Both the position numbers and the translations under genes were made by a program. Of a DNA stretch of 64,000 bases, positions 1 through 64,000 are shown in pieces (the first letter of the stretch is position 1; each line of letters opens with the position of its first letter). The notes beneath the pieces are model-generated. The model saw only the letters and a list, made by a program, of their open reading frames with translations, was not told where the DNA came from and made no database searches. This DNA comes from Solidesulfovibrio carbinolicus (lineage in GTDB: Bacteria; Desulfobacterota; Desulfovibrionia; Desulfovibrionales; Desulfovibrionaceae): assembly GCF_004135975.1 (NCBI RefSeq), contig NZ_CP026538.1, forward strand, positions 3,410,001 to 3,474,000, given 5' to 3'.

Positions 1-1059
1 GCCGGTGATGCCTTCAAACTTCTTGATGCCGGCCATGGCCTTCATGAGGGCCTCGCGGTCCTTGGCCAGATCGCCGGACATGGGGCCGGCGGCCTGCAGG
101 GCGGCGAGCATCAGGTTGGCGCTGTCCCAGGTCAGGGCGGCGACGTCGTCGGGGGTCTTCTTGTAGAGCTTGGTGTACTCGTCGATGAATTCCTTGGTCT
201 TGCCCTGGGCGCCGGCGGCGGCGTAGTGGGTGACGAAGAAAAAGCCCTTGCAGTTGTCGCCGCAAAGGCCCATCAGGTCGCCCGAACCCCAGGAATCGGA
301 GCCGAGCACGGGCTTGTTGAAGCCCAGGGACTTGGCCTGCTGCACGATCAGCGGCACTTCGTTGTAGTACTGGGGAACGAACAGCACTTCGGCGCCGGAC
401 TTGGCGATGTTGGTCAGCTGGGCCGAGAAGTCCACGTCCTTGGTGGTGAAGGTCTCGAAGGCGACCACCGAGCCGGGGCCGTTGATCTTTTCAAAGGCGG
501 CCTTGAAGTCCTCGGCCAGGCCCTTGGGATAGTCGGAGGCGATGTCGTAGAGCACGGCGGCCTTTTTGGCCTTGAACTCTTCGCTGGCGAACTTGGCGGC
601 GGTGGGGCCCTGGAAGGTGTCCAGGAAGCAGCCGCGGAAAACGTAGGGGCGGTTCTTGGTGGTGTTGGGGTTGGTGGACCAGGGAGCCATCATGGGGGTC
701 TTCAGCTCATTGGCGGCTTCGGCGGCGGGCACGGCCTGCTTGCTGGACTGGGGGCCAACCATGCCAATGACGCCGTCCTGGGTGATGAGCTTTCTCGTGG
801 CGGACAGAGCGGATTCGGCCTTGGACTCGTTGTCTTCATAGATGAATTCGACTTTGTAGGTTTTGTCGCCCACTTTCAGGCCGCCGGCGTCGTTGATCTT
901 CTTCTTGAGCATCTCGGCCGCGTTCTTGGACGACTCGCCGACGTCAGGGATGTCGCCGGTCAGCGGGATGTTGAAACCCAGTTTGACGGTGTCGGCCGCC
1001 CGGACCGGCGAAGCCAGGCCCAGAACGCAAAAAAGGGCAATCAGCCAGGACCTTTTCAT
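1..1059 (-). CDS. livK: Branched-chain amino-acid ABC transporter substrate-binding protein (LivK-like), 3' end cut by the window
   Basis: Periplasmic binding protein of a type-I (Leu/Ile/Val family) ABC importer; it would capture an amino acid or related ligand and deliver it to a Liv permease outside the window. The translation opens with a signal peptide (MKRSWLIALFCVLGLASP, cleaved near VRAAD), followed by the typical LGFNIPLTGDIPDVGES opening of the mature domain and FIYEDNESK, which are family hallmarks. 353 codons are visible and the frame is open to base 1, so only the last residues are missing. The ATG at 1059 is chosen because AGGAGG sits 5-6 nt upstream on the minus strand. No permease or ATPase gene is visible on this side. 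The exact ligand cannot be told from sequence. Confidence 0.9.
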   Translation of the reverse strand, partial: MKRSWLIALFCVLGLASPVRAADTVKLGFNIPLTGDIPDVGESSKNAAEMLKKKINDAGGLKVGDKTYKVEFIYEDNESKAESALSATRKLITQDGVIGMVGPQSSKQAVPAAEAANELKTPMMAPWSTNPNTTKNRPYVFRGCFLDTFQGPTAAKFASEEFKAKKAAVLYDIASDYPKGLAEDFKAAFEKINGPGSVVAFETFTTKDVDFSAQLTNIAKSGAEVLFVPQYYNEVPLIVQQAKSLGFNKPVLGSDSWGSGDLMGLCGDNCKGFFFVTHYAAAGAQGKTKEFIDEYTKLYKKTPDDVAALTWDSANLMLAALQAAGPMSGDLAKDREALMKAMAGIKKFEGITG

Positions 1060-1069
1060 GAACGCCTCC

Positions 1070-1503
1070 TGTTTGCAGTCGATTTCAAGTACTTACACCT
1101 TGACTCCAAGACACGGTCTATAGCGCAAGTCCAGATTGAAGGGAATCCCCCGGACCCGGCGTCCAACATTTTTGTGAAACGTCCGATGACGGGACGAATC
1201 ATCATTCAACTGGAATTATTGTACTTTCTCAAAAAGCTTGGCAAAGGCTGCAAACCCGGCTTTGCCCAACTCCGCCCCGTGCCCGGTTTTCCGGAACCGG
1301 CCGAAAAACCGCCGGCTTCGGCCAAGCCCCCGGCAGAAGCCGGCAACGGGCCGTGGGACCACGTGTCAGTAAAATAAATTTCAGATTTTGACAATATTGT
1401 CCGAACATTCTTTGCTGACTCCCCGCTGGCGTCGGAAGGCGTTCTGGGCTATGCCCTTTTTCCCGGTTTTTCCGGCCAAGAAACCGCAAAAGGACCACAA
1501 ATC
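1070..1503. other. 434-bp intergenic region between livK and purU
   Basis: No convincing gene in either strand. It must contain the livK promoter (minus) and the purU promoter (plus), but neither shows a good -35/-10 pair. The only distinct structure is a perfect 12-bp palindrome, GACAATATTGTC, at 1390-1401, about 100 bp upstream of purU. It overlaps a TTGACA (1388-1393) with no convincing -10 partner at 17 bp. Confidence 0.5.
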
Positions 1504-2361
1504 ATGTCCGCCACCGCCCGACTGCGCATCACCTGCCCCGACCGGCCCGGCATCGTCTCCGCCGTGACCACGTTTCTGTACACCCACGGGGCCAACATCA
1601 TCGACCTCGACCAGCACTCCACCGATCCCGAGGGCGGCACATTTTTCATGCGCCTGGAATTCTACACGCCCTACATCGACGTGTCCCGGGCCGCCCTGGA
1701 GGCCGCCTTTGGCGAGGTGGTGGGCAACCGCTTCGACATGGACTGGCGGCTATCCTACTCCGACGTGCCCAAGCGCGTGGCCGTGCTGGTGTCGCGCCAC
1801 GACCACTGCCTGATGGAGCTTTTGTGGCGCTATGCCCGCAAGGAGCTGCCCTGCGACATCGCCATGGTCATCGGCAACCACGAGGACCCGCGCGAGGCCG
1901 TGGAAGGCTTCGGCGTGCCCTACCACTGCGTGCCGGTGGGCGACGGCGGCATGGCCGAGGCCGAGGCCCGCATGGCCGAACTGCTCGGGACCGGCGTGGA
2001 CCTGCTCGTCCTTGCCCGCTACATGCGGGTGGTCTCGGGGGATTTCCTGCGACCTTACGACAACCGGGTCATCAACATCCACCATTCCTTCCTGCCGGCC
2101 TTTGTCGGGGCCGACCCCTACCGCCAGGCCCATGAAAAGGGCGTGAAACTCATCGGAGCCACGGCCCATTACGTCACGGCCGAGCTCGACGCCGGCCCCA
2201 TCATCGAGCAAGACACCGCTCGGGTGACCCATCGCCACAGCGTGGCCGACCTCAAAGCCATGGGCAGCGAACTGGAGCGCACGGTGCTGGCCCGGGCCGT
2301 TACTTGGCATCTCGAAGACCGGGTGATCGTTTTCGGCAACAAGACCGTGGTGTTCCGCTAG
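1504..2361 (+). CDS. purU: Formyltetrahydrofolate deformylase
   Basis: Hydrolyses 10-formyl-THF to formate and THF in the cytoplasm, balancing the one-carbon pool and feeding formate to purine synthesis. The 285-aa length fits the family. An N-terminal ACT domain ([19 protein letters not shown], residues about 5-80) is followed by a formyltransferase-fold catalytic domain with [12 protein letters not shown] (residues about 188-199) and LIGATAHYV, the signature of PurU. The ATG at 1504 follows an AAAAGGA-rich stretch. It is a single-gene unit closed by a strong terminator at 2390-2424. Confidence 0.95.
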
Positions 2362-2389
2362 ACGGCCGCCCCCTCCCCTTTCGCCGATC

Positions 2390-2424
2390 AGCGCCCCGGA
2401 CCAGCCGTCCGGGGCGCTTTTTTT
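2390..2424 (+). terminator. Rho-independent terminator of purU
   Basis: A perfect 12-bp stem AGCGCCCCGGAC / GTCCGGGGCGCT (2390-2401 and 2407-2418) with a 5-nt loop is followed by a run of seven T (2418-2424). Confidence 0.9.
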
Positions 2425-2587
2425 GGCCTTGGCATTCTCCCGGCCGGGGCGGCCCCTTCCGCGCCGGCTGGGCCGTGTTCTTCCCCACGCCGCCGCGCCG
2501 CCTGCTTGCCGGCCACGGCCGGGCCAGGCTTTTTCCTTCGCCTTTTCCACTTTTCCGTCAGCTGTAGATTGCCTCATTCCGCATGAT

Positions 2588-2615
2588 TTGCTATCAAGCG
2601 CTACTTTTTTATAAT
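2588..2615 (+). promoter_or_regulatory. Sigma-70-type promoter of the nik operon
   Basis: TTGCTA (2588-2593), 16-bp spacer, TATAAT (2610-2615). Transcription would begin near 2622, which excludes the in-frame ATG at 2621 and supports ATG 2642 as the nikA start. I found no convincing NikR-type inverted repeat (neither GTATGA/TCATAC nor GTGTTAC/GTAACAC) around it. Confidence 0.65.
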
Positions 2616-2641
2616 TACGTATGCATCTTTGGAGCACGATC

Positions 2642-4225
2642 ATGACGATTTTCTTCCGAACCCTGGCCCTGGCCCTGCTGCTAGCCGTCCCGGCCGCCCC
2701 GGCCCTGGCCGGCGGAAACGAGCTGGTCTTTTCCTGGCAGTCCAACTGCGGGCCGCTCAATCCCCACCTCTATTCCCCCAACCAGATGTACGCCCAGAAC
2801 ATGCTTTACGAGCCCCTGGTGCGCTATGACGCGGGCGGCAAGATCGTGCCCTGGCTGGCCGAGCGCTGGGACATCTCTCCTGACGGGCGCACCTATACCT
2901 TTCATCTGCGCCAGGGCGTGACCTTCTCCGACGGCACGCCCTTTGACGCGGCCGCAGTCAAGGCCAACTTCGAGGCCGTGCGCAAAAACCTGCCGCGCCA
3001 CAAATGGTTGGAGCTCATCAACCAACTCGACGTCCTGGAAGCCCCGGACCCGGGCACGTTTGTCATGAAGCTCAAGGGACCCTACTATCCGACGCTCCAG
3101 GAACTGTCCCTGATCCGCCCGTTGCGTTTCGCCTCGCCGGCCGTCTTCCCCGACGACGGCGACACGTCCAAGGGCATCAAGAAAGCCGTGGGCACCGGGC
3201 CGTGGCTCCTGGCCGAAACCAAGCTCGGCGAGTACGACCTGTTTACGCGAAACGACAAGTACTGGGGCAAGAAGCCGGCCCTGGAGCGCGTGCGCGTCAA
3301 GGTCATCACCGATCCCAACGCCCGGCTGACCGCCTACGAAACCGGCGACGTGGACCTCATCTACGGTTCCGGCGGCCACGCCTCGGGCCAGATCGGCATG
3401 GACGCCTTCAAGCTGCTGGCCGCGGACAAGGCCAACGTCACCGGGATTTCCGGCCCCCTGGGCACGCGGGCGCTTTGCCTCAACTCCGGGCGCGGCCCCA
3501 CCCGCGACCTGGCCGTGCGCCAAGCCGTGGCCCACGCCGTGGACAAGGCGGCTCTGGTCAAGGGCGTGTTTCTGGACGTGGAAAAGCCGGCCGACACGCT
3601 TTTCGCCTCGGACATTCCCTACTGCGACCTCAAGTTGCCGCCCTTCGCCTTTGACCGGGCCAAGGCCGAAAAGCTCCTGGACGACGCGGGGTGGAAGCTC
3701 CCCAAGGGCGCGACCGTGCGGCAAAAGGACGGCAAAGAGCTGGAAATCGACTTCTGCTTCATCGGCAACGACGCCCTGCAAAAGTTCATCGCCGAACTCA
3801 TGCAGGGGGAACTGGCCAAAATCGGCATGCGCATCCGCCTGGTCGGCGAGGAAAACGACGCCTTCGGCAAGCGCCAGCACGACGGCGAGTTCGGCATCAT
3901 CTTCAATGACACCTCAGGCCCCCCCTACGAGCCCCACGCCGTGGTCGGCTCCATGCGCTCGCCCTCCCATGCCGACTACCAGGCCCAGGTCGGCCTGCCC
4001 ATGAAGGCCGATATAGACGCCAAGATCACCCAGGTGTTGACAACCACCGACGAGGGAACGCGCGCCGCCCTGTACAAGGACATTCTGACCACCCTGCACG
4101 AACAGGCCGTCTATCTGCCCCTGACCAACATGACCAACATCGTGGTCCATCGCCAGGACGTCACGGCCCCCGGGTTCATGCCAACCAAGTATGAGATTCC
4201 CTTTGAGGGAATGACCAAACGCTGA
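2642..4225 (+). CDS. nikA: Nickel ABC transporter, periplasmic nickel-binding protein
   Basis: Binds chelated Ni(II) in the periplasm and delivers it to NikBC. The 527-aa protein has a signal peptide (FFRTLALALLLAVPAAPALA) and aligns from memory along its whole length with Escherichia coli NikA: CGPLNPHLYSPNQMYAQNML near the N-terminus, IRPLRFASPAVF (the region of Arg137) and RSPSHADYQ (the region of nickel-ligand His416). ATG 2642 is preferred over ATG 2621 because GGAG lies 7 nt upstream and the promoter -10 box ends at 2615. Nickel is needed for hydrogenase and CO dehydrogenase, which fits a sulfate reducer. A di/oligopeptide-binding role is the alternative, but the NikA-specific motifs make nickel much more likely. 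Confidence 0.93.
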   Translation: MTIFFRTLALALLLAVPAAPALAGGNELVFSWQSNCGPLNPHLYSPNQMYAQNMLYEPLVRYDAGGKIVPWLAERWDISPDGRTYTFHLRQGVTFSDGTPFDAAAVKANFEAVRKNLPRHKWLELINQLDVLEAPDPGTFVMKLKGPYYPTLQELSLIRPLRFASPAVFPDDGDTSKGIKKAVGTGPWLLAETKLGEYDLFTRNDKYWGKKPALERVRVKVITDPNARLTAYETGDVDLIYGSGGHASGQIGMDAFKLLAADKANVTGISGPLGTRALCLNSGRGPTRDLAVRQAVAHAVDKAALVKGVFLDVEKPADTLFASDIPYCDLKLPPFAFDRAKAEKLLDDAGWKLPKGATVRQKDGKELEIDFCFIGNDALQKFIAELMQGELAKIGMRIRLVGEENDAFGKRQHDGEFGIIFNDTSGPPYEPHAVVGSMRSPSHADYQAQVGLPMKADIDAKITQVLTTTDEGTRAALYKDILTTLHEQAVYLPLTNMTNIVVHRQDVTAPGFMPTKYEIPFEGMTKR

Positions 4226-4379
4226 AGCGGCAACCGCAACACCCGTTACGGTTTGTTGTAAAACAACTCTAACTGTAGCCTATTGCCGCCCGAGTCAGCG
4301 TTTCGGCATTTCCCGAACATGACGCCAAGCGACACGGCCGGGCCGCTACAGCGCGGCCCGGCTCTTCAAGGAGCGCCCC

Positions 4380-5327
4380 TTGCTGTCCTACATCCTGCGC
4401 CGGCTGGCCGTGTTGCCGGTCATTTTGCTGGCCGTGTCCCTGGTCATCTTCGCCATCCTGCGGCTGGCCCCGGGCGACCCGGCCTTGTCCTATCTACGCC
4501 TGTCCCAGATCCCCCCCACCACCGAGAATCTGGCCATAGCCCGGGAAACCCTGGGCCTAGATAAGCCGCTTTCCGACCAGTACGCGACCTGGCTGACCAG
4601 GGCCGCGCGTCTGGACTTCGGCCGTTCCTACGTCACCGGACGCCCGGTCATGGACGAGATCCTCTATTACCTGCCGGCGACATTGGAACTGGCCGGCGCG
4701 TCGCTTTTGATCACCCTGGGCCTGTCCGTGCCCATGGGCGTGGCCGCGGCGTTAAAGCGCGACACCGCCCTGGACCACCTGACCCGGGCCGTGGCCTTTG
4801 CCGGCGTGTCCATCCCCAATTTCTGGTTCGGCTTTTTGCTGGTGTGGCTGTTTTCCGTGGAGCTCGGCTGGCTGCCTCCACTGGGGCGCGGCGGGCTTTC
4901 CCATCTCGTCATGCCGGCGGTTTCGCTGGCGCTGATGTCCCTGGCCGTCAACACCCGCCTCATCCGGGCCAGCATGCTCGAAACCATGCACCACCGCTTC
5001 ATCCTCTACGCCCGGGCGCGCGGGGTCGGCGAGGGCACGGTGGTGTGGCGGCACATGTTCGTTAACGCGCTTATTCCCATCCTCACGGCCACGGGCATGC
5101 ACGTGGGCGAGCTGCTGGGCGGCGCGGTGGTGGTGGAGAGCGTGTTTTCCTGGCCCGGGGTCGGACGCTACGCCGTTTCCAGCATCTACAACCGCGATTT
5201 TCCCGTGCTCCAGTGCTTCATGCTGGTCATGACCGTCATCTTCGTGGTCTGCAACCTGGCCGTGGACATCGCCTATGCCGTGGCCGACCCAAGGATGCGC
5301 CTGGGCGGCCAGGGAGGACGGGCATGA
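4380..5327 (+). CDS. nikB: Nickel ABC transporter permease NikB
   Basis: Inner-membrane permease subunit (315 aa) that pairs with NikC to form the nickel channel. Several hydrophobic segments are visible, the first at residues 9-29. MLSYILRRLAVLPVILLAV at the start, LRLAPGDPALSYLRLSQIPP and the EAA-loop region (YARARGVGEGTVVWRHMF) match NikB/DppB permeases, with NikB-specific spacing. The start is a TTG at 4380, with AAGGAG about 8 nt upstream; no ATG fits the alignment. It follows nikA after 154 bp and overlaps nikC by 4 bp (ATGA). Confidence 0.92.
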   Translation: MLSYILRRLAVLPVILLAVSLVIFAILRLAPGDPALSYLRLSQIPPTTENLAIARETLGLDKPLSDQYATWLTRAARLDFGRSYVTGRPVMDEILYYLPATLELAGASLLITLGLSVPMGVAAALKRDTALDHLTRAVAFAGVSIPNFWFGFLLVWLFSVELGWLPPLGRGGLSHLVMPAVSLALMSLAVNTRLIRASMLETMHHRFILYARARGVGEGTVVWRHMFVNALIPILTATGMHVGELLGGAVVVESVFSWPGVGRYAVSSIYNRDFPVLQCFMLVMTVIFVVCNLAVDIAYAVADPRMRLGGQGGRA

Positions 5328-6163
5328 TTCGCACCCTTTTCGCCAAAAAGCTCACGGCCTTGGCCCTTGTCCTGGCCGCCGTGCTTGTCGCCATGGCCGT
5401 CTTTGCTCCGCTCCTGGCAACCACTGATCCAGACCGCACCGACATCGGCCGCAAGCTTGAGCCGCCAAGCCTGTCCGAGCCCCTGGGCACCGACCACCTT
5501 GGCCGCTCCATCTATTCCCGGCTGGTCTACGGCGCCCGGGCCTCCCTTGGGTCGGTGGCGGTCATCGTCACCGCCATCCTCGTCCTGTCGTTTGTCGTGG
5601 GCGGGGCCTCGGGCTATTTCGGCGGCACGGCCGACGCCGTCATCATGCGCCTGTGCGACGTGATCCTGACCTTCCCCACCTTCATCCTGGCCCTGTTTCT
5701 CATCGGCATCCTGGGCACGGGGCTGACCAACGTCATCATCGCCATCGTCATGACCCACTGGGCCTGGTACGCCCGCATGGTGCGCGGCATGGTGCTGCAG
5801 CTGCGAAACCGCGAGCACGTGCTGGCCGCCAAGGTGGCCGGCACACCGGCCCTGCTCCTGGGGGCGCGCCACATCCTGCCGCCGGTGGCGGCCCAGATGG
5901 CGGTGCTGGCGAGCCTGGACATCGGCCACATGATGCTCCACGTCTCGGGCCTGTCCTTCCTGGGCCTGGGCGTGCAGCCGCCTACCCCGGAGTGGGGCGT
6001 CATGATCGGCGACGCCCGGCAGTTTCTGCGCACCGCGCCCCAGCTCATGCTCTTCCCGGGGCTCATGATCTTCCTGTCGGTCATGGCCGCCAACATCCTG
6101 GGCGACGCCCTGCGCGACCGCCTCGACCCTCATCTCGTCTCGGAGCTGGACCATGGCCACTAA
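5324..6163 (+). CDS. nikC: Nickel ABC transporter permease NikC
   Basis: Second permease subunit (279 aa). LGTDHLGRSIYSRLVYGAR, GILGTGLTNVIIAIVMTHW and DIGHMMLHVSGLSFLGLG correspond nearly block for block to E. coli NikC. The ATG at 5324 overlaps the nikB stop (ATGA) and follows AGGGAGGAC, so it is chosen over upstream in-frame codons inside nikB. It overlaps nikD by 11 bp, which points to translational coupling of the permease pair and the ATPases. Confidence 0.93.
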   Translation: MIRTLFAKKLTALALVLAAVLVAMAVFAPLLATTDPDRTDIGRKLEPPSLSEPLGTDHLGRSIYSRLVYGARASLGSVAVIVTAILVLSFVVGGASGYFGGTADAVIMRLCDVILTFPTFILALFLIGILGTGLTNVIIAIVMTHWAWYARMVRGMVLQLRNREHVLAAKVAGTPALLLGARHILPPVAAQMAVLASLDIGHMMLHVSGLSFLGLGVQPPTPEWGVMIGDARQFLRTAPQLMLFPGLMIFLSVMAANILGDALRDRLDPHLVSELDHGH

Positions 6164-6968
6164 TCCCGTCCTTGACGTCGAGGGGCTCGACCTTGTCGCC
6201 GGCCGGCCGCCCCATGAAACGCCCCTGGTCCATTCCCTCGGCCTGTCCGTGGCCCCGGGCGAGGTGCTGGCCCTTATCGGCGAATCCGGCTCGGGCAAAT
6301 CCATGACCTGCCTGGCGGTCATGGACCTCTTGCCCCCAGGAGTGCGCCAAACCGCTGGCCACATCCGCGTAAACGGCCGGGAAACCGTCCGCCGGGGCCG
6401 CGACGCGGCCATGGTGCTGCAAAATCCGTCGAGCTGCTTTGATCCGGTCATGACCGTGCGCGGGCATTTCCGCGAGACCGTGCGCGGCCTGGGCCTTGGC
6501 GGCGCGCCGGATATCCGAGCCGTGGCCGCCCTGGCCGAGGTCGGTTTCGACGCCCCCGGGACGCTCTTGCCGCTCTATCCGTTCCAGCTCAGCGGCGGCA
6601 TGCTCCAGCGGGTCATGCTGGCCCTGGCCATGCTCGGCGATCCGGGCCTGCTTTTGGCCGACGAACCCACCACCGACCTCGACATGCCGGCCCAGGCCAA
6701 GGCCCTTGAGTGCATTGACGCCCTGCGCCGCTCACGCGGCCTGGCCGTGCTCCTGGTCACCCACGACCTGTCCGTGGCCGCCCGCCTGGCCGACCGGGTG
6801 GCCGTCATGCGCCACGGCCGGCTCCTGGAAACCGGGCCGGCCGCAGCCTTTTTCGAGGCACCCCAAAGTGATTACGGCCGTACGTTGCTGGCAGCCCATT
6901 ACGATCTCCACGACGCCCTGGCGGCCCCGTCGCCGCGCGCCGCAAACGACCAAGGAGCCAGGCCATGA
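6153..6968 (+). CDS. nikD: Nickel ABC transporter ATP-binding protein NikD
   Basis: Cytoplasmic ATPase (271 aa). Walker A GESGSGKS (residues about 43-50), Q-loop MVLQNPSSCFDP, ABC signature LSGGMLQR, Walker B LLLADEPTTDLD and switch His in LLVTHD are all present and intact. The phrase LLPPGVRQTAGHI is characteristic of NikD. Start ATG at 6153, 11 bp inside the end of nikC. The C-terminal extension matches neither NikE nor the longer oligopeptide ATPases, supporting the NikD call. Confidence 0.92.
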   Translation: MATNPVLDVEGLDLVAGRPPHETPLVHSLGLSVAPGEVLALIGESGSGKSMTCLAVMDLLPPGVRQTAGHIRVNGRETVRRGRDAAMVLQNPSSCFDPVMTVRGHFRETVRGLGLGGAPDIRAVAALAEVGFDAPGTLLPLYPFQLSGGMLQRVMLALAMLGDPGLLLADEPTTDLDMPAQAKALECIDALRRSRGLAVLLVTHDLSVAARLADRVAVMRHGRLLETGPAAAFFEAPQSDYGRTLLAAHYDLHDALAAPSPRAANDQGARP

Positions 6969-7837
6969 CCCCGGTATTGGAAGCGGTGGAGGTCGCCAAG
7001 GGCTACGCCCAGGGCGGCATGTTCGGCGGGGGCGCGAAAAAGCCGGTGCTTGCCGGCGTGGACCTGTCCCTGGCGGCGGGCCAGCGTCTGGGCCTAGTGG
7101 GGCGCAGCGGCTGCGGCAAATCGACCCTGGGCCGGCTGCTGCTCGGGCTGGAGAGTCCCGACGCCGGCCTCGTGCGCTACAAGGGGCGCGACATTCGCCG
7201 CCTGTCCGGCCCGGACTGGCGGCTCTACCGGCGAAACGTCCAGGTGGTCTTCCAGAACTTCCACGGCGCGGTCAATCCGCGCCTGACCATCGGCGAGACC
7301 ATCGGCGAGCCCCTGGCCAACTTCGACCGGGCCAGCCGCAGGCAACAACTGCGCCGGGCCGGGGAACTCCTGGAACGGGTGGGGCTGCCGGGGGCCTTTG
7401 TGGCCAAGCGGCCGTCGCAGTTAAGCGGCGGCCAGCTCCAGCGGGCCTGCATCGCCCGGGCCATGGCCTCCTCCCCCGAGGTGCTCGTTCTCGACGAGGC
7501 CGTCAGTTCCCTGGACATGCTGGCCCAGGCCCAGGTCATGGATCTGCTCGTCGCCCTGGGCCGCGAGTCCGGCGTGAGCTGTCTTTTCATTTCCCACGAC
7601 CTGCGGGTGGTGGCGCGGCTTTGCGGCGAGGCGGCGGTCATGCGCGACGGCCGCATCGTGGAGCGGGCTACCTGCCGGGGCGGGCGGTTTGGCCACGATG
7701 ACCCGGGCTTTGCCGAACTGGCCCGCGCCCTGCTGCCGGCCCGGCCGGACAACGGGCGCCTGGCCCCCGACCCGGGTCCGGACTCGGACCAGACCCAAAC
7801 CGGCCCAGGCCCGGCCAACGGCGAGCCGCCGGCCTGA
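6965..7837 (+). CDS. nikE: Nickel ABC transporter ATP-binding protein NikE
   Basis: Second ATPase of the heterodimer (290 aa). Walker A GRSGCGKS, Q-loop VVFQNFHGAVNPRLT, signature LSGGQLQR, Walker B VLVLDEAVSSLD and LFISHD are intact. The DEAVS (rather than DEPTS) Walker B tail is typical of NikE. ATG 6965 overlaps the nikD stop (ATGA). The last 40 or so residues are a Pro/Asp/Gly-rich tail (DPGPDSDQTQTGPGPANG) without known function. The five-gene operon ends at the bidirectional terminator 7904-7944. Confidence 0.92.
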   Translation: MTPVLEAVEVAKGYAQGGMFGGGAKKPVLAGVDLSLAAGQRLGLVGRSGCGKSTLGRLLLGLESPDAGLVRYKGRDIRRLSGPDWRLYRRNVQVVFQNFHGAVNPRLTIGETIGEPLANFDRASRRQQLRRAGELLERVGLPGAFVAKRPSQLSGGQLQRACIARAMASSPEVLVLDEAVSSLDMLAQAQVMDLLVALGRESGVSCLFISHDLRVVARLCGEAAVMRDGRIVERATCRGGRFGHDDPGFAELARALLPARPDNGRLAPDPGPDSDQTQTGPGPANGEPPA

Positions 7838-7903
7838 CGCGCGCCCGGCGCGCCGCCGGGTCAGCCGTCCGCCCCGAGCCCCGGGCCGCCGCCCCTTCCG
7901 CCA

Positions 7904-7944
7904 TAAAAAAACGCCCGGAGAGACGCGTCTCTCCGGGCGTTTTG
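7904..7944. terminator. Bidirectional terminator between nikE and feoB
   Basis: A 32-bp perfect palindrome centred on GACGCGTC (arms AACGCCCGGAGAGACG and its complement, 7910-7941) is flanked by seven A on the left and TTTT on the right, so it can terminate both convergent operons. Confidence 0.9.
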
Positions 7945-7963
7945 GCGTCGCTTGACGACGACG

Positions 7964-10150
7964 TCAGACGAGGATCAGCTTGCCGATCTGGTAGATGGCC
8001 ACGGACACCGCAAAGGCGAAGGCCATGGACCCGAAGACCGAGAAGGTGGCCCACTTCCAGTTGGTTTCCTTGGCAATGGCCACCACCGTGACCATGCAGG
8101 GCGTGTAAAGAAGCATGAAGACGAAGACGCTTAAAATGGCCGGCAGGGTCCAGGCCGGATCGGCGGCCAGCTTTTCGCTGAGCGACTCCGATTCCTCGGG
8201 ATCGACCTCGCCCATGGAATAGGCCGTGGCCATGGTGGAGACAAAGACTTCCTTGGCCGCGAACGCCCCGATCAGGGCCACGTTGGCCTGCCAGGGGAAG
8301 CCGGCCAGCTCGGTTACCGGGCTGATGAACTGGCTCACCCGCCCGCCGAAGGAGTTCTTGAGGGCTTCTTCGTTCTGTTCGTCCTCAATGGCCTTGGTGG
8401 CGTCCTCGGTGAGCGCGGCCAGGTTTTCCTCATTGGCGTCCGGGTTGGCGGCCTTGACCTGCTCCGCGGCGGCGTCGCGCTTGGCGTCGTAGCCGGCCAC
8501 GGTCTCTTCGGAGAGCTTGGGGAAGGTCATGACGGCCCACATGATAATCGACACGGCCAGAATCACGGTGCCGGCCTTTTTGACGTACTGCCAGACCCGC
8601 TCCAGGGTGTGGTGGATGACGCCGCGCAGGGTGGGCAGGCGGTAGGGCGGAATTTCCATGACAAAGGGCGTGGACTCGCCCTTGACCAAGGTGGAGCGCA
8701 ACAGCCGCGACACGAGGAGCACGAAGCCCCAGGCGGCCAGCACCACCAGGAACATGGCCCGGGTGGGGTTGTCCGGGAAAAAGGCGGCCACGAGCATGAG
8801 GTAGGCCGTGGTCTTGGCCCCGCAGACCATGAAGGGAGCGGTCAGGATCGTGGCCAGGCGCTCGCGGGGGCTGCGCAGGGTGCGCGCGCACATGACGCCC
8901 GGCACGGCGCAGCCGCCGGGGATGCCGCCGGACATGATCAGCGGCATGACCGACATGCCGTGCAGACCGAAAATCCGCATGACCTTGTCCATCATGTAGG
9001 CCACCCGGGCCATGTAGCCGAGGTCTTCCAGGAAGACGAGCATGGCGAACATGATGCAAATAAGCGGGGTGAAGCCGATGACCGAACCCACGCCGCCGAT
9101 GATGCCGGACACGATCAGCGACTGCAGGTCGCCCTCGGGAATGTACTGCGTGCCTATGCCGGCCAGCCAGGTGAAGCCGTCCTCGATCCAGCCCTGGGGA
9201 TAGGCGCCCAGGGTGAAGGTGATCTGAAACATGACCCACAACACGGCCAGCATGATGACCGGGCCAAGCACCTTGTGGGTGACGATGCGGTCAATGGAGT
9301 CCGAGGAGGTGCGGCGCAGTTCGTCGCCGCCGGACACCACGCCCTGCTTGAGCAGGCCGTTGATGAAGCCGTAGCGCCAGTCGGCGATGATGGCGTCGGG
9401 GGTGGTCCCGACGTGCTGGCGGGTGTGGACCTCGGCTTCCTTGCACAGGGCTTCGAGCTTGGCCGAAAGCGAACCGGCGGCCCGGCCCTCCTCGATGACC
9501 TGCTCGTCGTTTTCCAGGTATTTGATGGCCACCCAGCGGGGATCGTGGCGATCAACCAGAAAGCCGGCTTCGGCAATAATGGCGGTCATGCGCTCAATGA
9601 CCGGGTCGAGCTCCGGGCCGTAGGACAGCCGGATGGGCTTCCACTTGCCGTTTGACGCCTTGTAGGCGGCGGCCACGGCCTTCATGAGTTCCTCGCGGCC
9701 CTGGCCCACCCGGGCCACGCAGGGCACCACGGGCACGCCAAGGAGCGTTGAAAGCTTTTTGACGTCGATGGTCACGCCGTTGCGCTTGACCTCGTCCATC
9801 ATATTGAGGCCAAGGACCATGGGCGCGCCGATCTCCATGAACTGCACGGCCAGATAGAGGCTGCGCTCCAGGGCCGTGGCGTCGATCATGTTGATGACCA
9901 CGTCGGGGTGTTCGTCCACGATGACGTTGCGGGCGACCAGCTCCTCCATGGAATAGGAGGTCAGGGAGTAGGTGCCGGGCAAGTCCACCAGATGGATGCT
10001 GTCGCCGTTTTGCTGGTAGACGCCTTCCAGACGATCCACGGTGATGCCGGGATAGTTGCCGACCCGGGCCGAACCGCCCGTGATGGCGTTGAACATGGTG
10101 CTTTTGCCGCAGTTGGGCTGGCCGGAGACGGCCACGCGAATGATCGACAT
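7964..10150 (-). CDS. feoB: Ferrous iron transport protein B
   Basis: Inner-membrane Fe(II) transporter with a cytoplasmic G domain (728 aa). G1 GQPNCGKST (residues 10-18), the G2/switch region GNYPGITVD, G3 DLPGTYSL and G4 NMMDE are intact. Two Gate regions follow: PLICIMFAMLVFLEDLGYMA and MSVMPLIMSGGIPGGCAVPG. A charged insertion (SEETVAGYDAKRDAAAEQVK onward) precedes the last membrane block. The ATG at 10150 lies 3 nt after the feoA stop. This is the second gene of a feoAB operon under Fur boxes at 10546-10589. Confidence 0.95.
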   Translation of the reverse strand: MSIIRVAVSGQPNCGKSTMFNAITGGSARVGNYPGITVDRLEGVYQQNGDSIHLVDLPGTYSLTSYSMEELVARNVIVDEHPDVVINMIDATALERSLYLAVQFMEIGAPMVLGLNMMDEVKRNGVTIDVKKLSTLLGVPVVPCVARVGQGREELMKAVAAAYKASNGKWKPIRLSYGPELDPVIERMTAIIAEAGFLVDRHDPRWVAIKYLENDEQVIEEGRAAGSLSAKLEALCKEAEVHTRQHVGTTPDAIIADWRYGFINGLLKQGVVSGGDELRRTSSDSIDRIVTHKVLGPVIMLAVLWVMFQITFTLGAYPQGWIEDGFTWLAGIGTQYIPEGDLQSLIVSGIIGGVGSVIGFTPLICIMFAMLVFLEDLGYMARVAYMMDKVMRIFGLHGMSVMPLIMSGGIPGGCAVPGVMCARTLRSPRERLATILTAPFMVCGAKTTAYLMLVAAFFPDNPTRAMFLVVLAAWGFVLLVSRLLRSTLVKGESTPFVMEIPPYRLPTLRGVIHHTLERVWQYVKKAGTVILAVSIIMWAVMTFPKLSEETVAGYDAKRDAAAEQVKAANPDANEENLAALTEDATKAIEDEQNEEALKNSFGGRVSQFISPVTELAGFPWQANVALIGAFAAKEVFVSTMATAYSMGEVDPEESESLSEKLAADPAWTLPAILSVFVFMLLYTPCMVTVVAIAKETNWKWATFSVFGSMAFAFAVSVAIYQIGKLILV

Positions 10151-10153
10151 GGC

Positions 10154-10384
10154 CTAGACCGCCTCCACGGTGATGCAGTCGGCCTCGCTGTTGCGAAGCG
10201 ACAGCGTGAATCCGCGCATTCGCAGCGCCACGGGATCGGCCAGGGGCGCACGCCCCACCACCATGACCGGCGTCCCGGGAACCAGTCCCATGTCGCGGAT
10301 GCGTCGGCCCATTTCGCCGCTGGCCGTGACGGCCTTGATGCAGCCCTTTTGATTGACGGCCAGTTTTCTCAAAGACATGACCAT
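10154..10384 (-). CDS. feoA: Ferrous iron transport protein A
   Basis: Small SH3-fold cytoplasmic partner of FeoB (76 aa from MVMSLRKL). The FeoA pattern is clear: GEMGRRIRDMGLVPGTPVMV in the middle and LRMRGFTLSLRNSEADCI at the end. ATG 10384 is chosen because AGGAGG lies 6 nt upstream; the frame stays open upstream, but that stretch has no FeoA similarity. It is tightly coupled to feoB. Confidence 0.93.
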   Translation of the reverse strand: MVMSLRKLAVNQKGCIKAVTASGEMGRRIRDMGLVPGTPVMVVGRAPLADPVALRMRGFTLSLRNSEADCITVEAV

Positions 10385-10538
10385 GCCGTTCCTCCTTTGC
10401 AAGCCCCGTCGGTCGATCCATCTGGCCGGCAGGCAACACGCTAAAAAAAGATTCGCCCCGCGCAAAGCGGCCTCTGGGCCGACCTCTGGCGGACACTGGC
10501 GCGGAGCGCGTCCGAAGACGGGCCGCACCCGACAAAAC

Positions 10539-10589
10539 TTGTAAATGAGATTCAATATCAATGTCAATCAATTTTGAAAATCGTTCTCT
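10539..10589 (-). promoter_or_regulatory. Fur boxes and promoter of feoAB
   Basis: TGAGATTCAATATCA (10546-10560) matches the 7-1-7 Fur consensus TGATAATNATTATCA at 12 of 14 defined positions. A weaker second copy, TGAAAATCGTTCTCT, lies at 10575-10589 (10 of 14). On the minus strand a perfect -35, TTGACA (10567-10562), with a 17-bp spacer and a weak -10, TTACAA (10544-10539), overlaps the first box. This is the expected layout for iron repression of feoAB, with a leader of about 150 nt. Confidence 0.7.
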
Positions 10590-10713
10590 CCAAATCCGCT
10601 CCATTCGCCGCGCTTCAAGGCGGCAGTGGCCTCAGACGCAAAACAAAAAGCGCCCATGCCGACACGCAAGCCGGCAAGGCGCACTCAAAAGGCAAAGGGC
10701 AACGCCGGACTCC

Positions 10714-10811
10714 TGCCGCGCCCCCTGTACAAGGCAAAGCGATCACTCAAGAGAAAACATGGCCGCGATTTGCCGCCCACTACGCCTGGTGCGCTTTTCG
10801 CAGATGCGGCG
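10714..10811. repeat. MITE-like element, copy A1 (diverged)
   Basis: The right end TGCGCTTTTCGCAGATGCGG (10792-10811) matches the right end of copy B at about 80% of positions. The left end TGCCGCGCCC matches the TIR consensus TGTCGCGTCC at 8 of 10. The interior is GC-richer and not clearly related. It abuts copy A2 through a shared CTCG (10812-10815). Confidence 0.45.
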
Positions 10812-10815
10812 CTCG

Positions 10816-10915
10816 TGTGGCGTTCTTTAAAAACACGCTCGCATTTTCTAAGAAAACCGTATGGTTTTGAGATGTTGTCTGCGAAATGCCCTCTGCGCTT
10901 TTCGCGAAAGAGGCA
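10816..10915. repeat. MITE-like element, copy A2
   Basis: The left end TGTGGCGTTCTTTAAAAACA matches copy B's TIR and adjacent A-tract. The right end contains TGCGCTTTTCGCG and ends in AGGCA, directly followed by CTAG (10916-10919). That CTAG holds the stop codon of the minus-strand gene that ends here. The interior has its own hairpin, AAAACC-GTAT-GGTTTT. About 100 bp, AT-richer than its surroundings. Confidence 0.6.
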
Positions 10916-11185
10916 CTAGACGAGCGGGCAAAACGGGCCCAGGGCCACATGCTCGGCCAGGGAAGGCCCATCGGGAAGGGATGCGTCAACACTGCGCCCG
11001 AGTTGGCGCAGCCTCTCGCGCAGGAGGCTGGCATGGGATCGGGCAATGCCCTGGGCGGTCATCATGTCGGCCAAGCCGTGCCGCCGGGAAAAGCCCAGCC
11101 GGACGTTGCCGCCGCCGTCAAGGTAAACGTTGCAACACAAGCTATCCACCAAATACATCAGCGGATCTTGACACGCTTCCATCAT
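10916..11185 (-). CDS. Small hypothetical protein
   Basis: 89 aa if it starts at ATG 11185 (MMEACQDPLMYLVDSLCCNV). I do not recognise the family. The reading frame is reasonably gene-like: a beta-type segment (NVYLDGGGNVRLGFSRRHG) followed by an amphipathic helix (SHASLLRERLRQLGRSVD). No strong ribosome binding site is visible, and an overlapping longer frame in the same phase exists, so start and reality are both uncertain. Its TAG stop coincides with the end of the repeat element A2, so the natural 3' end may have been altered by that insertion. Confidence 0.4.
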   Translation of the reverse strand: MMEACQDPLMYLVDSLCCNVYLDGGGNVRLGFSRRHGLADMMTAQGIARSHASLLRERLRQLGRSVDASLPDGPSLAEHVALGPFCPLV

Positions 11186-11285
11186 GACTGCCGTCCACCC
11201 CGGTTGCGGTTCAAGACAGAGTCGTCGCCTGACTGTGAGGCCTGAATTTATGTCAAATCGAACATCCCCGCAAATGAAAATTTGG

Positions 11286-11729
11286 TCATGCGCCCGCTCC
11301 CCGCGACGCCTGCCGGGCCAGGGCGGCCAGCAGCGCGCCAAGGTCGCGGTGGATGGCCTGGCAGGCGCATTCGATCATGCAGTTGACCAACGAACTGGCC
11401 GTCTCTCCGGCATTGCGACAATCCGTGCGCAGTCCCCAGGCCGGCAGGCCCCGGGCATGGGCGTAGCCCAGCTCCCAGGCCGTGCCGTCGTCCACGCCCG
11501 GGCCGTCGAGGACGGCCACGATCAGGTCGCAGCTCTCCAGAGCGTCGCGACACCCGGCAAACAGGCGGCTCTTGGCGTTATTTCCCAATGCGGCCACTTC
11601 CTCGTCCGTGAAAAGATCGCCCGGCCAGACCGGCTCGACCCCGGGGAGTTCCCCGGCCAGATCGCGCAGATGAGCCATGAAACGGCGCTCGGCCAAGGTA
11701 AAAAGCGGACCGGCGAGATAGACGCGCAT
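11286..11729 (-). CDS. Nucleoside 2-deoxyribosyltransferase-like protein
   Basis: 147 aa, cytoplasmic. The N-terminal MRVYLAGPLFTLAERRF and the central LDGPGVDDGTAWELGYAHAR are diagnostic of the nucleoside 2-deoxyribosyltransferase / DNPH1 fold; the GTAWELGYA glutamate is the usual nucleophile. Members exchange or hydrolyse the base of deoxynucleosides or nucleotides in purine/pyrimidine salvage or nucleotide sanitation; the substrate cannot be assigned here. Start ATG at 11729 with AAGGAG about 5 nt upstream. It stands alone, divergent from greA. Confidence 0.85.
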   Translation of the reverse strand: MRVYLAGPLFTLAERRFMAHLRDLAGELPGVEPVWPGDLFTDEEVAALGNNAKSRLFAGCRDALESCDLIVAVLDGPGVDDGTAWELGYAHARGLPAWGLRTDCRNAGETASSLVNCMIECACQAIHRDLGALLAALARQASRGAGA

Positions 11730-11802
11730 ACAGGCTCCTTGGGCGGTTTGCCCGGTGGATGTCCCCTATAGCCGAGCCGCGGCCCGCCGGACAACTCCCG
11801 TC

Positions 11803-11831
11803 TTGACCCAAAGCCTGGTATGGACTACTAA
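11803..11831 (+). promoter_or_regulatory. Promoter of greA
   Basis: TTGACC (11803-11808), 17-bp spacer, TACTAA (11826-11831). It implies a leader of about 120 nt before the greA start. Confidence 0.6.
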
Positions 11832-11873
11832 GAAAACCGTCCTTGTCCGCATGACCATTTCCATGATCTCTCG

Positions 11874-11904
11874 GCGGCCGCGCCCTCTCTCGGGGCGGGG
11901 CCGC
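11874..11904 (+). promoter_or_regulatory. Hairpin in the greA leader
   Basis: GCGGCCGCGCCC (11874-11885) pairs with GGGCGGGGCCGC (11893-11904), 11 of 12 bp, loop 7 nt, inside the predicted leader and 51 nt before the start. There is no strong T-run. Leader hairpins and attenuation are known for greA in enterobacteria; a similar role here is only a guess. Confidence 0.35.
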
Positions 11905-11955
11905 TCTCGTTAATGCCCAGACACTCCAACATCACTCGATTGCAAGGTATTGCCG

Positions 11956-12450
11956 ATGGAAAGCATCCCTATTTCCGTTGAGGGCTTCAGACGGCTGGAA
12001 CGCGAGCTGGAACGGCTCAAGAAAGAGCGCCCCGGCGTCATTTTGGCCATCAAGGAAGCGCGCGAGGAAGGCGACCTGCGCGAAAACGCCGGCTACGAAG
12101 CCGCGCGTGAACGCCAGGGCATGCTCGAAGCCCGCATCAACTACATCGAATCCCGCATGTCGCGGTTCAACGTCATCGATCTGACCACCCTGGGCGGCGA
12201 ACAGGTCATCTTCGGGGCCACCGTCGAGATTGAGGACGTGGATACCGGCGACGTGAAAAAGTACACCCTGCTTGGCCCGGACGAAGCCGAACCCAGCAAG
12301 GGTTCCATTTCGCTGCTGTCTCCGGTGGGCCTGGCCCTGCTGGGCAAGTTCGTGGGCGACGAGATCGTCGTCGATGCCCCGCGCGGCAAGATCAACTACG
12401 AAATCGTCTCCATCGCCTTTCACGGCCCCGTGGCCGCCGCCGACGACTAG
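11956..12450 (+). CDS. greA: Transcription elongation factor GreA
   Basis: Enters the RNA polymerase secondary channel and stimulates transcript cleavage in backtracked complexes. 164 aa. The N-terminal coiled coil carries the acidic tip motif in KEAREEGDLRENAGYEAARE (residues about 34-53), followed by the C-terminal FKBP-like domain (TVEIEDVDTGDVKKYTLLG and SPVGLALLGKFVGDEIVV). ATG 11956 has AAGG 8 nt upstream; the in-frame TTG at 11950 is too close to it. Single-gene unit with its own promoter and terminator. Confidence 0.95.
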   Translation: MESIPISVEGFRRLERELERLKKERPGVILAIKEAREEGDLRENAGYEAARERQGMLEARINYIESRMSRFNVIDLTTLGGEQVIFGATVEIEDVDTGDVKKYTLLGPDEAEPSKGSISLLSPVGLALLGKFVGDEIVVDAPRGKINYEIVSIAFHGPVAAADD

Positions 12451-12471
12451 CCGCATCGTCCCCGACACGCA

Positions 12472-12504
12472 AAAAGGCCCTGCCGCAATGCGACAGGGCC
12501 TTTT
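12472..12504 (+). terminator. Terminator of greA
   Basis: AAAAGGCCCTG (12472-12482) and CAGGGCCTTTT (12494-12504) form an 11-bp stem with an 11-nt loop. The A/T-flanked stem could act in both directions. Confidence 0.8.
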
Positions 12505-12528
12505 CAATGCGCTCGCCAACCGGCGTGG

Positions 12529-12630
12529 CTAGCGTCGCGTCCCTTAAAAAATACGATAGTATTTTTTACAAATGTTTTTAGCTTGTTGACTACAAAACAC
12601 CATATGCGCTTTTCGCGGACGCGACACTAG
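12529..12630. repeat. MITE-like element, copy B (best preserved), with CTAG flanks
   Basis: Body 12533-12626 (94 bp) lies between perfect CTAG direct repeats (12529-12532 and 12627-12630). The ends are inverted repeats: CGTCGCGTCC on the left against GGACGCGACA on the right (9 of 10). Inside are a 9-bp stem (AAAAAATAC-GATA-GTATTTTTT) and the shared right-end block GCGCTTTTCGCGGACGCGAC. It is AT-rich in the middle and has no coding capacity. The right CTAG contains the TAG stop codon of the DUF1269 gene. A 4-bp CTAG/YTAR duplication is typical of IS5-group elements, so a non-autonomous IS5-like MITE is the likely origin (inference). Confidence 0.75.
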
Positions 12631-13124
12631 GCCGAAGCCTTGGCCGCGTCCAGGGCGGTCTGGAGCTTGGTTTCGTCCTCGTGGGACAGCGAGGTCTGGA
12701 GCACCTTGCCGCCGGTGCCGGACAGCTCGTCGAGCACCTTGTCGGCGGTCATCTTGCGGATGAGCACAAACAGCACCGACGTGCCGGGCTGGAGCTGCTC
12801 GGCCAGTTTTTTCATGAAGTCGTCGTCGATGCCGACGTCGGACAGCGCCCCTGCCGCCGCGCCGGCTCCGGCCCCGACCACGGCCCCGAGGATGGGGTTC
12901 AGGAAAATCAGGCCGATGAGCATGCCCCAGAAGCCGCCGCCCACCGCGCCCGAGGCGGCCAGGTGGTACATCTGGTTGAGCTTCACCTTGCCGTCGTCTT
13001 TCTTCACGGCCACCACGGCGTCTTCCAGGTCGACGAGATATTCCTTCTGCATCTTAAGAAGTTTGAGCCGCACTTCCTCGGCTTTGAACATGTCGTCATA
13101 GCCGACGACGATCAGATCGCTCAT
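12627..13124 (-). CDS. DUF1269 family membrane-associated protein
   Basis: 165 aa. MSDLIVVGYDDMFKAEEVRL at the start, a Gly-rich hydrophobic hairpin in the middle (FWGMLIGLIFLNPILGAVVG then AGAGAAAGALSDVGIDDDFM) and SVLFVLIRKMTADKVLDEL at the end are typical of DUF1269. The function is unknown; members often sit in stress contexts. ATG 13124 is preferred because AAAGGAG lies 8 nt upstream; the frame is open further but without similarity. Its stop lies in the CTAG flank of repeat B, so the repeat inserted exactly at the gene's end. Confidence 0.8.
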   Translation of the reverse strand: MSDLIVVGYDDMFKAEEVRLKLLKMQKEYLVDLEDAVVAVKKDDGKVKLNQMYHLAASGAVGGGFWGMLIGLIFLNPILGAVVGAGAGAAAGALSDVGIDDDFMKKLAEQLQPGTSVLFVLIRKMTADKVLDELSGTGGKVLQTSLSHEDETKLQTALDAAKASA

Positions 13125-13349
13125 GGGGGATGCTCCTTTGGCGTCATGGGTTAAACGGCCCGCGCGGGTCGTCTTATCCTCACCTATGGCCCATTGCCCG
13201 GCCTGTTGCAACCGGGAATGCCGCCTGTCTCGAAAACGCCGCGCGCCAGGACCGTGAAACCGGGACGAAAAGCCTGGTTTCTGCCCGCCAAGGCTGCGCC
13301 GTCAGGCAAGCCGCCAACCCGGCAGGCTTCCGCCTGTCGATGCCCCGCC
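13125..13349. other. Divergent intergenic region
   Basis: About 225 bp with no gene. It must hold the promoter of the DUF1269 gene (minus strand), but I see no clear -35/-10 for it. The promoter of the plus-strand phasin operon lies at 13350-13378. Confidence 0.4.
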
Positions 13350-13378
13350 TTGACGCCGGCCCACCGAATTCCCATAGT
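13350..13378 (+). promoter_or_regulatory. Promoter of the phasin-aarF operon
   Basis: TTGACG (13350-13355), 17-bp spacer, CATAGT (13373-13378); a start of transcription near 13385 leaves a short leader with GAGG before ATG 13405. Confidence 0.55.
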
Positions 13379-13404
13379 AGCCTGACAATCCAAGCGAGGT
13401 GCGC

Positions 13405-13683
13405 ATGAAACCCGTCGATCTCCTCTCCATGGGCCTGGGAGCGGCCTTTCTGGCCAAGGACAAGCTGGGCGAAGTGCTCGGCGAACTGGAAAAACGCGGC
13501 GAGGTCTCCCGCGACGAGGCCAAGCAGTTTCTCGAAGACGCCAAGGCCCGGGCCAAGAAAGAAGAAGAAGCCCTGGCCGCGCGCGTGCGCGAGGAAGTGA
13601 AAAAAGTCCTGGAGGAAATGGGTCTGGCCACCAAGGACGACATCGCCGAACTCAAGGCGCTGCTCAAGAAAAAGTCGTCTTGA
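13405..13683 (+). CDS. Phasin-like small helical protein
   Basis: 92 aa, almost entirely charged coiled coil. MKPVDLLSMGLGAAFLAKDK at the start, then heptad-rich sequence (EVSRDEAKQFLEDAKARAKK) and ATKDDIAELKALLKKKSS at the end. It resembles the phasin/PhaF-like helper proteins that accompany AarF kinases in many bacteria, binding lipid or polyester surfaces or acting as regulators. ATG 13405 follows GAGG; GTG 13399 is the alternative. The stop overlaps the next start (TGATG), so the two are translationally coupled and probably act together. Confidence 0.7.
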   Translation: MKPVDLLSMGLGAAFLAKDKLGEVLGELEKRGEVSRDEAKQFLEDAKARAKKEEEALAARVREEVKKVLEEMGLATKDDIAELKALLKKKSS

Positions 13684-15233
13684 TGCCCCGCCCGCCGTCC
13701 CCGGGCCGCCTCTGGCTGACGTTTCGCTTTCTCCATACCGTCTTTGTGCTGGTGCGGCGCAGGGAGCGTTTCCTCTTTCTGGCTCCCCTGCCGCCGCGCC
13801 GGCTGAAAGACGCCGTCCTGACCCTGGGCGTGTGCTTCGTCAAACTGGCGCAAGTGCTGGCCACCCGGGCCGACTTTTTTCCCGAGGACTATCTGGCCGA
13901 ACTGCGCGGCGTCCACGACGAAGTCGATCCCATGCCCCAGGCCGATTTCCAGGCCGCCTTCCGCCTGGCCTTCGGCGACGCCCCGCCCTTCGCCACCTTT
14001 GACGACACGCCCCTGGCCAGCGCCTCCATCGGCCAGGTCCACGCCGCCACGCTGCCTGACGGCAGCCTCGTCGCCGTCAAGCTGCGACGCCTGGGCGTCG
14101 AAAAGCAGGTTCGCGCCGACATCGCCGCCATCCGGGCCATGCTCGGGGCCTTCACCCCGTTTTTCGCCAGCGCCACCAAAAATTCCGTCGAGGCCGTGCT
14201 CACGGAATTCTCCGCCATGATCGTGCGCGAAGCCGACCTGTCCGTGGAGCTGGCCAACCTGCGCAAGTTCACCGACGCCTACGGCCAAGGCCCGGTGCGC
14301 CTGCCCAGGCCCTACCCCGATCTTTCGAGCGTCCACGCCCTGGTCATGAGCTACGAAACCGGCTGGCGCATCGACGACTTGGCCAGCCTGCGCGAGGCCG
14401 GCATCCCCTTTTCCACGGTCCTGGATGCGCTGATTGACTTCTACATCGAGCAAATGCTCGTGCGCGGCTACTTCCACGCCGACCCGCACCCCGGCAACAT
14501 CCTCGTGCGGCCCGGCGGCGAGCTGACCCTGCTCGACTTCGGCATGGTCAAACGCCTGCCCGCCGACACCCGGGTGGCCATGATCGAAGTCGCCAAATCC
14601 GCCCACGACCGCGACTACGAAACCTTCATCGCCGCCTGCAAACGCCTGGGCATCGTTGCCGCCGGAGCCGATCCCTCCGAGATGATGGAATTCGCCGAAC
14701 GCATGTTCGACATCTTCGGCGACGCCAGGCTGTCCGCCGCCTCCATGCAGGCGCTCGCCTTCTCCGTCCTGGACTCCATGAAGGACCTGCCCTTCAAGGT
14801 GCCCCAGGACATCGTCTACGTCATGCGCGTAAGCGCCCTCATCGAGGGACTGGGGGCCACGGCCATCGACAACTTCAACGGCGTCAAGGACATCCTGCCG
14901 CGCCTGCGCCACAACCTCACCCGGGCGCTGGGGGCCGAGGCCGGGCTTTTCCCCACCCTGCGCGGCGAACTCCAAAACCTGCCGCTGACCCTGCGCCGGG
15001 CCAAGACCGTGCTCACCGACCTCAGCGAAGCCAACCTGCGGGTCAAGGTCTCCCCGGAAACCCTCGAATTCGTCACCGACCGCCTGCGCCTGGGCCTGCG
15101 CCCCCTGGCCGTGGGCGGAACACTCATGGCCGCCGGCTTCCTGGCAGCCCTGACCCTCGGGGAACGCGGCGTCTGGTTGGCCTGGGGACTGTTCGGGGTT
15201 GGGGCGCTGCGGGTGTGGACGGGGCTGAAGTAA
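13683..15233 (+). CDS. AarF/ABC1/UbiB-family atypical kinase
   Basis: 516 aa protein-kinase-like ATPase. Visible blocks: the KxGQ-region motif (GVCFVKLAQVLATRADFFPE), the Ala-rich nucleotide loop (LASASIGQVHAA), the beta3 lysine (LVAVKLRR), the catalytic loop GYFHADPHPGNILV (residues about 263-276) and the metal-binding LLDFGMV. A C-terminal hydrophobic pair (GTLMAAGFLAALTL and GVWLAWGLFGVGAL) anchors it in the membrane. UbiB relatives support isoprenoid quinone synthesis; a role with menaquinone would suit a sulfate reducer but is inference. The usual KxGQ reads KLAQ here (Gly to Ala). It is coupled to the phasin-like gene. Confidence 0.88.
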   Translation: MPRPPSPGRLWLTFRFLHTVFVLVRRRERFLFLAPLPPRRLKDAVLTLGVCFVKLAQVLATRADFFPEDYLAELRGVHDEVDPMPQADFQAAFRLAFGDAPPFATFDDTPLASASIGQVHAATLPDGSLVAVKLRRLGVEKQVRADIAAIRAMLGAFTPFFASATKNSVEAVLTEFSAMIVREADLSVELANLRKFTDAYGQGPVRLPRPYPDLSSVHALVMSYETGWRIDDLASLREAGIPFSTVLDALIDFYIEQMLVRGYFHADPHPGNILVRPGGELTLLDFGMVKRLPADTRVAMIEVAKSAHDRDYETFIAACKRLGIVAAGADPSEMMEFAERMFDIFGDARLSAASMQALAFSVLDSMKDLPFKVPQDIVYVMRVSALIEGLGATAIDNFNGVKDILPRLRHNLTRALGAEAGLFPTLRGELQNLPLTLRRAKTVLTDLSEANLRVKVSPETLEFVTDRLRLGLRPLAVGGTLMAAGFLAALTLGERGVWLAWGLFGVGALRVWTGLK

Positions 15234-15250
15234 GGAGTTGAAAAGAGGGA

Positions 15251-15297
15251 AGATGCCTCCGGCGGCCAAAGGGGGTGACCCCCTTTGGAAACCCCGC
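15251..15297. repeat. Palindromic intergenic repeat (GCCTCCGGCGGCC family), copy 1
   Basis: AGATGCCTCCGGCGGCC is followed by a hairpin with AAAGGGGGT / ACCCCCTTT arms, just after aarF. It probably also works as a terminator-like structure. Confidence 0.6.
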
Positions 15298-15337
15298 CAG
15301 GGGTTGCCCGGCTCGGCAGCGATGCGGAAAAGCGGAG

Positions 15338-16018
15338 TTACCGACGAACAACGACGAGGTTGTCGGCCCACCAGCCGAACATGGCGCGCAGCACCCAGGG
15401 GATGGGGATGACAAACACCATGCCGATGAGCCAGACAAAACCGCGCCACAAAAGCGCCAGCCCCGTGCCGTGAAATTCCACGGAAAAGGCGTCGGCTTCG
15501 ATGTGGCGGCAAAACCAGCGCATCATGCCGGTCATGGCCCAGGCCCAGCCGATGATGGTGAGCACCGACACCGCAACCAAAGCCGCCCAGCCCAGATACG
15601 GGCCGTAGGTTCCGGTGAAACGGGCCGAACCACCCGGTTCGAGCCGGATGTTTTCAATGAACCAGCGGTAGACCGGAAGCTTGACGGCCGCGTCCAAGGG
15701 AAACAGCGCTAGCCCCATAAGCACCTGAATAAGCTGTGTCTTGCCGCTGTCCTTGGGCATGCCCATGGTGGCCAGGCTCGGCAGATAGGTCAGGATCGCC
15801 AGCACCGCGAACAGCACCCAGACATCCTTGGCCCGGCCGGTGAATTCCGCCCGGCCGCCGTCCTCGAAAGCCAAATGCGACGTCCACCAGATGGCGAAGG
15901 GCACGGCCCCCCAGGCCCCGGGAATCACGAAAAGGAACAAAATGAGGAATAAAAAGGCATAGCCAAAGGCCCACAGCGCCCCGCCGGTGAATCTTACGCC
16001 CGTCTGCCTTACGTCCAT
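15338..16018 (-). CDS. Polytopic membrane protein, DUF898/YjgN-like
   Basis: 226 aa with about six hydrophobic segments, for example FGYAFLFLILFLFVIPGAWG near the N-terminus and LALLWRGFVWLIGMVFVIPI near the C-terminus. The phrase FTGTYGPYLGWAALVAVS and a second related block earlier (VRFTGGALWAFGYAF) give an internal duplication with FTG-aromatic starts, which recalls DUF898 proteins. Function unknown. ATG 16018 has GGGAGG about 7 nt upstream. The family call is tentative. Confidence 0.6.
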   Translation of the reverse strand: MDVRQTGVRFTGGALWAFGYAFLFLILFLFVIPGAWGAVPFAIWWTSHLAFEDGGRAEFTGRAKDVWVLFAVLAILTYLPSLATMGMPKDSGKTQLIQVLMGLALFPLDAAVKLPVYRWFIENIRLEPGGSARFTGTYGPYLGWAALVAVSVLTIIGWAWAMTGMMRWFCRHIEADAFSVEFHGTGLALLWRGFVWLIGMVFVIPIPWVLRAMFGWWADNLVVVRR

Positions 16019-16120
16019 GGTTCGCCTCCCGGATATGGATAAACCAGTCTGTGACCGAGACCGGCCCAAAGGGCAAGCCCCTTTTGACCGCGCCGCGCCG
16101 GCCGGGTAGACGTTTTGCCC

Positions 16121-17359
16121 ATGACGCAGGCATCCCTCCCCCCCATCCATGTCCTGGGTTGCGGCATCGGCCGGCCGACCCTGCCCCCCGAAGCCGCCGC
16201 CGCCCTGGACGCGGCCGACGTGCTGGTCGGCGGCCGCCGGCTGTTGGCCGCCTTTCCCGACCATCCCGGCCGCCGCCTTCCCATCGCCGGGCCGCTTCCC
16301 GCCGTGTGCGACGCCCTGGCCGACGCCCGGCAGGCCGGCCAAAACGTGGCCGTCCTGGCCGACGGCGACGGCCTCTATTTCGGCATCGGCAAGACGCTGC
16401 TGGCCCGGTTCGGGCCCCAGGCCCTGCGCTTTTACCCCAACGTCACCACCGTGGCCGTGGCCTGCTCCCGCCTCGGCCGGCCCTGGGACGACCTGCCCGT
16501 GGTTTCGCTGCATGGCCGCAGCGACGCCACGCCCCTGTTCGCCGCCCTGGCCCGCCACGGCGCGGCCGCCGTCTACACCGACGCGGCCAACAGCCCGGCC
16601 GCCATCGCCACGGCCCTGCTGGCGCGCGGCGGCAACACCTTCGCCATGACCATTTGCGAAAACCTCGGCCTGCCGGACGAACGCCTCCGCCGGCTGACGC
16701 TGCCCGAGGCCGCCCTTGCCGAAACCGCCGCCCTGTCCCTGGCGCTCATTGAGCGCACGGCCCCGCCCGCCGTGCCGCTGCACCTCGGCCTGGCCGACGA
16801 CGCCCTTTCCCGCGACGACGCCGTGTTCACCAAAGCCCCGGCCCGGGCCGTGTCCCTGGCCGGCCTGGCCGCCCGCCCCGGCCACGTGGTCTGGGACATC
16901 GGAGCCGGCACCGGGGCCGTGGCCCTGGAAGCGTCGCTGCTAAACGCCCCCGGGCCGGTCTATGCCGTGGAGCGCGACCCGGCCCGACACGCCCACCTTG
17001 TCGCCAACATCCAGCGCACCGGCGCGCTCACCGTCTGCCCGGTCCTGGCCGCCGCGCCCGACGGTCTGGAGGCGCTTCCCGACCCGGACCGCGTCTTTGT
17101 CGGCGGCGGCCTGTCCGGCAACCCCGGCCTGCTCCCCGAACTGTGCCGCCGCCTGGCCCCGGGCGGCCGACTGGTGGTCAACGCCGTACTGCTGGGGTCC
17201 CTTGCCAGCGTCCTGGACGTCCTGGCCGCCCATGGCCTGGAAACCGCCGTCACCCAGCTCCAGGCCGCCCGGGCCATGCCCATCGCCCAGGATCTGCGAT
17301 TGGCCGCCGACAATCCCGTTTTCATCATCGCCGCCGCCAAGGAGGCCGCCCATGGCTGA
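16121..17359 (+). CDS. cbiET: Precorrin-6Y C5,15-methyltransferase (decarboxylating), CbiE-CbiT fusion
   Basis: 412 aa. Residues about 8-200 form the CbiE domain (HVLGCGIGRPTLPPEAAAAL, LADGDGLYFGIGKTLL); residues about 215-410 form the CbiT SAM-dependent domain (AVFTKAPARAVSLAGLAARP, then VWDIGAGTGAVALEAS). The fusion methylates C5 and C15 and removes the C12 acetate during corrin ring synthesis. ATG 16121 is preferred over TTG 16115. It overlaps cbiF by 8 bp. First gene of the cobalamin cluster; no cobalamin riboswitch is apparent in the 100 bp upstream. Confidence 0.92.
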   Translation: MTQASLPPIHVLGCGIGRPTLPPEAAAALDAADVLVGGRRLLAAFPDHPGRRLPIAGPLPAVCDALADARQAGQNVAVLADGDGLYFGIGKTLLARFGPQALRFYPNVTTVAVACSRLGRPWDDLPVVSLHGRSDATPLFAALARHGAAAVYTDAANSPAAIATALLARGGNTFAMTICENLGLPDERLRRLTLPEAALAETAALSLALIERTAPPAVPLHLGLADDALSRDDAVFTKAPARAVSLAGLAARPGHVVWDIGAGTGAVALEASLLNAPGPVYAVERDPARHAHLVANIQRTGALTVCPVLAAAPDGLEALPDPDRVFVGGGLSGNPGLLPELCRRLAPGGRLVVNAVLLGSLASVLDVLAAHGLETAVTQLQAARAMPIAQDLRLAADNPVFIIAAAKEAAHG

Positions 17360-18134
17360 CCCGTCCGATCCCCGCGTCTATTTCATCGGGGCCGGCCCCG
17401 GCGACCCGGAACTGCTCACCGTCAAGGCCAACCGGATCATCGCCGCCGCCGACCTCGTGCTCTACGCCGGCTCCCTGGTCTCGCCGGCCATCGTCGCCCT
17501 GGCCCGGCCCGGAGCGAAGGTCGTCGATTCCGCCCCCCTGGCCCTGGACGAAACCCACGCGCTGCTGCGCCAGTGCGCCACAGCCGGCGGTCTGGCCGCC
17601 CGGGTCCACACCGGCGATCCCGCCCTCTACGGAGCCATCGCCGAGCAAATGGCGCTGTTGGCGGCCGAAGCCATCCCCTACGCCGTCATCCCGGGTGTCA
17701 CCTCGGCCTCGGCCGCCGCCGCCGCCTTTGCCGCCTCGTTTACCGCCCCGGAAGTCACCCAGACGCTGATTCTCACCCGGCTGGCCGGCCGCACGCCCAT
17801 GCCGCCAGGAGAATCCCTGGCCGATCTGGCCCGCCACCAGTCCGCCATGGCCGTCTACCTCTCGGCCGGCGACCCCGAAGGCGTGGCCAAGGGCCTGCTC
17901 GCCGGCGGCTATCCGCCCGAAACCCCGGTGGCCCTGGCCCACCGCCTGGGCTGGCCCGGCGAAAAACGCCTCTGGACCACCATCGGCGAACTGGCCGCCA
18001 CGGTGCGCGCCGCAGGAATCGACCGCCAGACCGTGTTCCTCGTCCTGCCCGGCCAGGGAAGCGCCACGGCCTCGAAACTCTACGATCCCGACTTCAGCCA
18101 CGGCTGCCGTCCGGCCCGCGACCGCAAGGCCTAG
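17352..18134 (+). CDS. cbiF: Precorrin-4/cobalt-precorrin-4 C11-methyltransferase
   Basis: 260 aa SAM-dependent methyltransferase. VYFIGAGPGDPELLTVKANR at the start, LYAGSLVSPAIVALA, VHTGDPALYGAIAEQMALL and IPGVTSASAAAAAF match CobM/CbiF closely. ATG 17352 with AAGGAGG about 6 nt upstream, inside the last codons of cbiET. Adds the C11 methyl group in corrin synthesis. Followed 35 bp later by a yjbQ-like gene in the same direction. Confidence 0.92.
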   Translation: MADPSDPRVYFIGAGPGDPELLTVKANRIIAAADLVLYAGSLVSPAIVALARPGAKVVDSAPLALDETHALLRQCATAGGLAARVHTGDPALYGAIAEQMALLAAEAIPYAVIPGVTSASAAAAAFAASFTAPEVTQTLILTRLAGRTPMPPGESLADLARHQSAMAVYLSAGDPEGVAKGLLAGGYPPETPVALAHRLGWPGEKRLWTTIGELAATVRAAGIDRQTVFLVLPGQGSATASKLYDPDFSHGCRPARDRKA

Positions 18135-18169
18135 CACTGCGTCCCTGGAAAAAGACAAAGGAGCCGCCC

Positions 18170-18565
18170 ATGGAAACCCTGGAACTGCGCACCCCGCGCC
18201 GCGAAGCCCTGGTCCGCATCACCCCGGCGCTCACCGACCTCATCGCCGCCAAAGGCTGGCAGGACGGGGCCGTGGTGGTCTTTTGCCCCCACACCACCGC
18301 CGGGCTGACCGTCAACGAAGACGCCGACCCCGACGTGGCCACGGACATGGTCATGGCCATGGGCCGGCTCATCCCCCGCGACGCTGGCTACCGCCACGCC
18401 GAAGGCAACAGCGACGCCCACATCAAGACCACCCTGGTCGGGCCGTCGCTGACGCTCATCGTCTCGGGCGGCCGCCTGCAGCTGGGAACCTGGCAAGGCG
18501 TCTACCTCTGCGAATGGGACGGCCCCAGGACGCGCAAAGTGTGGGTGCAATGGTTAAGAGGGTAA
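18170..18565 (+). CDS. yjbQ: YjbQ/UPF0047 family protein
   Basis: 131 aa single-domain beta protein. VVVFCPHTTAGLTVNEDADP (residues about 35-54) and GRLQLGTWQGVYLCEWDGPR are the family signatures, with the three conserved His positions (PHTT, YRHAEGN, AHIKTT). Some homologues show thiamine-phosphate synthase-like activity, but the cellular role is unsettled. ATG 18170 has AAAGGAG upstream. It lies between cobalamin genes with no obvious functional link. Confidence 0.88.
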   Translation: METLELRTPRREALVRITPALTDLIAAKGWQDGAVVVFCPHTTAGLTVNEDADPDVATDMVMAMGRLIPRDAGYRHAEGNSDAHIKTTLVGPSLTLIVSGGRLQLGTWQGVYLCEWDGPRTRKVWVQWLRG

Positions 18566-18606
18566 GAGCCTCCGGCGGCCGGGGGCCTGAGGCCCCCGGA
18601 CCCCTC
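18566..18606. repeat. Palindromic intergenic repeat, copy 2
   Basis: GCCTCCGGCGGCC is followed by the hairpin CCGGGGGCC-TGA-GGCCCCCGG, directly after the yjbQ stop and 18 bp before the cbiA start. Confidence 0.7.
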
Positions 18607-18623
18607 ACTTGGAGCATGGCGAC

Positions 18624-20069
18624 ATGACGCACGACACTGTGCCGGCGCTGGTCGTGGCCGGCGTCAAAAGCGGTTGCGGCAAGACCTCGGTGGCCCTGGG
18701 CCTCATGCGCTCCCTTGCCCGGCGAGGGCGTATCGTCGCGCCGTTCAAGGCCGGGCCGGATTTCATCGATCCCGGCCACCACGCCCTGGCCGCCGGCCGG
18801 ACAAGCCACAACCTCGACGCCTGGATGTGCGGCGCTTCAGGCGTTGCCGACATCTACGAACGCCATGCGGCCGGGGCCGACGCCGTGGTGGTCGAGGGCG
18901 TCATGGGGCTTTTCGACGGGTTTTCCGCCACCGAGGAAACCGGCAGCACGGCGGAGCTGGCCAAGCTCCTCGATCTGCCGGTGCTGCTGGTCATCGACGC
19001 CGCCTCCATGGCCCGGTCGGTGGCCGCCCTGGCCCGGGGCTTTGTCCGCTTCGACCCGCAGCTGCGGTTTTGCGGCGTGGCCCTCAACAACGCCGGCAGC
19101 CCTTCCCACGCCGCGCTGTTGGCCGAGGCCTTCAGGGCTGCCCTGCCGGACGTTCCGCTCTGGGGCGTGCTGCCCCGCACCGAGGCCATCGCCGCCCCGT
19201 CCCGGCATCTCGGCCTGGTCACGGCCGAAGACAGCCCCGACCTCCTCCCGCGCCTCGATGCCCTGGCCGACTGGCTCGAAACCTCCCTCGACCTCTCATT
19301 TTTCGCCCCTGCCCCCCACCCCCGCCAGCCCGCCCCCACCCCCCATCCAGGGGGGCCGGGGGGGATGATCCCCCCCGGCGGGTCACGGGCAGCGCCCGGC
19401 GGGTGCAGGGCAGCGCCCTGCCGGGTCCGGGCGGAGCCCGGAATAGGCGTGGCTTGCGACAGGGCGTTCTCGTTTTATTATGGCGAGAATCTGCGGTTGC
19501 TGGAGGCGGCCGGGGCCAGGATCGTGCCGTTTTCGCCGCTGGACGACGCCGGGCTGCCCGAGGGCCTGGGAGGCTTGTATTTCGGCGGCGGCTATCCGGA
19601 GCTGCATGCCGATACCTTGGCCGCCAACGCGGCCATGCGCCGGGCGGTGCGGGAATTTTGCATTGCCGGCCGGCCGGTTTATGCCGAATGCGGCGGGTTT
19701 ATGTATTTGATGGAATCGCTTGTGGAGCTGGAGGGCCGCAGCCACGGCCTGTGCGGCGTGTTTCCCATGACGGCCGTCATGGGCAGCCGTTTCGCCGCCC
19801 TAGGGTATCGGGAGGTGACGACCCGGGCGGCCTCCTGCCTGGGGCCGGCCGGGACGACGCTTCGCGGGCACGAGTTCCACTATTCGCGGCTGGCCGCCGT
19901 ACCGGACGGAGCGCCGGCCATTTACGCCATGACCGGGCGGGGGGGCGTTGTCGCGGGGCCGGAGGGCTTTGTCGTCCAGCAAACCCTTGGCAGCTACGTG
20001 CATCTCCATTTCGGCAGCAACCCGGCGGCGGCGGCGGCTTTTGTCGCGGCCTGCGCGGAGGCGTCATGA
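18624..20069 (+). CDS. cbiA: Cobyrinate a,c-diamide synthase with a repeat-derived interdomain linker
   Basis: Amidates cobyrinate at positions a and c using ATP and glutamine. 481 aa. The N-terminal ATPase domain has P-loop AGVKSGCGKTSVALGLM (residues about 11-27) and KAGPDFIDPGHH; the C-terminal glutaminase domain has nucleophile Cys in PVYAECGGFMYLM and the terminal histidine in YVHLHFGSN. Between them, at residues about 231-272, is a Pro/Gly/Ala/Arg-rich stretch (HPRQPAPTPHPGGPGG onward) encoded by four consecutive GC hairpins. After it the family resumes at VACDRAFSFYYGENL. ATG 18624 has GGAG 9 nt upstream. Overlaps cbiD by 4 bp. Confidence 0.9.
   Translation: MTHDTVPALVVAGVKSGCGKTSVALGLMRSLARRGRIVAPFKAGPDFIDPGHHALAAGRTSHNLDAWMCGASGVADIYERHAAGADAVVVEGVMGLFDGFSATEETGSTAELAKLLDLPVLLVIDAASMARSVAALARGFVRFDPQLRFCGVALNNAGSPSHAALLAEAFRAALPDVPLWGVLPRTEAIAAPSRHLGLVTAEDSPDLLPRLDALADWLETSLDLSFFAPAPHPRQPAPTPHPGGPGGMIPPGGSRAAPGGCRAAPCRVRAEPGIGVACDRAFSFYYGENLRLLEAAGARIVPFSPLDDAGLPEGLGGLYFGGGYPELHADTLAANAAMRRAVREFCIAGRPVYAECGGFMYLMESLVELEGRSHGLCGVFPMTAVMGSRFAALGYREVTTRAASCLGPAGTTLRGHEFHYSRLAAVPDGAPAIYAMTGRGGVVAGPEGFVVQQTLGSYVHLHFGSNPAAAAAFVAACAEAS
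19356..19441. repeat. Cluster of four tandem hairpins inside cbiA
   Basis: Stems with 3-nt loops: CCGGGGGGGA-TGA-TCCCCCCCGG (19356-19378), CGGGC-AGC-GCCCG (19386-19398), GCAGGGC-AGC-GCCCTGC (19405-19421) and CCGGGC-GGA-GCCCGG (19427-19441). The core GGGCAGCGCCC occurs twice, 21 bp apart. This looks like intergenic repeat DNA, yet the reading frame passes through it. Confidence 0.75.
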
Positions 20070-21277
20070 AGCGCGAGGGAAAATTGCGCGAGGGCTTCAC
20101 CACCGGCACGGCGGCGGCCGGCGCGGCCAAGGCGGCCGCTTTGCTGCTGCTTGGCGGAGAGGTCCCGGAGGCCATTGACGTGCCCTTGCCCGGCGGCGGG
20201 CGGTTGGTCGTGCCGGTGGCCGAGACCCGGCGTGACGGCGAGGGCGCGTACGGCGCCGTCATCAAGGACGGCGGCGACGACCCGGACGCCACCCACGGCG
20301 CGGCCATCGGCTGCCGGGTGTCCTTTGGCGGCCAGCCTGGGGAGATCGTGGTGGACGGCGGGGAGGGCGTAGGGCGCGTCACCCTGCCCGGGCTGCCGGT
20401 GGCGGTTGGGCAGGCGGCCATCAATCCGGCCCCGCGCGCCCAAATCGCCGCCGCCGTGGCCGAGGCGGTCCGGGAGACCGGCGCGACCCCAACAAAATAC
20501 GAGAGTATTTATTTCCATAAACCGCTTGCCGCATCGTCCTGCCAGCAAAATGCCCTGTCCGCTTTTCGCGGACACGACACGCACGGGCTTCGGGCCGTGG
20601 TCACGGTGGCCGGCGGCGAGGAGATCGCCAAGAAGACCCTCAATCCGCGCCTGGGCATTGTGGGCGGCATCTCGATTCTTGGCGTCACGGGCATCGTGCG
20701 GCCCTTCAGCCACGACGCCTGGCGGGTGTCCATCAGCGAGGCCCTGGACGTGGCCCGGGCGCTTGGCCATGACGTAGTCGGTTTTTCCACGGGCCGGCGC
20801 AGCGAGGCCCTGCTGGCGGCGGCCGAACCGGCGCTGCCGGCCACAGCGCTCATTCAGGCGGCGGATTTTTTCGCCCACGCCCTGCAGGAAGCGGCCAAAC
20901 GGCGCTTCGGGCGCATCGTCTGGGCAGCCTTTGGCGGCAAGCTGGTCAAGATGGCCCAGGGAATGGAGAACACCCATGCCTGGCGCGGGGACACGGATTT
21001 TTCCGCCCTGGCCGACTGGTGCGCGCAGGCGGGCTGGCCCGGGGACGCGGCCAGGCAGGCGGGCCGGTCCAACACCGCCCGGCAAGCCCTGGAGGAAGCG
21101 CCCTCGCCCGGGGCCAAGGCGGCCCTGGTCGCGGTCCTTTCCCGGGAGGCGCTGCGGCACATGCGGCGTTTCGCCGGTCCCGAGCCGGAGCTGGCGCTTC
21201 GGGTCTATGATTTTAACGGCGAGGAGCTGGCCTGCCTGGAGGACCCGGGAAACCCGGCGTCCTCCAGGGGCGCTTGA
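20066..21277 (+). CDS. cbiD: Cobalt-precorrin-5B C1-methyltransferase with a 35-codon repeat insertion
   Basis: 403 aa. Family blocks: LREGFTTGTAAAGAAKAAAL, VIKDGGDDPDATHGAAIGCR, then GGEEIAKKTLNPRLGIVGGI and GVTGIVRPFSHDAW, and near the C-terminus FGGKLVKMAQGMENTHAWRG. Catalyses methylation at C1 in the oxygen-independent corrin route. Residues about 140-174 (ATPTKYESIYFHKPLAASS onward) have no counterpart in the family and coincide with repeat element C. Removing 35 codons rejoins RETG to LRAVVTVAGGEE, which is the normal family sequence. ATG 20066 overlaps the cbiA stop. Confidence 0.9.
   Translation: MKREGKLREGFTTGTAAAGAAKAAALLLLGGEVPEAIDVPLPGGGRLVVPVAETRRDGEGAYGAVIKDGGDDPDATHGAAIGCRVSFGGQPGEIVVDGGEGVGRVTLPGLPVAVGQAAINPAPRAQIAAAVAEAVRETGATPTKYESIYFHKPLAASSCQQNALSAFRGHDTHGLRAVVTVAGGEEIAKKTLNPRLGIVGGISILGVTGIVRPFSHDAWRVSISEALDVARALGHDVVGFSTGRRSEALLAAAEPALPATALIQAADFFAHALQEAAKRRFGRIVWAAFGGKLVKMAQGMENTHAWRGDTDFSALADWCAQAGWPGDAARQAGRSNTARQALEEAPSPGAKAALVAVLSREALRHMRRFAGPEPELALRVYDFNGEELACLEDPGNPASSRGA
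20479..20587. repeat. MITE-like element, copy C, inserted in frame in cbiD
   Basis: The left end CGGCGCGACCCC plus AAAATACGAGAGTATTT aligns with copy B (18 of 23 positions over the first block). The right end CCGCTTTTCGCGGACACGAC matches copy B's right end almost exactly and forms its own hairpin (TGTCCGC-TTTTC-GCGGACA). CGGC (20479-20482) and CGGG (20584-20587) are 105 bp apart and could be a decayed target duplication. The inserted length of about 105 bp is 35 codons, so the frame is kept. Confidence 0.7.
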
Positions 21278-21302
21278 CGGCCGCACGCCGGGCGTGCGGC
21301 CG
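21278..21302 (+). terminator. Hairpin after cbiD
   Basis: CGGCCGCACGCC / GGCGTGCGGCCG, perfect arms separated by one G, immediately after the cbiD stop, without a T-run. Probably a transcription end for the convergent cbiD and gpsA. Confidence 0.5.
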
Positions 21303-21335
21303 GAGCAGACGGAAGGGGCCTCGCGGACCGGCGGA

Positions 21336-22328
21336 CTATTCGTCCTTGAGGTCGCGGGTCATGAGTTCGTAAACGGCCGCCGACGGGGCCTTGTCCTTGT
21401 AGAGGATGGCGTAGACCTGCTCGGTGATGGGCATTTCCACGCCGAGCTTCTGGCCCAGGGCATGGACGGCCTCGGCGGTCTTGACGCCCTCGGCCACCAT
21501 TTTCATGTCAGCCAGGATGTCCAGAAGCTTTTGCCCCTTGGCCAGGCGCAAGCCCACCTGCCGGTTGCGCGACAGGTCGCCGGTGCAGGTGAGCACCAGA
21601 TCGCCCATGCCGGACAGTCCCATGAAGGTCTGGCGGTCGCCGCCCATGGCCTTGCCCAGCCGGCTCATCTCGTGCAGGCCCCGGGTGATGAGCGCGGCCC
21701 GGGCATCGCCGCCAAAGCCCAGGCCGTCGGCCACGCCGGCGGCGATGGCCACGATGTTCTTGATCGCCCCGCCCAGCTCCACCCCGCGCACGTCGGTGGT
21801 GGTGTAGATGCGGAAATAGGGCGTGGACAGGGCTTCCTGGACGTCCTTGGCCGCTTTTTTGTCCTTGCAGGCCAGGGTCACGGCCGTGGGCATCTCGCGG
21901 ATGACCTCATAGGCGAAGGACGGGCCGGAGAGCATGGCGAAACGCGGTTTGACGGACGCCAGGGCGTCCTGGCAGACCTGGGACATGGTCATGAGCGTAT
22001 CGAGCTCGATGCCCTTGCTGGCGCAGATGACCACCGCGTTTTTGGGCAGATATTTGATGAACCGCTGGTAGGCGGCCCGGATAAACTGGCAGGGCACGGC
22101 AAAGACGAAGTGGGTCACACCCTCGGCCACGGCCGCCGCATCGGTGCTGACTTCAAGCTCGTCCGAAAGTTTGCGGCCGGGCAGATACCAGGAGTTTTCC
22201 CGGGTGGAGCGGATCTCGTTCATGACCGCCTGCTCGCGCACCCACAAACGGGCGTCCAGGCCTTTTTTCGCCGCCAGATCGGCCAGGGTCGTGCCCCAGC
22301 TGCCGCCGCCTATCACCGCGATCTTCAT
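21336..22328 (-). CDS. gpsA: NAD(P)H-dependent glycerol-3-phosphate dehydrogenase
   Basis: Reduces dihydroxyacetone phosphate to sn-glycerol-3-phosphate for phospholipid synthesis. 330 aa, cytoplasmic. N-terminal dinucleotide fold IAVIGGGSWGTTLADLAAKK, then ASKGIE, MLSGPSFAYEV, the catalytic lysine region GVELGGAIKNIVAIAAG and GLSGMGDLVLTCTGDLSRNR. ATG 22328 with GGAGGG about 6 nt upstream. Convergent with the cobalamin cluster and divergent from the ahb gene. Confidence 0.95.
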   Translation of the reverse strand: MKIAVIGGGSWGTTLADLAAKKGLDARLWVREQAVMNEIRSTRENSWYLPGRKLSDELEVSTDAAAVAEGVTHFVFAVPCQFIRAAYQRFIKYLPKNAVVICASKGIELDTLMTMSQVCQDALASVKPRFAMLSGPSFAYEVIREMPTAVTLACKDKKAAKDVQEALSTPYFRIYTTTDVRGVELGGAIKNIVAIAAGVADGLGFGGDARAALITRGLHEMSRLGKAMGGDRQTFMGLSGMGDLVLTCTGDLSRNRQVGLRLAKGQKLLDILADMKMVAEGVKTAEAVHALGQKLGVEMPITEQVYAILYKDKAPSAAVYELMTRDLKDE

Positions 22329-22474
22329 GTGGTTCCCTCCGGGCGGGCTTGCGCCGCCGCTGCCCCGCCGCTGCCGGCGGTCCGTTTGGGGTATTGGCCG
22401 CCACGGTTGCCTCTAGCACACAAAGCCGCTAAGGACAAAGGCTTTCCAGACCCGCCAGTCCCCAAGGAGTCGCC

Positions 22475-22963
22475 ATGGCCCATGCATCGGGCATCACCGA
22501 ACTGACCGACCTCGACCGTGAAATCTTAAAGCGCGTGCAGGACAACCTGCCCGACACGGCCACGCCCTACGCCGACATCGCCGCCGCCGTCGGAACCACC
22601 GAGGAGCATGTCGTGGGCCTGCTCTCGCGCATGGTCGACACCGGCGAGATCCGCCGCTTCGGGGCCACGCTCAAGCACCAAAAGGCCGGCTACGGAGCCA
22701 ACGTCATGGTGGCCTGGTTCGTGCCCGAGGAAGACGTGGACCGGGTGGGGGCCATCATGGCCAAGCGGCAGGAAATCAGCCACTGCTACCACCGTGTGAC
22801 CTGCCTGGACTGGCCGTATAACCTCTACACCATGATCCACGGCCGCTCCCCCGAGGACTGCCAGGCCGTGGTGGCCGCCGTGTCGGCGGAAACGGGCCTG
22901 GACGATTACGCCATGCTTTTTAGCCTCAAGGAACTCAAGAAAGTGAGCATGCGCTACTTTTAG
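22475..22963 (+). CDS. ahbB: Siroheme decarboxylase subunit (AhbB-like, Lrp/AsnC fold)
   Basis: 162 aa. An N-terminal winged helix (TDLDREILKRVQDNLPDTAT) and a C-terminal RAM-like domain with ISHCYHRVTCLDWPYNLYTM (residues about 105-124) and HGRSPEDCQAVV identify the siroheme decarboxylase family, which converts siroheme to didecarboxysiroheme in the alternative heme pathway of sulfate reducers and archaea. The HCYHR...WPYNLY pattern looks more like AhbB than AhbA from memory, but the A/B call is not secure. ATG 22475 follows AAGGAG. The partner subunit is not in the window. Confidence 0.8.
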   Translation: MAHASGITELTDLDREILKRVQDNLPDTATPYADIAAAVGTTEEHVVGLLSRMVDTGEIRRFGATLKHQKAGYGANVMVAWFVPEEDVDRVGAIMAKRQEISHCYHRVTCLDWPYNLYTMIHGRSPEDCQAVVAAVSAETGLDDYAMLFSLKELKKVSMRYF

Positions 22964-23098
22964 CCGCCGGCCCCGTTCCTTGCCTTGCGCCCGGCCGGAG
23001 CTTCATGGCACATAGCCTGCTATGGAGCATTGTTTTCCGCCCGCCCGGGCCACCGTGTCGCCAACGTCGCCGTGCCGGACAAGCCCTTCCGCGCGGCC

Positions 23099-25390
23099 AT
23101 GCCGGCCTCGCTGACCGTCACGAAGCGTCGCCCGGCCGGCCGGAACGTTGTCCCGGCCGCCGCCCGCGCCCTGGCCGCAGCGTTTTTTTGCCTTTGCCTC
23201 ATCATTTCAAGCGCTACGGCCCAGACGCTCCAGCCGCCGACCATCGCCGCCGTGTCCGTCCTGGACGGCCCCGGAGCCGACGTCGATCTGGCCGCCGCCC
23301 TGGCCCTGGAGCGGGCAGGCCGCTTCCGCCCCCTGCCCGACGGGCGCTACGCCGCCCCGGGCGACAAGGTCTTCTGGCTGCGCCTGAGCCTTGCCACACC
23401 GCAAGGGACCCAGGCCGGCGCTTACGCCGTGGATTTAAACTGGCCCTTCCTGCGACTGTTTGAAAGCTATGACACCGATGGGACCCCAACCTTCGCCGCC
23501 GGGCAGGGCGAGTGGAACGTCTACCTTGCCCAGCCCGTGCCGTTGCCGCCCGGGACGGCCGGAGAGACGGCGCTCTATCTGCGCCTGGCCGGCTACGGCG
23601 GGGTGAACCTCAATCCGTCCGTCGTCTCTCTGGCCGATGTCGCCCGTCTTGAGACTCTTCGCCCTTGGGTTCTGGGCCTGTTTTTCGGGCTCGTCATCGC
23701 CATGCTGCTCTACAATCTGTTTCTTTTCCTCTCGCTGCGCGACGCCAGCTATGGCTATTACGTGGCCGGAACCACTTTCCTCGGCCTCTATTATTGCTGC
23801 ACCACCGGCTTGGCCCCGGGCTGGCTCGACATCCGAACAGCCGCCCAGGAAATGCGCTTTTTCCTGGCCTTTCACCTCAATGCCGTGCTGATGTTCGCCA
23901 GCATGGGACTTTTCACCCGATCGTTCCTGCTGACAAAGAAAGCCGCTCCCGGCATGGACCGGATGCTGCTTGGCCAGGTGGCCGCCGCAGCCTTGCTGCT
24001 GCCTGTCGTCCTTGTCGGCGGGAGCACGGCGGCTTTTGCCTATGCGCCGATGGTCGGCATGGCCACGGCGGCGACAGTCACCCTGGCCGCCGCAGTGCGC
24101 CTGGCCCAGGGCTTTCGTCCGGCCGGCGTGTTCCTCCTCGGCTGGGGTTTTTACGTGGCCTGTGGCTTTGCCCACTCCATGACCTGGGCCGGACTCGTTC
24201 CGGCTACGCCCCTGACACTTTACGCGCCCATGGTCGGCACGGCCGTGGAGGTCTTCGTCATGTCCCTGGCCCTGGCCTATCGCGTCAAGCTCCTGCGGGA
24301 ACAGGCGGCCAGCGCCGAGGCGCAACGCCGCCGGCTGGCCGAGGAAAACGCCCGCAGCGAAAGCGCCCGCGAGGCCCTGGCCCGGGAAAACGCCCTGCTG
24401 TCCATGATCCTTGACGACCGGCGCTTCGGCATCGGCATGATGCGTGGCCAACGTTTCTGCTTCGCCAACCGCTGCCTCGCCCTGCAGCTCGGCCGGGCAG
24501 ACCTCAACGGACTGACCCTGGCCGACGTGCCCCAGGCCCGGCCGCTCATGGACGGCATCGCCCGGGCCGCTTCCAACCACGATGCCGAGATCGAAACCGT
24601 TGTTGACGACGACGGGCGCGGCCGTGCCCTGCGCGCCGTGGGCCGTCGGCTCGACCCCGACCACCCGGAACGCGGCGTGGTGTTCCTGGTGGAAGACGTC
24701 AGCGAGGCCAAGCGGCTGGAGCAGCTGAAAAACGACATCAACCAGGTCATGCGCCACGACCTCAAAAGCCCGCTGGCCACCGTAGCCGGCGCCCTGGAAG
24801 CCCTGGAGCTGGCCGGTCCGCTCAATGATCGCCAACGCGGACTGATCGCCATGCTGGAGCGGGCCGTGGCGGCCATGACCGCGCGCATCAACCTGTCGCT
24901 GCACCTCTACCGGCTGGAATCCGGCAACATGGGGCTGACCCCGCAGCCGTTGCCCCTGGCGGCGCTCCTGGCCGAGGCCCGGGAGGAACTGGCCCCGTAT
25001 CTGACGGGCGGGCGGGAACTGCGCATTGCCTACCAAGCCCCGGCCGAGGCGTTCGTCGTCCTTGGCGAACGGGCCATGATGACGGCCATGCTGGTCAATC
25101 TGCTCAAAAACGCCCTGGAAGCGGCCGGCGAGGCCGGACCGGTCATCGTGACCGTGGCCGATCCCCGTTCGCCGCATCTGGTCATCGACAATCCCGGGGA
25201 AGCGCCGCCGGAAATCCGCGCCCGACTGTTCGAAAAATACGCCACGGCCGGCAAGGCGCGCGGCACGGGCCTTGGGGCCTACAGCGCCCGGCTCATTGCC
25301 CGGGCCTTTGGCGGCGACGTCGTCGCGGACACCTCCATCCCCGGGCGCACCGTGGTCACCGTGACGCTTCGCGCGCCCCAGGACGCCTAG
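23099..25390 (+). CDS. 7TMR-DISM sensor histidine kinase
   Basis: 763 aa from ATG 23099. A signal-type hydrophobic segment (ALAAAFFCLCLIISSATAQ) is followed by a periplasmic 7TMR-DISM extracellular domain (to about residue 180), seven predicted membrane helices (from LGLFFGLVIAMLLYNLFLF), a short coiled coil, a PAS-like region, a HisKA-type H-box (VMRHDLKSPLATVAGALEAL) and a HATPase domain with N-box LVNLLKNALEAAG and G2 GTGLGAYSARLIA. No receiver domain or adjacent response regulator is visible, so it is an orphan kinase. The start is uncertain: no good ribosome site is seen, and the frame is open to a TTG at 22985. Confidence 0.85.
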   Translation: MPASLTVTKRRPAGRNVVPAAARALAAAFFCLCLIISSATAQTLQPPTIAAVSVLDGPGADVDLAAALALERAGRFRPLPDGRYAAPGDKVFWLRLSLATPQGTQAGAYAVDLNWPFLRLFESYDTDGTPTFAAGQGEWNVYLAQPVPLPPGTAGETALYLRLAGYGGVNLNPSVVSLADVARLETLRPWVLGLFFGLVIAMLLYNLFLFLSLRDASYGYYVAGTTFLGLYYCCTTGLAPGWLDIRTAAQEMRFFLAFHLNAVLMFASMGLFTRSFLLTKKAAPGMDRMLLGQVAAAALLLPVVLVGGSTAAFAYAPMVGMATAATVTLAAAVRLAQGFRPAGVFLLGWGFYVACGFAHSMTWAGLVPATPLTLYAPMVGTAVEVFVMSLALAYRVKLLREQAASAEAQRRRLAEENARSESAREALARENALLSMILDDRRFGIGMMRGQRFCFANRCLALQLGRADLNGLTLADVPQARPLMDGIARAASNHDAEIETVVDDDGRGRALRAVGRRLDPDHPERGVVFLVEDVSEAKRLEQLKNDINQVMRHDLKSPLATVAGALEALELAGPLNDRQRGLIAMLERAVAAMTARINLSLHLYRLESGNMGLTPQPLPLAALLAEAREELAPYLTGGRELRIAYQAPAEAFVVLGERAMMTAMLVNLLKNALEAAGEAGPVIVTVADPRSPHLVIDNPGEAPPEIRARLFEKYATAGKARGTGLGAYSARLIARAFGGDVVADTSIPGRTVVTVTLRAPQDA

Positions 25391-25398
25391 AACGCGGG

Positions 25399-25444
25399 CG
25401 GCCCGGCCGACCATCCCTATAAGGACAGCCGACCGGGCCGTTTG
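25399..25444 (+). terminator. Terminator after the histidine kinase gene
   Basis: CGGCCCGG (25399-25406) and CCGGGCCG (25433-25440) pair across a 26-nt loop and are followed by TTTGTTT. Confidence 0.6.
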
Positions 25445-25540
25445 TTTACCATGCGCCAGACGCTCGCACACTTGCCTCAGGGCTTTCTACACTCCCGCCC
25501 CCAAATCGTCGCCGCCAGCCCCTTTACCCCCTTTCAGGGA

Positions 25541-25583
25541 GGGTCCGGGAGGGGCTTACCCCCTCCCGGCCGCCGAAGGCATC
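25541..25583. repeat. Palindromic intergenic repeat, copy 3 (reverse orientation)
   Basis: GGGTCCGGGAGGGG / CCCCCTCCCGGCCGCCG followed by AAGGCATC, the reverse of copies 1 and 2, lying just past the 3' end of the crotonase gene. Confidence 0.65.
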
Positions 25584-25602
25584 CCCTTCTCTCTCCCTCC
25601 CC

Positions 25603-26400
25603 CTATCGCCCGCGCGCGGCGGCGCGGGCTTCCAGGACTTTGCGGAAGGCCGGGGAGTTGACGCGATTGAGGAGCAGCATGTCTTCGGTTTCCAGGGAGC
25701 GGCGCAGTTCGTTGACGTCGCTTTTGAGCAGCCGGCGCACGGCCAGCATGGCCGCCACCTGTTCTTCCTGGTAGTGGTCGGCCATGTCCAGCGTCGTGGC
25801 CTCCAGCTTGTCCCGGGGCACGATGCGGTCCACGATGCCGAGCGTCAGGGCCTCTTCGGCCGAGAACCGGGGCCAGGTGAGCACCTCGGCCGCCTTGCCG
25901 CCGCCGAGCAGCCGCGACAGGAAATAGCCGCAGCCGCCCTTGGGCAGGGTTCCCAGTTCCACGAAGGCGTTTTCGAACACCGAGCCTTCGGCCACGATGC
26001 GGTAGTCGCAGGCCAGGGCCATGCTCAGGTGGAACAACGAGATGCGGCCGCAGTCGGCGTTTATGGTGAGCTTGTTGAGGCCCGCCATGGTCAGGGCGTA
26101 ATTGTTGACAAGATTGAGCAGGCGCTGGAGCAGGTAGTCTTCCCGGCGCGAGCCGATCAGGGCTTCGAAGAATTCCAGGGTGTCGTCGCCGCCGGATTTT
26201 TCCGGTGAACCGATAAAGGCCACCACCCCGACCTCGTCGGTGCGGGCGATGATTTCCAAGTGGTCGAAAAAGGCGTCGATCTTTTTGAGATCCCCGGCGT
26301 GGCGGGTGAAGTGCGGCTTGCCGCGCACGACAAGTACACGGTCGCGGCGCTCGGCGGAAAAAAACTCGTTGTCCGTGACAAGGCTGGTCGTGGCTTCCAT
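25603..26400 (-). CDS. Enoyl-CoA hydratase/isomerase family (crotonase) protein
   Basis: 265 aa crotonase fold: IIARTDEVGVVAFIGSPEKS, the second oxyanion segment FENAFVELGTLPKGGCGYFL (residues about 140-160) and SAEEALTLGIVDRIVPRDKL. The first oxyanion block is diverged (INADCGRISLFHLSMALACD instead of the usual A-G-G-A-x-x-L), so hydratase activity is not assured. A degradative or signalling CoA-ester role is possible. ATG 26400 with GGGAGGA upstream. Divergent from the pat-like gene, which also belongs to CoA-ester metabolism. Confidence 0.8.
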   Translation of the reverse strand: MEATTSLVTDNEFFSAERRDRVLVVRGKPHFTRHAGDLKKIDAFFDHLEIIARTDEVGVVAFIGSPEKSGGDDTLEFFEALIGSRREDYLLQRLLNLVNNYALTMAGLNKLTINADCGRISLFHLSMALACDYRIVAEGSVFENAFVELGTLPKGGCGYFLSRLLGGGKAAEVLTWPRFSAEEALTLGIVDRIVPRDKLEATTLDMADHYQEEQVAAMLAVRRLLKSDVNELRRSLETEDMLLLNRVNSPAFRKVLEARAAARGR

Positions 26401-26513
26401 GACGTCCTCCCAGACGGCCCTTTGCCGATGCTTTGGACTCTGCCCCCGGCCGTAGTTCCTGTCAATACAAGCCCCTGGAAGGTGGGCGCGGCCCGGCGAT
26501 TCGGCGAAACCCC

Positions 26514-26542
26514 TTGCTTTGGCCGCCAGAGGCTTCTATCCT
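26514..26542 (+). promoter_or_regulatory. Promoter of the pat-HD-GYP operon
   Basis: TTGCTT (26514-26519), 17-bp spacer, TATCCT (26537-26542). Confidence 0.5.
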
Positions 26543-26579
26543 CGCCCAAACCGTAACCGCCAACAGGGAGACCGCCGCA

Positions 26580-29279
26580 TTGAGCGCCCGAAGCCTGGAC
26601 GCCTTGTTCCGTCCCAACTCCGTGGCCGTGGTCGGCGCATCGGCCGACCCCGCCCATGTGGGCGCGGTGGTCATGCGAAACCTGCTTGGCGGCAAGTTTC
26701 TTGGCCCGGTCATGCCCGTGGCCCCGGACCTGGCCGAGATCGACGGCGTGACCTGCTACCGCTCCGTCGATACCCTGCCGCTGACCCCTGATCTGGCCGT
26801 CATCTGCACCGGCCCGGAGTCCGTGCCCGAGACCCTGCGCGAACTGGGGCGGCGCGGCGTGGGCGCGGCGGTTGCCCTGCCCCCGGGCTACGCCAAGCTC
26901 GAACCGGCGGCCAAGCGCGAGCTGCAGCAGCGCATGATCGAGGCGGCCGCGCCGTCGGGCATCCGCATCCTTGGGCCTTCGGGCATGGGCCTTTTAGTGC
27001 CCGGCATCGGACTCAATTGCTCCCTGGCCAACTGCGACGCCCGGCCCGGGCGCATGGCTTTTATTTCCCAGTCGGCCTCGCTTTTTACCGCCGTTCTCGA
27101 TTGGGCCCACACCAAGGGCGTCGGGTTTTCCCACATCCTGTCCCTGGGCGACCGGGTGGACCTCAAGTACGCCGACATCCTCGACTACATGGCCTCGGAC
27201 CCCAACACGCGCTCCATTCTCCTCTATGTCGAGTCCGTCACCGACGCCCGGTCGTTCATGAGCGCTTCCCGGGCCGCCGCCCGCAACAAACCGCTTTTGG
27301 TCGTCAAACCCGGGCGCAAGCTGTGGACGCTTTTTCCGCCGGGGCCGGACGAAGGGCGCGATGAAGTCTACGACGAGGCCTTCCGCCGGGCCGGCATGCT
27401 GCGAGTGGGCGAAATCGACACGCTTTTTGACGCCGCCGAGACCCTGGCCCGGGCCAGACCCCTTTCCGGCGACCATCTTTCCATCCTCACCAACGGCGGT
27501 TCGGTGGGCGTCATGGCCGCTGACGCGCTCCTGGACGGCGGCGGGCGGCTGGCCCCCTTCGACGCCGAGGCCGACGCCGCGCTCTCGCCGCTTTTAGGCC
27601 CCAACTGGTCGCGCAAGGGCGTGGTGGACATGGGCGTGGACGCCGCGCCAAGCCTGTATGCCGAGGCGCTGCGGGCGCTTTTGCGCATTCCCGGCGGCAG
27701 CGCCGTGCTGGTCGTCCATGTGCCCTTCCCCGGGGTGTCGCCTGAGGCAACGGCCAAGGCCGTGGCCGAGGTGGCGGCCAAGACCAGCCGCACGGTGCTG
27801 GCCTGCTTCATGGGCTACGATCCGGCCGGCGGCGAGGCGCTCAAAGTGTTAAACAACGCCGGGGTGCCCACCTACGCCACGCCGGATCAGGCCGTGTCGG
27901 CCTTCGTGCAGTTGGCCCGCTACCGCAAAAATCAGGAACTCCTCATGGAGATGCCGGCCAGCCTCCCGGAAGCCTTCGCCCCGGACCCCGAGGCGGCCCG
28001 GGCCGTGGTGGAGCGGGCCTTTGCCGAAGGCCGGCTCACGCTGACCGACCCCGAAGCCAAGGAAGTGCTCGGCTATTACGGCGTGCGGGCCGTGGCCTCC
28101 CAGCTCACCGAGGACATCGACGACGCCGTGGCCGCCGCCGACGCCTTGGGCTATCCCGTGGCCGTCAAGATCGTTTCGCCGGACATCCCCAAACCCTTTG
28201 ACGTCGGCGGCATCGTGCTCGACGTCACCGGCCCCGAGGCCGTGCGCGAGGCAGCCCTGGCCGCCCGCCGCCGGGCGCTTGAGCACGTGCCGGGCGCCCG
28301 CATCGAAGGCTACGTCATCCAGGAAATGGGCCGGCGCACAGCCGCCCACGAAGTCACCATCCAGGCCCGGGTCGATGCGGTATTTGGCCCCTACGTCGTC
28401 TTCGGCCAGGGCGGGCTGGCCGCCCGGGGCACCCGGGACAAGGCCGTGGCGCTCACCCCGCTCAACATGTCCCTGGCCAAGGATCTCGTCGGCCGCACCC
28501 GGGTCTCTGCCGCCCTGGCCGGCGTCGGCGGCCAGCCGCCGGCGGACCTCGGCGCGCTCTACCTGACGCTCAACCAGATTTCCCAGTGCGTGGCCGACCT
28601 CGAACGGGTGGCCGCCATCGACCTCAACCCCGTCCTAGCCCACCAGGGCGGCGTCACGGTCATCGGCGCGGCCATCCGGCTCTCGCCCGAGGAAAACCCC
28701 AATCCCCACCGCCTGGCCATCCGGCCCTATCCGCGCGAACTGGAAGAGAAGGCGGTCCTGCGAAACGGCCGCGAGGTGCTCCTGCGCCCCATCCGGCCCG
28801 AGGACGAGCCGGCCCACTTCGAATTTTTCAAGCACCTGTCCCCCGAAGACCTGCGCTACCGATTTTTTGGCGTGGTGACCACCCTGTCCCACGCCGAAAT
28901 GGCCAAGCTCACCCAGATCGACTACGAGCGCGAAATGGCCTTCATCGCCACCGCCCCGGGCCAAGGCGGCAAGCCCGAGACCCTGGGCGTGGTGCGCGCT
29001 TCCACCCGGCCCGACAACGCCACGGCGGAATTCGCCGTCATCGTGCGCTCGGACCAAAAAGGCGCCGGCCTGGGCCGCATCCTCATGGAAAAGATCATCC
29101 GCTACTGCCGGGGCCGGGGCACCAAGGAAATTACCGGCCAGGCGCTCATGGAAAACGGCGGCATGCAGGGACTGGCCGAAAAGCTCGGCTTTTCCGTGGT
29201 GCGCAACTACGACGACGAGATCGTTGAAATGCGTCTGCCCCTGCAGGACGCCGACGACGGCGAAGGCGGCCAGCCATGA
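26580..29279 (+). CDS. PatZ/YfiQ-like protein lysine acetyltransferase (inactive acyl-CoA synthetase plus GNAT)
   Basis: 899 aa. The N-terminal CoA-binding domain (LFRPNSVAVVGASADPAHVG), succinyl-CoA-synthetase-like domains, an ATP-grasp domain (GYPVAVKIVSPDIPKPFDVG) and a C-terminal GNAT domain (FAVIVRSDQKGAGLGRILME, residues about 810-835) align end to end with E. coli PatZ. The catalytic His loop of true ADP-forming synthetases is absent (VKPGRKLWTLFPPGPDEG instead of an S-H-T/S motif), so it should acetylate protein lysines from acetyl-CoA under control of the sensor domain. TTG 26580 with GGGAG upstream is the best start. Overlaps the next gene (ATGA). Confidence 0.9.
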   Translation: MSARSLDALFRPNSVAVVGASADPAHVGAVVMRNLLGGKFLGPVMPVAPDLAEIDGVTCYRSVDTLPLTPDLAVICTGPESVPETLRELGRRGVGAAVALPPGYAKLEPAAKRELQQRMIEAAAPSGIRILGPSGMGLLVPGIGLNCSLANCDARPGRMAFISQSASLFTAVLDWAHTKGVGFSHILSLGDRVDLKYADILDYMASDPNTRSILLYVESVTDARSFMSASRAAARNKPLLVVKPGRKLWTLFPPGPDEGRDEVYDEAFRRAGMLRVGEIDTLFDAAETLARARPLSGDHLSILTNGGSVGVMAADALLDGGGRLAPFDAEADAALSPLLGPNWSRKGVVDMGVDAAPSLYAEALRALLRIPGGSAVLVVHVPFPGVSPEATAKAVAEVAAKTSRTVLACFMGYDPAGGEALKVLNNAGVPTYATPDQAVSAFVQLARYRKNQELLMEMPASLPEAFAPDPEAARAVVERAFAEGRLTLTDPEAKEVLGYYGVRAVASQLTEDIDDAVAAADALGYPVAVKIVSPDIPKPFDVGGIVLDVTGPEAVREAALAARRRALEHVPGARIEGYVIQEMGRRTAAHEVTIQARVDAVFGPYVVFGQGGLAARGTRDKAVALTPLNMSLAKDLVGRTRVSAALAGVGGQPPADLGALYLTLNQISQCVADLERVAAIDLNPVLAHQGGVTVIGAAIRLSPEENPNPHRLAIRPYPRELEEKAVLRNGREVLLRPIRPEDEPAHFEFFKHLSPEDLRYRFFGVVTTLSHAEMAKLTQIDYEREMAFIATAPGQGGKPETLGVVRASTRPDNATAEFAVIVRSDQKGAGLGRILMEKIIRYCRGRGTKEITGQALMENGGMQGLAEKLGFSVVRNYDDEIVEMRLPLQDADDGEGGQP

Positions 29280-30355
29280 CCGGAAAACCCGCTCCCGCCG
29301 GACCGGCCGACGACGCCATTCCGGCCCAGGAACTCAAGTCCTACGCGCCCATCAAGACCGCCTACCTGCGCCCCTGGGGCACGGGAAAATTCTCCCTGTA
29401 CGTCCGCAAGGGCCAGGGACTTGTGCTCTTCGCCACCCGGGGCGGGGCCTTCACCCAGGACCAACTGCGCCGGCTGCGGGCCGGCAACGTCGAGAACGTC
29501 TACGTCCACCGGGGCGAACTGCGCCACTACGAAAACTATCTGCGCGACAACCTCGGCGAACTCCTCCTCGACGAATCCATCCCCGTGGCCGACCGGGCCG
29601 AAGCCTGGCACGCCAGCGCCAGCCAGCAGGTGCGCGGCGTGCTGGAAGAAAAGCTGCCCCACTCCATCAGCCGCGCCCGGTTCGACCAGGTGGGCAAGCT
29701 CGTGCGCCAGTCCATCGGCTTCCTGCAAAGCCCCGGGGCCATGCAGAACCTCGCTCCGCTGATCAGCAAGGGCTACCAGGACTACCAGCATGGCCTGGCC
29801 TCCATGGTGCTCACCTCCATCATGCTCATGGACCACAAGGGCATGACCGAAGAGCTGCTGGTCAAGGTCGGCGTCGGGGCGCTCCTCCACGACATCGGCA
29901 AGACCGGCCTGCCCACGGGCCTCATGGACCGCCGCCCCGACGGCTGGACGCCCGAGGAAGAAGCGCTGTTCAAATCCCACCCGGCCATGGGCGTTGGGCT
30001 GCTGGTGGGCCTGCCGCTGCCCACGGAAACGCTGCACTGCATCCTGTTCCACCACGAACAGGATGACGGCAAAGGCTTCCCGGCCGGCCTGCCCGCGGCC
30101 GGCATCCCGTATTTCGTCAAGGCGCTGGCCGTGTGCAACACCTACGACGCCCTGACCCGGGCCTGCGTCTGGCGGCCGGCCTATCCGCCGTTTGAAGCCC
30201 TGCGCAAGATGGAAGCCAAAAAGGAAACCTTCGACCGGGCCATGTTCAAACGGCTCATCATGATCCTGGCCGACGCCGACATGCTCGGCAAAGGCGGCGA
30301 AGCGGCCAAGGGCGGCGAACTGCCGCCGGCGGAGGCGGCAAGTACGCCAGGATAA
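29276..30355 (+). CDS. HD domain (HD-GYP-like) phosphodiesterase
   Basis: 359 aa, no membrane segment. The N-terminal domain (residues about 18-110, PIKTAYLRPWGTGKFSLYVR) is unknown; the HD domain has GLASMVLTSIMLMDHKGM, the metal pair LLHDIGKTGLP and the distal FHHEQDDGKGFPAGLP. The GYP position reads GFP, with the spacing of HD-GYP proteins, which degrade cyclic di-GMP. ATG 29276 overlaps the pat-like stop, so the acetyltransferase and this protein are made together. Confidence 0.85.
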   Translation: MTGKPAPAGPADDAIPAQELKSYAPIKTAYLRPWGTGKFSLYVRKGQGLVLFATRGGAFTQDQLRRLRAGNVENVYVHRGELRHYENYLRDNLGELLLDESIPVADRAEAWHASASQQVRGVLEEKLPHSISRARFDQVGKLVRQSIGFLQSPGAMQNLAPLISKGYQDYQHGLASMVLTSIMLMDHKGMTEELLVKVGVGALLHDIGKTGLPTGLMDRRPDGWTPEEEALFKSHPAMGVGLLVGLPLPTETLHCILFHHEQDDGKGFPAGLPAAGIPYFVKALAVCNTYDALTRACVWRPAYPPFEALRKMEAKKETFDRAMFKRLIMILADADMLGKGGEAAKGGELPPAEAASTPG

Positions 30356-30364
30356 AAGAGGAAA

Positions 30365-30407
30365 AGATGCCTCCGGCGGCCGGGGGCCTGAGGCCCCCGG
30401 ACCCCCC
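30365..30407. repeat. Palindromic intergenic repeat, copy 4
   Basis: AGATGCCTCCGGCGGCC then CCGGGGGCC-TGA-GGCCCCCGG, ten bases after the HD-GYP stop; identical over its hairpin to copy 2. Confidence 0.75.
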
Positions 30408-30513
30408 GATTAAAGAAAAGGGGGAGGGGGCCGGACTTGCTCCCGCGCTCCTTGGGCGGGGCCGGCCGTGGAGGGCAGGCGCGATTCAGCCCAGGACGAC
30501 ACCCCCTGCGCCC

Positions 30514-30554
30514 TTGACGAAAGCGCGGACCATGCATATACAATGTCTATACAA
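30514..30554 (+). promoter_or_regulatory. mazEF promoter with direct-repeat operator
   Basis: TTGACG (30514-30519), 17-bp spacer, TATACA (30537-30542). The heptamer TATACAA occurs at 30537-30543 and again at 30548-30554, 11 bp (one helical turn) apart, the first copy overlapping the -10. This is a plausible MazE/MazEF autoregulatory site. Confidence 0.6.
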
Positions 30555-30647
30555 GCTTAGCCCTGGCAGGTAAGGCCGCATGCCTTGCACGAAAGCGACG
30601 CTGTCGGCAAAGGTCCGACGCCGCTGCGCGTCAATGGGAGGTTCGCC

Positions 30648-30893
30648 GTGGAAACAGTCTTGGCGAAATGGGGAAACAGCCTGGGCGTACGCATTCCCAA
30701 GGCCATGGCCGCCGACGCAGGGCTGGACGCCGGCGACGCCGTCAGCATCACCCAATCCGCGGAAGGGATCGTGATCAAAAAGGCGCAGCCCAAACCGCAA
30801 TACCGTCTGGCCGATCTGGTCAGCCGGATCACGGACGAGAACAGGCATGAGGCCACGGATTGGGGCCAGCCCCAGGGCAGGGAAATCTGGTGA
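30648..30893 (+). CDS. mazE: Antitoxin MazE
   Basis: 81 aa AbrB-fold antitoxin: AKWGNSLGVRIPKAMAADAG (residues 6-25) is the DNA-binding swapped hairpin, and the C-terminal tail (RLADLVSRITDENRHEATDW) is the flexible MazF-binding part. GTG 30648 is taken as start because GGGAGG lies 7 nt upstream; the frame opens further without similarity. Overlaps mazF by 4 bp (GTGA). Neutralises MazF and represses the operon. Confidence 0.9.
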   Translation: METVLAKWGNSLGVRIPKAMAADAGLDAGDAVSITQSAEGIVIKKAQPKPQYRLADLVSRITDENRHEATDWGQPQGREIW

Positions 30894-31222
30894 GGGAGTA
30901 TCCGGAGCGAGGCGATTTCGTCCACCTCGACTTCGATCCCAAGGCCGGCCACGAACAGGGCGGCCCCCGGTTCGGCCTTGTGCTCTCGCCCGGCGTCTAC
31001 AACAAGGCATCCGGCCTGGCCATCGTGGCCCCCATCACCAGCCGGCAAAAAGGCTATCCCTTTGAAGCGCCCATCCCCGATGGCGAGCGGTGTTACGGCG
31101 TGGTGCTGGCCGACCACACGCGCAGCATCGACTGGCGGGCCAGAGACGTGAAAATCGTGGGGCAGGCGTCCCAGGCCCTCGTCGAGGATGTCCTGGCGCG
31201 CTATCGCACGTTGCTGACCTGA
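30890..31222 (+). CDS. mazF: mRNA interferase toxin MazF
   Basis: 110 aa, the same length as E. coli MazF and similar throughout: ERGDFVHLDFDPKAGHEQGG, RFGLVLSPGVYNKASGLAIV, PITSRQKGYPFEAPI and VLADHTRSIDWRARDVKIVG. The conserved catalytic Arg (in PRFG or RQKG) and Thr (PITS) are present. The start is GTG 30890 overlapping the mazE stop, an arrangement that makes toxin translation depend on antitoxin translation. Sequence-specific mRNA cleavage in the cytoplasm. Confidence 0.92.
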   Translation: MREYPERGDFVHLDFDPKAGHEQGGPRFGLVLSPGVYNKASGLAIVAPITSRQKGYPFEAPIPDGERCYGVVLADHTRSIDWRARDVKIVGQASQALVEDVLARYRTLLT

Positions 31223-31312
31223 CTTCGAGGATCTCGGAGGCTGCCATGGTGGGCAAAAGCCCGCTGGCAGCTGCGGAATTTTGCGGCCCTCCCCCGCCGT
31301 TTCGAAGGGGGT

Positions 31313-31347
31313 CTGGGGGAAACGCTTTTCAAAAGCGTTTCCCCCAG
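31313..31347. terminator. Perfect 17-bp-arm hairpin between mazF and rnhA
   Basis: CTGGGGGAAACGCTTTT and its exact complement flank a single C (31313-31347), lying between the convergent mazF and rnhA stops. The A/T core next to G/C arms gives terminator character in both directions. Confidence 0.65.
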
Positions 31348-31356
31348 CTCTTTCTC

Positions 31357-31845
31357 CTAACCCGGATACCCCGCATCCGCTTCCAGCCCACGCGCATTGG
31401 CGGCTTGCCGGGCGAGCACGTCGCAGCGCTCGTTTTCGGGGTGGCCGGTGTGGCCGCGCACCCAGCTGAATTTGACCTTGTGGCGGGACAGAAGCGGCAG
31501 CAGCCGCAGCCACAGGTCTTGATTCTTTACCGGCTTTTTCTCGGAATTGACCCAGCCCTTTTTCTGCCACGAGGCCAGCCAGCGCTTCTCGATGGCGTCG
31601 TGGACGTAGCGCGAATCCGTGGTGATGGACACCACGCTCGGCTCGGCCAGCTCTTCCAGGGCCACAATGCAGGCTAAAAGCTCCATGCGGTTGTTGGTGG
31701 TCAGCTTGCGGCCGCCGGAGAATTCCCGGCGCTCGTCGCCGTGCAAAAGCACCGCGCCGTAGCCGCCGGGGCCGGGATTGCCCAGGCAGGCCCCATCGGT
31801 AAAGATGATCACGGTTTGCTGCGGCGCTTTGGTTTCCTCGGTCAC
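31357..31845 (-). CDS. rnhA: Ribonuclease HI
   Basis: 162 aa. Catalytic carboxylates are intact: Asp in FTDGACLGNPGPGGYGAVL, Glu in NNRMELLACIVAL, Asp in ITTDSRYVHDAI, and the final Asp in ENERCDVLARQAA after the His of VRGHTGHPEN. Removes RNA from RNA-DNA hybrids. The start is a GTG at 31845 with AAGGAG about 8 nt upstream; it overlaps the upstream gene's stop (GTGA). Third gene of a minus-strand operon ABC - TPM-like - rnhA. Confidence 0.95.
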   Translation of the reverse strand: MTEETKAPQQTVIIFTDGACLGNPGPGGYGAVLLHGDERREFSGGRKLTTNNRMELLACIVALEELAEPSVVSITTDSRYVHDAIEKRWLASWQKKGWVNSEKKPVKNQDLWLRLLPLLSRHKVKFSWVRGHTGHPENERCDVLARQAANARGLEADAGYPG

Positions 31846-32363
31846 GTATCGTCTCCTTTTGCCTTGTCGGCGGCCTCGTCCAGGGCTGAAACGAGCAGCC
31901 CCACCGTGGCCAGCAGGCCCTCGCGGGCCTTGCCCGCCCGGCAGGCGGCGTCCAGGTGCTCCCGGGCCAGATCGGCCGGCAGCCCGGCCGGCAGGCCGGC
32001 GGCGGCCAGGGGCGGCAGGGCCACCCGGCTGCCGGCGCAGTCCGGGGCCGCGTACACGACGATTTTTTTGGGATTATTGGGGGCCGTCGTCGGGACCGGG
32101 TCCGTACCCAGCCGCACGGCCAGCTCCAGGCCGAAGCGTCCGCGCAGGTGCTCGGCCACCTCAAGCAGCCACAGCCGGTCCTCGCGGGTGAGCATCCCGG
32201 CCGGATCGGCCACCACGCCCCGAGCCTCGGTACGCGCGATGACCTGCTCGAAATTTTTCTGATAAGCGGCCACGGCCAGGGCGAACACCCCGGCCAGCAG
32301 CAGTCCGCGCGCCAGCCGCTCCGAGGTGGACCGGCCGCGCGGGACGAAAAACAGCCGCTTCAT
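31842..32363 (-). CDS. Membrane-anchored TPM-like domain protein
   Basis: 173 aa. An N-terminal anchor (LARGLLLAGVFALAVAAYQ) and a segment VVADPAGMLTREDRLWLLEV that resembles the start of TPM_phosphatase domains (V-x-D-x-a-G-x-L-t-x-x-d). Function unknown; TPM proteins occur in membrane-protein quality control and photosystem repair. Coupled by 4-bp overlaps to the ABC ATPase upstream and rnhA downstream. The family call is tentative. Confidence 0.6.
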   Translation of the reverse strand: MKRLFFVPRGRSTSERLARGLLLAGVFALAVAAYQKNFEQVIARTEARGVVADPAGMLTREDRLWLLEVAEHLRGRFGLELAVRLGTDPVPTTAPNNPKKIVVYAAPDCAGSRVALPPLAAAGLPAGLPADLAREHLDAACRAGKAREGLLATVGLLVSALDEAADKAKGDDT

Positions 32364-33031
32364 GACGCCCTCGGGCCGTCCCCGGCCACCCGGCCGTCGC
32401 GGATGTGGACCACCCGGCCGCAGCGCTCGGCCAGCCCCGGATCGTGGGTGACGAGGATGAGCGTCATGCCGCCGGACAGGGAAAAGAGCAGTTCCATGAC
32501 CATCTGCCCGGTCTCGCCGTCGAGGTTGCCGGTGGGTTCGTCGGCCAGAAGCAGGCGCGGACGCGGGGCCAGGGCCCGGGCCAGGGCCACCCGCTGCTGC
32601 TCGCCGCCGGACAGCTCGGCCGGGAAATGGCCGCGCCGCTGCGACAGCCCCACCGCGTCCAGGGCCTGGGCCGCCCGGTCGAAGGCGTCGGCCCGTCCGG
32701 CGAATTCCAGCGGCAGGGCCACGTTTTCCAGCGCCGTCATGGCCGGCACGAGGTGGAAGGCCTGGAACACGATGCCGACGTTGTCGCGGCGAAAGCGGGC
32801 GAGTCCGTCCTCGCCCATGGTCGTCAGGTCATGCCCGGCCACGGTCACCTTGCCGGAGGTGGGGGCGAGCAGCCCGGCCATGAGCATTAACAGCGTGGTC
32901 TTGCCCGCGCCCGAAGGCCCCATCACCGCCGCCACTTCGCCGGCGGCGGCGGCAAAGTCCACCCCTCGCAGGATGTTGACCCCGCCGGCCTGGCTTTGTA
33001 ACGTCAGCCGCACATCGGACAAGGAAATCAT
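32360..33031 (-). CDS. ABC transporter ATP-binding protein (LolD/YbbA-like)
   Basis: 223 aa single ATPase domain: Walker A MGPSGAGKTTLLMLMAGLL, Q-loop IVFQAFHLVPAMTALENVAL, signature LSGGEQQRVALARAL, Walker B LLLADEPTGNLD and LILVTHD. The MacB/LolD-type insertion pattern suggests partnership with an FtsX-like permease, which is not adjacent. Its ATG at 33031 overlaps, on the opposite strand, the ATG of tesA at 33030 (shared CATG). E. coli ybbA and tesA are likewise divergent neighbours, which supports the YbbA assignment. Confidence 0.85.
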   Translation of the reverse strand: MISLSDVRLTLQSQAGGVNILRGVDFAAAAGEVAAVMGPSGAGKTTLLMLMAGLLAPTSGKVTVAGHDLTTMGEDGLARFRRDNVGIVFQAFHLVPAMTALENVALPLEFAGRADAFDRAAQALDAVGLSQRRGHFPAELSGGEQQRVALARALAPRPRLLLADEPTGNLDGETGQMVMELLFSLSGGMTLILVTHDPGLAERCGRVVHIRDGRVAGDGPRAS

Positions 33032-33755
33032 GCACGCCTCCAACATCCCCACAGCGGGCGCGCCGCGCCCCGTGCCGTCCCCGGCAGGATACCAGCTTGC
33101 CCGGAAAAGACAAACCGCTCCGGTTTGGCTGGCCCTGCTTATGGCCGTCCTTGGAGCCTTCATGCCGCAGACCGCCTCGGCCGTGACCCTGGCCGCCCTG
33201 GGCGACAGCCTCACCGCCGGCTGGAACCTGCCCGCCGCCGACGCCTACCCGGCCAAGCTGGCCAAGGCCCTGGCCGCGCGCGGCTATGACGTGGACATCC
33301 TCAATTTCGGCATCTCCGGCGACACCACCGCCGGCGGTCTGGCCCGCCTCGACGCGGTGCTGGCCGCCAAACCGGCCGGCGTCATATTGGAACTCGGGGC
33401 CAACGACATGCTGCGCGGCATGCCCACGGCCGTGCCCCGGGACAACCTCGACGCCATCCTGGCCCGGCTCAAGGCGGCCGGCATCCCGGTCATGCTCTGC
33501 GGCATCCAGGCCATGCGCAACTACGGCGCGGCTTACGCCCGGGAACTCGACGCCGTCTACGTCGAACTGGCCAAAAAATACGACGCCGTGCTCTACCCGT
33601 CCTTTCTCGACGGCGTCACCGGCGTTCCCGGCCTGACCATGCCCGACGGCCTGCATCCCACCGCCGCCGGGGTTGACGAAATGGTGCGGCGCAGCCTGCC
33701 GGCCGTGGAAACCTTTCTCTCGCGCCTGGGCGTGCGCCCGGCCGGCGCGCCGTAA
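33030..33755 (+). CDS. tesA: SGNH-hydrolase esterase/thioesterase I
   Basis: 241 aa periplasmic esterase/lysophospholipase. A long positive N-region and signal core (APVWLALLMAVLGAFMPQTASA) precede the catalytic blocks LAALGDSLTAGWNLP (Ser nucleophile), FGISGDTTAGGLAR, LELGANDMLRGMP (Asn) and TMPDGLHPTAAGV (Asp/His). ATG 33030 with AAGGAAA upstream; an internal ATG (33141) is possible but would shorten the signal peptide. Start codon shares CATG with the divergent ABC gene. Confidence 0.88.
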   Translation: MHASNIPTAGAPRPVPSPAGYQLARKRQTAPVWLALLMAVLGAFMPQTASAVTLAALGDSLTAGWNLPAADAYPAKLAKALAARGYDVDILNFGISGDTTAGGLARLDAVLAAKPAGVILELGANDMLRGMPTAVPRDNLDAILARLKAAGIPVMLCGIQAMRNYGAAYARELDAVYVELAKKYDAVLYPSFLDGVTGVPGLTMPDGLHPTAAGVDEMVRRSLPAVETFLSRLGVRPAGAP

Positions 33756-33760
33756 CCGCC

Positions 33761-34548
33761 ATGCCCGCCCTTCTGGTTGATATCGGCAACACCAACATCA
33801 AGTTCGGTCTGGCCGAGGCCGGCGGGCTGCTGTCGTCGTTTGCCCTGCCCACCGACCGCGGCGCCACCCCGGACAGCCTGGGCCTGGCCCTGGCCTCGGC
33901 GTTGCCCTTTCACGGCTGCCGGCCGGCCGACATTGAGGCCGCCGTGGCCTCCAGCGTAGTGCCGCCGCTTAATCCCATTATCGAACACGCCATCTCGCGC
34001 TATCTCGGCGTGCGGCTGCGCTTTGTGCCCACCGACATCCCCATACCGCTTAAAAACCTCTACGGCCGGCCCCACGAAGTCGGAGCCGACCGGCTGGTCA
34101 CGGCCTTTGCCGGCCGCCGGGCCGTGGACGCGGATTCGGTCATTGTGGTGGATTTCGGCACGGCCACCAATTTCGACTGCGTCCAGGACGACGCCTTCCT
34201 GGGCGGCCTCATCTGCCCGGGGCTTATGACGTCGCTGTCCGGGCTGGTCAGCAAGACGGCCAAGCTGCCCCACGTGGCCCTGGACCCGGGCGACGGGGCG
34301 TTGTCCATCGGCCGTTCCACCACGGACTGCATCAACCAGGGCTTCGTCTTCGGCTTTGCCGACATGGTGACGGGGGTGACGGCGCGCCTCAAGGCCCACC
34401 TCGGCGGCGACGTCCACGTGCTGGCCACCGGCGGCTTTGCCGAGAAGCTCGCCCCCATCTGTCCGGTCATCCGCGACGTGCGGCCGGAACTGTTGCTCGA
34501 AGGATTGCGGCAATTGTGGCTGGCCTCAAGCCGGCCGGGAGGCCGGAA

Positions 34549-34552
<4 letters not shown>
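33761..34552 (+). CDS. coaX: Type III pantothenate kinase
   Basis: First step of CoA synthesis, ATP-dependent phosphorylation of pantothenate. 263 aa ASKHA-fold enzyme: ALLVDIGNTNIKFGLAE (phosphate-1 motif), RPHEVGADRLVTAFAG (pantothenate-binding GADR), VVDFGTATNFDCV and HVLATGGFAEKL. ATG 33761 begins 6 nt after the tesA stop. It overlaps the next gene by 4 bp. Confidence 0.93.
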
Positions 34553-36754
<2,202 letters not shown>

Positions 36755-36764
36755 AAAAAAAGGC

Positions 36765-36815
36765 AGATGGTTCCGGCGGCCGGGAGGGGGGAACCCCCTC
36801 CCGGACCCTCCCTGA
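36765..36815. repeat. Palindromic intergenic repeat, copy 5
   Basis: AGATGGTTCCGGCGGCC then CCGGGAGGGGG / CCCCCTCCCGG arms and ACCCTCCCTGA, 10 bp after the eno stop. Confidence 0.7.
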
Positions 36816-36817
36816 CT

Positions 36818-36866
36818 GGGGGGCGCTTTTTCCTTCAGGCCTTGCCTGAAGGAAAAAGCGCCCCCC
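36818..36866. terminator. Perfect 23-bp-arm hairpin downstream of eno
   Basis: GGGGGGCGCTTTTTCCTTCA plus GGC (36818-36840) pairs exactly with 36844-36866 across a CTT loop. It is extraordinarily long for a terminator, and no T-run follows; the transcript would form a very stable stem. It probably ends eno transcription or protects its 3' end. Confidence 0.6.
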
Positions 36867-36913
36867 AAACAGTGAGAATTCAGGAAAGCAACAACGCTCA
36901 CCGCAGGCCAATT

Positions 36914-36953
36914 GGGGGGTCCGGGGGCCTCAGGCCCCCGGCCGCCGAAGGCA
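36914..36953. repeat. Palindromic intergenic repeat, copy 6 (reverse orientation)
   Basis: GGGTCCGGGGGCC-TCA-GGCCCCCGGCCGCCG then AAGGCA, mirror of copies 2 and 4. Together with copy 5 it brackets the 23-bp hairpin. Confidence 0.7.
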
Positions 36954-37014
36954 CTCTTCCCTCTTCCTCACGCCCCGGCCTTGCCGGGGGGGCGGGGGCT
37001 TGATACCGAGCGGC

Positions 37015-37920
37015 ATGGGGACCATGCAGGCTTCGCAGCTTCTTGCCCGGGCGCGCCGGTTGCGCCTGTCGCCGTGGTTGGCCGCCACCGCGCCGCTTGT
37101 TGGCGAATATCGCGGCGCGTATCCGGGCGCGGGCATGGAGTATGAGGAATCCCGGGAGTATGCGCCCGGCGACGACGTGGCGGCCATGGACTGGAAGGCC
37201 ACCGCCCGTCTGGGCCGGCCTTTTGTGAAGCGGTTCCGAGAAGAGCGCAGCCTGACCCTGATGCTGGCCGTGGACGTCAGCCCTTCCATGACCTGCCCCT
37301 GTCCGCGCGAGCCGCTCTCTCTGACCGCCGCCGTGGCTGCCGTGACCTTGGCCGTCAGCGCCGCCGTCAGCCGCGACCGGGTCGGGCTGGTGCTTTTCAC
37401 CGACCGCATCGAGGCTTTTTTGCCGCCGCGCGCCGGCCCGGCCATGCCCGTGGCCGTGGCCCGGCTTTTGGCCGAAACCCGTCCCCAGGGCCGGGGCACC
37501 GATCCCGGGCCGGCCTTGACCCTGGCCGAGACCGCTTTGGTGCATCGCAGCGCGGTGCTGCTTTTTTCCGATTTCCTTTCCGGCGATTTCGCCCTCCCTC
37601 TTGGCCGGCTGGCCGCCCGGCACGACGTTGCCGCCGGGTTTGTTGTCGCCAACGACGACGCCTGCCTACCGCCGGCGGGGCTGGCGGCCGTGGCCGATCC
37701 CGAGGGCGGAGAGCCGGTCGTCATCGACTGCGCCGCGCCGGCCGCCCGGACGCGTTTTGTCGCCGCCCGGCAGGCCCGGCGCGAGGCCGGTCGCGCCGCC
37801 CTGGCCCGGGCCGGCGTCCGCACGCTGGCCCTGCCGGCGGACGAGCATCCGGCCGAGGCGCTGGCTGCCTATCTGCGCCGCCGCGCCCGCCGGGGACGGG
37901 GCCTGGGGCAGCGCCCGTGA
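37015..37920 (+). CDS. DUF58 domain protein of the Bat operon
   Basis: 301 aa cytoplasmic protein with a VWA-like fold. Family signature: GMEYEESREYAPGDDVAAMD then WKATARLGRPFVKRFREE, and a MIDAS-like LMLAVDVSPSM (residues about 82-92). DUF58 proteins accompany MoxR ATPases and VWA proteins in chaperone/oxygen-tolerance-type operons. ATG 37015 is taken; ATG 37024 is possible, neither with a good ribosome site. First gene of a tightly overlapping five-gene operon; no moxR gene precedes it in the window. Confidence 0.82.
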   Translation: MGTMQASQLLARARRLRLSPWLAATAPLVGEYRGAYPGAGMEYEESREYAPGDDVAAMDWKATARLGRPFVKRFREERSLTLMLAVDVSPSMTCPCPREPLSLTAAVAAVTLAVSAAVSRDRVGLVLFTDRIEAFLPPRAGPAMPVAVARLLAETRPQGRGTDPGPALTLAETALVHRSAVLLFSDFLSGDFALPLGRLAARHDVAAGFVVANDDACLPPAGLAAVADPEGGEPVVIDCAAPAARTRFVAARQARREAGRAALARAGVRTLALPADEHPAEALAAYLRRRARRGRGLGQRP

Positions 37921-38381
37921 CCGACATCCGCGACATCAAGGGACCGCTGCCGCTGCCGGCCGCGCCGTCGCCGCTGCCCTGGCTGGCCGGCGGCGCGCTG
38001 CTGGTCGTGTGCGGCCTGGCCTTGTGGCGGCGCGGGCGGCTTCGCCAGGCCGGGCAGATATCAGGCGGGCTCACTGCCCAGGCCGCTCTGCAAGTCCTGG
38101 AGGACGAAGCGACGCGCCTTGGCGACCGCGAGTTCGCATTTCGGGTGGCCGCCGTGGTCCGGGCCGGACTGGAAGTCCGGGGAGTGGCCGCTACGGCCAG
38201 GACCGCTGATGAAATCACGGCCGGGCTGGCGACCTCGACCTTCGAGCCGGAGCTTGGCCGGGGGCTGGCGACGCTTTTGGCGCGCGCCGAAGCGGCCGGC
38301 TATGCCGGGGGAGCGTACGGCCCGGGGGAGCGTGCGGCCGATCTGGCCGCCGCGCGGGCGCTCGTCGGGGGGCGACCGTGA
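37917..38381 (+). CDS. DUF4381-like membrane protein
   Basis: 154 aa. One membrane helix near the N-terminus (LPWLAGGALLVVCGLALW) followed by a basic RRGRLRQAG and a helical cytosolic domain ending in PGERAADLAAARALV. Position between DUF58 and BatA and this architecture fit DUF4381. The start is GTG 37917, overlapping the previous stop (GTGA). Probably a structural partner of the VWA proteins. Confidence 0.7.
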   Translation: MTDIRDIKGPLPLPAAPSPLPWLAGGALLVVCGLALWRRGRLRQAGQISGGLTAQAALQVLEDEATRLGDREFAFRVAAVVRAGLEVRGVAATARTADEITAGLATSTFEPELGRGLATLLARAEAAGYAGGAYGPGERAADLAAARALVGGRP

Positions 38382-39364
38382 TTGCCCTGGCCCATCCGGC
38401 CGCGCTGGCGCTGGTGCTGCTTGTGCCGGCGGCCTTGTGGCTACGCCGCCGCTGCGAAGGCCGGGCAGCCGCCGCCCTGCCCGGAGCCGGCGAGGTGCGG
38501 GGAATCGGGCCGTCCTTCGCGCTGCGCCTGGGCGGCCTGTTGCGGCCCCTGGGGCTGGTCGCCGCCGTGCTGGCCCTGGCCGGGCCGAGCCTGCCGCCGG
38601 ACGCGCCGACCTTGGCCGGCCGGGGCGTGGATCTCATGTTCGCCGTGGACCTCTCGCCGTCCATGGCGGCCATGGACATGCCGGCCGAAGGGCGCACCAT
38701 CACCCGGCTGGCCGCCGTGGCCGAGGTGGCGAAAAAGCTGGCCGAGGCCCGGCCCGGCGACCGCATCGGTCTTGTCGCCTTCGGGGCCAGGGCCTATCTC
38801 GTCGTGCCGCCGACCACCGACCGGGCCGCCCTGGTTCAGGCGCTATCAAGCCTCGACACCGGCGCGGCCGGCCCCAAGACGGCCATGGGCGACGCCGTGG
38901 GGCTGGCCGCCAAACGGCTGGCCGAAAGCCCCGGGCTGGCCAAAGCGGTCATCGTTTTCGGCGACGGCCGGTCCAACGCCGGCGAGGCCGACCCCGTGGC
39001 CGTCGCCCGGGCCGCCGCCCGGCATGGCGTCAACATCTTTGCCGTGGGCGTGGGCGGCGACGGGCCGGCCCCGTTTCTCGTGGCCCATCCGATCCTGGGC
39101 AAGCAGATCATCACCGAAGCCGCGCCAGTGGACGAAGCGGCGCTTTCCGCCATGGCCCAAGCCGGCGGCGGCGCGTTCTGGCGGGCCGGCGATGCGGCTG
39201 CCCTGGCCCGGGCCACGGCGGCCATTGATACGTTGACGCCAAGCGACATCCGGGCCGAACCGGACCAGGGCCAGTCCCTGACGCCGCTTCTGGCCGGGCT
39301 GGCCGTTTGTCTGCTCACGGCCTGGGCCGCCCTGGCCGCCACCCGGGGGTTGACCCTGCCATGA
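38378..39364 (+). CDS. batA: BatA-like VWA-domain membrane protein
   Basis: 328 aa. Two N-terminal hydrophobic segments (LALVLLVPAALWL, LGLVAAVLALAG), then a von Willebrand A domain with complete MIDAS residues (FAVDLSPSMAAMD; Thr in PKTAMGD; Asp in VIFGDGRSN) and a C-terminal helix (LLAGLAVCLLTAWAALA). GTG 38378 start, 4-bp overlaps at both ends. The VWA domain should face the periplasm. Acts with BatB/C/D in envelope stress or MoxR-linked metallation (known for the family, not shown here). Confidence 0.85.
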   Translation: MIALAHPAALALVLLVPAALWLRRRCEGRAAAALPGAGEVRGIGPSFALRLGGLLRPLGLVAAVLALAGPSLPPDAPTLAGRGVDLMFAVDLSPSMAAMDMPAEGRTITRLAAVAEVAKKLAEARPGDRIGLVAFGARAYLVVPPTTDRAALVQALSSLDTGAAGPKTAMGDAVGLAAKRLAESPGLAKAVIVFGDGRSNAGEADPVAVARAAARHGVNIFAVGVGGDGPAPFLVAHPILGKQIITEAAPVDEAALSAMAQAGGGAFWRAGDAAALARATAAIDTLTPSDIRAEPDQGQSLTPLLAGLAVCLLTAWAALAATRGLTLP

Positions 39365-41100
39365 CCTTCGCCCGTCCCGACTGGCTGTGGCTGCTTGTCC
39401 CGGCCGCCCTGTGCCTGGGTTTCGCCTGGACGGCCGGCCGGCGTCGCCGGGCCGTGGCCGCCGGCTGGCCGGCCCTGGCCGCGAGGCCGGGGCGACGCGC
39501 GCTGAAAAGCACCTGTTTTATCTGCGCCGTGGCCGCCCTGGCCCTGGCCGGGGCCGGGCCGCGACTGGGCACGGGGAAGCCGGACGCCGCATCGCTCAAA
39601 ATCCCGCCCCGGCTGCGGCTCATGGTGGTCCTGGACTGTTCGCGCAGCATGTTGGCCCGGGATGTGCCGCCGGATCGGCTGGGCGCGGCCAAGGGGCTTG
39701 TGCTCGACGTGCTTTCCCGGCTGCCCGGCCTGGATGTCGGGCTGGTCGGCTTTGCCGGCCGGGCCTGGCTGGCCTGCCCGCCCACCCCGGACCGGGCCGG
39801 GCTGGCGCTTTTTCTGGATGCCCTGTCGCCCGAGGCCGCGCCCCTGGGCGGCACCGATCCGGCCACGGGCCTGGAAGCGGCCGGGCTGGCCCTGGCCGGG
39901 GTCCGGCCGGCGGCGGTGCTGCTGGTCACGGACGGCGAGGCAACCGTCAAGCCGGCCGGCCACACGCGGACTGTCCTGCCGCCCGGCGTGCCGGTCTATG
40001 CCGTGGCCGTGGGTTCCGGCCAGCCGGCGGCCGTGCCCGGACCGGGCGGCGAGGCCTTTCGCGACGCGGCCGGCGCGCCGGTGGCCGCCGGGGTGGACTA
40101 TCCGGCCCTGGCCGCCCTGGCCGAGGCCACCGGCGGCGCGGCCTATCGGCTGGCCCCGGACGCGCCCTGGCCGGCCGCCACCATCGCCGCCGCCCTGGCC
40201 GAAGGGATGGTCCCGGCCGACGACTCGCCGGACTCGGCCGGCTCTGATGACGACGGCGCGCTGTTGCTGGCCCTGGCCGTGGCCCTGCTCCTGGCCGATC
40301 TGGCCCTGCCCCCGGGCCGGAAGCTGGCCGGGCTGGTGCTTGTGGCCAGCTTGGCCCTGGCCGGCCCGGCCGAAGCCGCCACTACGGCCGGCGAGCAAAA
40401 CGCCCGCGGGCTGACCGCCGCCGCCCGGGGCGACCAGCAAACCGCCCTGGCCGCCTTTCTGGCCGCCCGGGCTCGCGATCCCGACGACGCGGCCATCCTT
40501 TTTAATATCGGCACGGCCTATTACCGCCTGGGCCGGTTCGCCGAAGCCCTGGCCGCCTTTGACCGGGCCGCCGCCGGGCCGGACAAGGCGCTGGCCGCCA
40601 AGGCCCGCTACAACCAGGGCAACGCCGCCTGGCGACTGCACGACCGGGGCCGGGCCATGGCCGCCTATGAGGCCGCCTTGACCCTTGATCCGGCCGACGC
40701 CGACGCCCGGGCCAACCTGGAATGGCTGCGGACCAATCCGACGCCGGCCCAGGAACAGGACGGCCGGCCCGATCCCGACCGGGCCGGCCCCGCACCGGGC
40801 GGCCAGGGCCAAGCTACGGACCAGGGCAACGGCCAGGCGTCGGCCCCGACTCCGGGCGACGACGGGCAAGGCGAAAACAAGCCTTCCGGCGAGACGGCCG
40901 CGCCCACGCCCGGCCGGGCCGGCGACACGGCGGCCGAGGCCCGGCTGCCCGTTCCCGGTCGGGACGGCGAGGAAACCAGGCCGCGCCGGGCGAACGCCCC
41001 TGGAGCGGCCGACGATCCCGTGCTCGGGCGCATCCCGGATCTGGTCGGACAGCCCGTGGCTCCGGTCTATGCCCGGCCCACGGTGGAGAAGGACTGGTGA
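39361..41100 (+). CDS. batB: BatB-BatC fusion: VWA plus TPR membrane protein
   Basis: 579 aa. N-terminal helices and a VWA domain (MVVLDCSRSMLARDVPPDRL, residues about 83-102; TDGEATVKPAG), a second membrane pair (ALLLALAVALLLADLAL, LAGLVLVASLALAGPAEA), then tetratricopeptide repeats (ILFNIGTAYYRLGRFAEALA, YNQGNAAWRLHDRGRAMAAY) and a long Gly/Pro/Gln/Asp-rich tail. BatB and BatC are often separate genes; here one polypeptide carries both. ATG 39361 overlaps the batA stop. Confidence 0.83.
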   Translation: MTFARPDWLWLLVPAALCLGFAWTAGRRRRAVAAGWPALAARPGRRALKSTCFICAVAALALAGAGPRLGTGKPDAASLKIPPRLRLMVVLDCSRSMLARDVPPDRLGAAKGLVLDVLSRLPGLDVGLVGFAGRAWLACPPTPDRAGLALFLDALSPEAAPLGGTDPATGLEAAGLALAGVRPAAVLLVTDGEATVKPAGHTRTVLPPGVPVYAVAVGSGQPAAVPGPGGEAFRDAAGAPVAAGVDYPALAALAEATGGAAYRLAPDAPWPAATIAAALAEGMVPADDSPDSAGSDDDGALLLALAVALLLADLALPPGRKLAGLVLVASLALAGPAEAATTAGEQNARGLTAAARGDQQTALAAFLAARARDPDDAAILFNIGTAYYRLGRFAEALAAFDRAAAGPDKALAAKARYNQGNAAWRLHDRGRAMAAYEAALTLDPADADARANLEWLRTNPTPAQEQDGRPDPDRAGPAPGGQGQATDQGNGQASAPTPGDDGQGENKPSGETAAPTPGRAGDTAAEARLPVPGRDGEETRPRRANAPGAADDPVLGRIPDLVGQPVAPVYARPTVEKDW

Positions 41101-42257
41101 GGCGCGCTTTTGCCCTGGCCGCCCGGCTGCCGGCGGCACTGATCCTGGCCGTGATCCTGGCTCTGTCCGGGCCGGCCATGGCCCAGGTTCCGGCCGCGCC
41201 GGCCGTAGCGCCGCCGGGGCTGGCCGGCAAGACGGTCGTTCTCGAAGCTTCCCTGACCCCGCCCAACCCCTGGCTCGGCCAGACCGCCGTCTATGCCCTG
41301 ACCCTGTACCGTTCCGTGGCCGCCTCGGGCCTGTCCGTGACCCCGCCGACTTTTGAGGGCTTCGATGCCGCCCCCCTGCCCGGCCAAGAGGACGGCCAGC
41401 TCACGGCCGGCAACCGGCGCTATGTCGTCAGCCGCGTGGCCTACGCCCTGACCCCCAAGCGTGCCGGCCGACTCCACCTGGGGCCGCCCCAGGGAAAGCT
41501 CATCGGCCTGCCCGGAACCTCGGCCCCCGTCACGGTCGCCGGGCCGGCCCTGGCCGCCGAGGTCCGCCCGCTGCCGCCGCCTCCGGACGGGTTTCCCGAT
41601 TCGGGGCTGGTCGGGGGCCTGGAACTCACGGCCGCACTGGCCCCGGCCGCCCTGGCCGTGGGTGAGCAAGCGCGTCTGACCGTCACGCTGACGGGCCGGG
41701 GCAATCTGGCCGAGGCGACGCTGCCGCCGCCGCCCGTGCCCCAAGGCGTGCTCCTGCGGGTTCTCGGCCACGAAGACGCGTTCACCCCCGGCCCGGACGG
41801 CGCGGCCGGACGCCGCCTCTTCCACTATGCCCTCACGGCGACCATCCCGGGCCGCTACACCCTGCCGGGCCTGTCCGTCGCGGTCTTCGACCCGGTCGCC
41901 GAGGCCTGGAGCCTGGCCGCCGGGCCGGAACTGACGCTGGTCGTCGCGCCAGGGGCCAATCCCGCCGCCAGCGCCGCGCCGCCGGCCAGCCCGGGCCGGT
42001 CGTCCGAGGCCGGAGACGTGGCCGCCGGCTTAACCGGCTGGCGGCGTCTGGTTCCTTTGCTCGCCCCCAAAGTCGCCACCGCCGTGGCCACGCCCCTGGC
42101 CTGTGCCCCCGAGGCCGGGGCCGAAACCCTGGCCGTGTTGCCGCCCGGCCGCCGCATCGCCCTTGGTCCGATCCGAAACGGCTTCGTGCGCCTTTCTACC
42201 GACGACGACATGGTGGGCTGGGTTCCCCGCGATATGATCGTCACCATCCTGCCGTAG
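41097..42257 (+). CDS. batD: BatD-like protein with C-terminal SH3-like domain
   Basis: 386 aa. Signal peptide (LPAALILAVILALSGPAMAQ) and BatD-type beta repeats: ASLTPPNPWLGQTAVYALTL, SVTPPTFEGFDAAPLPGQED, GGLELTAALAPAALAVGEQA and RRLFHYALTATIPGRYTLPG. The usual C-terminal membrane helix is missing; instead residues about 340-386 (LAVLPPGRRIALGPIRNGFV, then VGWVPRDMIVTIL) read like a bacterial SH3 domain. It would therefore be periplasmic or surface-tethered by partners. GTG 41097 overlaps the previous stop. Last gene of the operon. Confidence 0.78.
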   Translation: MRRAFALAARLPAALILAVILALSGPAMAQVPAAPAVAPPGLAGKTVVLEASLTPPNPWLGQTAVYALTLYRSVAASGLSVTPPTFEGFDAAPLPGQEDGQLTAGNRRYVVSRVAYALTPKRAGRLHLGPPQGKLIGLPGTSAPVTVAGPALAAEVRPLPPPPDGFPDSGLVGGLELTAALAPAALAVGEQARLTVTLTGRGNLAEATLPPPPVPQGVLLRVLGHEDAFTPGPDGAAGRRLFHYALTATIPGRYTLPGLSVAVFDPVAEAWSLAAGPELTLVVAPGANPAASAAPPASPGRSSEAGDVAAGLTGWRRLVPLLAPKVATAVATPLACAPEAGAETLAVLPPGRRIALGPIRNGFVRLSTDDDMVGWVPRDMIVTILP

Positions 42258-42351
42258 GTTTCGCGACCGGCGGCGCGCCCTTGCCAATTGACGTCAGTCT
42301 GGTATCGATTACCCACTTCGCCGCCACAATCAACGATGCAGGTTGTTTCGC

Positions 42352-44139
42352 ATGAACGATTCCCTGGCGCCCGTCATCCAGGCCACGCTGGATCTCCATT
42401 TCGGTCGCCTTGACCCGCTGGTCAGCGCGCCCGCGGCCCGCCCGCAGCTCATCCAGGCCGCCGCCACGCTTATGCGGCGCATTGCCGAAAACATCCTGGC
42501 CGTGCCGGACGACTGCCCGGTGGACACCCTGGTCCAGCGCCACGTCTTCGCCAAGGACAAGGCCCTGCCGGCCTGGCTCGTCAACCGGGGGCTGGTGACC
42601 TGCGACAACGACCGCCAGCAGTTGGAATCCTCGGTGCGAAAACTCCTGGCCCATCCGTTCAATCGGCGGCGTTTTTTGGATTTTCTCAGCAACGAACTGC
42701 TCTACCACCGTTGGCTGTGGGCGCGCGAGGACGACAAGCGCCATTTTCCCATCCGCTGCGCCAACGAACTGCGGGAGAACGGCTACTGCCTGGAACTCAA
42801 CACCTTCGACCACGTCATCAAACTCGGCGACAACATCATCGCCCCCCCGGGCAAGATCGACGACGCCGCCCACTGGCGGCTGCGCTCCATCGGCACGGTC
42901 TGCCTGGTCGATCTGGCGGCCAGGCCGGTCTTCGACTACACCGCCCGGCTGCTCGAAGCGAAATACAAGACCACATTCATCCTCGACACCTTCAAGGCCC
43001 TTTTTACCGCCGCCGGCCGCAATCCGGGCAGCCCCGAGCGCCAGGCCGCCCTGGTCATGGGCGAAATCCCCAAGGTCTTCACCCTGGCCGACCATGCCAA
43101 GCCCCTGGGTGTGACGGGCGAGGCCAGCTCCCTGGAACTGCTGCGTCGGCTGCTGGCCGCCTTTGACCGCCAAACCAGCCGCAACTGCCCGGAATCGCGC
43201 CTGCGCCTGGGAGCCGAGCCGCCCCAGGGCGTGGCCAACCGGGTGGCGGCCATGATCTGGCTGCGCCGCACCCTGGGCAGAGTCAAGAAGGAGCAACAGA
43301 AAAAAACCAGCCCGGCCCGAGGACACAAAGTGGCCGAACGCACCGTGCTGTTGGCCGCCGCCGACCAGAAAAGCATCCTGTATTTCAACCTCTTCGCCGA
43401 CCCCGCCGACACAGCCATCAACCCCTGCCATATCCGCGGCGTGGACGACGAATCCATGACCGTGGTCTCCCCGCGCGGCAACCGCTTAAACGACGCCGCC
43501 CCGGGCCAGGAAGTCAGCGGCTACTTCGCCGTGGTCGGGGCCAACAAGAAAAGCACCTACTGCGATTTCCGCACCACGGTGGAATCGGTCGCCTGCCCGG
43601 ACGACAGCCACTGCCTGGTGGAACTCTCCATCCCGGCCACCTTCGAACTCACCCGGCGCAACCACAAGCGCCTGCCCGTGGACCCCGGTTCGGTGGTGCT
43701 GTTCGAAATGGCCGCCCCGACCCCGGCCGCGGACTGGAACCTGTTCAATGCCCTGGAGAAATGGCCGCGCCCGTTTTGCATCATCCCCGACGGCCTGGGG
43801 CACTGCCGCATCAAAGACCTCTCGGCCGGGGGGATGCTGCTGGAAATCCACCACGACGCGCCGGCCTGCCCGTTCTTCACCGAAGACCGCCGCGACCATC
43901 CCCTGCTCGTCCAGGTCAAGCTGGCCGGCAAGCCCAACGCCGCCCCCTTGTGGCTGGGCATCCGGGCCGAGGCCAAGCGCATCCGGGATTTTCCGCCGCT
44001 GCGCAAAAAATACGTGGGCTTTCAGTTCGTGGAGGCCGGCGAAGTGCGCAACGAGCGCTCGGTGCGCTTTTCACCGGTGGGCAAGGACGGGCTGTACCTC
44101 ATCAACGACTGGATCTTCCGCAACGGCCTGGGAAAATAG
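42352..44139 (+). CDS. PilZ-domain protein (putative cyclic di-GMP receptor)
   Basis: 595 aa, soluble. The N-terminal 400 residues are unrecognised (MNDSLAPVIQATLDLHFGRL onward) and include a basic linker (KKEQQKKTSPARGHKVAER). The C-terminal part carries a PilZ-type ligand pattern: RRNHKRLPVD (R-x3-R) and, about 50 residues later, CRIKDLSAGGMLLEI (D-x-S-x-x-G). A preceding YcgR-like beta domain (LLAAADQKSILYFNLFADP and CDFRTTVESV) is likely. ATG 42352 follows CAGG. Its output is unknown. Confidence 0.8.
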   Translation: MNDSLAPVIQATLDLHFGRLDPLVSAPAARPQLIQAAATLMRRIAENILAVPDDCPVDTLVQRHVFAKDKALPAWLVNRGLVTCDNDRQQLESSVRKLLAHPFNRRRFLDFLSNELLYHRWLWAREDDKRHFPIRCANELRENGYCLELNTFDHVIKLGDNIIAPPGKIDDAAHWRLRSIGTVCLVDLAARPVFDYTARLLEAKYKTTFILDTFKALFTAAGRNPGSPERQAALVMGEIPKVFTLADHAKPLGVTGEASSLELLRRLLAAFDRQTSRNCPESRLRLGAEPPQGVANRVAAMIWLRRTLGRVKKEQQKKTSPARGHKVAERTVLLAAADQKSILYFNLFADPADTAINPCHIRGVDDESMTVVSPRGNRLNDAAPGQEVSGYFAVVGANKKSTYCDFRTTVESVACPDDSHCLVELSIPATFELTRRNHKRLPVDPGSVVLFEMAAPTPAADWNLFNALEKWPRPFCIIPDGLGHCRIKDLSAGGMLLEIHHDAPACPFFTEDRRDHPLLVQVKLAGKPNAAPLWLGIRAEAKRIRDFPPLRKKYVGFQFVEAGEVRNERSVRFSPVGKDGLYLINDWIFRNGLGK

Positions 44140-44153
44140 GCCCCAAAAGCAAA

Positions 44154-44183
44154 CCGGCCCCGAAGCTCGCGCTTCGGAGCCGG
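44154..44183. terminator. Hairpin between convergent pilZ and symporter genes
   Basis: CCGGCCCCGAAGC (44154-44166) and GCTTCGGAGCCGG (44171-44183) pair at 12 of 13 positions across a TCGC loop. Confidence 0.65.
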
Positions 44184-44189
44184 CCGCCT

Positions 44190-45242
44190 TCAGCTCCCGG
44201 CGCGGGCTGGGAGGGGCTCGGGCAGACCGCCCGCGTCGGGAGCCGGGTGGGGAACCTTGTTGAACCGGTCGGCAAACCGGCCGGCCATGATGGAGCACAC
44301 AAAGAGCTGGAGCTGGTGGTAGAACATGATGGGCAGCACAATAAGGCCCAAGGCCGGATGCGCCCCGAACAGCAGCCGGGCCATGGGCACGCCGGAAGCC
44401 AGGGTCTTTTTGGAGCCGCAAAAAATCGCCGTGATCCGGTCTTCTTCCGAAAAGCCGCACCAGCGCGACACCTTGGACGAGACCAATAGGGCCGTCGCCA
44501 GGAAAATCGCCGCACCGGCCAGGGTCAGGAAGATGACGCCCAGGCCGTTGTCGCGCCACAGCCCCGAAGCCGTGGAGTCGCAAAACGAGCTGTAGACAAG
44601 CATCAGGATGACGAGCTTATCAAAAGTATTGATGCATTTCTTGTGGCGCGAAGCCAGATTGCCCACCATCGGCCGGGCCACCTGCCCGAGCACGAAGGGC
44701 AACAGCAGCAGCGTGGCGATGTTGAGCATGGCCTGCCCCAGCGACAGCCCGCCCGTGGCCCCACCTTCCATGGCCAGGCCGATGATGGCCGGGGTGAGCA
44801 CGATGCCGAGCAAGCTCGACAGCGTGGCGTTAAAAATCGCCGCCGGCACGTTGCCCTTGGCGATGGCCGTCATGGCCACCGACGAGGAAATGGTGGACGG
44901 CAAGGCGCACAAATAGAGAAACCCGAGCATCAGCCCCTCGGGAATCAGCCCGCCAAAGGCGAATTTGAACGGAATATAGAGCAGCGGGAAAACAACGAAG
45001 GTCAGGGCCTGCACCAGCAGATGCAGCCGGACGTTGGCCAGCCCGGCCAGAAGCGACCGGGTGGAAAGAGCCAGGCCATGCAGGAAAAAGACCGCGAAGA
45101 TGCCGACGTCGCTGGCCACGTCGGCGTGCATCGCTCCACCGGCTGCCCCGAATTTCGGAAAAGCGGCCGCCAGAAGCACCGCCGTGAGCATCCCCGCCAA
45201 AAACCAATCCGAAGCCATCTTGCGCAACAGTTTGCCGACCAT
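44190..45242 (-). CDS. Bile acid:sodium symporter (SBF/BASS, YfeH-like) family transporter
   Basis: 350 aa with about ten membrane helices. GIFAVFFLHGLALSTRSLLA near the N-terminus, ALPSTISSSVAMTAIAKGNV (crossover helix), IFCGSKKTLASGVPMARLLF and GLIVLPIMFYHQLQLFVCSI are the signatures of the YfeH/SLC10A7-like branch. The substrate is unknown; organic anions are likely. ATG 45242 with AAGGAGCGGG upstream. Divergent from an araC-type regulator that may control it. Confidence 0.88.
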   Translation of the reverse strand: MVGKLLRKMASDWFLAGMLTAVLLAAAFPKFGAAGGAMHADVASDVGIFAVFFLHGLALSTRSLLAGLANVRLHLLVQALTFVVFPLLYIPFKFAFGGLIPEGLMLGFLYLCALPSTISSSVAMTAIAKGNVPAAIFNATLSSLLGIVLTPAIIGLAMEGGATGGLSLGQAMLNIATLLLLPFVLGQVARPMVGNLASRHKKCINTFDKLVILMLVYSSFCDSTASGLWRDNGLGVIFLTLAGAAIFLATALLVSSKVSRWCGFSEEDRITAIFCGSKKTLASGVPMARLLFGAHPALGLIVLPIMFYHQLQLFVCSIMAGRFADRFNKVPHPAPDAGGLPEPLPARAGS

Positions 45243-45334
45243 CGTTCCCGCTCCTTGCTTTGGGTGACGGTCTTGTAGCCCTGGACGTCTGGTCCGTCTT
45301 GCGCCAATATGACAAATCATAGCGAGAAACGGAC

Positions 45335-46129
45335 ATGCCGCGCGAACGCACCCCCCCGCCGCTGACCCGACTGCCCCGGCTCGTCTTCGGGCGCAGCGAA
45401 GCCCTGCCGGCCGACTCCCTGGCCCGGGCCCACAGCCATCCCTTCGGCCAGCTCTCCTACGCCGGCGAAGGGGTCATCGAAGTGACCACGCCCGTCAGCA
45501 GCCACGTGGCCCCGCCCCGGCGGGCCGTCTGGGTTCCGCCGGGGCTGCTCCACGAAGTGACCACCACCCGGCCGGCGGCCATGCGCAGCCTCTACATCCG
45601 GGCCGATCAGACCATCTTTTGCCCGCCGCGCTGCCTGGTGCTGCGGGTAACGAGGCTTGCCCGGGAACTCATCCTGACCGCCGCCGCCCTGCCGCCGGAC
45701 TATGACGAGGACGGCCCGGCCGGCCGGTTGGCCCACGTGCTCCTCGACCAGCTGGCCACCCTGCCCGAAGCGGACTTAAGCCTCCCCTGGCCGGCCGACC
45801 CCGCCCTGGCCGCCCTGTGCCGCGAGCTGCGAGACGCTCCCGACGACGACCGCGACATGGACGCCCTGGCCAGACAGGCCGGCATGAGCGGGCGCACCCT
45901 GGCCCGGCGGTTCGAGGCCCAAACCGGCCTGCGCTTCGGGGCCTGGCGACGCCGCCAACGCCTGCTCGCCGCCCTGGGCCGGCTGGAAGCCGGAGACAAT
46001 GTCACGGCCGCCGCCCTGGAAAGCGGCTACGCCTCGGTGTCGGCCTTCGTGGCGGCGTTTCGGGACATGTTCGGGGCGACGCCCGGGACGTTTTTACGAC
46101 AGCGCAAACAGGAGGGAGGAATCCCATGA
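45335..46129 (+). CDS. AraC-family transcriptional regulator
   Basis: 264 aa. An N-terminal cupin sensor (HSHPFGQLSYAGEGVIEVTT; PRRAVWVPPGLLHEVTTTRP) and a C-terminal double helix-turn-helix (MDALARQAGMSGRTLARRFE and VTAAALESGYASVSAFVAAF, then FGATPGTFLR). This YdhB/NimR-like architecture usually senses small effectors and controls a neighbouring transporter; the divergent symporter is the natural candidate. ATG 45335. Overlaps the acetyltransferase gene by 4 bp. Confidence 0.9.
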   Translation: MPRERTPPPLTRLPRLVFGRSEALPADSLARAHSHPFGQLSYAGEGVIEVTTPVSSHVAPPRRAVWVPPGLLHEVTTTRPAAMRSLYIRADQTIFCPPRCLVLRVTRLARELILTAAALPPDYDEDGPAGRLAHVLLDQLATLPEADLSLPWPADPALAALCRELRDAPDDDRDMDALARQAGMSGRTLARRFEAQTGLRFGAWRRRQRLLAALGRLEAGDNVTAAALESGYASVSAFVAAFRDMFGATPGTFLRQRKQEGGIP

Positions 46130-46596
46130 CGGACATCCGCTTTTGCGACGGCGGCGCGGAACTGCTCGATGCCATCGAACCGCTGTGGCGGGCGCTCTCC
46201 GAGCACCACGCAACCATCAACCCCGATTTCGCGACGTTGTTCCGGCAGCGGCCCTTTATCGTGCGCAAGCGGGCCATCCTGGACAAGCGGCCGGCCGCCC
46301 TGCTCGTCCGGCTGGCCTTGGCCGACGACACCCCCGTGGGTTACTGCGTCGCCGCCCTGGGGCCCGACGGAGCCGGAGAGATCGACTCCATTTTCATCGC
46401 CGCAGCCCATCGGAGCCAAGGAATTGGCGAATCGCTCCTGCGCCATGCCCTTGACTGGCTCGACGCCCGAGGCGCGACCGGCGTCAGCGTGGCCGTCGTC
46501 CCCGGCAACAACCGGGCCCTGGCCTGGTACGGCCGGTTCGGGTTCGCGCCGAGGCTTACGACCCTGACGCGACTGGCGGATCGGGCAGAACCTTGA
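46126..46596 (+). CDS. GNAT-family N-acetyltransferase
   Basis: 156 aa. The acetyl-CoA-binding motif A is clear: IDSIFIAAAHRSQGIGESLL (residues about 86-105), followed by VSVAVVPGNNRALAWYGRFG. The substrate is unknown. ATG 46126 overlaps the araC-type stop, GGAGGGAGG upstream. Its 3' end overlaps the convergent FIST/phosphatase gene by 41 bp. Confidence 0.88.
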   Translation: MTDIRFCDGGAELLDAIEPLWRALSEHHATINPDFATLFRQRPFIVRKRAILDKRPAALLVRLALADDTPVGYCVAALGPDGAGEIDSIFIAAAHRSQGIGESLLRHALDWLDARGATGVSVAVVPGNNRALAWYGRFGFAPRLTTLTRLADRAEP

Positions 46597-48724
46597 TGGC
46601 GACAAGCGTCACGTCGTCTTCGGGCTCGACCTCGCCGAGAAATTCCCGCAGCCCGGCCAGGACGGCGGTCACGATGTCGGCGGCGGGCTTGTCGCTGTGC
46701 CGACCAAGCAGTTCCCGCACCCGGTCCTTGCCGAACATCTCGCCCTTGTCGTTTCGCGCTTCCCACAGACCGTCCGTGGCCAGCAGGGCCACCTGCCCGG
46801 GAAGGAGCCCGGCGGCGCTGTTCTCGGCGTAGCGGGCCTCGGTGACGATGCCCAGGGGCGGGCCGCCCTTGTCCGGGATGTCGCCGGTCAGCCCCGTGGC
46901 CGCGTCGTAGAGCATGATGGGGTCATGGCCGGCCCGCACCCAGTGCAGGCGCTTTTTCTCGATGTCGATGGCCAGGTAAAAAAGCGTCATGAACCGGCCG
47001 GAATCGGCCAGATCAGCGCACATGAGGCGGTTGACGTCGTCGATGACCGCAGCCAGGGACCCGGGCTGGAAGGAGCGCATCCGTAAAAATGCCCGGGCCG
47101 TGGTCATGAGCAGGGCGGCGGCGATGCCATGGCCGGTGACGTCGCCGATGATGACCCCGAAACGGCCTTGCTGCTCATTGGGCGCGTGGATGAAATCGTA
47201 ATAATCGCCGCCGGTTTCGTCGCTATATAAGCTCGTGCCGGCGATGTCGAAGCCAGGCAGGCCCGGGGCGGCCTGGGGCAGCAGGTTACGCTGCACCTCC
47301 TCGGCCAAGGCGAGCGCCTGGCGCAGCAGCTCGTTTTTGCGTTGAATCTCCAGCTTGGCTTCGTTTATCTCTTGATTGATGGAGCGCATGAGCGCCTGGG
47401 AACGCTCCTTCTGGGCTTCCAGGCGCGAGCGGGCCTGGGTGGCCCGGTCCAGGGCGCGCGTCAGCGACCGGACTTCACGAGCCAGGGCCTCGGCCTCGCC
47501 GGCCGGACAGGGCAGCTCTTCCAAGGGCGCGCCGGCGGCCGCTTCGGGGCGGTCGCCGCCCAGCAGCACGGCGACCAGGGAGCCGTTTTGCAGATGCAGC
47601 GGCAGGCCCGGAGCCGAGGGCGCGATCTCGCCGTGGCAGGAGAAGCCGGCCACGGGCGTTCCCGGCGGCAGGGCGGCGGCCAGGCGGTCGATTTCTTCCG
47701 ACGACTTGGTGCCCAGGATGTCCTTGCGGGTGGAGCAGGAAAAAAGGAGCACGCCGGCCGGTCCGGGCCGCATGGCCCGGGCGTCGGCGGCCAGCCCCTT
47801 GGCCATGACTTTGATGTCGGCCAGCATGTCGCCCCGCGTGGCTTCGGCCAGTTGCACCATGGCCCCCTCGGCCACGCCGGCCGGGAACTGGATGCTGCCG
47901 TCGCCCTCGCTGTAAAAGGCCGGGGCGCGCAAAATAAACGTGTCGGATTTTTCGCAGGTGACAGCCAGGGGCAGCTCCACCGCCGGCTCGGCATGGGGGC
48001 CGAGGTAGCGGCGGTAGAAATCCAGGGCCGTGCGCTCGCCGATGCGGCTGACCACATTGCCGGACACGCCGGTGACCCGCGCCCGGTCGCCGATGGGCCG
48101 CCAGCCCTTGGACACGCGCATGGCCAGGGGGATGTCGCCGGCCAGGAGCAGAAAGGGCGCGTCGTGGAGCAGGATTTCACGGCCGGCGAACTGGCGCACC
48201 GGCCGCCGGTCGGCCAACTGCCGGCCGGCCACGCCGCCAAGCACCAGGCAGTCCGGGCCAAGGGCCTGGCCCAGGGCGCGGCTTAGATCCTCCACCCCGC
48301 CCCGGCCGCCGTCGGGAAAGGTCAGGCACAGCACGGGATCTGCCCCGCCAAGGGCGGCCAGGGCTTCGCCCGCCGCCCGGGCGGCCGCCGCACCGAGATC
48401 CGCGCCGGGAACGGCGAAATCCCGGACCACGCCGACCGAGGCCCGGACGTTCTCGCCGCCAAAGGCAATGAGCAGCACGGCGTCGTCGGTGACGCCGCCG
48501 GTTAAGGACAGCTCGCCGCAGGAGGTTCCCCCGGCCAGGGGGACGCCCGGAAAGGCGGCTTCCACGCCGCGCAGCAACTCGCCGTGGTCGTAGCCCACCC
48601 CGGCAAAAAGCAGCAGGCCTGCCGGCGCGGCCCCGCCAAGGCCCCGCCGGCAGGCCTCCGCCGCCCCGCGCACGGCGCAGGCGGCGTCCAGACAATTGGC
48701 GTGTCCAACAGCCATACGCAGCAT
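46556..48724 (-). CDS. FIST-sensor SpoIIE/PP2C-type serine phosphatase
   Basis: 722 aa soluble signalling protein. FIST_N (residues about 15-220: LLLFAGVGYDHGELLRGVEA, LAGGTSCGELSLTGGVTDDA) and FIST_C (RYLGPHAEPAVELPLAVTCE; GVLLFSCSTRKDILGT) form a ligand sensor; a coiled coil (about residues 430-500) leads to a SpoIIE-like phosphatase with DETGGDYYDFI, VIIGDVTGHGIAAALLMTTA and LLATDGLWEARND, and metal-binding Asp residues present, including EPEDDVTLVAIKV. ATG 48724 with AGGAGG 6 nt upstream. Such proteins drive partner-switching anti-sigma systems; no partner is adjacent. Confidence 0.9.
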   Translation of the reverse strand: MLRMAVGHANCLDAACAVRGAAEACRRGLGGAAPAGLLLFAGVGYDHGELLRGVEAAFPGVPLAGGTSCGELSLTGGVTDDAVLLIAFGGENVRASVGVVRDFAVPGADLGAAAARAAGEALAALGGADPVLCLTFPDGGRGGVEDLSRALGQALGPDCLVLGGVAGRQLADRRPVRQFAGREILLHDAPFLLLAGDIPLAMRVSKGWRPIGDRARVTGVSGNVVSRIGERTALDFYRRYLGPHAEPAVELPLAVTCEKSDTFILRAPAFYSEGDGSIQFPAGVAEGAMVQLAEATRGDMLADIKVMAKGLAADARAMRPGPAGVLLFSCSTRKDILGTKSSEEIDRLAAALPPGTPVAGFSCHGEIAPSAPGLPLHLQNGSLVAVLLGGDRPEAAAGAPLEELPCPAGEAEALAREVRSLTRALDRATQARSRLEAQKERSQALMRSINQEINEAKLEIQRKNELLRQALALAEEVQRNLLPQAAPGLPGFDIAGTSLYSDETGGDYYDFIHAPNEQQGRFGVIIGDVTGHGIAAALLMTTARAFLRMRSFQPGSLAAVIDDVNRLMCADLADSGRFMTLFYLAIDIEKKRLHWVRAGHDPIMLYDAATGLTGDIPDKGGPPLGIVTEARYAENSAAGLLPGQVALLATDGLWEARNDKGEMFGKDRVRELLGRHSDKPAADIVTAVLAGLREFLGEVEPEDDVTLVAIKVLPDPPVASGS

Positions 48725-48845
48725 GGGAACCTCCTGAACCGGCCGGTGAAACGACACCGGCCAGTCTAGCCGTTGTCGTCGAGGCGGCGACAAAAGGCAA
48801 GACGCGGCGCGCCTGAAAGGCTTCCCCTCCCGGGCGCGCCCGCTT

Positions 48846-49421
48846 TTAAGCGTGGAGCTTGCCCAGCACCCAGGCCATGTTTTTGCCCAGGTTTTCCATG
48901 GTGGTCATGCCTTCTTCGTCCGACGACACGTCGCCGGGGGCCAGTCCCCTCCCGAGATTCCAGTAGCTCGAACCGGCCACCACCACCTGATTGATGAGGT
49001 AGAAGTGGTTGATGGCGTCGAACACGGCAATGCCACCGCCCCGGCGCACGGCCACGGCCGAGCCGCCGACCTTGCGGGCGAAAAAGCCCCCGTTGGCCAG
49101 GGCCACCATGCCGGCCCGGTCGATGATGGATTTCATGTTGCTTGTCACGTTGGCGAAATAGGTCGGCGAACCGAGGATGAGGCCGTCAGCGGCCCGCATC
49201 TTGTCGATGAGGTCGTTGAGCCCGTCTTTTTTGATGGCGCAGTGGCCGTCTTGCCTCTCCCAGCATTTCATGCAGGCGATGCAGCCGAGATAATTGATGC
49301 CGTGCAGCTCCACCAGTTCGGTCTCGATGCCGGCGGCGGCGATGGGTTCTAGGGCCTTTTGCAGCATGAGAAACGTGTTGCCGCCCTTGCGCGGGCTGCC
49401 GTTTATGGCCAGAACTTTCAC
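48846..49421 (-). CDS. Iron-sulfur flavoprotein / NADPH-dependent FMN reductase
   Basis: 191 aa flavodoxin-like fold. FMN loop AINGSPRKGGNTFLML, Cys motif LGCIACMKCWERQDGHCAIK (residues about 44-63) expected to bind a 4Fe-4S cluster as in Isf proteins, and ILGSPTYFANVTSNMKSIID. Electron carrier between ferredoxin/NAD(P)H and a flavin acceptor. GTG 49421 with AAGGAG about 7 nt upstream, overlapping the stop of the preceding flavin reductase gene. Last gene of the HxlR-linked operon. Confidence 0.88.
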   Translation of the reverse strand: MKVLAINGSPRKGGNTFLMLQKALEPIAAAGIETELVELHGINYLGCIACMKCWERQDGHCAIKKDGLNDLIDKMRAADGLILGSPTYFANVTSNMKSIIDRAGMVALANGGFFARKVGGSAVAVRRGGGIAVFDAINHFYLINQVVVAGSSYWNLGRGLAPGDVSSDEEGMTTMENLGKNMAWVLGKLHA

Positions 49422-49990
49422 TTCGCTTCTCCTTTCTTCAGGGCCTTGCCCACGCTCCAGGCGTCGGCCACCTGGTTGCCCAGGGTCCAGTAGCGGTTGT
49501 CGGGCATGGTCAGCAGCAGGGGATTCCATTTTTCCACGGCGATCTTGCCGTCCGCCGCAATGGCCTCGTCGGCCCAGACCGTCTTGATCTCGCCGATAAA
49601 AAAGGTGTGGGTGGCCAAGTCCACGGCCTGATCAAGAACCACCTCGTAACACAGCGGGCATTCCCGGATCAGGGGCGCGCCGGGCGTGTCGCCGTAATAG
49701 ACGTCGAAGATCGCCGACTTGTCGGCGTTTCGCCCCGAAGCCAGGCCGCAGTAGTCGGTTTTCTCCACCAGGTCCGGCCCGGGAAAGCACAGGGAAAAGG
49801 CCCCGGTTTCCTGGATGCGGCCATGGGTCCATTGGCGGTGGTTGATGCCCACGCCAATGCGGGGCGGCTTGATGGTGACGCGGGTGATCCAGGCGGCGGC
49901 CATGAAATTGGCCCGCCCTTCCGCCAGGGTCCCGACCAGGGCCACGGGCATGGGCGGCAGCTGGTTGGGGTCAAGGCGCACTTTTTCCAT
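49418..49990 (-). CDS. Flavin reductase-like (split-barrel FMN-binding) protein
   Basis: 190 aa. PVALVGTLAEGRANFMAAAW, RIGVGINHRQWTHGRIQETG, FSLCFPGPDLVEKTDYCGLA and CYEVVLDQAVDLATHTFFIG are typical of the flavoredoxin-like branch found in sulfate reducers. ATG 49990. It begins one base after the stop of the upstream paralog (49992..50558), with which it shares the DYCG block. Confidence 0.9.
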   Translation of the reverse strand: MEKVRLDPNQLPPMPVALVGTLAEGRANFMAAAWITRVTIKPPRIGVGINHRQWTHGRIQETGAFSLCFPGPDLVEKTDYCGLASGRNADKSAIFDVYYGDTPGAPLIRECPLCYEVVLDQAVDLATHTFFIGEIKTVWADEAIAADGKIAVEKWNPLLLTMPDNRYWTLGNQVADAWSVGKALKKGEAK

Positions 49991-49991
49991 A

Positions 49992-50558
49992 CTACTTCAG
50001 CTCCTTGCCGATGGAGAACCCCAGGCCCAGGTTGGCGCCGAGGCCGTAGTAGTGCCGGTCTTCCGGGGCATAGACGATGGGGTCGATCAAAAGCGGATCG
50101 GGCTTGCCGTCCTTCATGGCCGCCTCGTCCACCTTCACGTCCATGACCTCGCCCACGAACATGGTGTGCATCCCGAGATCTTCGATACGGATGACCTTGC
50201 ATTCGAGCACCAGGGGACATTCGGCCACGTAGGGCGCGTCCACCAGTTCGCTTTTCACGGCCGTAAAGTTGCACGCCGCGAACTTGTCGGCGTTTTTGCC
50301 CGAGACGATGCCGCAGTAATCCACCTTGGCCACGTCCTTGGCCGAGGCGACATTTATGGTATAGGCCTTGCGCTCCATGATGGCGGCGTAGCTATGGCGG
50401 GGCTTTTGCAGCGAGACGGTGACGCACACCGGCTTGGAGCAGCAGATGCCGCCCCAGGCGGCGGTCATGAGATTGGGCTTGCCCTCGGCGTCATAGGTGC
50501 CGACCAGCCAGGCCGGGGTGGGCAGGGCCATGGTCTTGGAACCGATGGAAACTTTCAT
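49992..50558 (-). CDS. Flavoredoxin-like flavin reductase
   Basis: 188 aa. TPAWLVGTYDAEGKPNLMTA, WGGICCSKPVCVTVSLQKPR, YTINVASAKDVAKVDYCGIV and LECKVIRIEDLGMHTMFVGE resemble Desulfovibrio flavoredoxin, an FMN protein linked to thiosulfate or hydrogen metabolism. ATG 50558 with AAAGGAG about 6 nt upstream. Tandem paralog of the next gene; both follow the nitroreductase. Confidence 0.9.
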   Translation of the reverse strand: MKVSIGSKTMALPTPAWLVGTYDAEGKPNLMTAAWGGICCSKPVCVTVSLQKPRHSYAAIMERKAYTINVASAKDVAKVDYCGIVSGKNADKFAACNFTAVKSELVDAPYVAECPLVLECKVIRIEDLGMHTMFVGEVMDVKVDEAAMKDGKPDPLLIDPIVYAPEDRHYYGLGANLGLGFSIGKELK

Positions 50559-50578
50559 GAAAAACTCCTTTGTCCGGC

Positions 50579-51088
50579 CTACCAGCCGTTGCGATGGATG
50601 CGTTCGGGCTTGAAACGGTCGATCTTCTTGAATTCCTGGGCCGGATGGCCAAGGACCACCAGCGCATGGGGCGTAACACCCTCGGGGAGCTGCAACAGCC
50701 CGGCCATGGCCGTCATGCGCTCCTGCTGCGGATACAGCCCGCACCACACCGACCCGATACCCAGGCCCCGGGCGGCCAACATGAGGTTTTGCGTGGCCGC
50801 GGCGCAGTCGAGCACCCAATTGCCGGGGTATTTTTCCAAAGACAGCTCGGCGCACACGATCACCGCCGCCTGGGCGGTCTTGCACATGGCGGCGTAGGGA
50901 TGGATGCCGGGGATGGCGTCGAGCAACGCCCGGTCGGTCACGGCCACGAAATGCCAGGGCTGGGCGTTGCCGGCGCTGGGGGCGGCCATGGCCGCGCGCA
51001 GCAGGGTTTCCAGATCGGCTTCGGCCACGGCCGCGTCGGTGTATGACCGGATGCTGCGCCGGGTATAGAGCGCTTCGAACAGGTCCAT
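50579..51088 (-). CDS. Nitroreductase family protein
   Basis: 169 aa FMN-dependent oxidoreductase: FEALYTRRSIRSYTDAAVAE, LLRAAMAAPSAGNAQPWHFV (FMN-binding), DCAAATQNLMLAARGLGIGS and VWCGLYPQQERMTAMAGLLQ. Reduces nitro compounds, quinones or flavins. ATG 51088 with AAGGAGG upstream. First gene of a minus-strand operon (nitroreductase, two flavin reductases, Fe-S flavoprotein) divergent from hxlR. Confidence 0.92.
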   Translation of the reverse strand: MDLFEALYTRRSIRSYTDAAVAEADLETLLRAAMAAPSAGNAQPWHFVAVTDRALLDAIPGIHPYAAMCKTAQAAVIVCAELSLEKYPGNWVLDCAAATQNLMLAARGLGIGSVWCGLYPQQERMTAMAGLLQLPEGVTPHALVVLGHPAQEFKKIDRFKPERIHRNGW

Positions 51089-51176
51089 GGGGCCTCCTTG
51101 TCGGTTTCCGCTTTACGCTAGGGGGAAATTCTGCCAGTATGCCCAAAAAAGCAAGTAGGCACATTTAAGTTCAGTA

Positions 51177-51192
51177 GTATCCTTTTGGATAC
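51177..51192. promoter_or_regulatory. Probable HxlR operator
   Basis: GTATCC-TTTT-GGATAC, a perfect inverted repeat between the divergent nitroreductase and hxlR genes, 20 bp before the chosen hxlR start. HxlR/YodB/HypR regulators bind such short palindromes. Confidence 0.6.
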
Positions 51193-51211
51193 CATGAAAA
51201 GGAGCGGCGTC

Positions 51212-51613
51212 ATGGGCGAACCCGGAACCATTTGCGGCCGGCGGCGTTGCCTGGGCAAGGAATATTCGTGCAGCATGGAGCTGTCCCTGGCCGTCATTGG
51301 CGGCAAGTGGAAGCCGCTTATCTTGTGGCATCTGCGCGAAACGCCCACCCTGCGGTTTTCGGCCTTGCGGCGCACCATGCCGGCCATCACCCAGAAGATG
51401 CTGACCCAGCAGCTGCGCGAACTGGAATCCGACGGCCTGCTCACCCGCACGGTCTTCGCCGAGGTGCCGCCCCGGGTGGAATATGCGCTGACCGACCTTG
51501 GTCGGGGCATCATTCCCATCTTGGAGGCCTTGTGTCGTTTCGGCAAGGAGTTCGAGGCCCGCTTCGGCGTGGAAGCGGCCGACGCCCCGGCACCGGCGGC
51601 GGCCGAGCGCTGA
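51212..51613 (+). CDS. HxlR-family transcriptional regulator
   Basis: 133 aa winged-helix protein: YSCSMELSLAVIGGKWKPLI, LWHLRETPTLRFSALRRTMP, ITQKMLTQQLRELESDGLLT, VEYALTDLGRGIIPILEAL. Cysteines near the N-terminus (ICGRRRC and YSCS) could sense electrophiles or quinones as in YodB/HypR. ATG 51212 is preferred (AAAAGGAG 7 nt upstream) over ATG 51194. Likely controls the divergent flavin/nitroreductase operon and itself. Confidence 0.88.
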   Translation: MGEPGTICGRRRCLGKEYSCSMELSLAVIGGKWKPLILWHLRETPTLRFSALRRTMPAITQKMLTQQLRELESDGLLTRTVFAEVPPRVEYALTDLGRGIIPILEALCRFGKEFEARFGVEAADAPAPAAAER

Positions 51614-51717
51614 GCCGCCCTTCCTTGCCGTGTCCCTGAGCGTTTTGGCGACAGCCGTATGCTTTTTGCCCATATTTCATACCACATCTGTATACTTTAT
51701 TGTCACCTGCCATGGTC

Positions 51718-51795
51718 TGAAATGAATCATAAAAGCGCAACACACTGTCTTTCATAATCAATTTCAAATTGCCCACTGCTGGCACGGCCTATGCT
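51718..51795 (+). promoter_or_regulatory. Sigma-54-type promoter with upstream inverted repeat
   Basis: TGGCACGGCCTATGCT (51780-51795) matches the -24/-12 consensus TGGCAC-N5-TTGCW with one mismatch, and GG and GC have the required spacing. About 15-60 bp upstream, TGAAATGAATCAT (51718-51730) and ATAATCAATTTCA (51754-51766) form an imperfect inverted repeat (10 of 13), a possible enhancer-binding site. The ZraP-like gene starts 35 bp downstream. Confidence 0.65.
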
Positions 51796-51829
51796 CAAGG
51801 GGGACCATCGCATCAAGGAGGACCACCGT

Positions 51830-52402
51830 ATGCGCACCGTCTTTTTCGCTCCGGCCGCCCTGGCCGCCGCCCTGATCCTCTCCCTGCCCGCCGCTTCCCG
51901 CGCCGCCCAGGAACACACCGGCCATGTCGCCGACCCAGCCAAGCCCGCCGCCCCCGCCCCTGCCGTGGACCCGGACAAGGCGTATCTGCTCAAGCAGGAA
52001 TTCACGGCCAAGACCGCTGAATTGCGCGGCAAGATCAAGGCCCGCGAAGCCGATCTCGAAATTTTGCTGGCCACCAAGCCCGGCGACGAGGCGGCCGTCA
52101 AGAAGCTTGCCGGCGACCTTGCCGCCCTTCGCGGCCAGCTGGCCGAACAGACCGTGCTCTTCCGCCTGCGCTACGCCAAGGAAACCGGCACGCCCATCCG
52201 CCAGACCCTGCACCTCGGCAGCGGCCATGACGGCATGATGACCGGCATGGGCGAAAGCGGCATGGACTGCAAGATGATGGGCAAGGGCCAGGGGAAGGGC
52301 ATGATGATGGGCGGCATGGACCACGGGGCCATGGAGCATGGGCCCGCCAACGCCCCCGCGCCGGCCGCGCCGACGCCGCCGGCCCCAGCCGCCAAGCAAT
52401 AA
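51830..52402 (+). CDS. ZraP/Spy-like periplasmic Met/His-rich metal-binding protein
   Basis: 190 aa. Signal peptide (FFAPAALAAALILSLPAASRA), then His-bearing AAQEHTGHVADPAKP, a helical LTXXQ-type domain (YLLKQEFTAKTAELRGKIKA, LEILLATKPGDEAAVKKLAG) and a Met/Gly/His-rich tail (HDGMMTGMGESGMDCKMMGK, MMMGGMDHGAMEHG). ZraP chaperones bind Zn or Cu in the periplasm and in enterobacteria are sigma-54/ZraSR controlled; the sigma-54-type site upstream fits. ATG 51830 has AAGGAGG 8 nt upstream. No zraSR-like pair lies next to it. Confidence 0.82.
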   Translation: MRTVFFAPAALAAALILSLPAASRAAQEHTGHVADPAKPAAPAPAVDPDKAYLLKQEFTAKTAELRGKIKAREADLEILLATKPGDEAAVKKLAGDLAALRGQLAEQTVLFRLRYAKETGTPIRQTLHLGSGHDGMMTGMGESGMDCKMMGKGQGKGMMMGGMDHGAMEHGPANAPAPAAPTPPAPAAKQ

Positions 52403-52539
52403 TTCTACACGACGCTCCTCCCCCAACCGGCCGTCGCCCCTCCCCCAGGGCGGCGGCCGGTTGGCGTTTGCCGGCCCCTGTTCCCTTTCGTTTCCATCGG
52501 TTGCCTCGCCACGGCCCGGCTGCTACCCTGTCCCGGACC

Positions 52540-55500
52540 ATGCACGCGCCATCCGCCCCCCCTGCCGCTGCCAGCGCCGAACCGTCCCGGCGCACGTTCT
52601 GGATGCTGCTTACCGTCGTCCTGGCCCTGGCCGCCGGGCTGCGGCTGTGGCAGCTCGACACGCCCCAGCTGTGGGAAGACGACTACCTGAACCTGAGCCG
52701 GGCCGCTCTGCCGGCCTCGACCATCATCGCCGTCCAGCAGAAACTCGGGCCGGCCGACACCATCTACGATCTTCAGCCGCCGCTCCAATTCCTTATCGTG
52801 CGCGCCGCCCTGGCCGTCCACGACAGCGTGCTGGCCGCCCGTCTGCCCTCCCTGGCCGTCGGGCTGGCCTCCATCCTGGGGCTGGCCCTTTTGGGCGCGG
52901 CCTGCGCCGGCCGCCGGGCCGGGCTGGTCGCCGCGCTGTTGTGCGCCGGGGCGCTCTTTCACATCGACATCTCCCGGGCCATCAAGCTCTATGCGCCGTT
53001 TTTCGGGTTTTTCGTCTTTTCCATGCTGCTGCTGCCCCAGGCGCTTGCGGCACCACGCCGTCGGCCCCTGCTCCTGGCCAGCTATGCGGCCTTGACCGCA
53101 GCCATGCTCTGGGCCGGCTACCAGGGCGCGCCCATCCTGGCCGCCCAAGGGCTGTGGGTCATGCTCCTCTACCTTGGCCGCAAGCCGCCTTTTGACGGCC
53201 CGGACCGGCTGATTCGGCTGCTGCCCGTGGCCCTGGCCATGGCCGTGGCCACGGCCGCCTGGCTGCCCATCGCCCGGGGCCCGTTTATTTTACAAGGCTT
53301 TCTAGCCAATCCCCAGGCCTCTCTCACCAGCGGGTTGACTCCCGCCTTTTTCGCCGACATCCTGGGCGGCTTTTTCCATATCAGCTACCCCATCTCGCCG
53401 GTTACCGTGGCCGGCGTCGCCGCCCTGGCCGCCCTGGGCCTTGTCACGTACCGCAACGCCACGACGCTGCTGGTCGTTCTTTGCGCCGCCGTCCCGGCCG
53501 CGACCATCCTCACGAGCAAATCCGACCTGCGTGAGCTGGTCAATTGGCGGCACCTCATCGCCGCCCTGCCGGCGGTCTGCATCCTGGCCGGGGCCGGGGC
53601 CTCGCGCCTGGGCGGCCTTTTCGCCCGCGCCCTACCCGCCCGGCTGGCCCCGGCCGGGGCGCTGGTCGTGGCCGGGGGACTGGCCGGTCTGGTCCTTACC
53701 GCACCGCTGTCCCAGCTTGGCGAATACGCCCGCCGCAGCCTGACCAACGACCGGGACTTTTTCCGCTATGTCAGCCGCGCCACCGGCCCGGAGGCCGCCC
53801 TGGCCTTCACCGGCTGGCAGCGAAACGCCCGGGCCTTCGCCGCCCGCTGGCACCTTGGCGACGATATGGCCGGTCCCGGCGACTTCGACCACCCGGGCTA
53901 CCGTCGCGTACTGCTCGCCGACCAGGTTTTCGCCCCGAGCCAGCGATTGCGCGCCGCGCCCGAAGGGGCGCTTTTGGCCTCCTGGAGCGCCGCCGGCTTG
54001 CAGTCGCGCCTAGCCCTGGCCGGTTTTCCCAGCCGCGCCCCGCTGCTGCTTGTTCCTAACACCTCGGGCGCGGCCGGCTACAGCGACGATTTCCGCGACC
54101 ACAAGGCCTATCGCGACGCGTTTTCCCTGGGCAACATGGTGGCTGACGCCGAAGTGGGGCTCCTGCGCCCCTTGCGCTCCAGCCAGCCGGCCGCCGCTAC
54201 CTGGCGCTTCGATCTGCCCCCGGGTTCGCCGGCCCCCAAGGTCACGGCCGCCGTCGAGGCCGCTCTCTACAAACGCCACCCGAGCCTGCCGGCCGACTCG
54301 CGGCTGGTTATCGAGGCCAGCGCCGACGGCGCGACATTTACGCCGCTGGCAACCCTTGGCCACGACGATTTCCTGCTGCCCGACGGCACGCCGCGCCTGG
54401 AGAAACGGCGATTTTACGAGGAAGTGCCCTTCTATCAAGGTGTTGTGCGCACGGCCCGGGCCGAGGTCGATCTGACGCCCTACCTCGCGGCCGGCTCGGT
54501 CCGGCTGCGGGTACGCTATCTGCCGGGAACCAGCGAGGGATTGCTGGCCCTGGCCGGCGTCACCGTCACGGGCACGGGGCTGGCCCCGGTCCCGGACGGC
54601 GGGCTGGCATTCTACGCCGCCAATCTGGCCCGCAATTGCGCCTCGCCGGCCTACGCCCCGAACGTGACCATCCTTGGCCCCCGGGCCATGGTCTTTGCCG
54701 CCCCGAACCATGCCGCCCTGGCTCGGGAATTGCCCGGCGGCGCGGCGGTCAATGCGCCCGAGGCCCTGGCCGCCTTTAGCGCCGCCCAACCGGACACGCC
54801 CCCGGCCTACATCCTGCCCGACGCCGCCGGGAAACCGGCCGTGGTGGTGGCCGACCCGGCCCTGGGGCCGGGCCGGGGCGGCGCGCCCCTGTCCGACGCC
54901 GCGCCGGCAACCGGGCTGGAGCTTGCCGGCGACGCGCCCCTTGACGTGCGGACCCTGACCCTGGCCGGTCGGATAAACGCCCCGATCCTGACCGTTGGCG
55001 GCGTGCCTGTTCCCGTACCCATTGCCGCCCCGGACGGGACCGTGGCGCGCCTGACCCCCGGCGGCCAGGGGCTGTTGAGCTTTACCCCGGACTTCGATCC
55101 GCCGGATTTCACCGACCGCCCCACCGCCCATTCCCTGAACATGGAAGCGTCGGATTCCTACCCGGGCTATGCCGGCGGCGTGCGCTGCCGGGCCGGCACG
55201 GACTGTTGGTTTGAATACGTGTTCGTGTCGGCCTTTCCCGTCACCGAACTGCGCGTCATGGCTTATCCGCGCCTGTACGGCGACGCCGGGACCAAACGGC
55301 AATGCGCGGTGTCCTACGCGGCCGACGGCGGCCCGCCGACGACCATGCTTTCGGCCGAGGCCGAACACGTAGGCCAGTGGAACCGGATGTTCGACCGCCG
55401 CTTCGCCCGGGTGCGCCTGCCCAAGCCGGCCACCCACGTGGTCGTTCGCTTTACCCTGGTGGCCGAACCCTCGGCCGAGTTCTGGTCGCCCACACGCCCC

Positions 55501-55668
55501 ATCGACCGCATGGCCATCGAGGCCGTTCTCGACGCCAGAACCCTGCCCCCCTTGGCCGTGCCGCCAGGCCGCAGCGAACTGACCCTTTCCGGCGGGCCGG
55601 GCAACGATTTCCGGGTCTGGTTTTCCGACCGTGCGCCCGGCCGGGAACGGGTCTGGCCCGGGGACTAG
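52540..55668 (+). CDS. Large membrane glycosyltransferase (GT39/GT83-like) with periplasmic C-terminal region
   Basis: 1042 aa. About ten to twelve membrane helices in residues 20-430; the first luminal loop has the acidic motif in QLWEDDYLNLSRAALP, expected of C-type glycosyltransferases using polyprenyl-phosphate sugars. The remaining 600 residues are predicted periplasmic beta-rich domains (PYLAAGSVRLRVRYLPGTSE; HSLNMEASDSYPGYAGGVRC) of unknown role. ATG 52540 lacks a strong ribosome site. Possibly an envelope glycan or protein glycosylation enzyme; donor and acceptor unknown. Confidence 0.75.
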   Translation: MHAPSAPPAAASAEPSRRTFWMLLTVVLALAAGLRLWQLDTPQLWEDDYLNLSRAALPASTIIAVQQKLGPADTIYDLQPPLQFLIVRAALAVHDSVLAARLPSLAVGLASILGLALLGAACAGRRAGLVAALLCAGALFHIDISRAIKLYAPFFGFFVFSMLLLPQALAAPRRRPLLLASYAALTAAMLWAGYQGAPILAAQGLWVMLLYLGRKPPFDGPDRLIRLLPVALAMAVATAAWLPIARGPFILQGFLANPQASLTSGLTPAFFADILGGFFHISYPISPVTVAGVAALAALGLVTYRNATTLLVVLCAAVPAATILTSKSDLRELVNWRHLIAALPAVCILAGAGASRLGGLFARALPARLAPAGALVVAGGLAGLVLTAPLSQLGEYARRSLTNDRDFFRYVSRATGPEAALAFTGWQRNARAFAARWHLGDDMAGPGDFDHPGYRRVLLADQVFAPSQRLRAAPEGALLASWSAAGLQSRLALAGFPSRAPLLLVPNTSGAAGYSDDFRDHKAYRDAFSLGNMVADAEVGLLRPLRSSQPAAATWRFDLPPGSPAPKVTAAVEAALYKRHPSLPADSRLVIEASADGATFTPLATLGHDDFLLPDGTPRLEKRRFYEEVPFYQGVVRTARAEVDLTPYLAAGSVRLRVRYLPGTSEGLLALAGVTVTGTGLAPVPDGGLAFYAANLARNCASPAYAPNVTILGPRAMVFAAPNHAALARELPGGAAVNAPEALAAFSAAQPDTPPAYILPDAAGKPAVVVADPALGPGRGGAPLSDAAPATGLELAGDAPLDVRTLTLAGRINAPILTVGGVPVPVPIAAPDGTVARLTPGGQGLLSFTPDFDPPDFTDRPTAHSLNMEASDSYPGYAGGVRCRAGTDCWFEYVFVSAFPVTELRVMAYPRLYGDAGTKRQCAVSYAADGGPPTTMLSAEAEHVGQWNRMFDRRFARVRLPKPATHVVVRFTLVAEPSAEFWSPTRPIDRMAIEAVLDARTLPPLAVPPGRSELTLSGGPGNDFRVWFSDRAPGRERVWPGD

Positions 55669-55714
55669 GGGGTCTTGCCATCGCCTGCCGCCGGCGCTAC
55701 AAGGCGGCCGTTGT

Positions 55715-55861
55715 CCTCAGGGCGGGGTGGAAGTCCCCACCGGCGGTATCCCGGCTTGTCCGGGGAGCCCGCGAGCGCCCGCGACGCTTACGCGTTGCGG
55801 GGTCAGCAGACCTGGTGCGAAGCCAGGGCCGACGGTCACAGTCCGGAAGGAAGAGGAAAGA
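55715..55861 (+). ncRNA. FMN riboswitch (RFN element)
   Basis: All conserved RFN blocks are visible in order: CAGGGCGGGGTGGAAGTCCC, CACCGGCGGTA, the AGCCCGCGAGCG junction, GGGTCAGCAGACCTGGTG, and GCCGACGGTCACAGTCCGGA. It lies 118 nt upstream of ribB. A strong downstream hairpin (CCGGATGCG / CGCATCCGG, 55901-55918) is a likely part of the expression platform. FMN should repress ribB. Confidence 0.95.
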
Positions 55862-55978
55862 CGGCATTCCCCGCCGCCGGAGTGTCCGGCGCGTGGCCGG
55901 CCGGATGCGCGCATCCGGTCTGGTCGTCTCTTTGTCCGCCCTGATTCTGGCCCATAAATTCTTGTTTCGGAGAAAGCC

Positions 55979-56623
55979 ATGAATCAGCCGTTTTCCAATA
56001 TCGACGCCGCCATCGCCCGCACCCGGGCCGCCATCGAAGCCATGCGCCAGGGCCGGGGCATCCTGGTGGTGGACGATCTGGACCGCGAAAACGAGGGCGA
56101 CCTCATTTTCGCCGCCGACACCCTCACCGTGCCCCAGATGGCCATGCTCATCCGCGAATGCAGCGGCATCGTCTGCCTGTGCCTGACCGAGGAAAAGGCG
56201 CGCCAGCTCGAGTTGCCGCCCATGGTCGCGGTCAACACCTGCAAAAACGGCACGGCCTTTACCGTCACCATCGAGGCGGCAAAGGACGTGACCACCGGCG
56301 TTTCCGCCGCCGACCGGGTGACGACGGTCAAGACCGCCGCCGCAGCACACGCCAAGCCCTGCGACCTGGCCCGGCCCGGCCACGTGTTTCCGCTTATTGC
56401 CCGCCCGGGCGGGGTGCTCTCCCGTCGCGGCCACACCGAAGCCACGGTGGACATGTGCCGGCTGGCCGGACACGGCCCGTGCGGGGTGCTGTGCGAGCTA
56501 ACCAACCCTGACGGCACCATGGCCAAGGGCGACGAGATCGCGGCCTTTGCCGCGACCCACGATTTCCCGCTGGTCAGCGTCGCCGACATCGTGGCTTTCC
56601 GCCAGGCCACGGGCGACTATTAG
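55979..56623 (+). CDS. ribB: 3,4-dihydroxy-2-butanone-4-phosphate synthase
   Basis: Converts ribulose 5-phosphate to DHBP plus formate in riboflavin synthesis. 214 aa: [20 protein letters not shown] (metal-binding acidic loop), [73 protein letters not shown]. There is no RibA (GTP cyclohydrolase) domain, so it is the monofunctional form. ATG 55979. Controlled by the FMN riboswitch and closed by the terminator 56642-56671. Confidence 0.95.
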
Positions 56624-56641
56624 CCGGCCCTCCAAACGCCG

Positions 56642-56671
56642 CCGCGCCGGGGGAACCCTCCCCCGGCGCGG
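56642..56671 (+). terminator. Terminator of ribB
   Basis: CCGCGCCGGGGGA (56642-56654) and TCCCCCGGCGCGG (56659-56671), perfect 13-bp stem with an ACCC loop, followed by TCTTCCCC. Confidence 0.75.
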
Positions 56672-56698
56672 TCTTCCCCTGGCGCGTCCATCGGCGAC

Positions 56699-57382
56699 AT
56701 GATACGCGTTCTGGCCATGGCCGACGCGACAGCCGATACCCCCGCCGCCCGCCGCGCCAGGCGACGGTTCCTGGCCCGGCGGCGCTGCCTGCGGGCGCTG
56801 CGCCGCACCTTGGCGTTCATCGTCGTGGTCACGCCTTTTTGCTATTTCGGCTTCCTGATCTGCTGCCATATGCCGCCGGAATGGCAGCGTGGCCTGCCCA
56901 ACCTGATCCTTCTTTACGAATGGTGGATGTTTTTCCGCAACGCTTTTACGCTGTTGCGAAACATCTGGTTCACACCGCTCCTGGCCGTGCTGCCGCTGCT
57001 CGTCAACGTGGTCTTTGTTGTCGCCTATCCCCCCGGCCAAGCCTGGAAAATCCGTCGCGACACCTACTTCAACCAGTTCCTGGATGACCGCCTGGCCGTG
57101 ATCAAACACATTGAGAACGGCGATTTTCCGGGATTTACGCCCCGTGAAGGCTACGTTGCCTTGCCAGAAGCCTATGCGCATACATCAATTTCACGCGGGT
57201 GCGTCTCCTACACCCGGGGAGACAATGGCTATACCATCTTTTTTTATACTTCCTGGAATGTCTTGGAAACATACCAAGGCCTTGAGTTTGACAACAAATA
57301 CAGCAAAGATGATCCACCACCCCAGGAAAACAACAAGTATATAGAGTTCATGGCACCGCAGTGGTACTATCTCGAATATTGA
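56699..57382 (+). CDS. Unknown membrane protein M1 (intact member of a local paralog family)
   Basis: 227 aa from ATG 56699 (ATG 56717 is possible). A basic N-terminus (RRARRRFLARRRCLRALRRT), a membrane segment (LAFIVVVTPFCYFGFLICC), an amphipathic stretch (LYEWWMFFRNAFTLLRN), a second membrane segment (LLAVLPLLVNVVFVVAYPPG) and a C-terminal soluble domain of about 110 residues, probably periplasmic, ending APQWYYLEY. Its 5' half is GC-rich like the chromosome, its 3' half AT-richer. Two decayed relatives lie at 58629-59342 with the toxin-like genes between. I do not recognise the family; an immunity role is only a hypothesis from position. Confidence 0.65.
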   Translation: MIRVLAMADATADTPAARRARRRFLARRRCLRALRRTLAFIVVVTPFCYFGFLICCHMPPEWQRGLPNLILLYEWWMFFRNAFTLLRNIWFTPLLAVLPLLVNVVFVVAYPPGQAWKIRRDTYFNQFLDDRLAVIKHIENGDFPGFTPREGYVALPEAYAHTSISRGCVSYTRGDNGYTIFFYTSWNVLETYQGLEFDNKYSKDDPPPQENNKYIEFMAPQWYYLEY

Positions 57383-57449
57383 CTCTACAGATTGCGGCTT
57401 GACCTATTTTTACAAAAGTACACCAAGACGCCATTCCAAAATCATATTA

Positions 57450-58148
57450 TCAATGCAGAGCTTCTAGAACTCTTGACGGCAGTCGACCGACGCTCTCCCA
57501 CTCCTCTCTTTCGACGACGGGGCGGATAGTATCCAGGTCACGGAGCATGTCACCGACTGAAGTTTGTTTTACAAATACCTCCCTAAAATACCTAAACCCA
57601 TTTTTTATCATTTCCTGATCCTTTTCCTGATCGCCGTAGGGCGGTTGACCTAAGAAATCCATAGAATGATGCAATCCATATGCAGCAGCGCCTGCGATGT
57701 CATCTTTACCGAGTCTCCTAGTCGTATCAACAATAGTTTGAACCAAACCAGCTGCCCGCAATGCTGCATTCTCTGAAAATCCGAACGCCAAGGCAACAGC
57801 TCCATAATTGAAGTTGCCGAAATCTTCATAAATTCCTTTACGCCCCAGCAATTTGTAATCCATTTCACCACCTGGAGCAAGTCGCTCAATGAACCATGCA
57901 TTGCTTACGCTCACCAAGGCTCTGCGAATATTCCAATCAATGTCAACGCCTGGAGGCGATGGCGGTATATGGATAGGATCATATTTTAATGGATATCTAC
58001 TAAACGTGCCATACGACGAGTCAATGTTTCTGCCTTGTATCTTATTCTGAAGTGCAAAAGCTGATTCAATTTCAAAGCTCCCCAGGCTCCGGGAAAGCTG
58101 TGATCGCAAAGACCATTCTACTTCCAATTCGCGCGGCTCGCGGGGCAT
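57450..58148 (-). CDS. Predicted polymorphic-toxin type 44 domain protein
   Basis: 232 aa. Residues about 70-140 read PPSPPGVDIDWNIRRALVSV, WFIERLAPGGEMDYKLLGRK and FGNFNYGAVALAFGFSENAA, which from memory matches the bacterial toxin 44 (Ntox44) pattern (GxDxxxNI...WF...GGxxDYK...GNFNYGA). The N-terminal 65 residues are not a known trafficking domain, and no signal peptide is visible. ATG 58148 follows GGAG; GTG 58154 is an alternative. The gene is markedly AT-richer than the chromosome, so it was probably acquired. Convergent with M1, and a truncated paralog precedes it. Catalytic function is not demonstrated. Confidence 0.7.
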   Translation of the reverse strand: MPREPRELEVEWSLRSQLSRSLGSFEIESAFALQNKIQGRNIDSSYGTFSRYPLKYDPIHIPPSPPGVDIDWNIRRALVSVSNAWFIERLAPGGEMDYKLLGRKGIYEDFGNFNYGAVALAFGFSENAALRAAGLVQTIVDTTRRLGKDDIAGAAAYGLHHSMDFLGQPPYGDQEKDQEMIKNGFRYFREVFVKQTSVGDMLRDLDTIRPVVEREEWESVGRLPSRVLEALH

Positions 58149-58242
58149 AGACACTCCATTTTGAAGATCTTACAAATTACCGATACGTTACTCACTCATA
58201 AATCTACAGACTTACTACTCTGTCAACATTTCGCCAAGCCAG

Positions 58243-58479
58243 TCATAACCTTATTATAGTCCAGTCGACCTCAACACCAGGAGGACTCTCGGGAATTTGA
58301 ACAATTCTCGACACCGCATCTCTACTTCCATATTCAGGATACGACCAACACAGCATGCCATAAGTACTGACCCTACCCAACAATGCGTATGTCGCCTCAG
58401 CTTCCAGCCCGCTCAAGCTTCTATAACAATCCAGCTGCAGTTTGAATTCAGACTGACCTTCAGGCGCATCCTGAGACAT
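58243..58479 (-). pseudogene. Truncated paralog of the toxin-44 gene (N-terminal part only)
   Basis: 78 aa from ATG 58479, with GAGG 7 nt upstream. Its middle (YRSLSGLEAEATYALLGRV) and end (VQIPESPPGVEVDWTI) parallel the intact gene's SRSLGSFEIESAFALQNKI and HIPPSPPGVDIDWNI. It stops at IIRL just where the toxin domain should begin, so the catalytic region is lost. Same strand and AT-rich composition as the intact copy, 94 bp upstream of it. It could still be expressed as a short protein. Confidence 0.65.
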
Positions 58480-58628
58480 AATAGACCTCACATTCTGGAT
58501 AAAGAAGTTGCTACTCCACATCCTAATAAGTTCATGTAATTCTATTTGTGTAAACCGATATTTTTTGCTAACCAATAAATCCAACTTTTACAGAGTTGCC
58601 CTTGAGAAAGTACAGACCCCTTACTCCT

Positions 58629-59263
58629 GTGGGACGCACCGCATTTCTGGCCCGACGGCGCTGCCTGCGGGCGTTGCGGGCAACGCTGGCCTTTGTCACG
58701 CTTGCCGCCCCCTTTTTCGCCAGCGGGCTGTGCTGACCTGCCGCATGCCGCAACAGACGCAGCGCCTCATCGCCGAAGGCGCGACGTGGTACTTCTTCTG
58801 GCTCTTCTTCAGGAACGTCGGAACCGGCATCAAACACTTTCGCCGCGCCCTGCTCCTGTCCCTGCTGCCCATTGTCGTGTATATTTCCTCGCTAGCCTTC
58901 TTGTTGTCGGGGGTACTCTGGAAGCTCAACTACACATCCTATTTCAAGCAGTTCTACGCTGAGAGAATGCATATCGTCGATCTCTTGCAAAATGGCGTCC
59001 TGTCCTGTTCCGACAAGACGCCAGAAGCCGTCACGCTGCCGCCAGCGCTTGGCCACATTGTGCCCATGGACTATCCTGTCTTGTGTTCAAGAAGCGCATC
59101 CGGCTATCGTGTGGAATTTGTCATAGAGATTGAGACATCGTCGCGCAGCAGCTTCGTGTATGCCCCGCCGCAGGACATGGACACGCCGCCGCCAGGAACC
59201 AGCCTGCTGCAAATAGAGCCTCTGGCCCCAATGTGGGCCTTGGCGTGCTACTGGCGGGACTGA
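58629..59263 (+). pseudogene. Frameshifted paralog M2 of the membrane protein M1
   Basis: The frame starting GRTAFLARRRCLRALRATLA matches M1's RRRFLARRRCLRALRRTLA but stops at TGA 58734-58736. The sequence continues in a shifted frame from about 58732 (CRMPQQTQRLIAEGATWYFF, then RRALLLSLLPIVVYISSLAF, and ending EPLAPMWALACYWRD), co-linear with M1 to its C-terminus. A TG duplication (CTGTGCTG) or loss of one base explains the shift. The 5' end is also missing, replaced by the AT-rich toxin block. A sequencing error remains possible for the frameshift, but not for the missing 5' end. Confidence 0.7.
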
Positions 59264-59342
59264 CGCCGCCCCGCCGCCGGACAACCCGCGCCTGGAGATC
59301 CTGCGGCTGGCCCCGCTGTGGGCCATGCTCTCCTACGGCTAG
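59262..59342 (+). pseudogene. C-terminal remnant M3 of the same membrane-protein family
   Basis: Twenty-six codons, DAAPPPDNPRLEILRLAP then LWAMLSYG and a stop. They align with the end of M2 (DTPPPGTSLLQIEPLAPMW) and M1 (DDPPPQENNKYIEFMAPQW). It begins where the M2 stop ends. A leftover 3' end of a third tandem copy. Confidence 0.6.
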
Positions 59343-59426
59343 AACGCGGCAAGATCAGCCCGGACGGCCACAACGCGCCGGGAACCCGGCCTTGCCTATT
59401 TCCCGGCCCTGGCCTACAGCCAAAGC

Positions 59427-60689
59427 ATGGATATTCCTGCCAAGGACGCCATTGCCGCCGCCAACCGGCGCTACAAGCGCAGCCTGACCCTGCGCTACCT
59501 CATCGCCTTGACCCTGGCCGCCGTCCTGGCCCTTTGCTCCTATCTGCTTTTTCGCCACATCATGGCCGCCGTGGACCGCGCCGCCGCCGTCACCGCCGTG
59601 TCCGGCTCCCAGCGCCTGCTCACCCAGCGCGTGCTGGCCCAGTGCCTGCTTCTGGCCGCCGCCGACGACAACGAAACCCGGCGCGACATCAAGGCCCGGC
59701 TGGGGCAAGCCCTTTCCGCCCTGGAGGTCAACCACCAGCGCCTGCTGGCCGACCTCGACGATCCCGCTTCCCTGGCCGCCGCCGCCCCGGACCTGCGCGA
59801 CGTCTACTTCAAACCGCCCTACGACCTGGACAAGGGGATGCGCCTTTTCCTCAAAAACGCCCGGGCCTTCGCCACCTCCGAAGCGGCCCGGCCGTCCCTG
59901 TCCGACGAGGCGTTTCTCAACCTGCTGGCTTACGGCGAAAACGAACTGTTGCGCGACCTCGGCTTTGTCATCCAACGCTACCAGCAGCTGGCCATGTCGC
60001 GGCTGACGGTGCTGCGCCGGCTGGAAAGCGGGGCCACCCTGGGCATGATGGCCGTTTTGGCCGCGTCGGGACTGTTTATTTTCCGGCCCATGGTGCGCCG
60101 CATCTGCGCCGACCGGGAACGCCTGCAGGGAGCCAACGACGCCCTGGCCGAACTGGCCGTCACCGACCAGCTGACCGGAGCCTACAACCGGCTCAAATTC
60201 AATGAGGTGATGCACACGCAGGTGGCCCGGGCCGCCCGCTACGGCGAGGCGCTGTCCGTGGTCATGTTCGACATCGACCATTTCAAGGTGGTCAACGACA
60301 CCTACGGCCACGGGGCCGGCGACGATATGCTGCGGGAGCTGGCCCGGCGGGTGATCGAGGCCACGCGCGGCGTGGACTGGCTTTTTCGCTACGGCGGCGA
60401 GGAGTTCGTGGTGGCCGCGCCCCACACGGCCCTGGGCAACGCCGCCCTTTTGGCCGAGAAGCTGCGGCTCATCGTGGCCGGCACGCCCTTTCCCCACGGC
60501 ATCCCCGGCAGCATCAGCCTGGGCGTGGCCGAGCTCAAGCCAGGAGAATCGGTGGAAGAGCTCATGGCCCGGGTGGACGCGGCCCTGTACACGGCCAAGA
60601 ACGCCGGCCGAAACCGCGTGGCCGTGGCCGGCTGCGCCTCGGAAAACGGCACCCAGTGCCCCCTGCCTGAACCCCTGCCGACCATCTAA
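59427..60689 (+). CDS. Membrane diguanylate cyclase (GGDEF)
   Basis: 420 aa. Two membrane helices (LIALTLAAVLALCSYLLF; MMAVLAASGLFIFRPMV) frame a periplasmic PilJ/type-IV-pilus-MCP-like sensor (VSGSQRLLTQRVLAQCLLLA). The GGDEF domain carries LTGAYNRLKFNEVM, VVMFDIDHFKVVNDTYGHGA and the active-site GGEEF. RGVD lies exactly five residues before it, an intact RxxD inhibitory site. It should make cyclic di-GMP with product feedback. ATG 59427. It pairs functionally with the HD-GYP and PilZ proteins elsewhere in the window (inference). Confidence 0.93.
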   Translation: MDIPAKDAIAAANRRYKRSLTLRYLIALTLAAVLALCSYLLFRHIMAAVDRAAAVTAVSGSQRLLTQRVLAQCLLLAAADDNETRRDIKARLGQALSALEVNHQRLLADLDDPASLAAAAPDLRDVYFKPPYDLDKGMRLFLKNARAFATSEAARPSLSDEAFLNLLAYGENELLRDLGFVIQRYQQLAMSRLTVLRRLESGATLGMMAVLAASGLFIFRPMVRRICADRERLQGANDALAELAVTDQLTGAYNRLKFNEVMHTQVARAARYGEALSVVMFDIDHFKVVNDTYGHGAGDDMLRELARRVIEATRGVDWLFRYGGEEFVVAAPHTALGNAALLAEKLRLIVAGTPFPHGIPGSISLGVAELKPGESVEELMARVDAALYTAKNAGRNRVAVAGCASENGTQCPLPEPLPTI

Positions 60690-60720
60690 CGCCAATTCTC
60701 GTGTTGCTATGATTGTATAG

Positions 60721-60752
60721 TTGTAAAACATAACTGTCGTTATGTTTTACAA
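60721..60752. terminator. AT-rich perfect palindrome between convergent genes
   Basis: TTGTAAAACATAAC and its exact complement flank TGTC (14-bp arms), 31 bp after the diguanylate cyclase stop. No T-run; a terminator-like or protein-binding role is open. Confidence 0.45.
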
Positions 60753-60773
60753 TAGGCATAAGCCCACCGCCCC

Positions 60774-60829
60774 CCTTCAGGGAGGGTCCGGGAGGGGGTT
60801 ACCCCCTCCCGGCCGCCGGAGGCATCTTC
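60774..60829. repeat. Palindromic intergenic repeat, copy 7 (reverse orientation)
   Basis: CCTTCAGGGAGGGTCC, GGGAGGGGG / CCCCCTCCC arms, GGCCGCCGGAGGCATCTTC; nearly identical to copy 3. It overlaps the 3' end of the crp-like gene, whose last codons (AAGRG) read through it. Confidence 0.7.
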
Positions 60830-61515
60830 TCCCCAAACGCCGCAGGCGCGCCGGCCAGGGCTTCCAGGCGGGCGGCATCGAGAATCTCCACCGCGCTGCC
60901 GGTCAGGCTGATGAGTCCCTCGTCCACGAAGCGGCGCAGCACACGGGAAAGCGTTTCAGGGATGGTGCCAAGGTAGGCGGCCAGCTGGCCCTTGGGCAGG
61001 TCGAGGGGCAGCACGCGTTTTTTGCTTTGCGCGCCCAGCAGCAGCAGATGGGAGGCTAGGCGCGCCGGCACTTCGCGAAGGCTTAAGTCTTCGAGCTTTC
61101 GCACCAGCTGGCGCAGGCGGATGGAGAGCAGGCCCAGCATGGTCAGCGCCAGGTCCGGGTCGTCGGCCAACAGCTTGCGGAAGCGTTCACGCGGGAAAAA
61201 GAGGTAATCGCCCTCTTCCATGGCCTGGGCGTTGGCCGGATAGACGCCGCCGGCAAAGACGGCCACCTCGGCGAACACCTCGCCCGGGCCGAACACGTGG
61301 ATGATGTGTTCCTTGCCGGAAAGCGACGTCTGGTAGATGCGCACCTTGCCCGAGGCCACGGAGAAAAACCCCTCGGCCGGATCGCCGGAAAAAAAGATGT
61401 CCTGCCCGCGCCCGTAGCGCCGCACCTCGGCCACGGCGGCCACGGCGGCCAGTTCCTTGGGGGCAAGCCCGGAAAACAGACTAATGTCGCCCACGGCCTG
61501 GTTTTTGTCCACCAC
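60799..61515 (-). CDS. Crp/Fnr-family transcriptional regulator (HcpR-like)
   Basis: 238 aa. Cyclic-nucleotide-type sensor barrel (SGDPAEGFFSVASGKVRIYQ; EVFAEVAVFAGGVYPANAQA), a dimer helix and a C-terminal winged helix with recognition segment LGTIPETLSRVLRRF. No N-terminal Cys cluster, so not a canonical Fnr. The E-x-x-S-R helix and the TTGAC-N4-GTCAA site 24 bp upstream of the gene suggest an HcpR/Dnr-type nitrosative-stress regulator with autoregulation. GTG 61515 with GGGAGGAG upstream. The last codons extend into repeat copy 7. Divergent from the ferredoxin genes it probably controls. Confidence 0.82.
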   Translation of the reverse strand: MVDKNQAVGDISLFSGLAPKELAAVAAVAEVRRYGRGQDIFFSGDPAEGFFSVASGKVRIYQTSLSGKEHIIHVFGPGEVFAEVAVFAGGVYPANAQAMEEGDYLFFPRERFRKLLADDPDLALTMLGLLSIRLRQLVRKLEDLSLREVPARLASHLLLLGAQSKKRVLPLDLPKGQLAAYLGTIPETLSRVLRRFVDEGLISLTGSAVEILDAARLEALAGAPAAFGEKMPPAAGRG

Positions 61516-61538
61516 TGCTCCTCCCCTGTTGACGCCGT

Positions 61539-61552
61539 TTGACCTAAGTCAA
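61539..61552. promoter_or_regulatory. HcpR-type operator
   Basis: TTGACCTAAGTCAA, a perfect TTGAC-N4-GTCAA palindrome between the crp-like gene and the divergent ferredoxin gene (80 bp upstream of its start). This matches the published HcpR motif of Desulfovibrio as I recall it. Confidence 0.7.
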
Positions 61553-61631
61553 GGCGCAGCATGGCTTTCCCAGTCAGCCTGGGCCAAGCCGTCTCACCCC
61601 GCCGCCGGTCTAAACCGGCAAAGGATACGCC

Positions 61632-62264
61632 ATGATTGCGGAAGTCGTCATACTCGAAACCTGCCGGGGCGTCACGTCGGGAGTCTGTCCCCACGCCGCG
61701 CCTCTGTCCGCGGACACCCTGGCCGAGCTGGTGGAGCTGGCCGCCAGCGCCGCCGTGCCCGAGGCCCTGGCCGGGCTGGCCCGGCCGCTTCGCCGCCACG
61801 AACAGTTCCGTCTGGCCGTGGCGGCCTGTCCCAACGCCTGCGTGCGCCCCCAGGTGGCCGATCTGGGGCTTGTGGCCGTGCGCGGGGCGACCATCGCTCC
61901 CGACGCCTGCCACGGCTGCGGGGCCTGCGCCGAGGCCTGCCCGGACGCGGCCATACAGGTCACCGCCGGCAAGGCGGTCATCGACCAGGGCACATGCCTG
62001 GGCTGCGGCGTTTGCACCCGGGTCTGCCCAAGCCGGGCCATCGCCGGCGGCCCGGTGGCCTACCGCGTCTTCCTGGGCGGCAGGCTCGGCCGCCGACCGC
62101 GCCTGGGCACGGAACTTGGCCGCGATCTTGCGCCCCGGCAGGCCGTGGAACTGGCCCGCCGGACCCTGGCCGTCTTTGCCCGGGACATGCGCCCTGGCCG
62201 GCGTTTCGCCGATCTCGTCTTTCCGGGCGGCCTGCCTGGGCTGCCGGCCTGGGCGCTGTCATGA
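61632..62264 (+). CDS. Siroheme-reductase-like 4Fe-4S ferredoxin
   Basis: 210 aa. Residues about 50-105 contain FRLAVAACPNACVRPQVADL, the CPNxC segment that in small sulfite/nitrite reductases helps hold the siroheme-coupled cluster. Two classical 4Fe-4S motifs follow, CHGCGACAEACP and CLGCGVCTRVCP, and then RVFLGGRLGRRPRLGTELG, also typical of small sulfite reductases. The N-terminal reductase half is largely missing, so the protein may be a truncated or specialised electron carrier. ATG 61632; overlaps the next gene by 4 bp. Likely under the HcpR-type site. Confidence 0.78.
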   Translation: MIAEVVILETCRGVTSGVCPHAAPLSADTLAELVELAASAAVPEALAGLARPLRRHEQFRLAVAACPNACVRPQVADLGLVAVRGATIAPDACHGCGACAEACPDAAIQVTAGKAVIDQGTCLGCGVCTRVCPSRAIAGGPVAYRVFLGGRLGRRPRLGTELGRDLAPRQAVELARRTLAVFARDMRPGRRFADLVFPGGLPGLPAWALS

Positions 62265-63571
62265 CGGCCCTTGGCGTGACGCTGCAGTTCCTGGGGCTGC
62301 TTGTTTTCGCCGCCCACAGCCTGCGCGGCGGCGATCTGGGCCTGTGCGCCTCCGTCCTGGTCCTGACCGGCTGTCTGGCGGCCCGGCGCGACCTGGCCCG
62401 GTGGCTGGTTGGTCCAACCCTGTTGGCCGCCGGGTTGGTCTTTGCCGAGGCCGGGCGCGACATGGTCGCTTTTCGGCTGGCGGCCGGCCTGCCCTGGCTG
62501 CGCTTGGCCGGCATCATGGCCGGAGTGGTGGCCGTGTGCCTGGCTGGCGGGCTTTTTGCCTTCACGCGCCGGGGCGAGGCCTTTGGCCGCCACGGCCCAG
62601 GCAACGCCGCGCCCCGGGCGGCGGCGTTCTGGATCGCGGTCGCGCTTTTGGCCGTGGCCCGGGCCAAGGTCGCCTTTCCGATCCTGCTCCTGGACCGGTT
62701 TGCGCCTGGCTGGGGGTGGCTGGAAATCACGGCCCTGGGCCTCTACGCCGCCTGGCTGACCGGCTTGATGCTGGCCACGCCGCAAACCGGTCCGTTACGG
62801 TCGCGCTACTGGGCGGCCTTTTCGCTGGTGTTTTTCGGCCAGCTGGCCCTGGGGTTGGCCGGGGCCACGGTCTTTCTCATGACCGGGGCGCTGCATCTGC
62901 CCGTGCCGGCGCTCATCGCGGCCGGTCCGGCCTACCGGGGCGGCGGCTATTTCATGCCCATCCTCTATCTGTCCACGGTGCTGCTGGTCGGCCCGGGCTG
63001 GTGTTCGCATCTGTGCTACATCGGCGCGGCCGACGACGCCTGCGCCCGGCTTGGCCGAGCCGTGCCCAGGCGGCTTCCGGCCGGGCGGGTCTGGTGGCGG
63101 GTGGCCACCTTGGCGCTCACCGTCGGCGGCGCGCTGCTCCTGCGCTGGCTGGAGGTTCCCCTGGACGTCGCCGTCACGGCGGCGGCCGTCTTTGGGCTTG
63201 TGGGTCTGGGGATCATGGCGACCATCTCCCGCAAGACCGGCGTCATGGTCCATTGCACCATGTATTGCCCCATCGGGCTTTTGGGGAATATCCTCGGAAA
63301 AATAAGCCCCTGGCGGGTGCGCATCGGCCAGGGCTGCGACGGCTGCGGCCGGTGTTCGCGAGTCTGCCGCTATCTGGCGCTGACCCCGGCCGATCTGGAC
63401 AAGGGCCGGCCGGGCCTGTCCTGCACGCTGTGCGGCGACTGCCTGTCCGCCTGTCCGGGCGGGCGCATCGGCTTGCGGTTTCCGGGGCTGTCGCCCGAGG
63501 CGGCGCGCCAGGCCTTTTTCGCCCTGGTGGTGGCCCTGCACGCGGTGTTTCTGGGCGTGGCGCGGATTTGA
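62261..63571 (+). CDS. NapH/YccM-like polytopic 4Fe-4S membrane protein
   Basis: 436 aa with about ten membrane helices (LGVTLQFLGLLVFAAHSL at the start; LAALGLVTYR-like segments are absent). Conserved Cys features: PGWCSHLCYIGAADDACARL, HCTMYCPIGLLGN, then two cytosolic 4Fe-4S motifs CDGCGRCSRVCR and CTLCGDCLSACP. Such proteins pass electrons across or from the membrane quinone pool to redox partners. Translationally coupled (ATGA) to the siroheme-reductase-like ferredoxin, its probable partner. Confidence 0.85.
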   Translation: MTALGVTLQFLGLLVFAAHSLRGGDLGLCASVLVLTGCLAARRDLARWLVGPTLLAAGLVFAEAGRDMVAFRLAAGLPWLRLAGIMAGVVAVCLAGGLFAFTRRGEAFGRHGPGNAAPRAAAFWIAVALLAVARAKVAFPILLLDRFAPGWGWLEITALGLYAAWLTGLMLATPQTGPLRSRYWAAFSLVFFGQLALGLAGATVFLMTGALHLPVPALIAAGPAYRGGGYFMPILYLSTVLLVGPGWCSHLCYIGAADDACARLGRAVPRRLPAGRVWWRVATLALTVGGALLLRWLEVPLDVAVTAAAVFGLVGLGIMATISRKTGVMVHCTMYCPIGLLGNILGKISPWRVRIGQGCDGCGRCSRVCRYLALTPADLDKGRPGLSCTLCGDCLSACPGGRIGLRFPGLSPEAARQAFFALVVALHAVFLGVARI

Positions 63572-63685
63572 GGCAGGCCAAAGCCTTGCCCCATTGAAAC
63601 CGTGGCGGCGGCGATTGCCCCTTCCTTTGTCGCCTGATCGGCACTATAGGAGTCCCAGGTTTCAACTTGAACAGGAGCAGAGCCC

Positions 63686-63868
63686 ATGGGCGCGTTTTCG
63701 ATCTGGCACTGGCTGGTGGTCTTGGGAGTCGTCATCATCCTCTTCGGCCCCAGCCGGCTGCCGAGCCTGGGCCACAACCTGGGCAAGGCCATCCGGGGCT
63801 TCAAGGATTCCATGGGCGAAAAGGATATCACGCCGGTCGATCCTCAAAACGACCAGAGACGGTCCTAG
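63686..63868 (+). CDS. tatA: Sec-independent translocase subunit TatA
   Basis: 60 aa. One N-terminal membrane helix (IWHWLVVLGVVIILFG), the conserved FG hinge and amphipathic helix FGPSRLPSLGHNLGKAI, then a short acidic tail (DITPVDPQNDQRRS). Forms the Tat pore for folded, often Fe-S or Mo-containing proteins. ATG 63686, with AGGAGCAGAG upstream. Stands alone; tatB and tatC are not in view. Confidence 0.92.
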   Translation: MGAFSIWHWLVVLGVVIILFGPSRLPSLGHNLGKAIRGFKDSMGEKDITPVDPQNDQRRS

Positions 63869-63892
63869 ACGATCCCAGACGATCGCAGCGAC

Positions 63893-63929
63893 AAAAGCCC
63901 GCGCTTCTTTTTACGGAAGCGCGGGCTTT
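63893..63929 (+). terminator. Terminator of tatA
   Basis: AAAGCCCGCGCTTC and GAAGCGCGGGCTTT (63894-63907, 63916-63929), perfect 14-bp stem with an 8-nt loop. T residues end the stem itself; the A-flanked left side makes it bidirectional in appearance. Confidence 0.85.
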
Positions 63930-64000
63930 GTTATGGGCAGGATCGGCGGATAAAACGTCGGTCGCCCAGAGACCGGCCCCGCCAGCTCTCGCGCCTACCT

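Follow-up and report, generated by a model that had tools for sequence, protein, structure and literature searches.

A degenerate copy of a MITE-like element in frame within cbiD of Solidesulfovibrio carbinolicus, and the docking of related copies on stop codons

The gene cbiD of Solidesulfovibrio carbinolicus encodes cobalt-precorrin-5B (C1)-methyltransferase (403 amino acids including an insert) at 20066-21277 on the forward strand of the 64,000-nucleotide stretch of DNA analysed here, the window. It raises the question of how a dispersed repeat can come to be read as part of a biosynthetic enzyme, and whether this is usual for the repeat. The protein was identified as CbiD by NCBIfam NF000849 (355.8 bits, cut-off 348), TIGR00312 (347.6 bits, cut-off 200) and Pfam PF01888 (266.1 bits), and the PDB entry 1sr8 matched it both by sequence and by fold.

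The element and its copy in cbiD

Aligned BLAST matches of an intergenic copy in the window, about 40 of which were found in its own genome at E <= 1e-7, give a consensus of 109 bp, CTAGTGTCGCGTCC...GGACGCGACACTAG. The consensus has perfect terminal inverted repeats of 14 bp, the ends GTGTCGCGTCC and an inner palindrome AAAAATAC-GATA-GTATTTTT. It contains no ORF, having stops in all six frames, three of them in the frame used in cbiD. The element is short, non-coding, bounded by terminal inverted repeats, present with about 100 matches in each copy-rich genome and absent from 12 of 25 sites compared in a close relative, and is best read as a MITE.

A model of the element, R1, was built from 33 genomic copies with the cbiD copy left out; its E-values are rough. 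Among the 150 candidates scored in the own genome (4.69 Mb, six contigs), 105 matched R1 at E <= 0.01, as expected if the insert belonged to a dispersed family. With at most 150 candidates scored per genome, matches were found in all 14 Solidesulfovibrio genomes. With stricter filters and 39 candidates scored per genome, they were found at E <= 0.001 in 13 of 99 genomes of the taxonomic family, belonging to 4 of 44 genera; the other 86 genomes, which had no match at that threshold and depth, are a control of sorts.

The intergenic copy lies at 12529-12630 on the forward strand, replacing the boundaries 12533-12626 proposed in a sequence-only reading. It has the ends CTAGCGTCGCGTCC and GGACGCGACACTAG and a 7-bp deletion relative to the consensus, and scores 118.2 bits, being itself part of R1. 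A third copy at 10812-10919 (forward strand; 83.6 bits, E 4.3e-17) has the ends CTCG...CTAG and abuts a weak possible remnant of another copy at 10710-10811 on the same strand (20.6 bits, E 0.0044). Elsewhere, in contig C1 of genome G088, three matches stand head to tail at 1758271-1758587 with overlaps of about 6 bases, as if each element had inserted at the end of the previous one.

The copy in cbiD occupies 20475-20583 on the forward strand. The sequence-only reading had recognised it there, with coordinates (20479-20587) shifted by 4 bases. It is degenerate but full-length: all 109 model positions (1-109) align without a gap, with 58.5 bits and E 1.6e-11, and consensus bases are kept at 68 of 109 positions. 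It ends in AGAC...GCAC, with CTAG at neither end. The inserted residues are the element translated in one frame, the consensus reading SVASLKKYDSIF*EK*MVLAR*LQNTICAFRGRDT and cbiD reading GATPTKYESIYFHKPLAASSCQQNALSAFRGHDT, with the three stops of the consensus gone. The insert is thus a copy of the dispersed MITE-like element, far beyond chance. The same frame is also free of stops in 26 of the 90 other copies, so an open copy in cbiD is not remarkable in itself.

The insert among CbiD proteins

Alignment with CbiD relatives that lack the element confirms that the insert is in frame. By the codon and loop alignments the net insertion is 20486-20578 on the forward strand, 93 nt or 31 codons (residues 141-171), which is 12 nt short of 105. 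An insertion of 35 codons, whose excision as 105 bp would rejoin the conserved sequence exactly, had been proposed; such an excision leaves the loop 4 residues shorter than in ten empty Solidesulfovibrio alleles (L123 (= G080), L124 (= G103), G058, G025, G099, G100, G102, G105, G106 and G107; for G104 there is a CbiD fragment only). The in-frame insert is common to the window, Solidesulfovibrio magneticus str. Maddingley MBC34 and the isolate UBA7700, whose orthologous copies score 58.6 bits (L121) and 40.1 bits (L122).

The loop alignment has 99 rows with 93 distinct sequences, several strains being present twice. CbiD matched at 109 loci, of which 98 were aligned together with the window and 11 dropped for want of the start motif used for trimming; alignment A2 is without L127 and eight further CbiD rows. 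The loop has 75 residues in the window, MBC34 (twice, L092 and L121) and UBA7700, 39-49 residues in 89 rows and 52-89 in six, where the residues are unrelated. The inserted residues were found in none of the other 95 rows, so distant CbiD proteins in the alignment do not share them.

Long unrelated inserts occur at the same loop in L096, L097 and L098, which marks the loop as a tolerant site. One could therefore suppose an unrelated loop expansion that merely resembles the element, given that the loop is longer by 26 residues in L096, 14 in L097/L141 and 45 in L098, and that L096-L098 have no R1 match. However, the ungapped match over 109 positions and the scores of the copies in MBC34 and UBA7700 leave this explanation practically no probability, and for the window copy it is refuted, short of an error of many orders of magnitude in the E-value.

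In a cbiD tree with the loop excluded, MBC34 and UBA7700 are sisters (95/99). The window and G100 group with them (100/100) in no fixed order, the window being nearest to G100. In the upstream cobB stretch, on the other hand, G100 is nearest to MBC34 (0.094 vs 0.124 to the window). This disagreement means that genes were exchanged or that the branching order is unclear. Since G100 is nearest on the cbiD tree and yet has an empty loop, secondary loss or allele exchange must be assumed. The cbiD of G100 (L232) is unusually divergent near the loop, at 0.16-0.17 in the 48 flanking codons vs 0.06-0.07 among the other three. Our reading is that recombination probably replaced the loop tract of G100; alternatively, G100 may have kept an old allele that never had the insert.

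The remainder of cbiD had been thought intact, and the codon comparisons agree, with purifying selection acting while the insert is present. For the pairs window-MBC34, window-UBA7700 and MBC34-UBA7700, dN/dS of the insert (34 codons) is 0.73, undefined (dS 0, dN 0.20) and 2.21, and that of the rest of CbiD (368 codons) is 0.23, 0.26 and 0.21. In the same order, nonsynonymous and synonymous changes number 5/2, 14/0 and 11.5/1.5 in the insert and 38.5/57.5, 40.7/53.3 and 27/44 in the rest. Fisher tests of insert against rest, made on rounded counts for three pairs that are not independent, give p 0.13 (not significant), 4.8e-5 and 0.0024. Synonymous divergence is lower in the insert (0-0.09, about 22 sites) than in the rest (0.16-0.22). 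The insert peptide is nearly free to change and yet is open and in frame, whereas the enzyme is constrained.

In the AlphaFold model of CbiD (mean pLDDT 84.5), the insert is placed between the helix 121-138 and the strand 175-181. Residues 141-159 and 161-171 have pLDDT below 50, and a low-confidence helix is predicted at 158-165. The only PDB match of the model at E <= 0.001 is 1sr8, CbiD of Archaeoglobus fulgidus (TM 0.50 by target length). The model thus shows the insert as a predicted unordered loop with no evident function. Altogether it appears to be an old, tolerated insertion, and the sequence constraint suggests that CbiD is functional.

Positions of the copies at stop codons

The census comprises 91 of the 105 genomic matches, 14 partial, very short or weak ones being left out, and the coding frame beside each copy was assigned by a score based on the codon usage of the window. 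A total of 66 copies are docked: the reading frame of a flanking gene enters the element, and the triplet at the element's end serves as its stop codon. The stop is TAG in 62 cases, TAA in three and TGA in one. Genes end at the left end of 33 copies, at the right end of 33 and at both ends of none. One copy, that in cbiD, is read through, and 24 lie elsewhere. The gene-side ends of the docked copies are CTAG (48), GTAG (8), TTAG (4) and others (6); the far ends of these copies are more varied, with CGAG in 17, CTAG in 10, and then many. The intergenic copy of the window is an example: a gene on the reverse strand (12627-13124) has its TAG stop in the right end of this copy, the CTAG being 12627-12630. 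In two loci (L027, L282) the stop lies 16 bases inside the element, and the gene seems to have been lengthened by five codons.

In three other genomes, G069, G058 and G100, the 20 best-scoring listed copies each were classified with the same window-trained score. Docked copies number 9, 12 and 11, respectively (32 of 60), and none of the 60 is read through; part of the G100 set goes back to insertions that the genome of the window also has, and hence is not independent.

These counts bear on the parallel with Rickettsia palindromic elements drawn in the sequence-only reading, by which the family would be adapted to life in proteins, its coding frame kept and selected as a harmless peptide. There is one in-frame copy, and many copies are free of stops in at least one of the six frames. 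However, reading through is limited to one of 91 own copies and to none of the 60 others, the consensus is closed in every frame, and the inserted residues are not conserved. We consider such an adaptation very improbable; the rule is docking on stop codons.

CTAG is rare in the window, with 27 occurrences against 194 expected from base composition. Outside the copies, 7 CTAGs of the window are in stops and 6 are intergenic. In the loci around the own elements, CTAGs outside elements number 18 in stops, 25 in non-coding DNA and 20 inside genes. Insertions in genes should mostly be purged, so that stop codons and spacers remain. Docking was therefore compared with the share of stops among free non-coding CTAGs: 66 of 90 copies vs 18 of 43 (p 6e-4), the latter background being small, with loci chosen around elements and crude gene calls. 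Availability of CTAG alone was rejected as a full explanation, because this excess leaves it only a part of the docking. One possibility, which we regard as less likely than not, is that the transposase is drawn to CTAG where it forms a stop codon at the 3' end of a gene, and that the element, with a stop codon in its ends, re-creates the stop on which it lands, a safe harbour; the dissimilar copies that two species have at one stop codon, L016 (see below), also speak for it. If such targeting is true, the cbiD copy would be what happens when the element misses.

The same excess could also arise if the elements were functional RNA structures at 3' ends, terminators or mRNA stabilisers kept at the ends of genes, with the cbiD copy a stray. 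Indeed, the consensus folds at -42.7 kcal/mol (z -7.9), and the positions at gene ends agree with such a role. On the other hand, there is no sign of covariation, the proportion of paired cells (87.5%) being equal to that in shuffles; RNAalifold retains 4 pairs; and a close relative has no element at 12 of 25 docked sites. This makes a function in RNA unlikely, though less so than an adaptation to proteins. No Rfam match at the gathering score was observed in the window between 12400 and 21500.

Insertion at CTAG and known systems

The close relative is G100. For 25 docked copies the terminal 100 bases of the gene were searched in it, and all 25 had a match. The element is absent from 12 of these sites, 11 have the same copy and two (L016, L032) a dissimilar one; R1, applied as a check, matched in those 13 loci and gave no match at E <= 10 in the other 12. 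At L016 the two sister species have dissimilar copies in opposite orientation at the same stop codon. The 12 element-free sites have TAG at the same place in eight cases, TAA in one, TGA in two and no stop in one. They include the site beside the intergenic copy of the window (L011 = L250), where the orthologue of gene 12627-13124 ends in TAG. The far flank is strongly diverged in G100 at L011, L018 and L019, and two further empty sites (L020, L027), which are not at stops, do not tell the modes of insertion apart.

At five clean empty sites (L012, L015, L025, L026, L031) both flanks align and a single CTAG stands, as judged by eye, at the position of the element. Thus CTAG corresponds to CTAG-element-CTAG at L012 and L015 and to CTAG-element-CGAG at L025, L026 and L031, the latter form being present already at recent insertions. 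The ends, the target and the empty sites fit cut-and-paste transposition at the TA within CTAG. The CGAG far end does not, since a simple duplication of the target TA would not give it. In copies shared with G100, 8 of 13 CGAG far ends are identical and five are not, and L021 has T there. Late mutation as the source of CGAG is not favoured by the eight identical ends. They suggest an alternative, in which the element enters between CT and AG and its last base varies.

Our best guess is that a transposase acting in trans, most likely IS630/Tc1-mariner-like, moves the element and inserts it at the TA of CTAG. Such insertion would re-create TAG, and the end of the gene would be kept. As CTAG is rare and often part of a stop codon (C TAG), and TAG is re-created, most surviving copies would be docked on stops. 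One copy may have entered the CbiD loop, which is flanked by a helix and a strand, before the window species and the lineage of MBC34 and UBA7700 parted from their common ancestor. This copy had, or acquired through later mutations, a net length divisible by three and a frame without stops, and for that reason could survive as a loop of 31 residues, presumably translated within an active CbiD. As a whole, this explanation, a decayed non-autonomous MITE copy in cbiD from a family docked on stops via insertion at CTAG, seems to us highly probable. Points that weigh against it are the CGAG far ends, the cbiD copy's lack of CTAG at its ends and its shortfall of 12 nt, the empty loop of G100, the low synonymous divergence of the insert, the p of 0.13 for window-MBC34 and the result for an autonomous partner that follows.

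Of 171 places considered for an autonomous partner, the first 100 showed no conspicuous pair of termini at the distance expected of an IS. One candidate, L028 (C1:104034-105147), was rejected, as here an IS bounded by its own ends has split a copy of the element. This 1.0-kb IS has a transposase-like ORF, is flanked by TTAAGAAA on both sides, and is presumably IS1595-like.

REP sequences have a high copy number, form intergenic palindromes and have CTAG/GTAG ends. The element shares these features, so that REP/BIME-type palindromes moved by a Y1 (RAYT) transposase have to be considered. However, Y1_Tnp (PF01797) was not found in the copy-rich genomes G097, G101 (89% complete), G058 and G106, which have 119, 137, 51 and 57 element matches, respectively, among at most 150 candidates scored in each. 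Judging by equal match coordinates, G097 is probably MBC34 and G101 UBA7700. The terminal inverted repeats of 14 bp and the length of 109 bp also argue against this type, and we give it very little probability.

Our search of the open-access literature, a scope outside which most subscription journals lie, yielded no paper on this element. The family is perhaps new and its kind known, its way of being harmless unusual and perhaps general, with one rare copy inside a gene. Found throughout the genus, a family with an end triplet that serves the host gene as its stop codon suggests that a transposon can become almost harmless through its choice of target; in a genome poor in CTAG this can be tested directly.

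According to a review (PMC10969869, on Ogata et al. 2000, 2002), nearly half of the Rickettsia palindromic elements are in ORFs, with conserved peptides. The present element resembles them in being short and dispersed and in having entered a metabolic gene in frame, where it is apparently tolerated, but of the 91 copies in our census a single one lies in frame within a gene, and its peptide is not conserved. For IS630 a preference for TA within 5'-CTAG-3' is reported (Tenzen and Ohtsubo 1991, cited in PMC2170065), and for ISY100 a duplication of TA (PMC2170065). By these descriptions, MITEs of the IS630/Tc1-mariner kind agree with the element in terminal inverted repeats, lack of an ORF, high copy number and CTAG target, and differ in that the element often has a CGAG far end, not given by TA duplication.

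QMITE1 and QMITE2 of Coxiella burnetii are described as lying in frame within an ORF or extending its 3' end (PMC5896051). The likeness, in description and not in sequence, is to both kinds of insertion; the host is another one, and here docking is the rule and extension the exception. SMR-A of Haloquadratum walsbyi is described as an element of about 110 bp with prominent inverted repeats and up to 54 copies, its mobiliser not known, and with a strong target preference, the reported target being palindromes of other elements, without target duplication (PMC3119063). Size, inverted repeats, many copies and strong target preference are as in our element; the archaeal host and the reported kind of target set SMR-A apart. 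In-frame fusions of MITEs with genes are called "not unusual" in the review cited above (PMC10969869) and thus are not new. What the cbiD case adds is an insert inside a biosynthetic enzyme and a comparison of three genomes, in which a relaxed insert stands beside a constrained enzyme.
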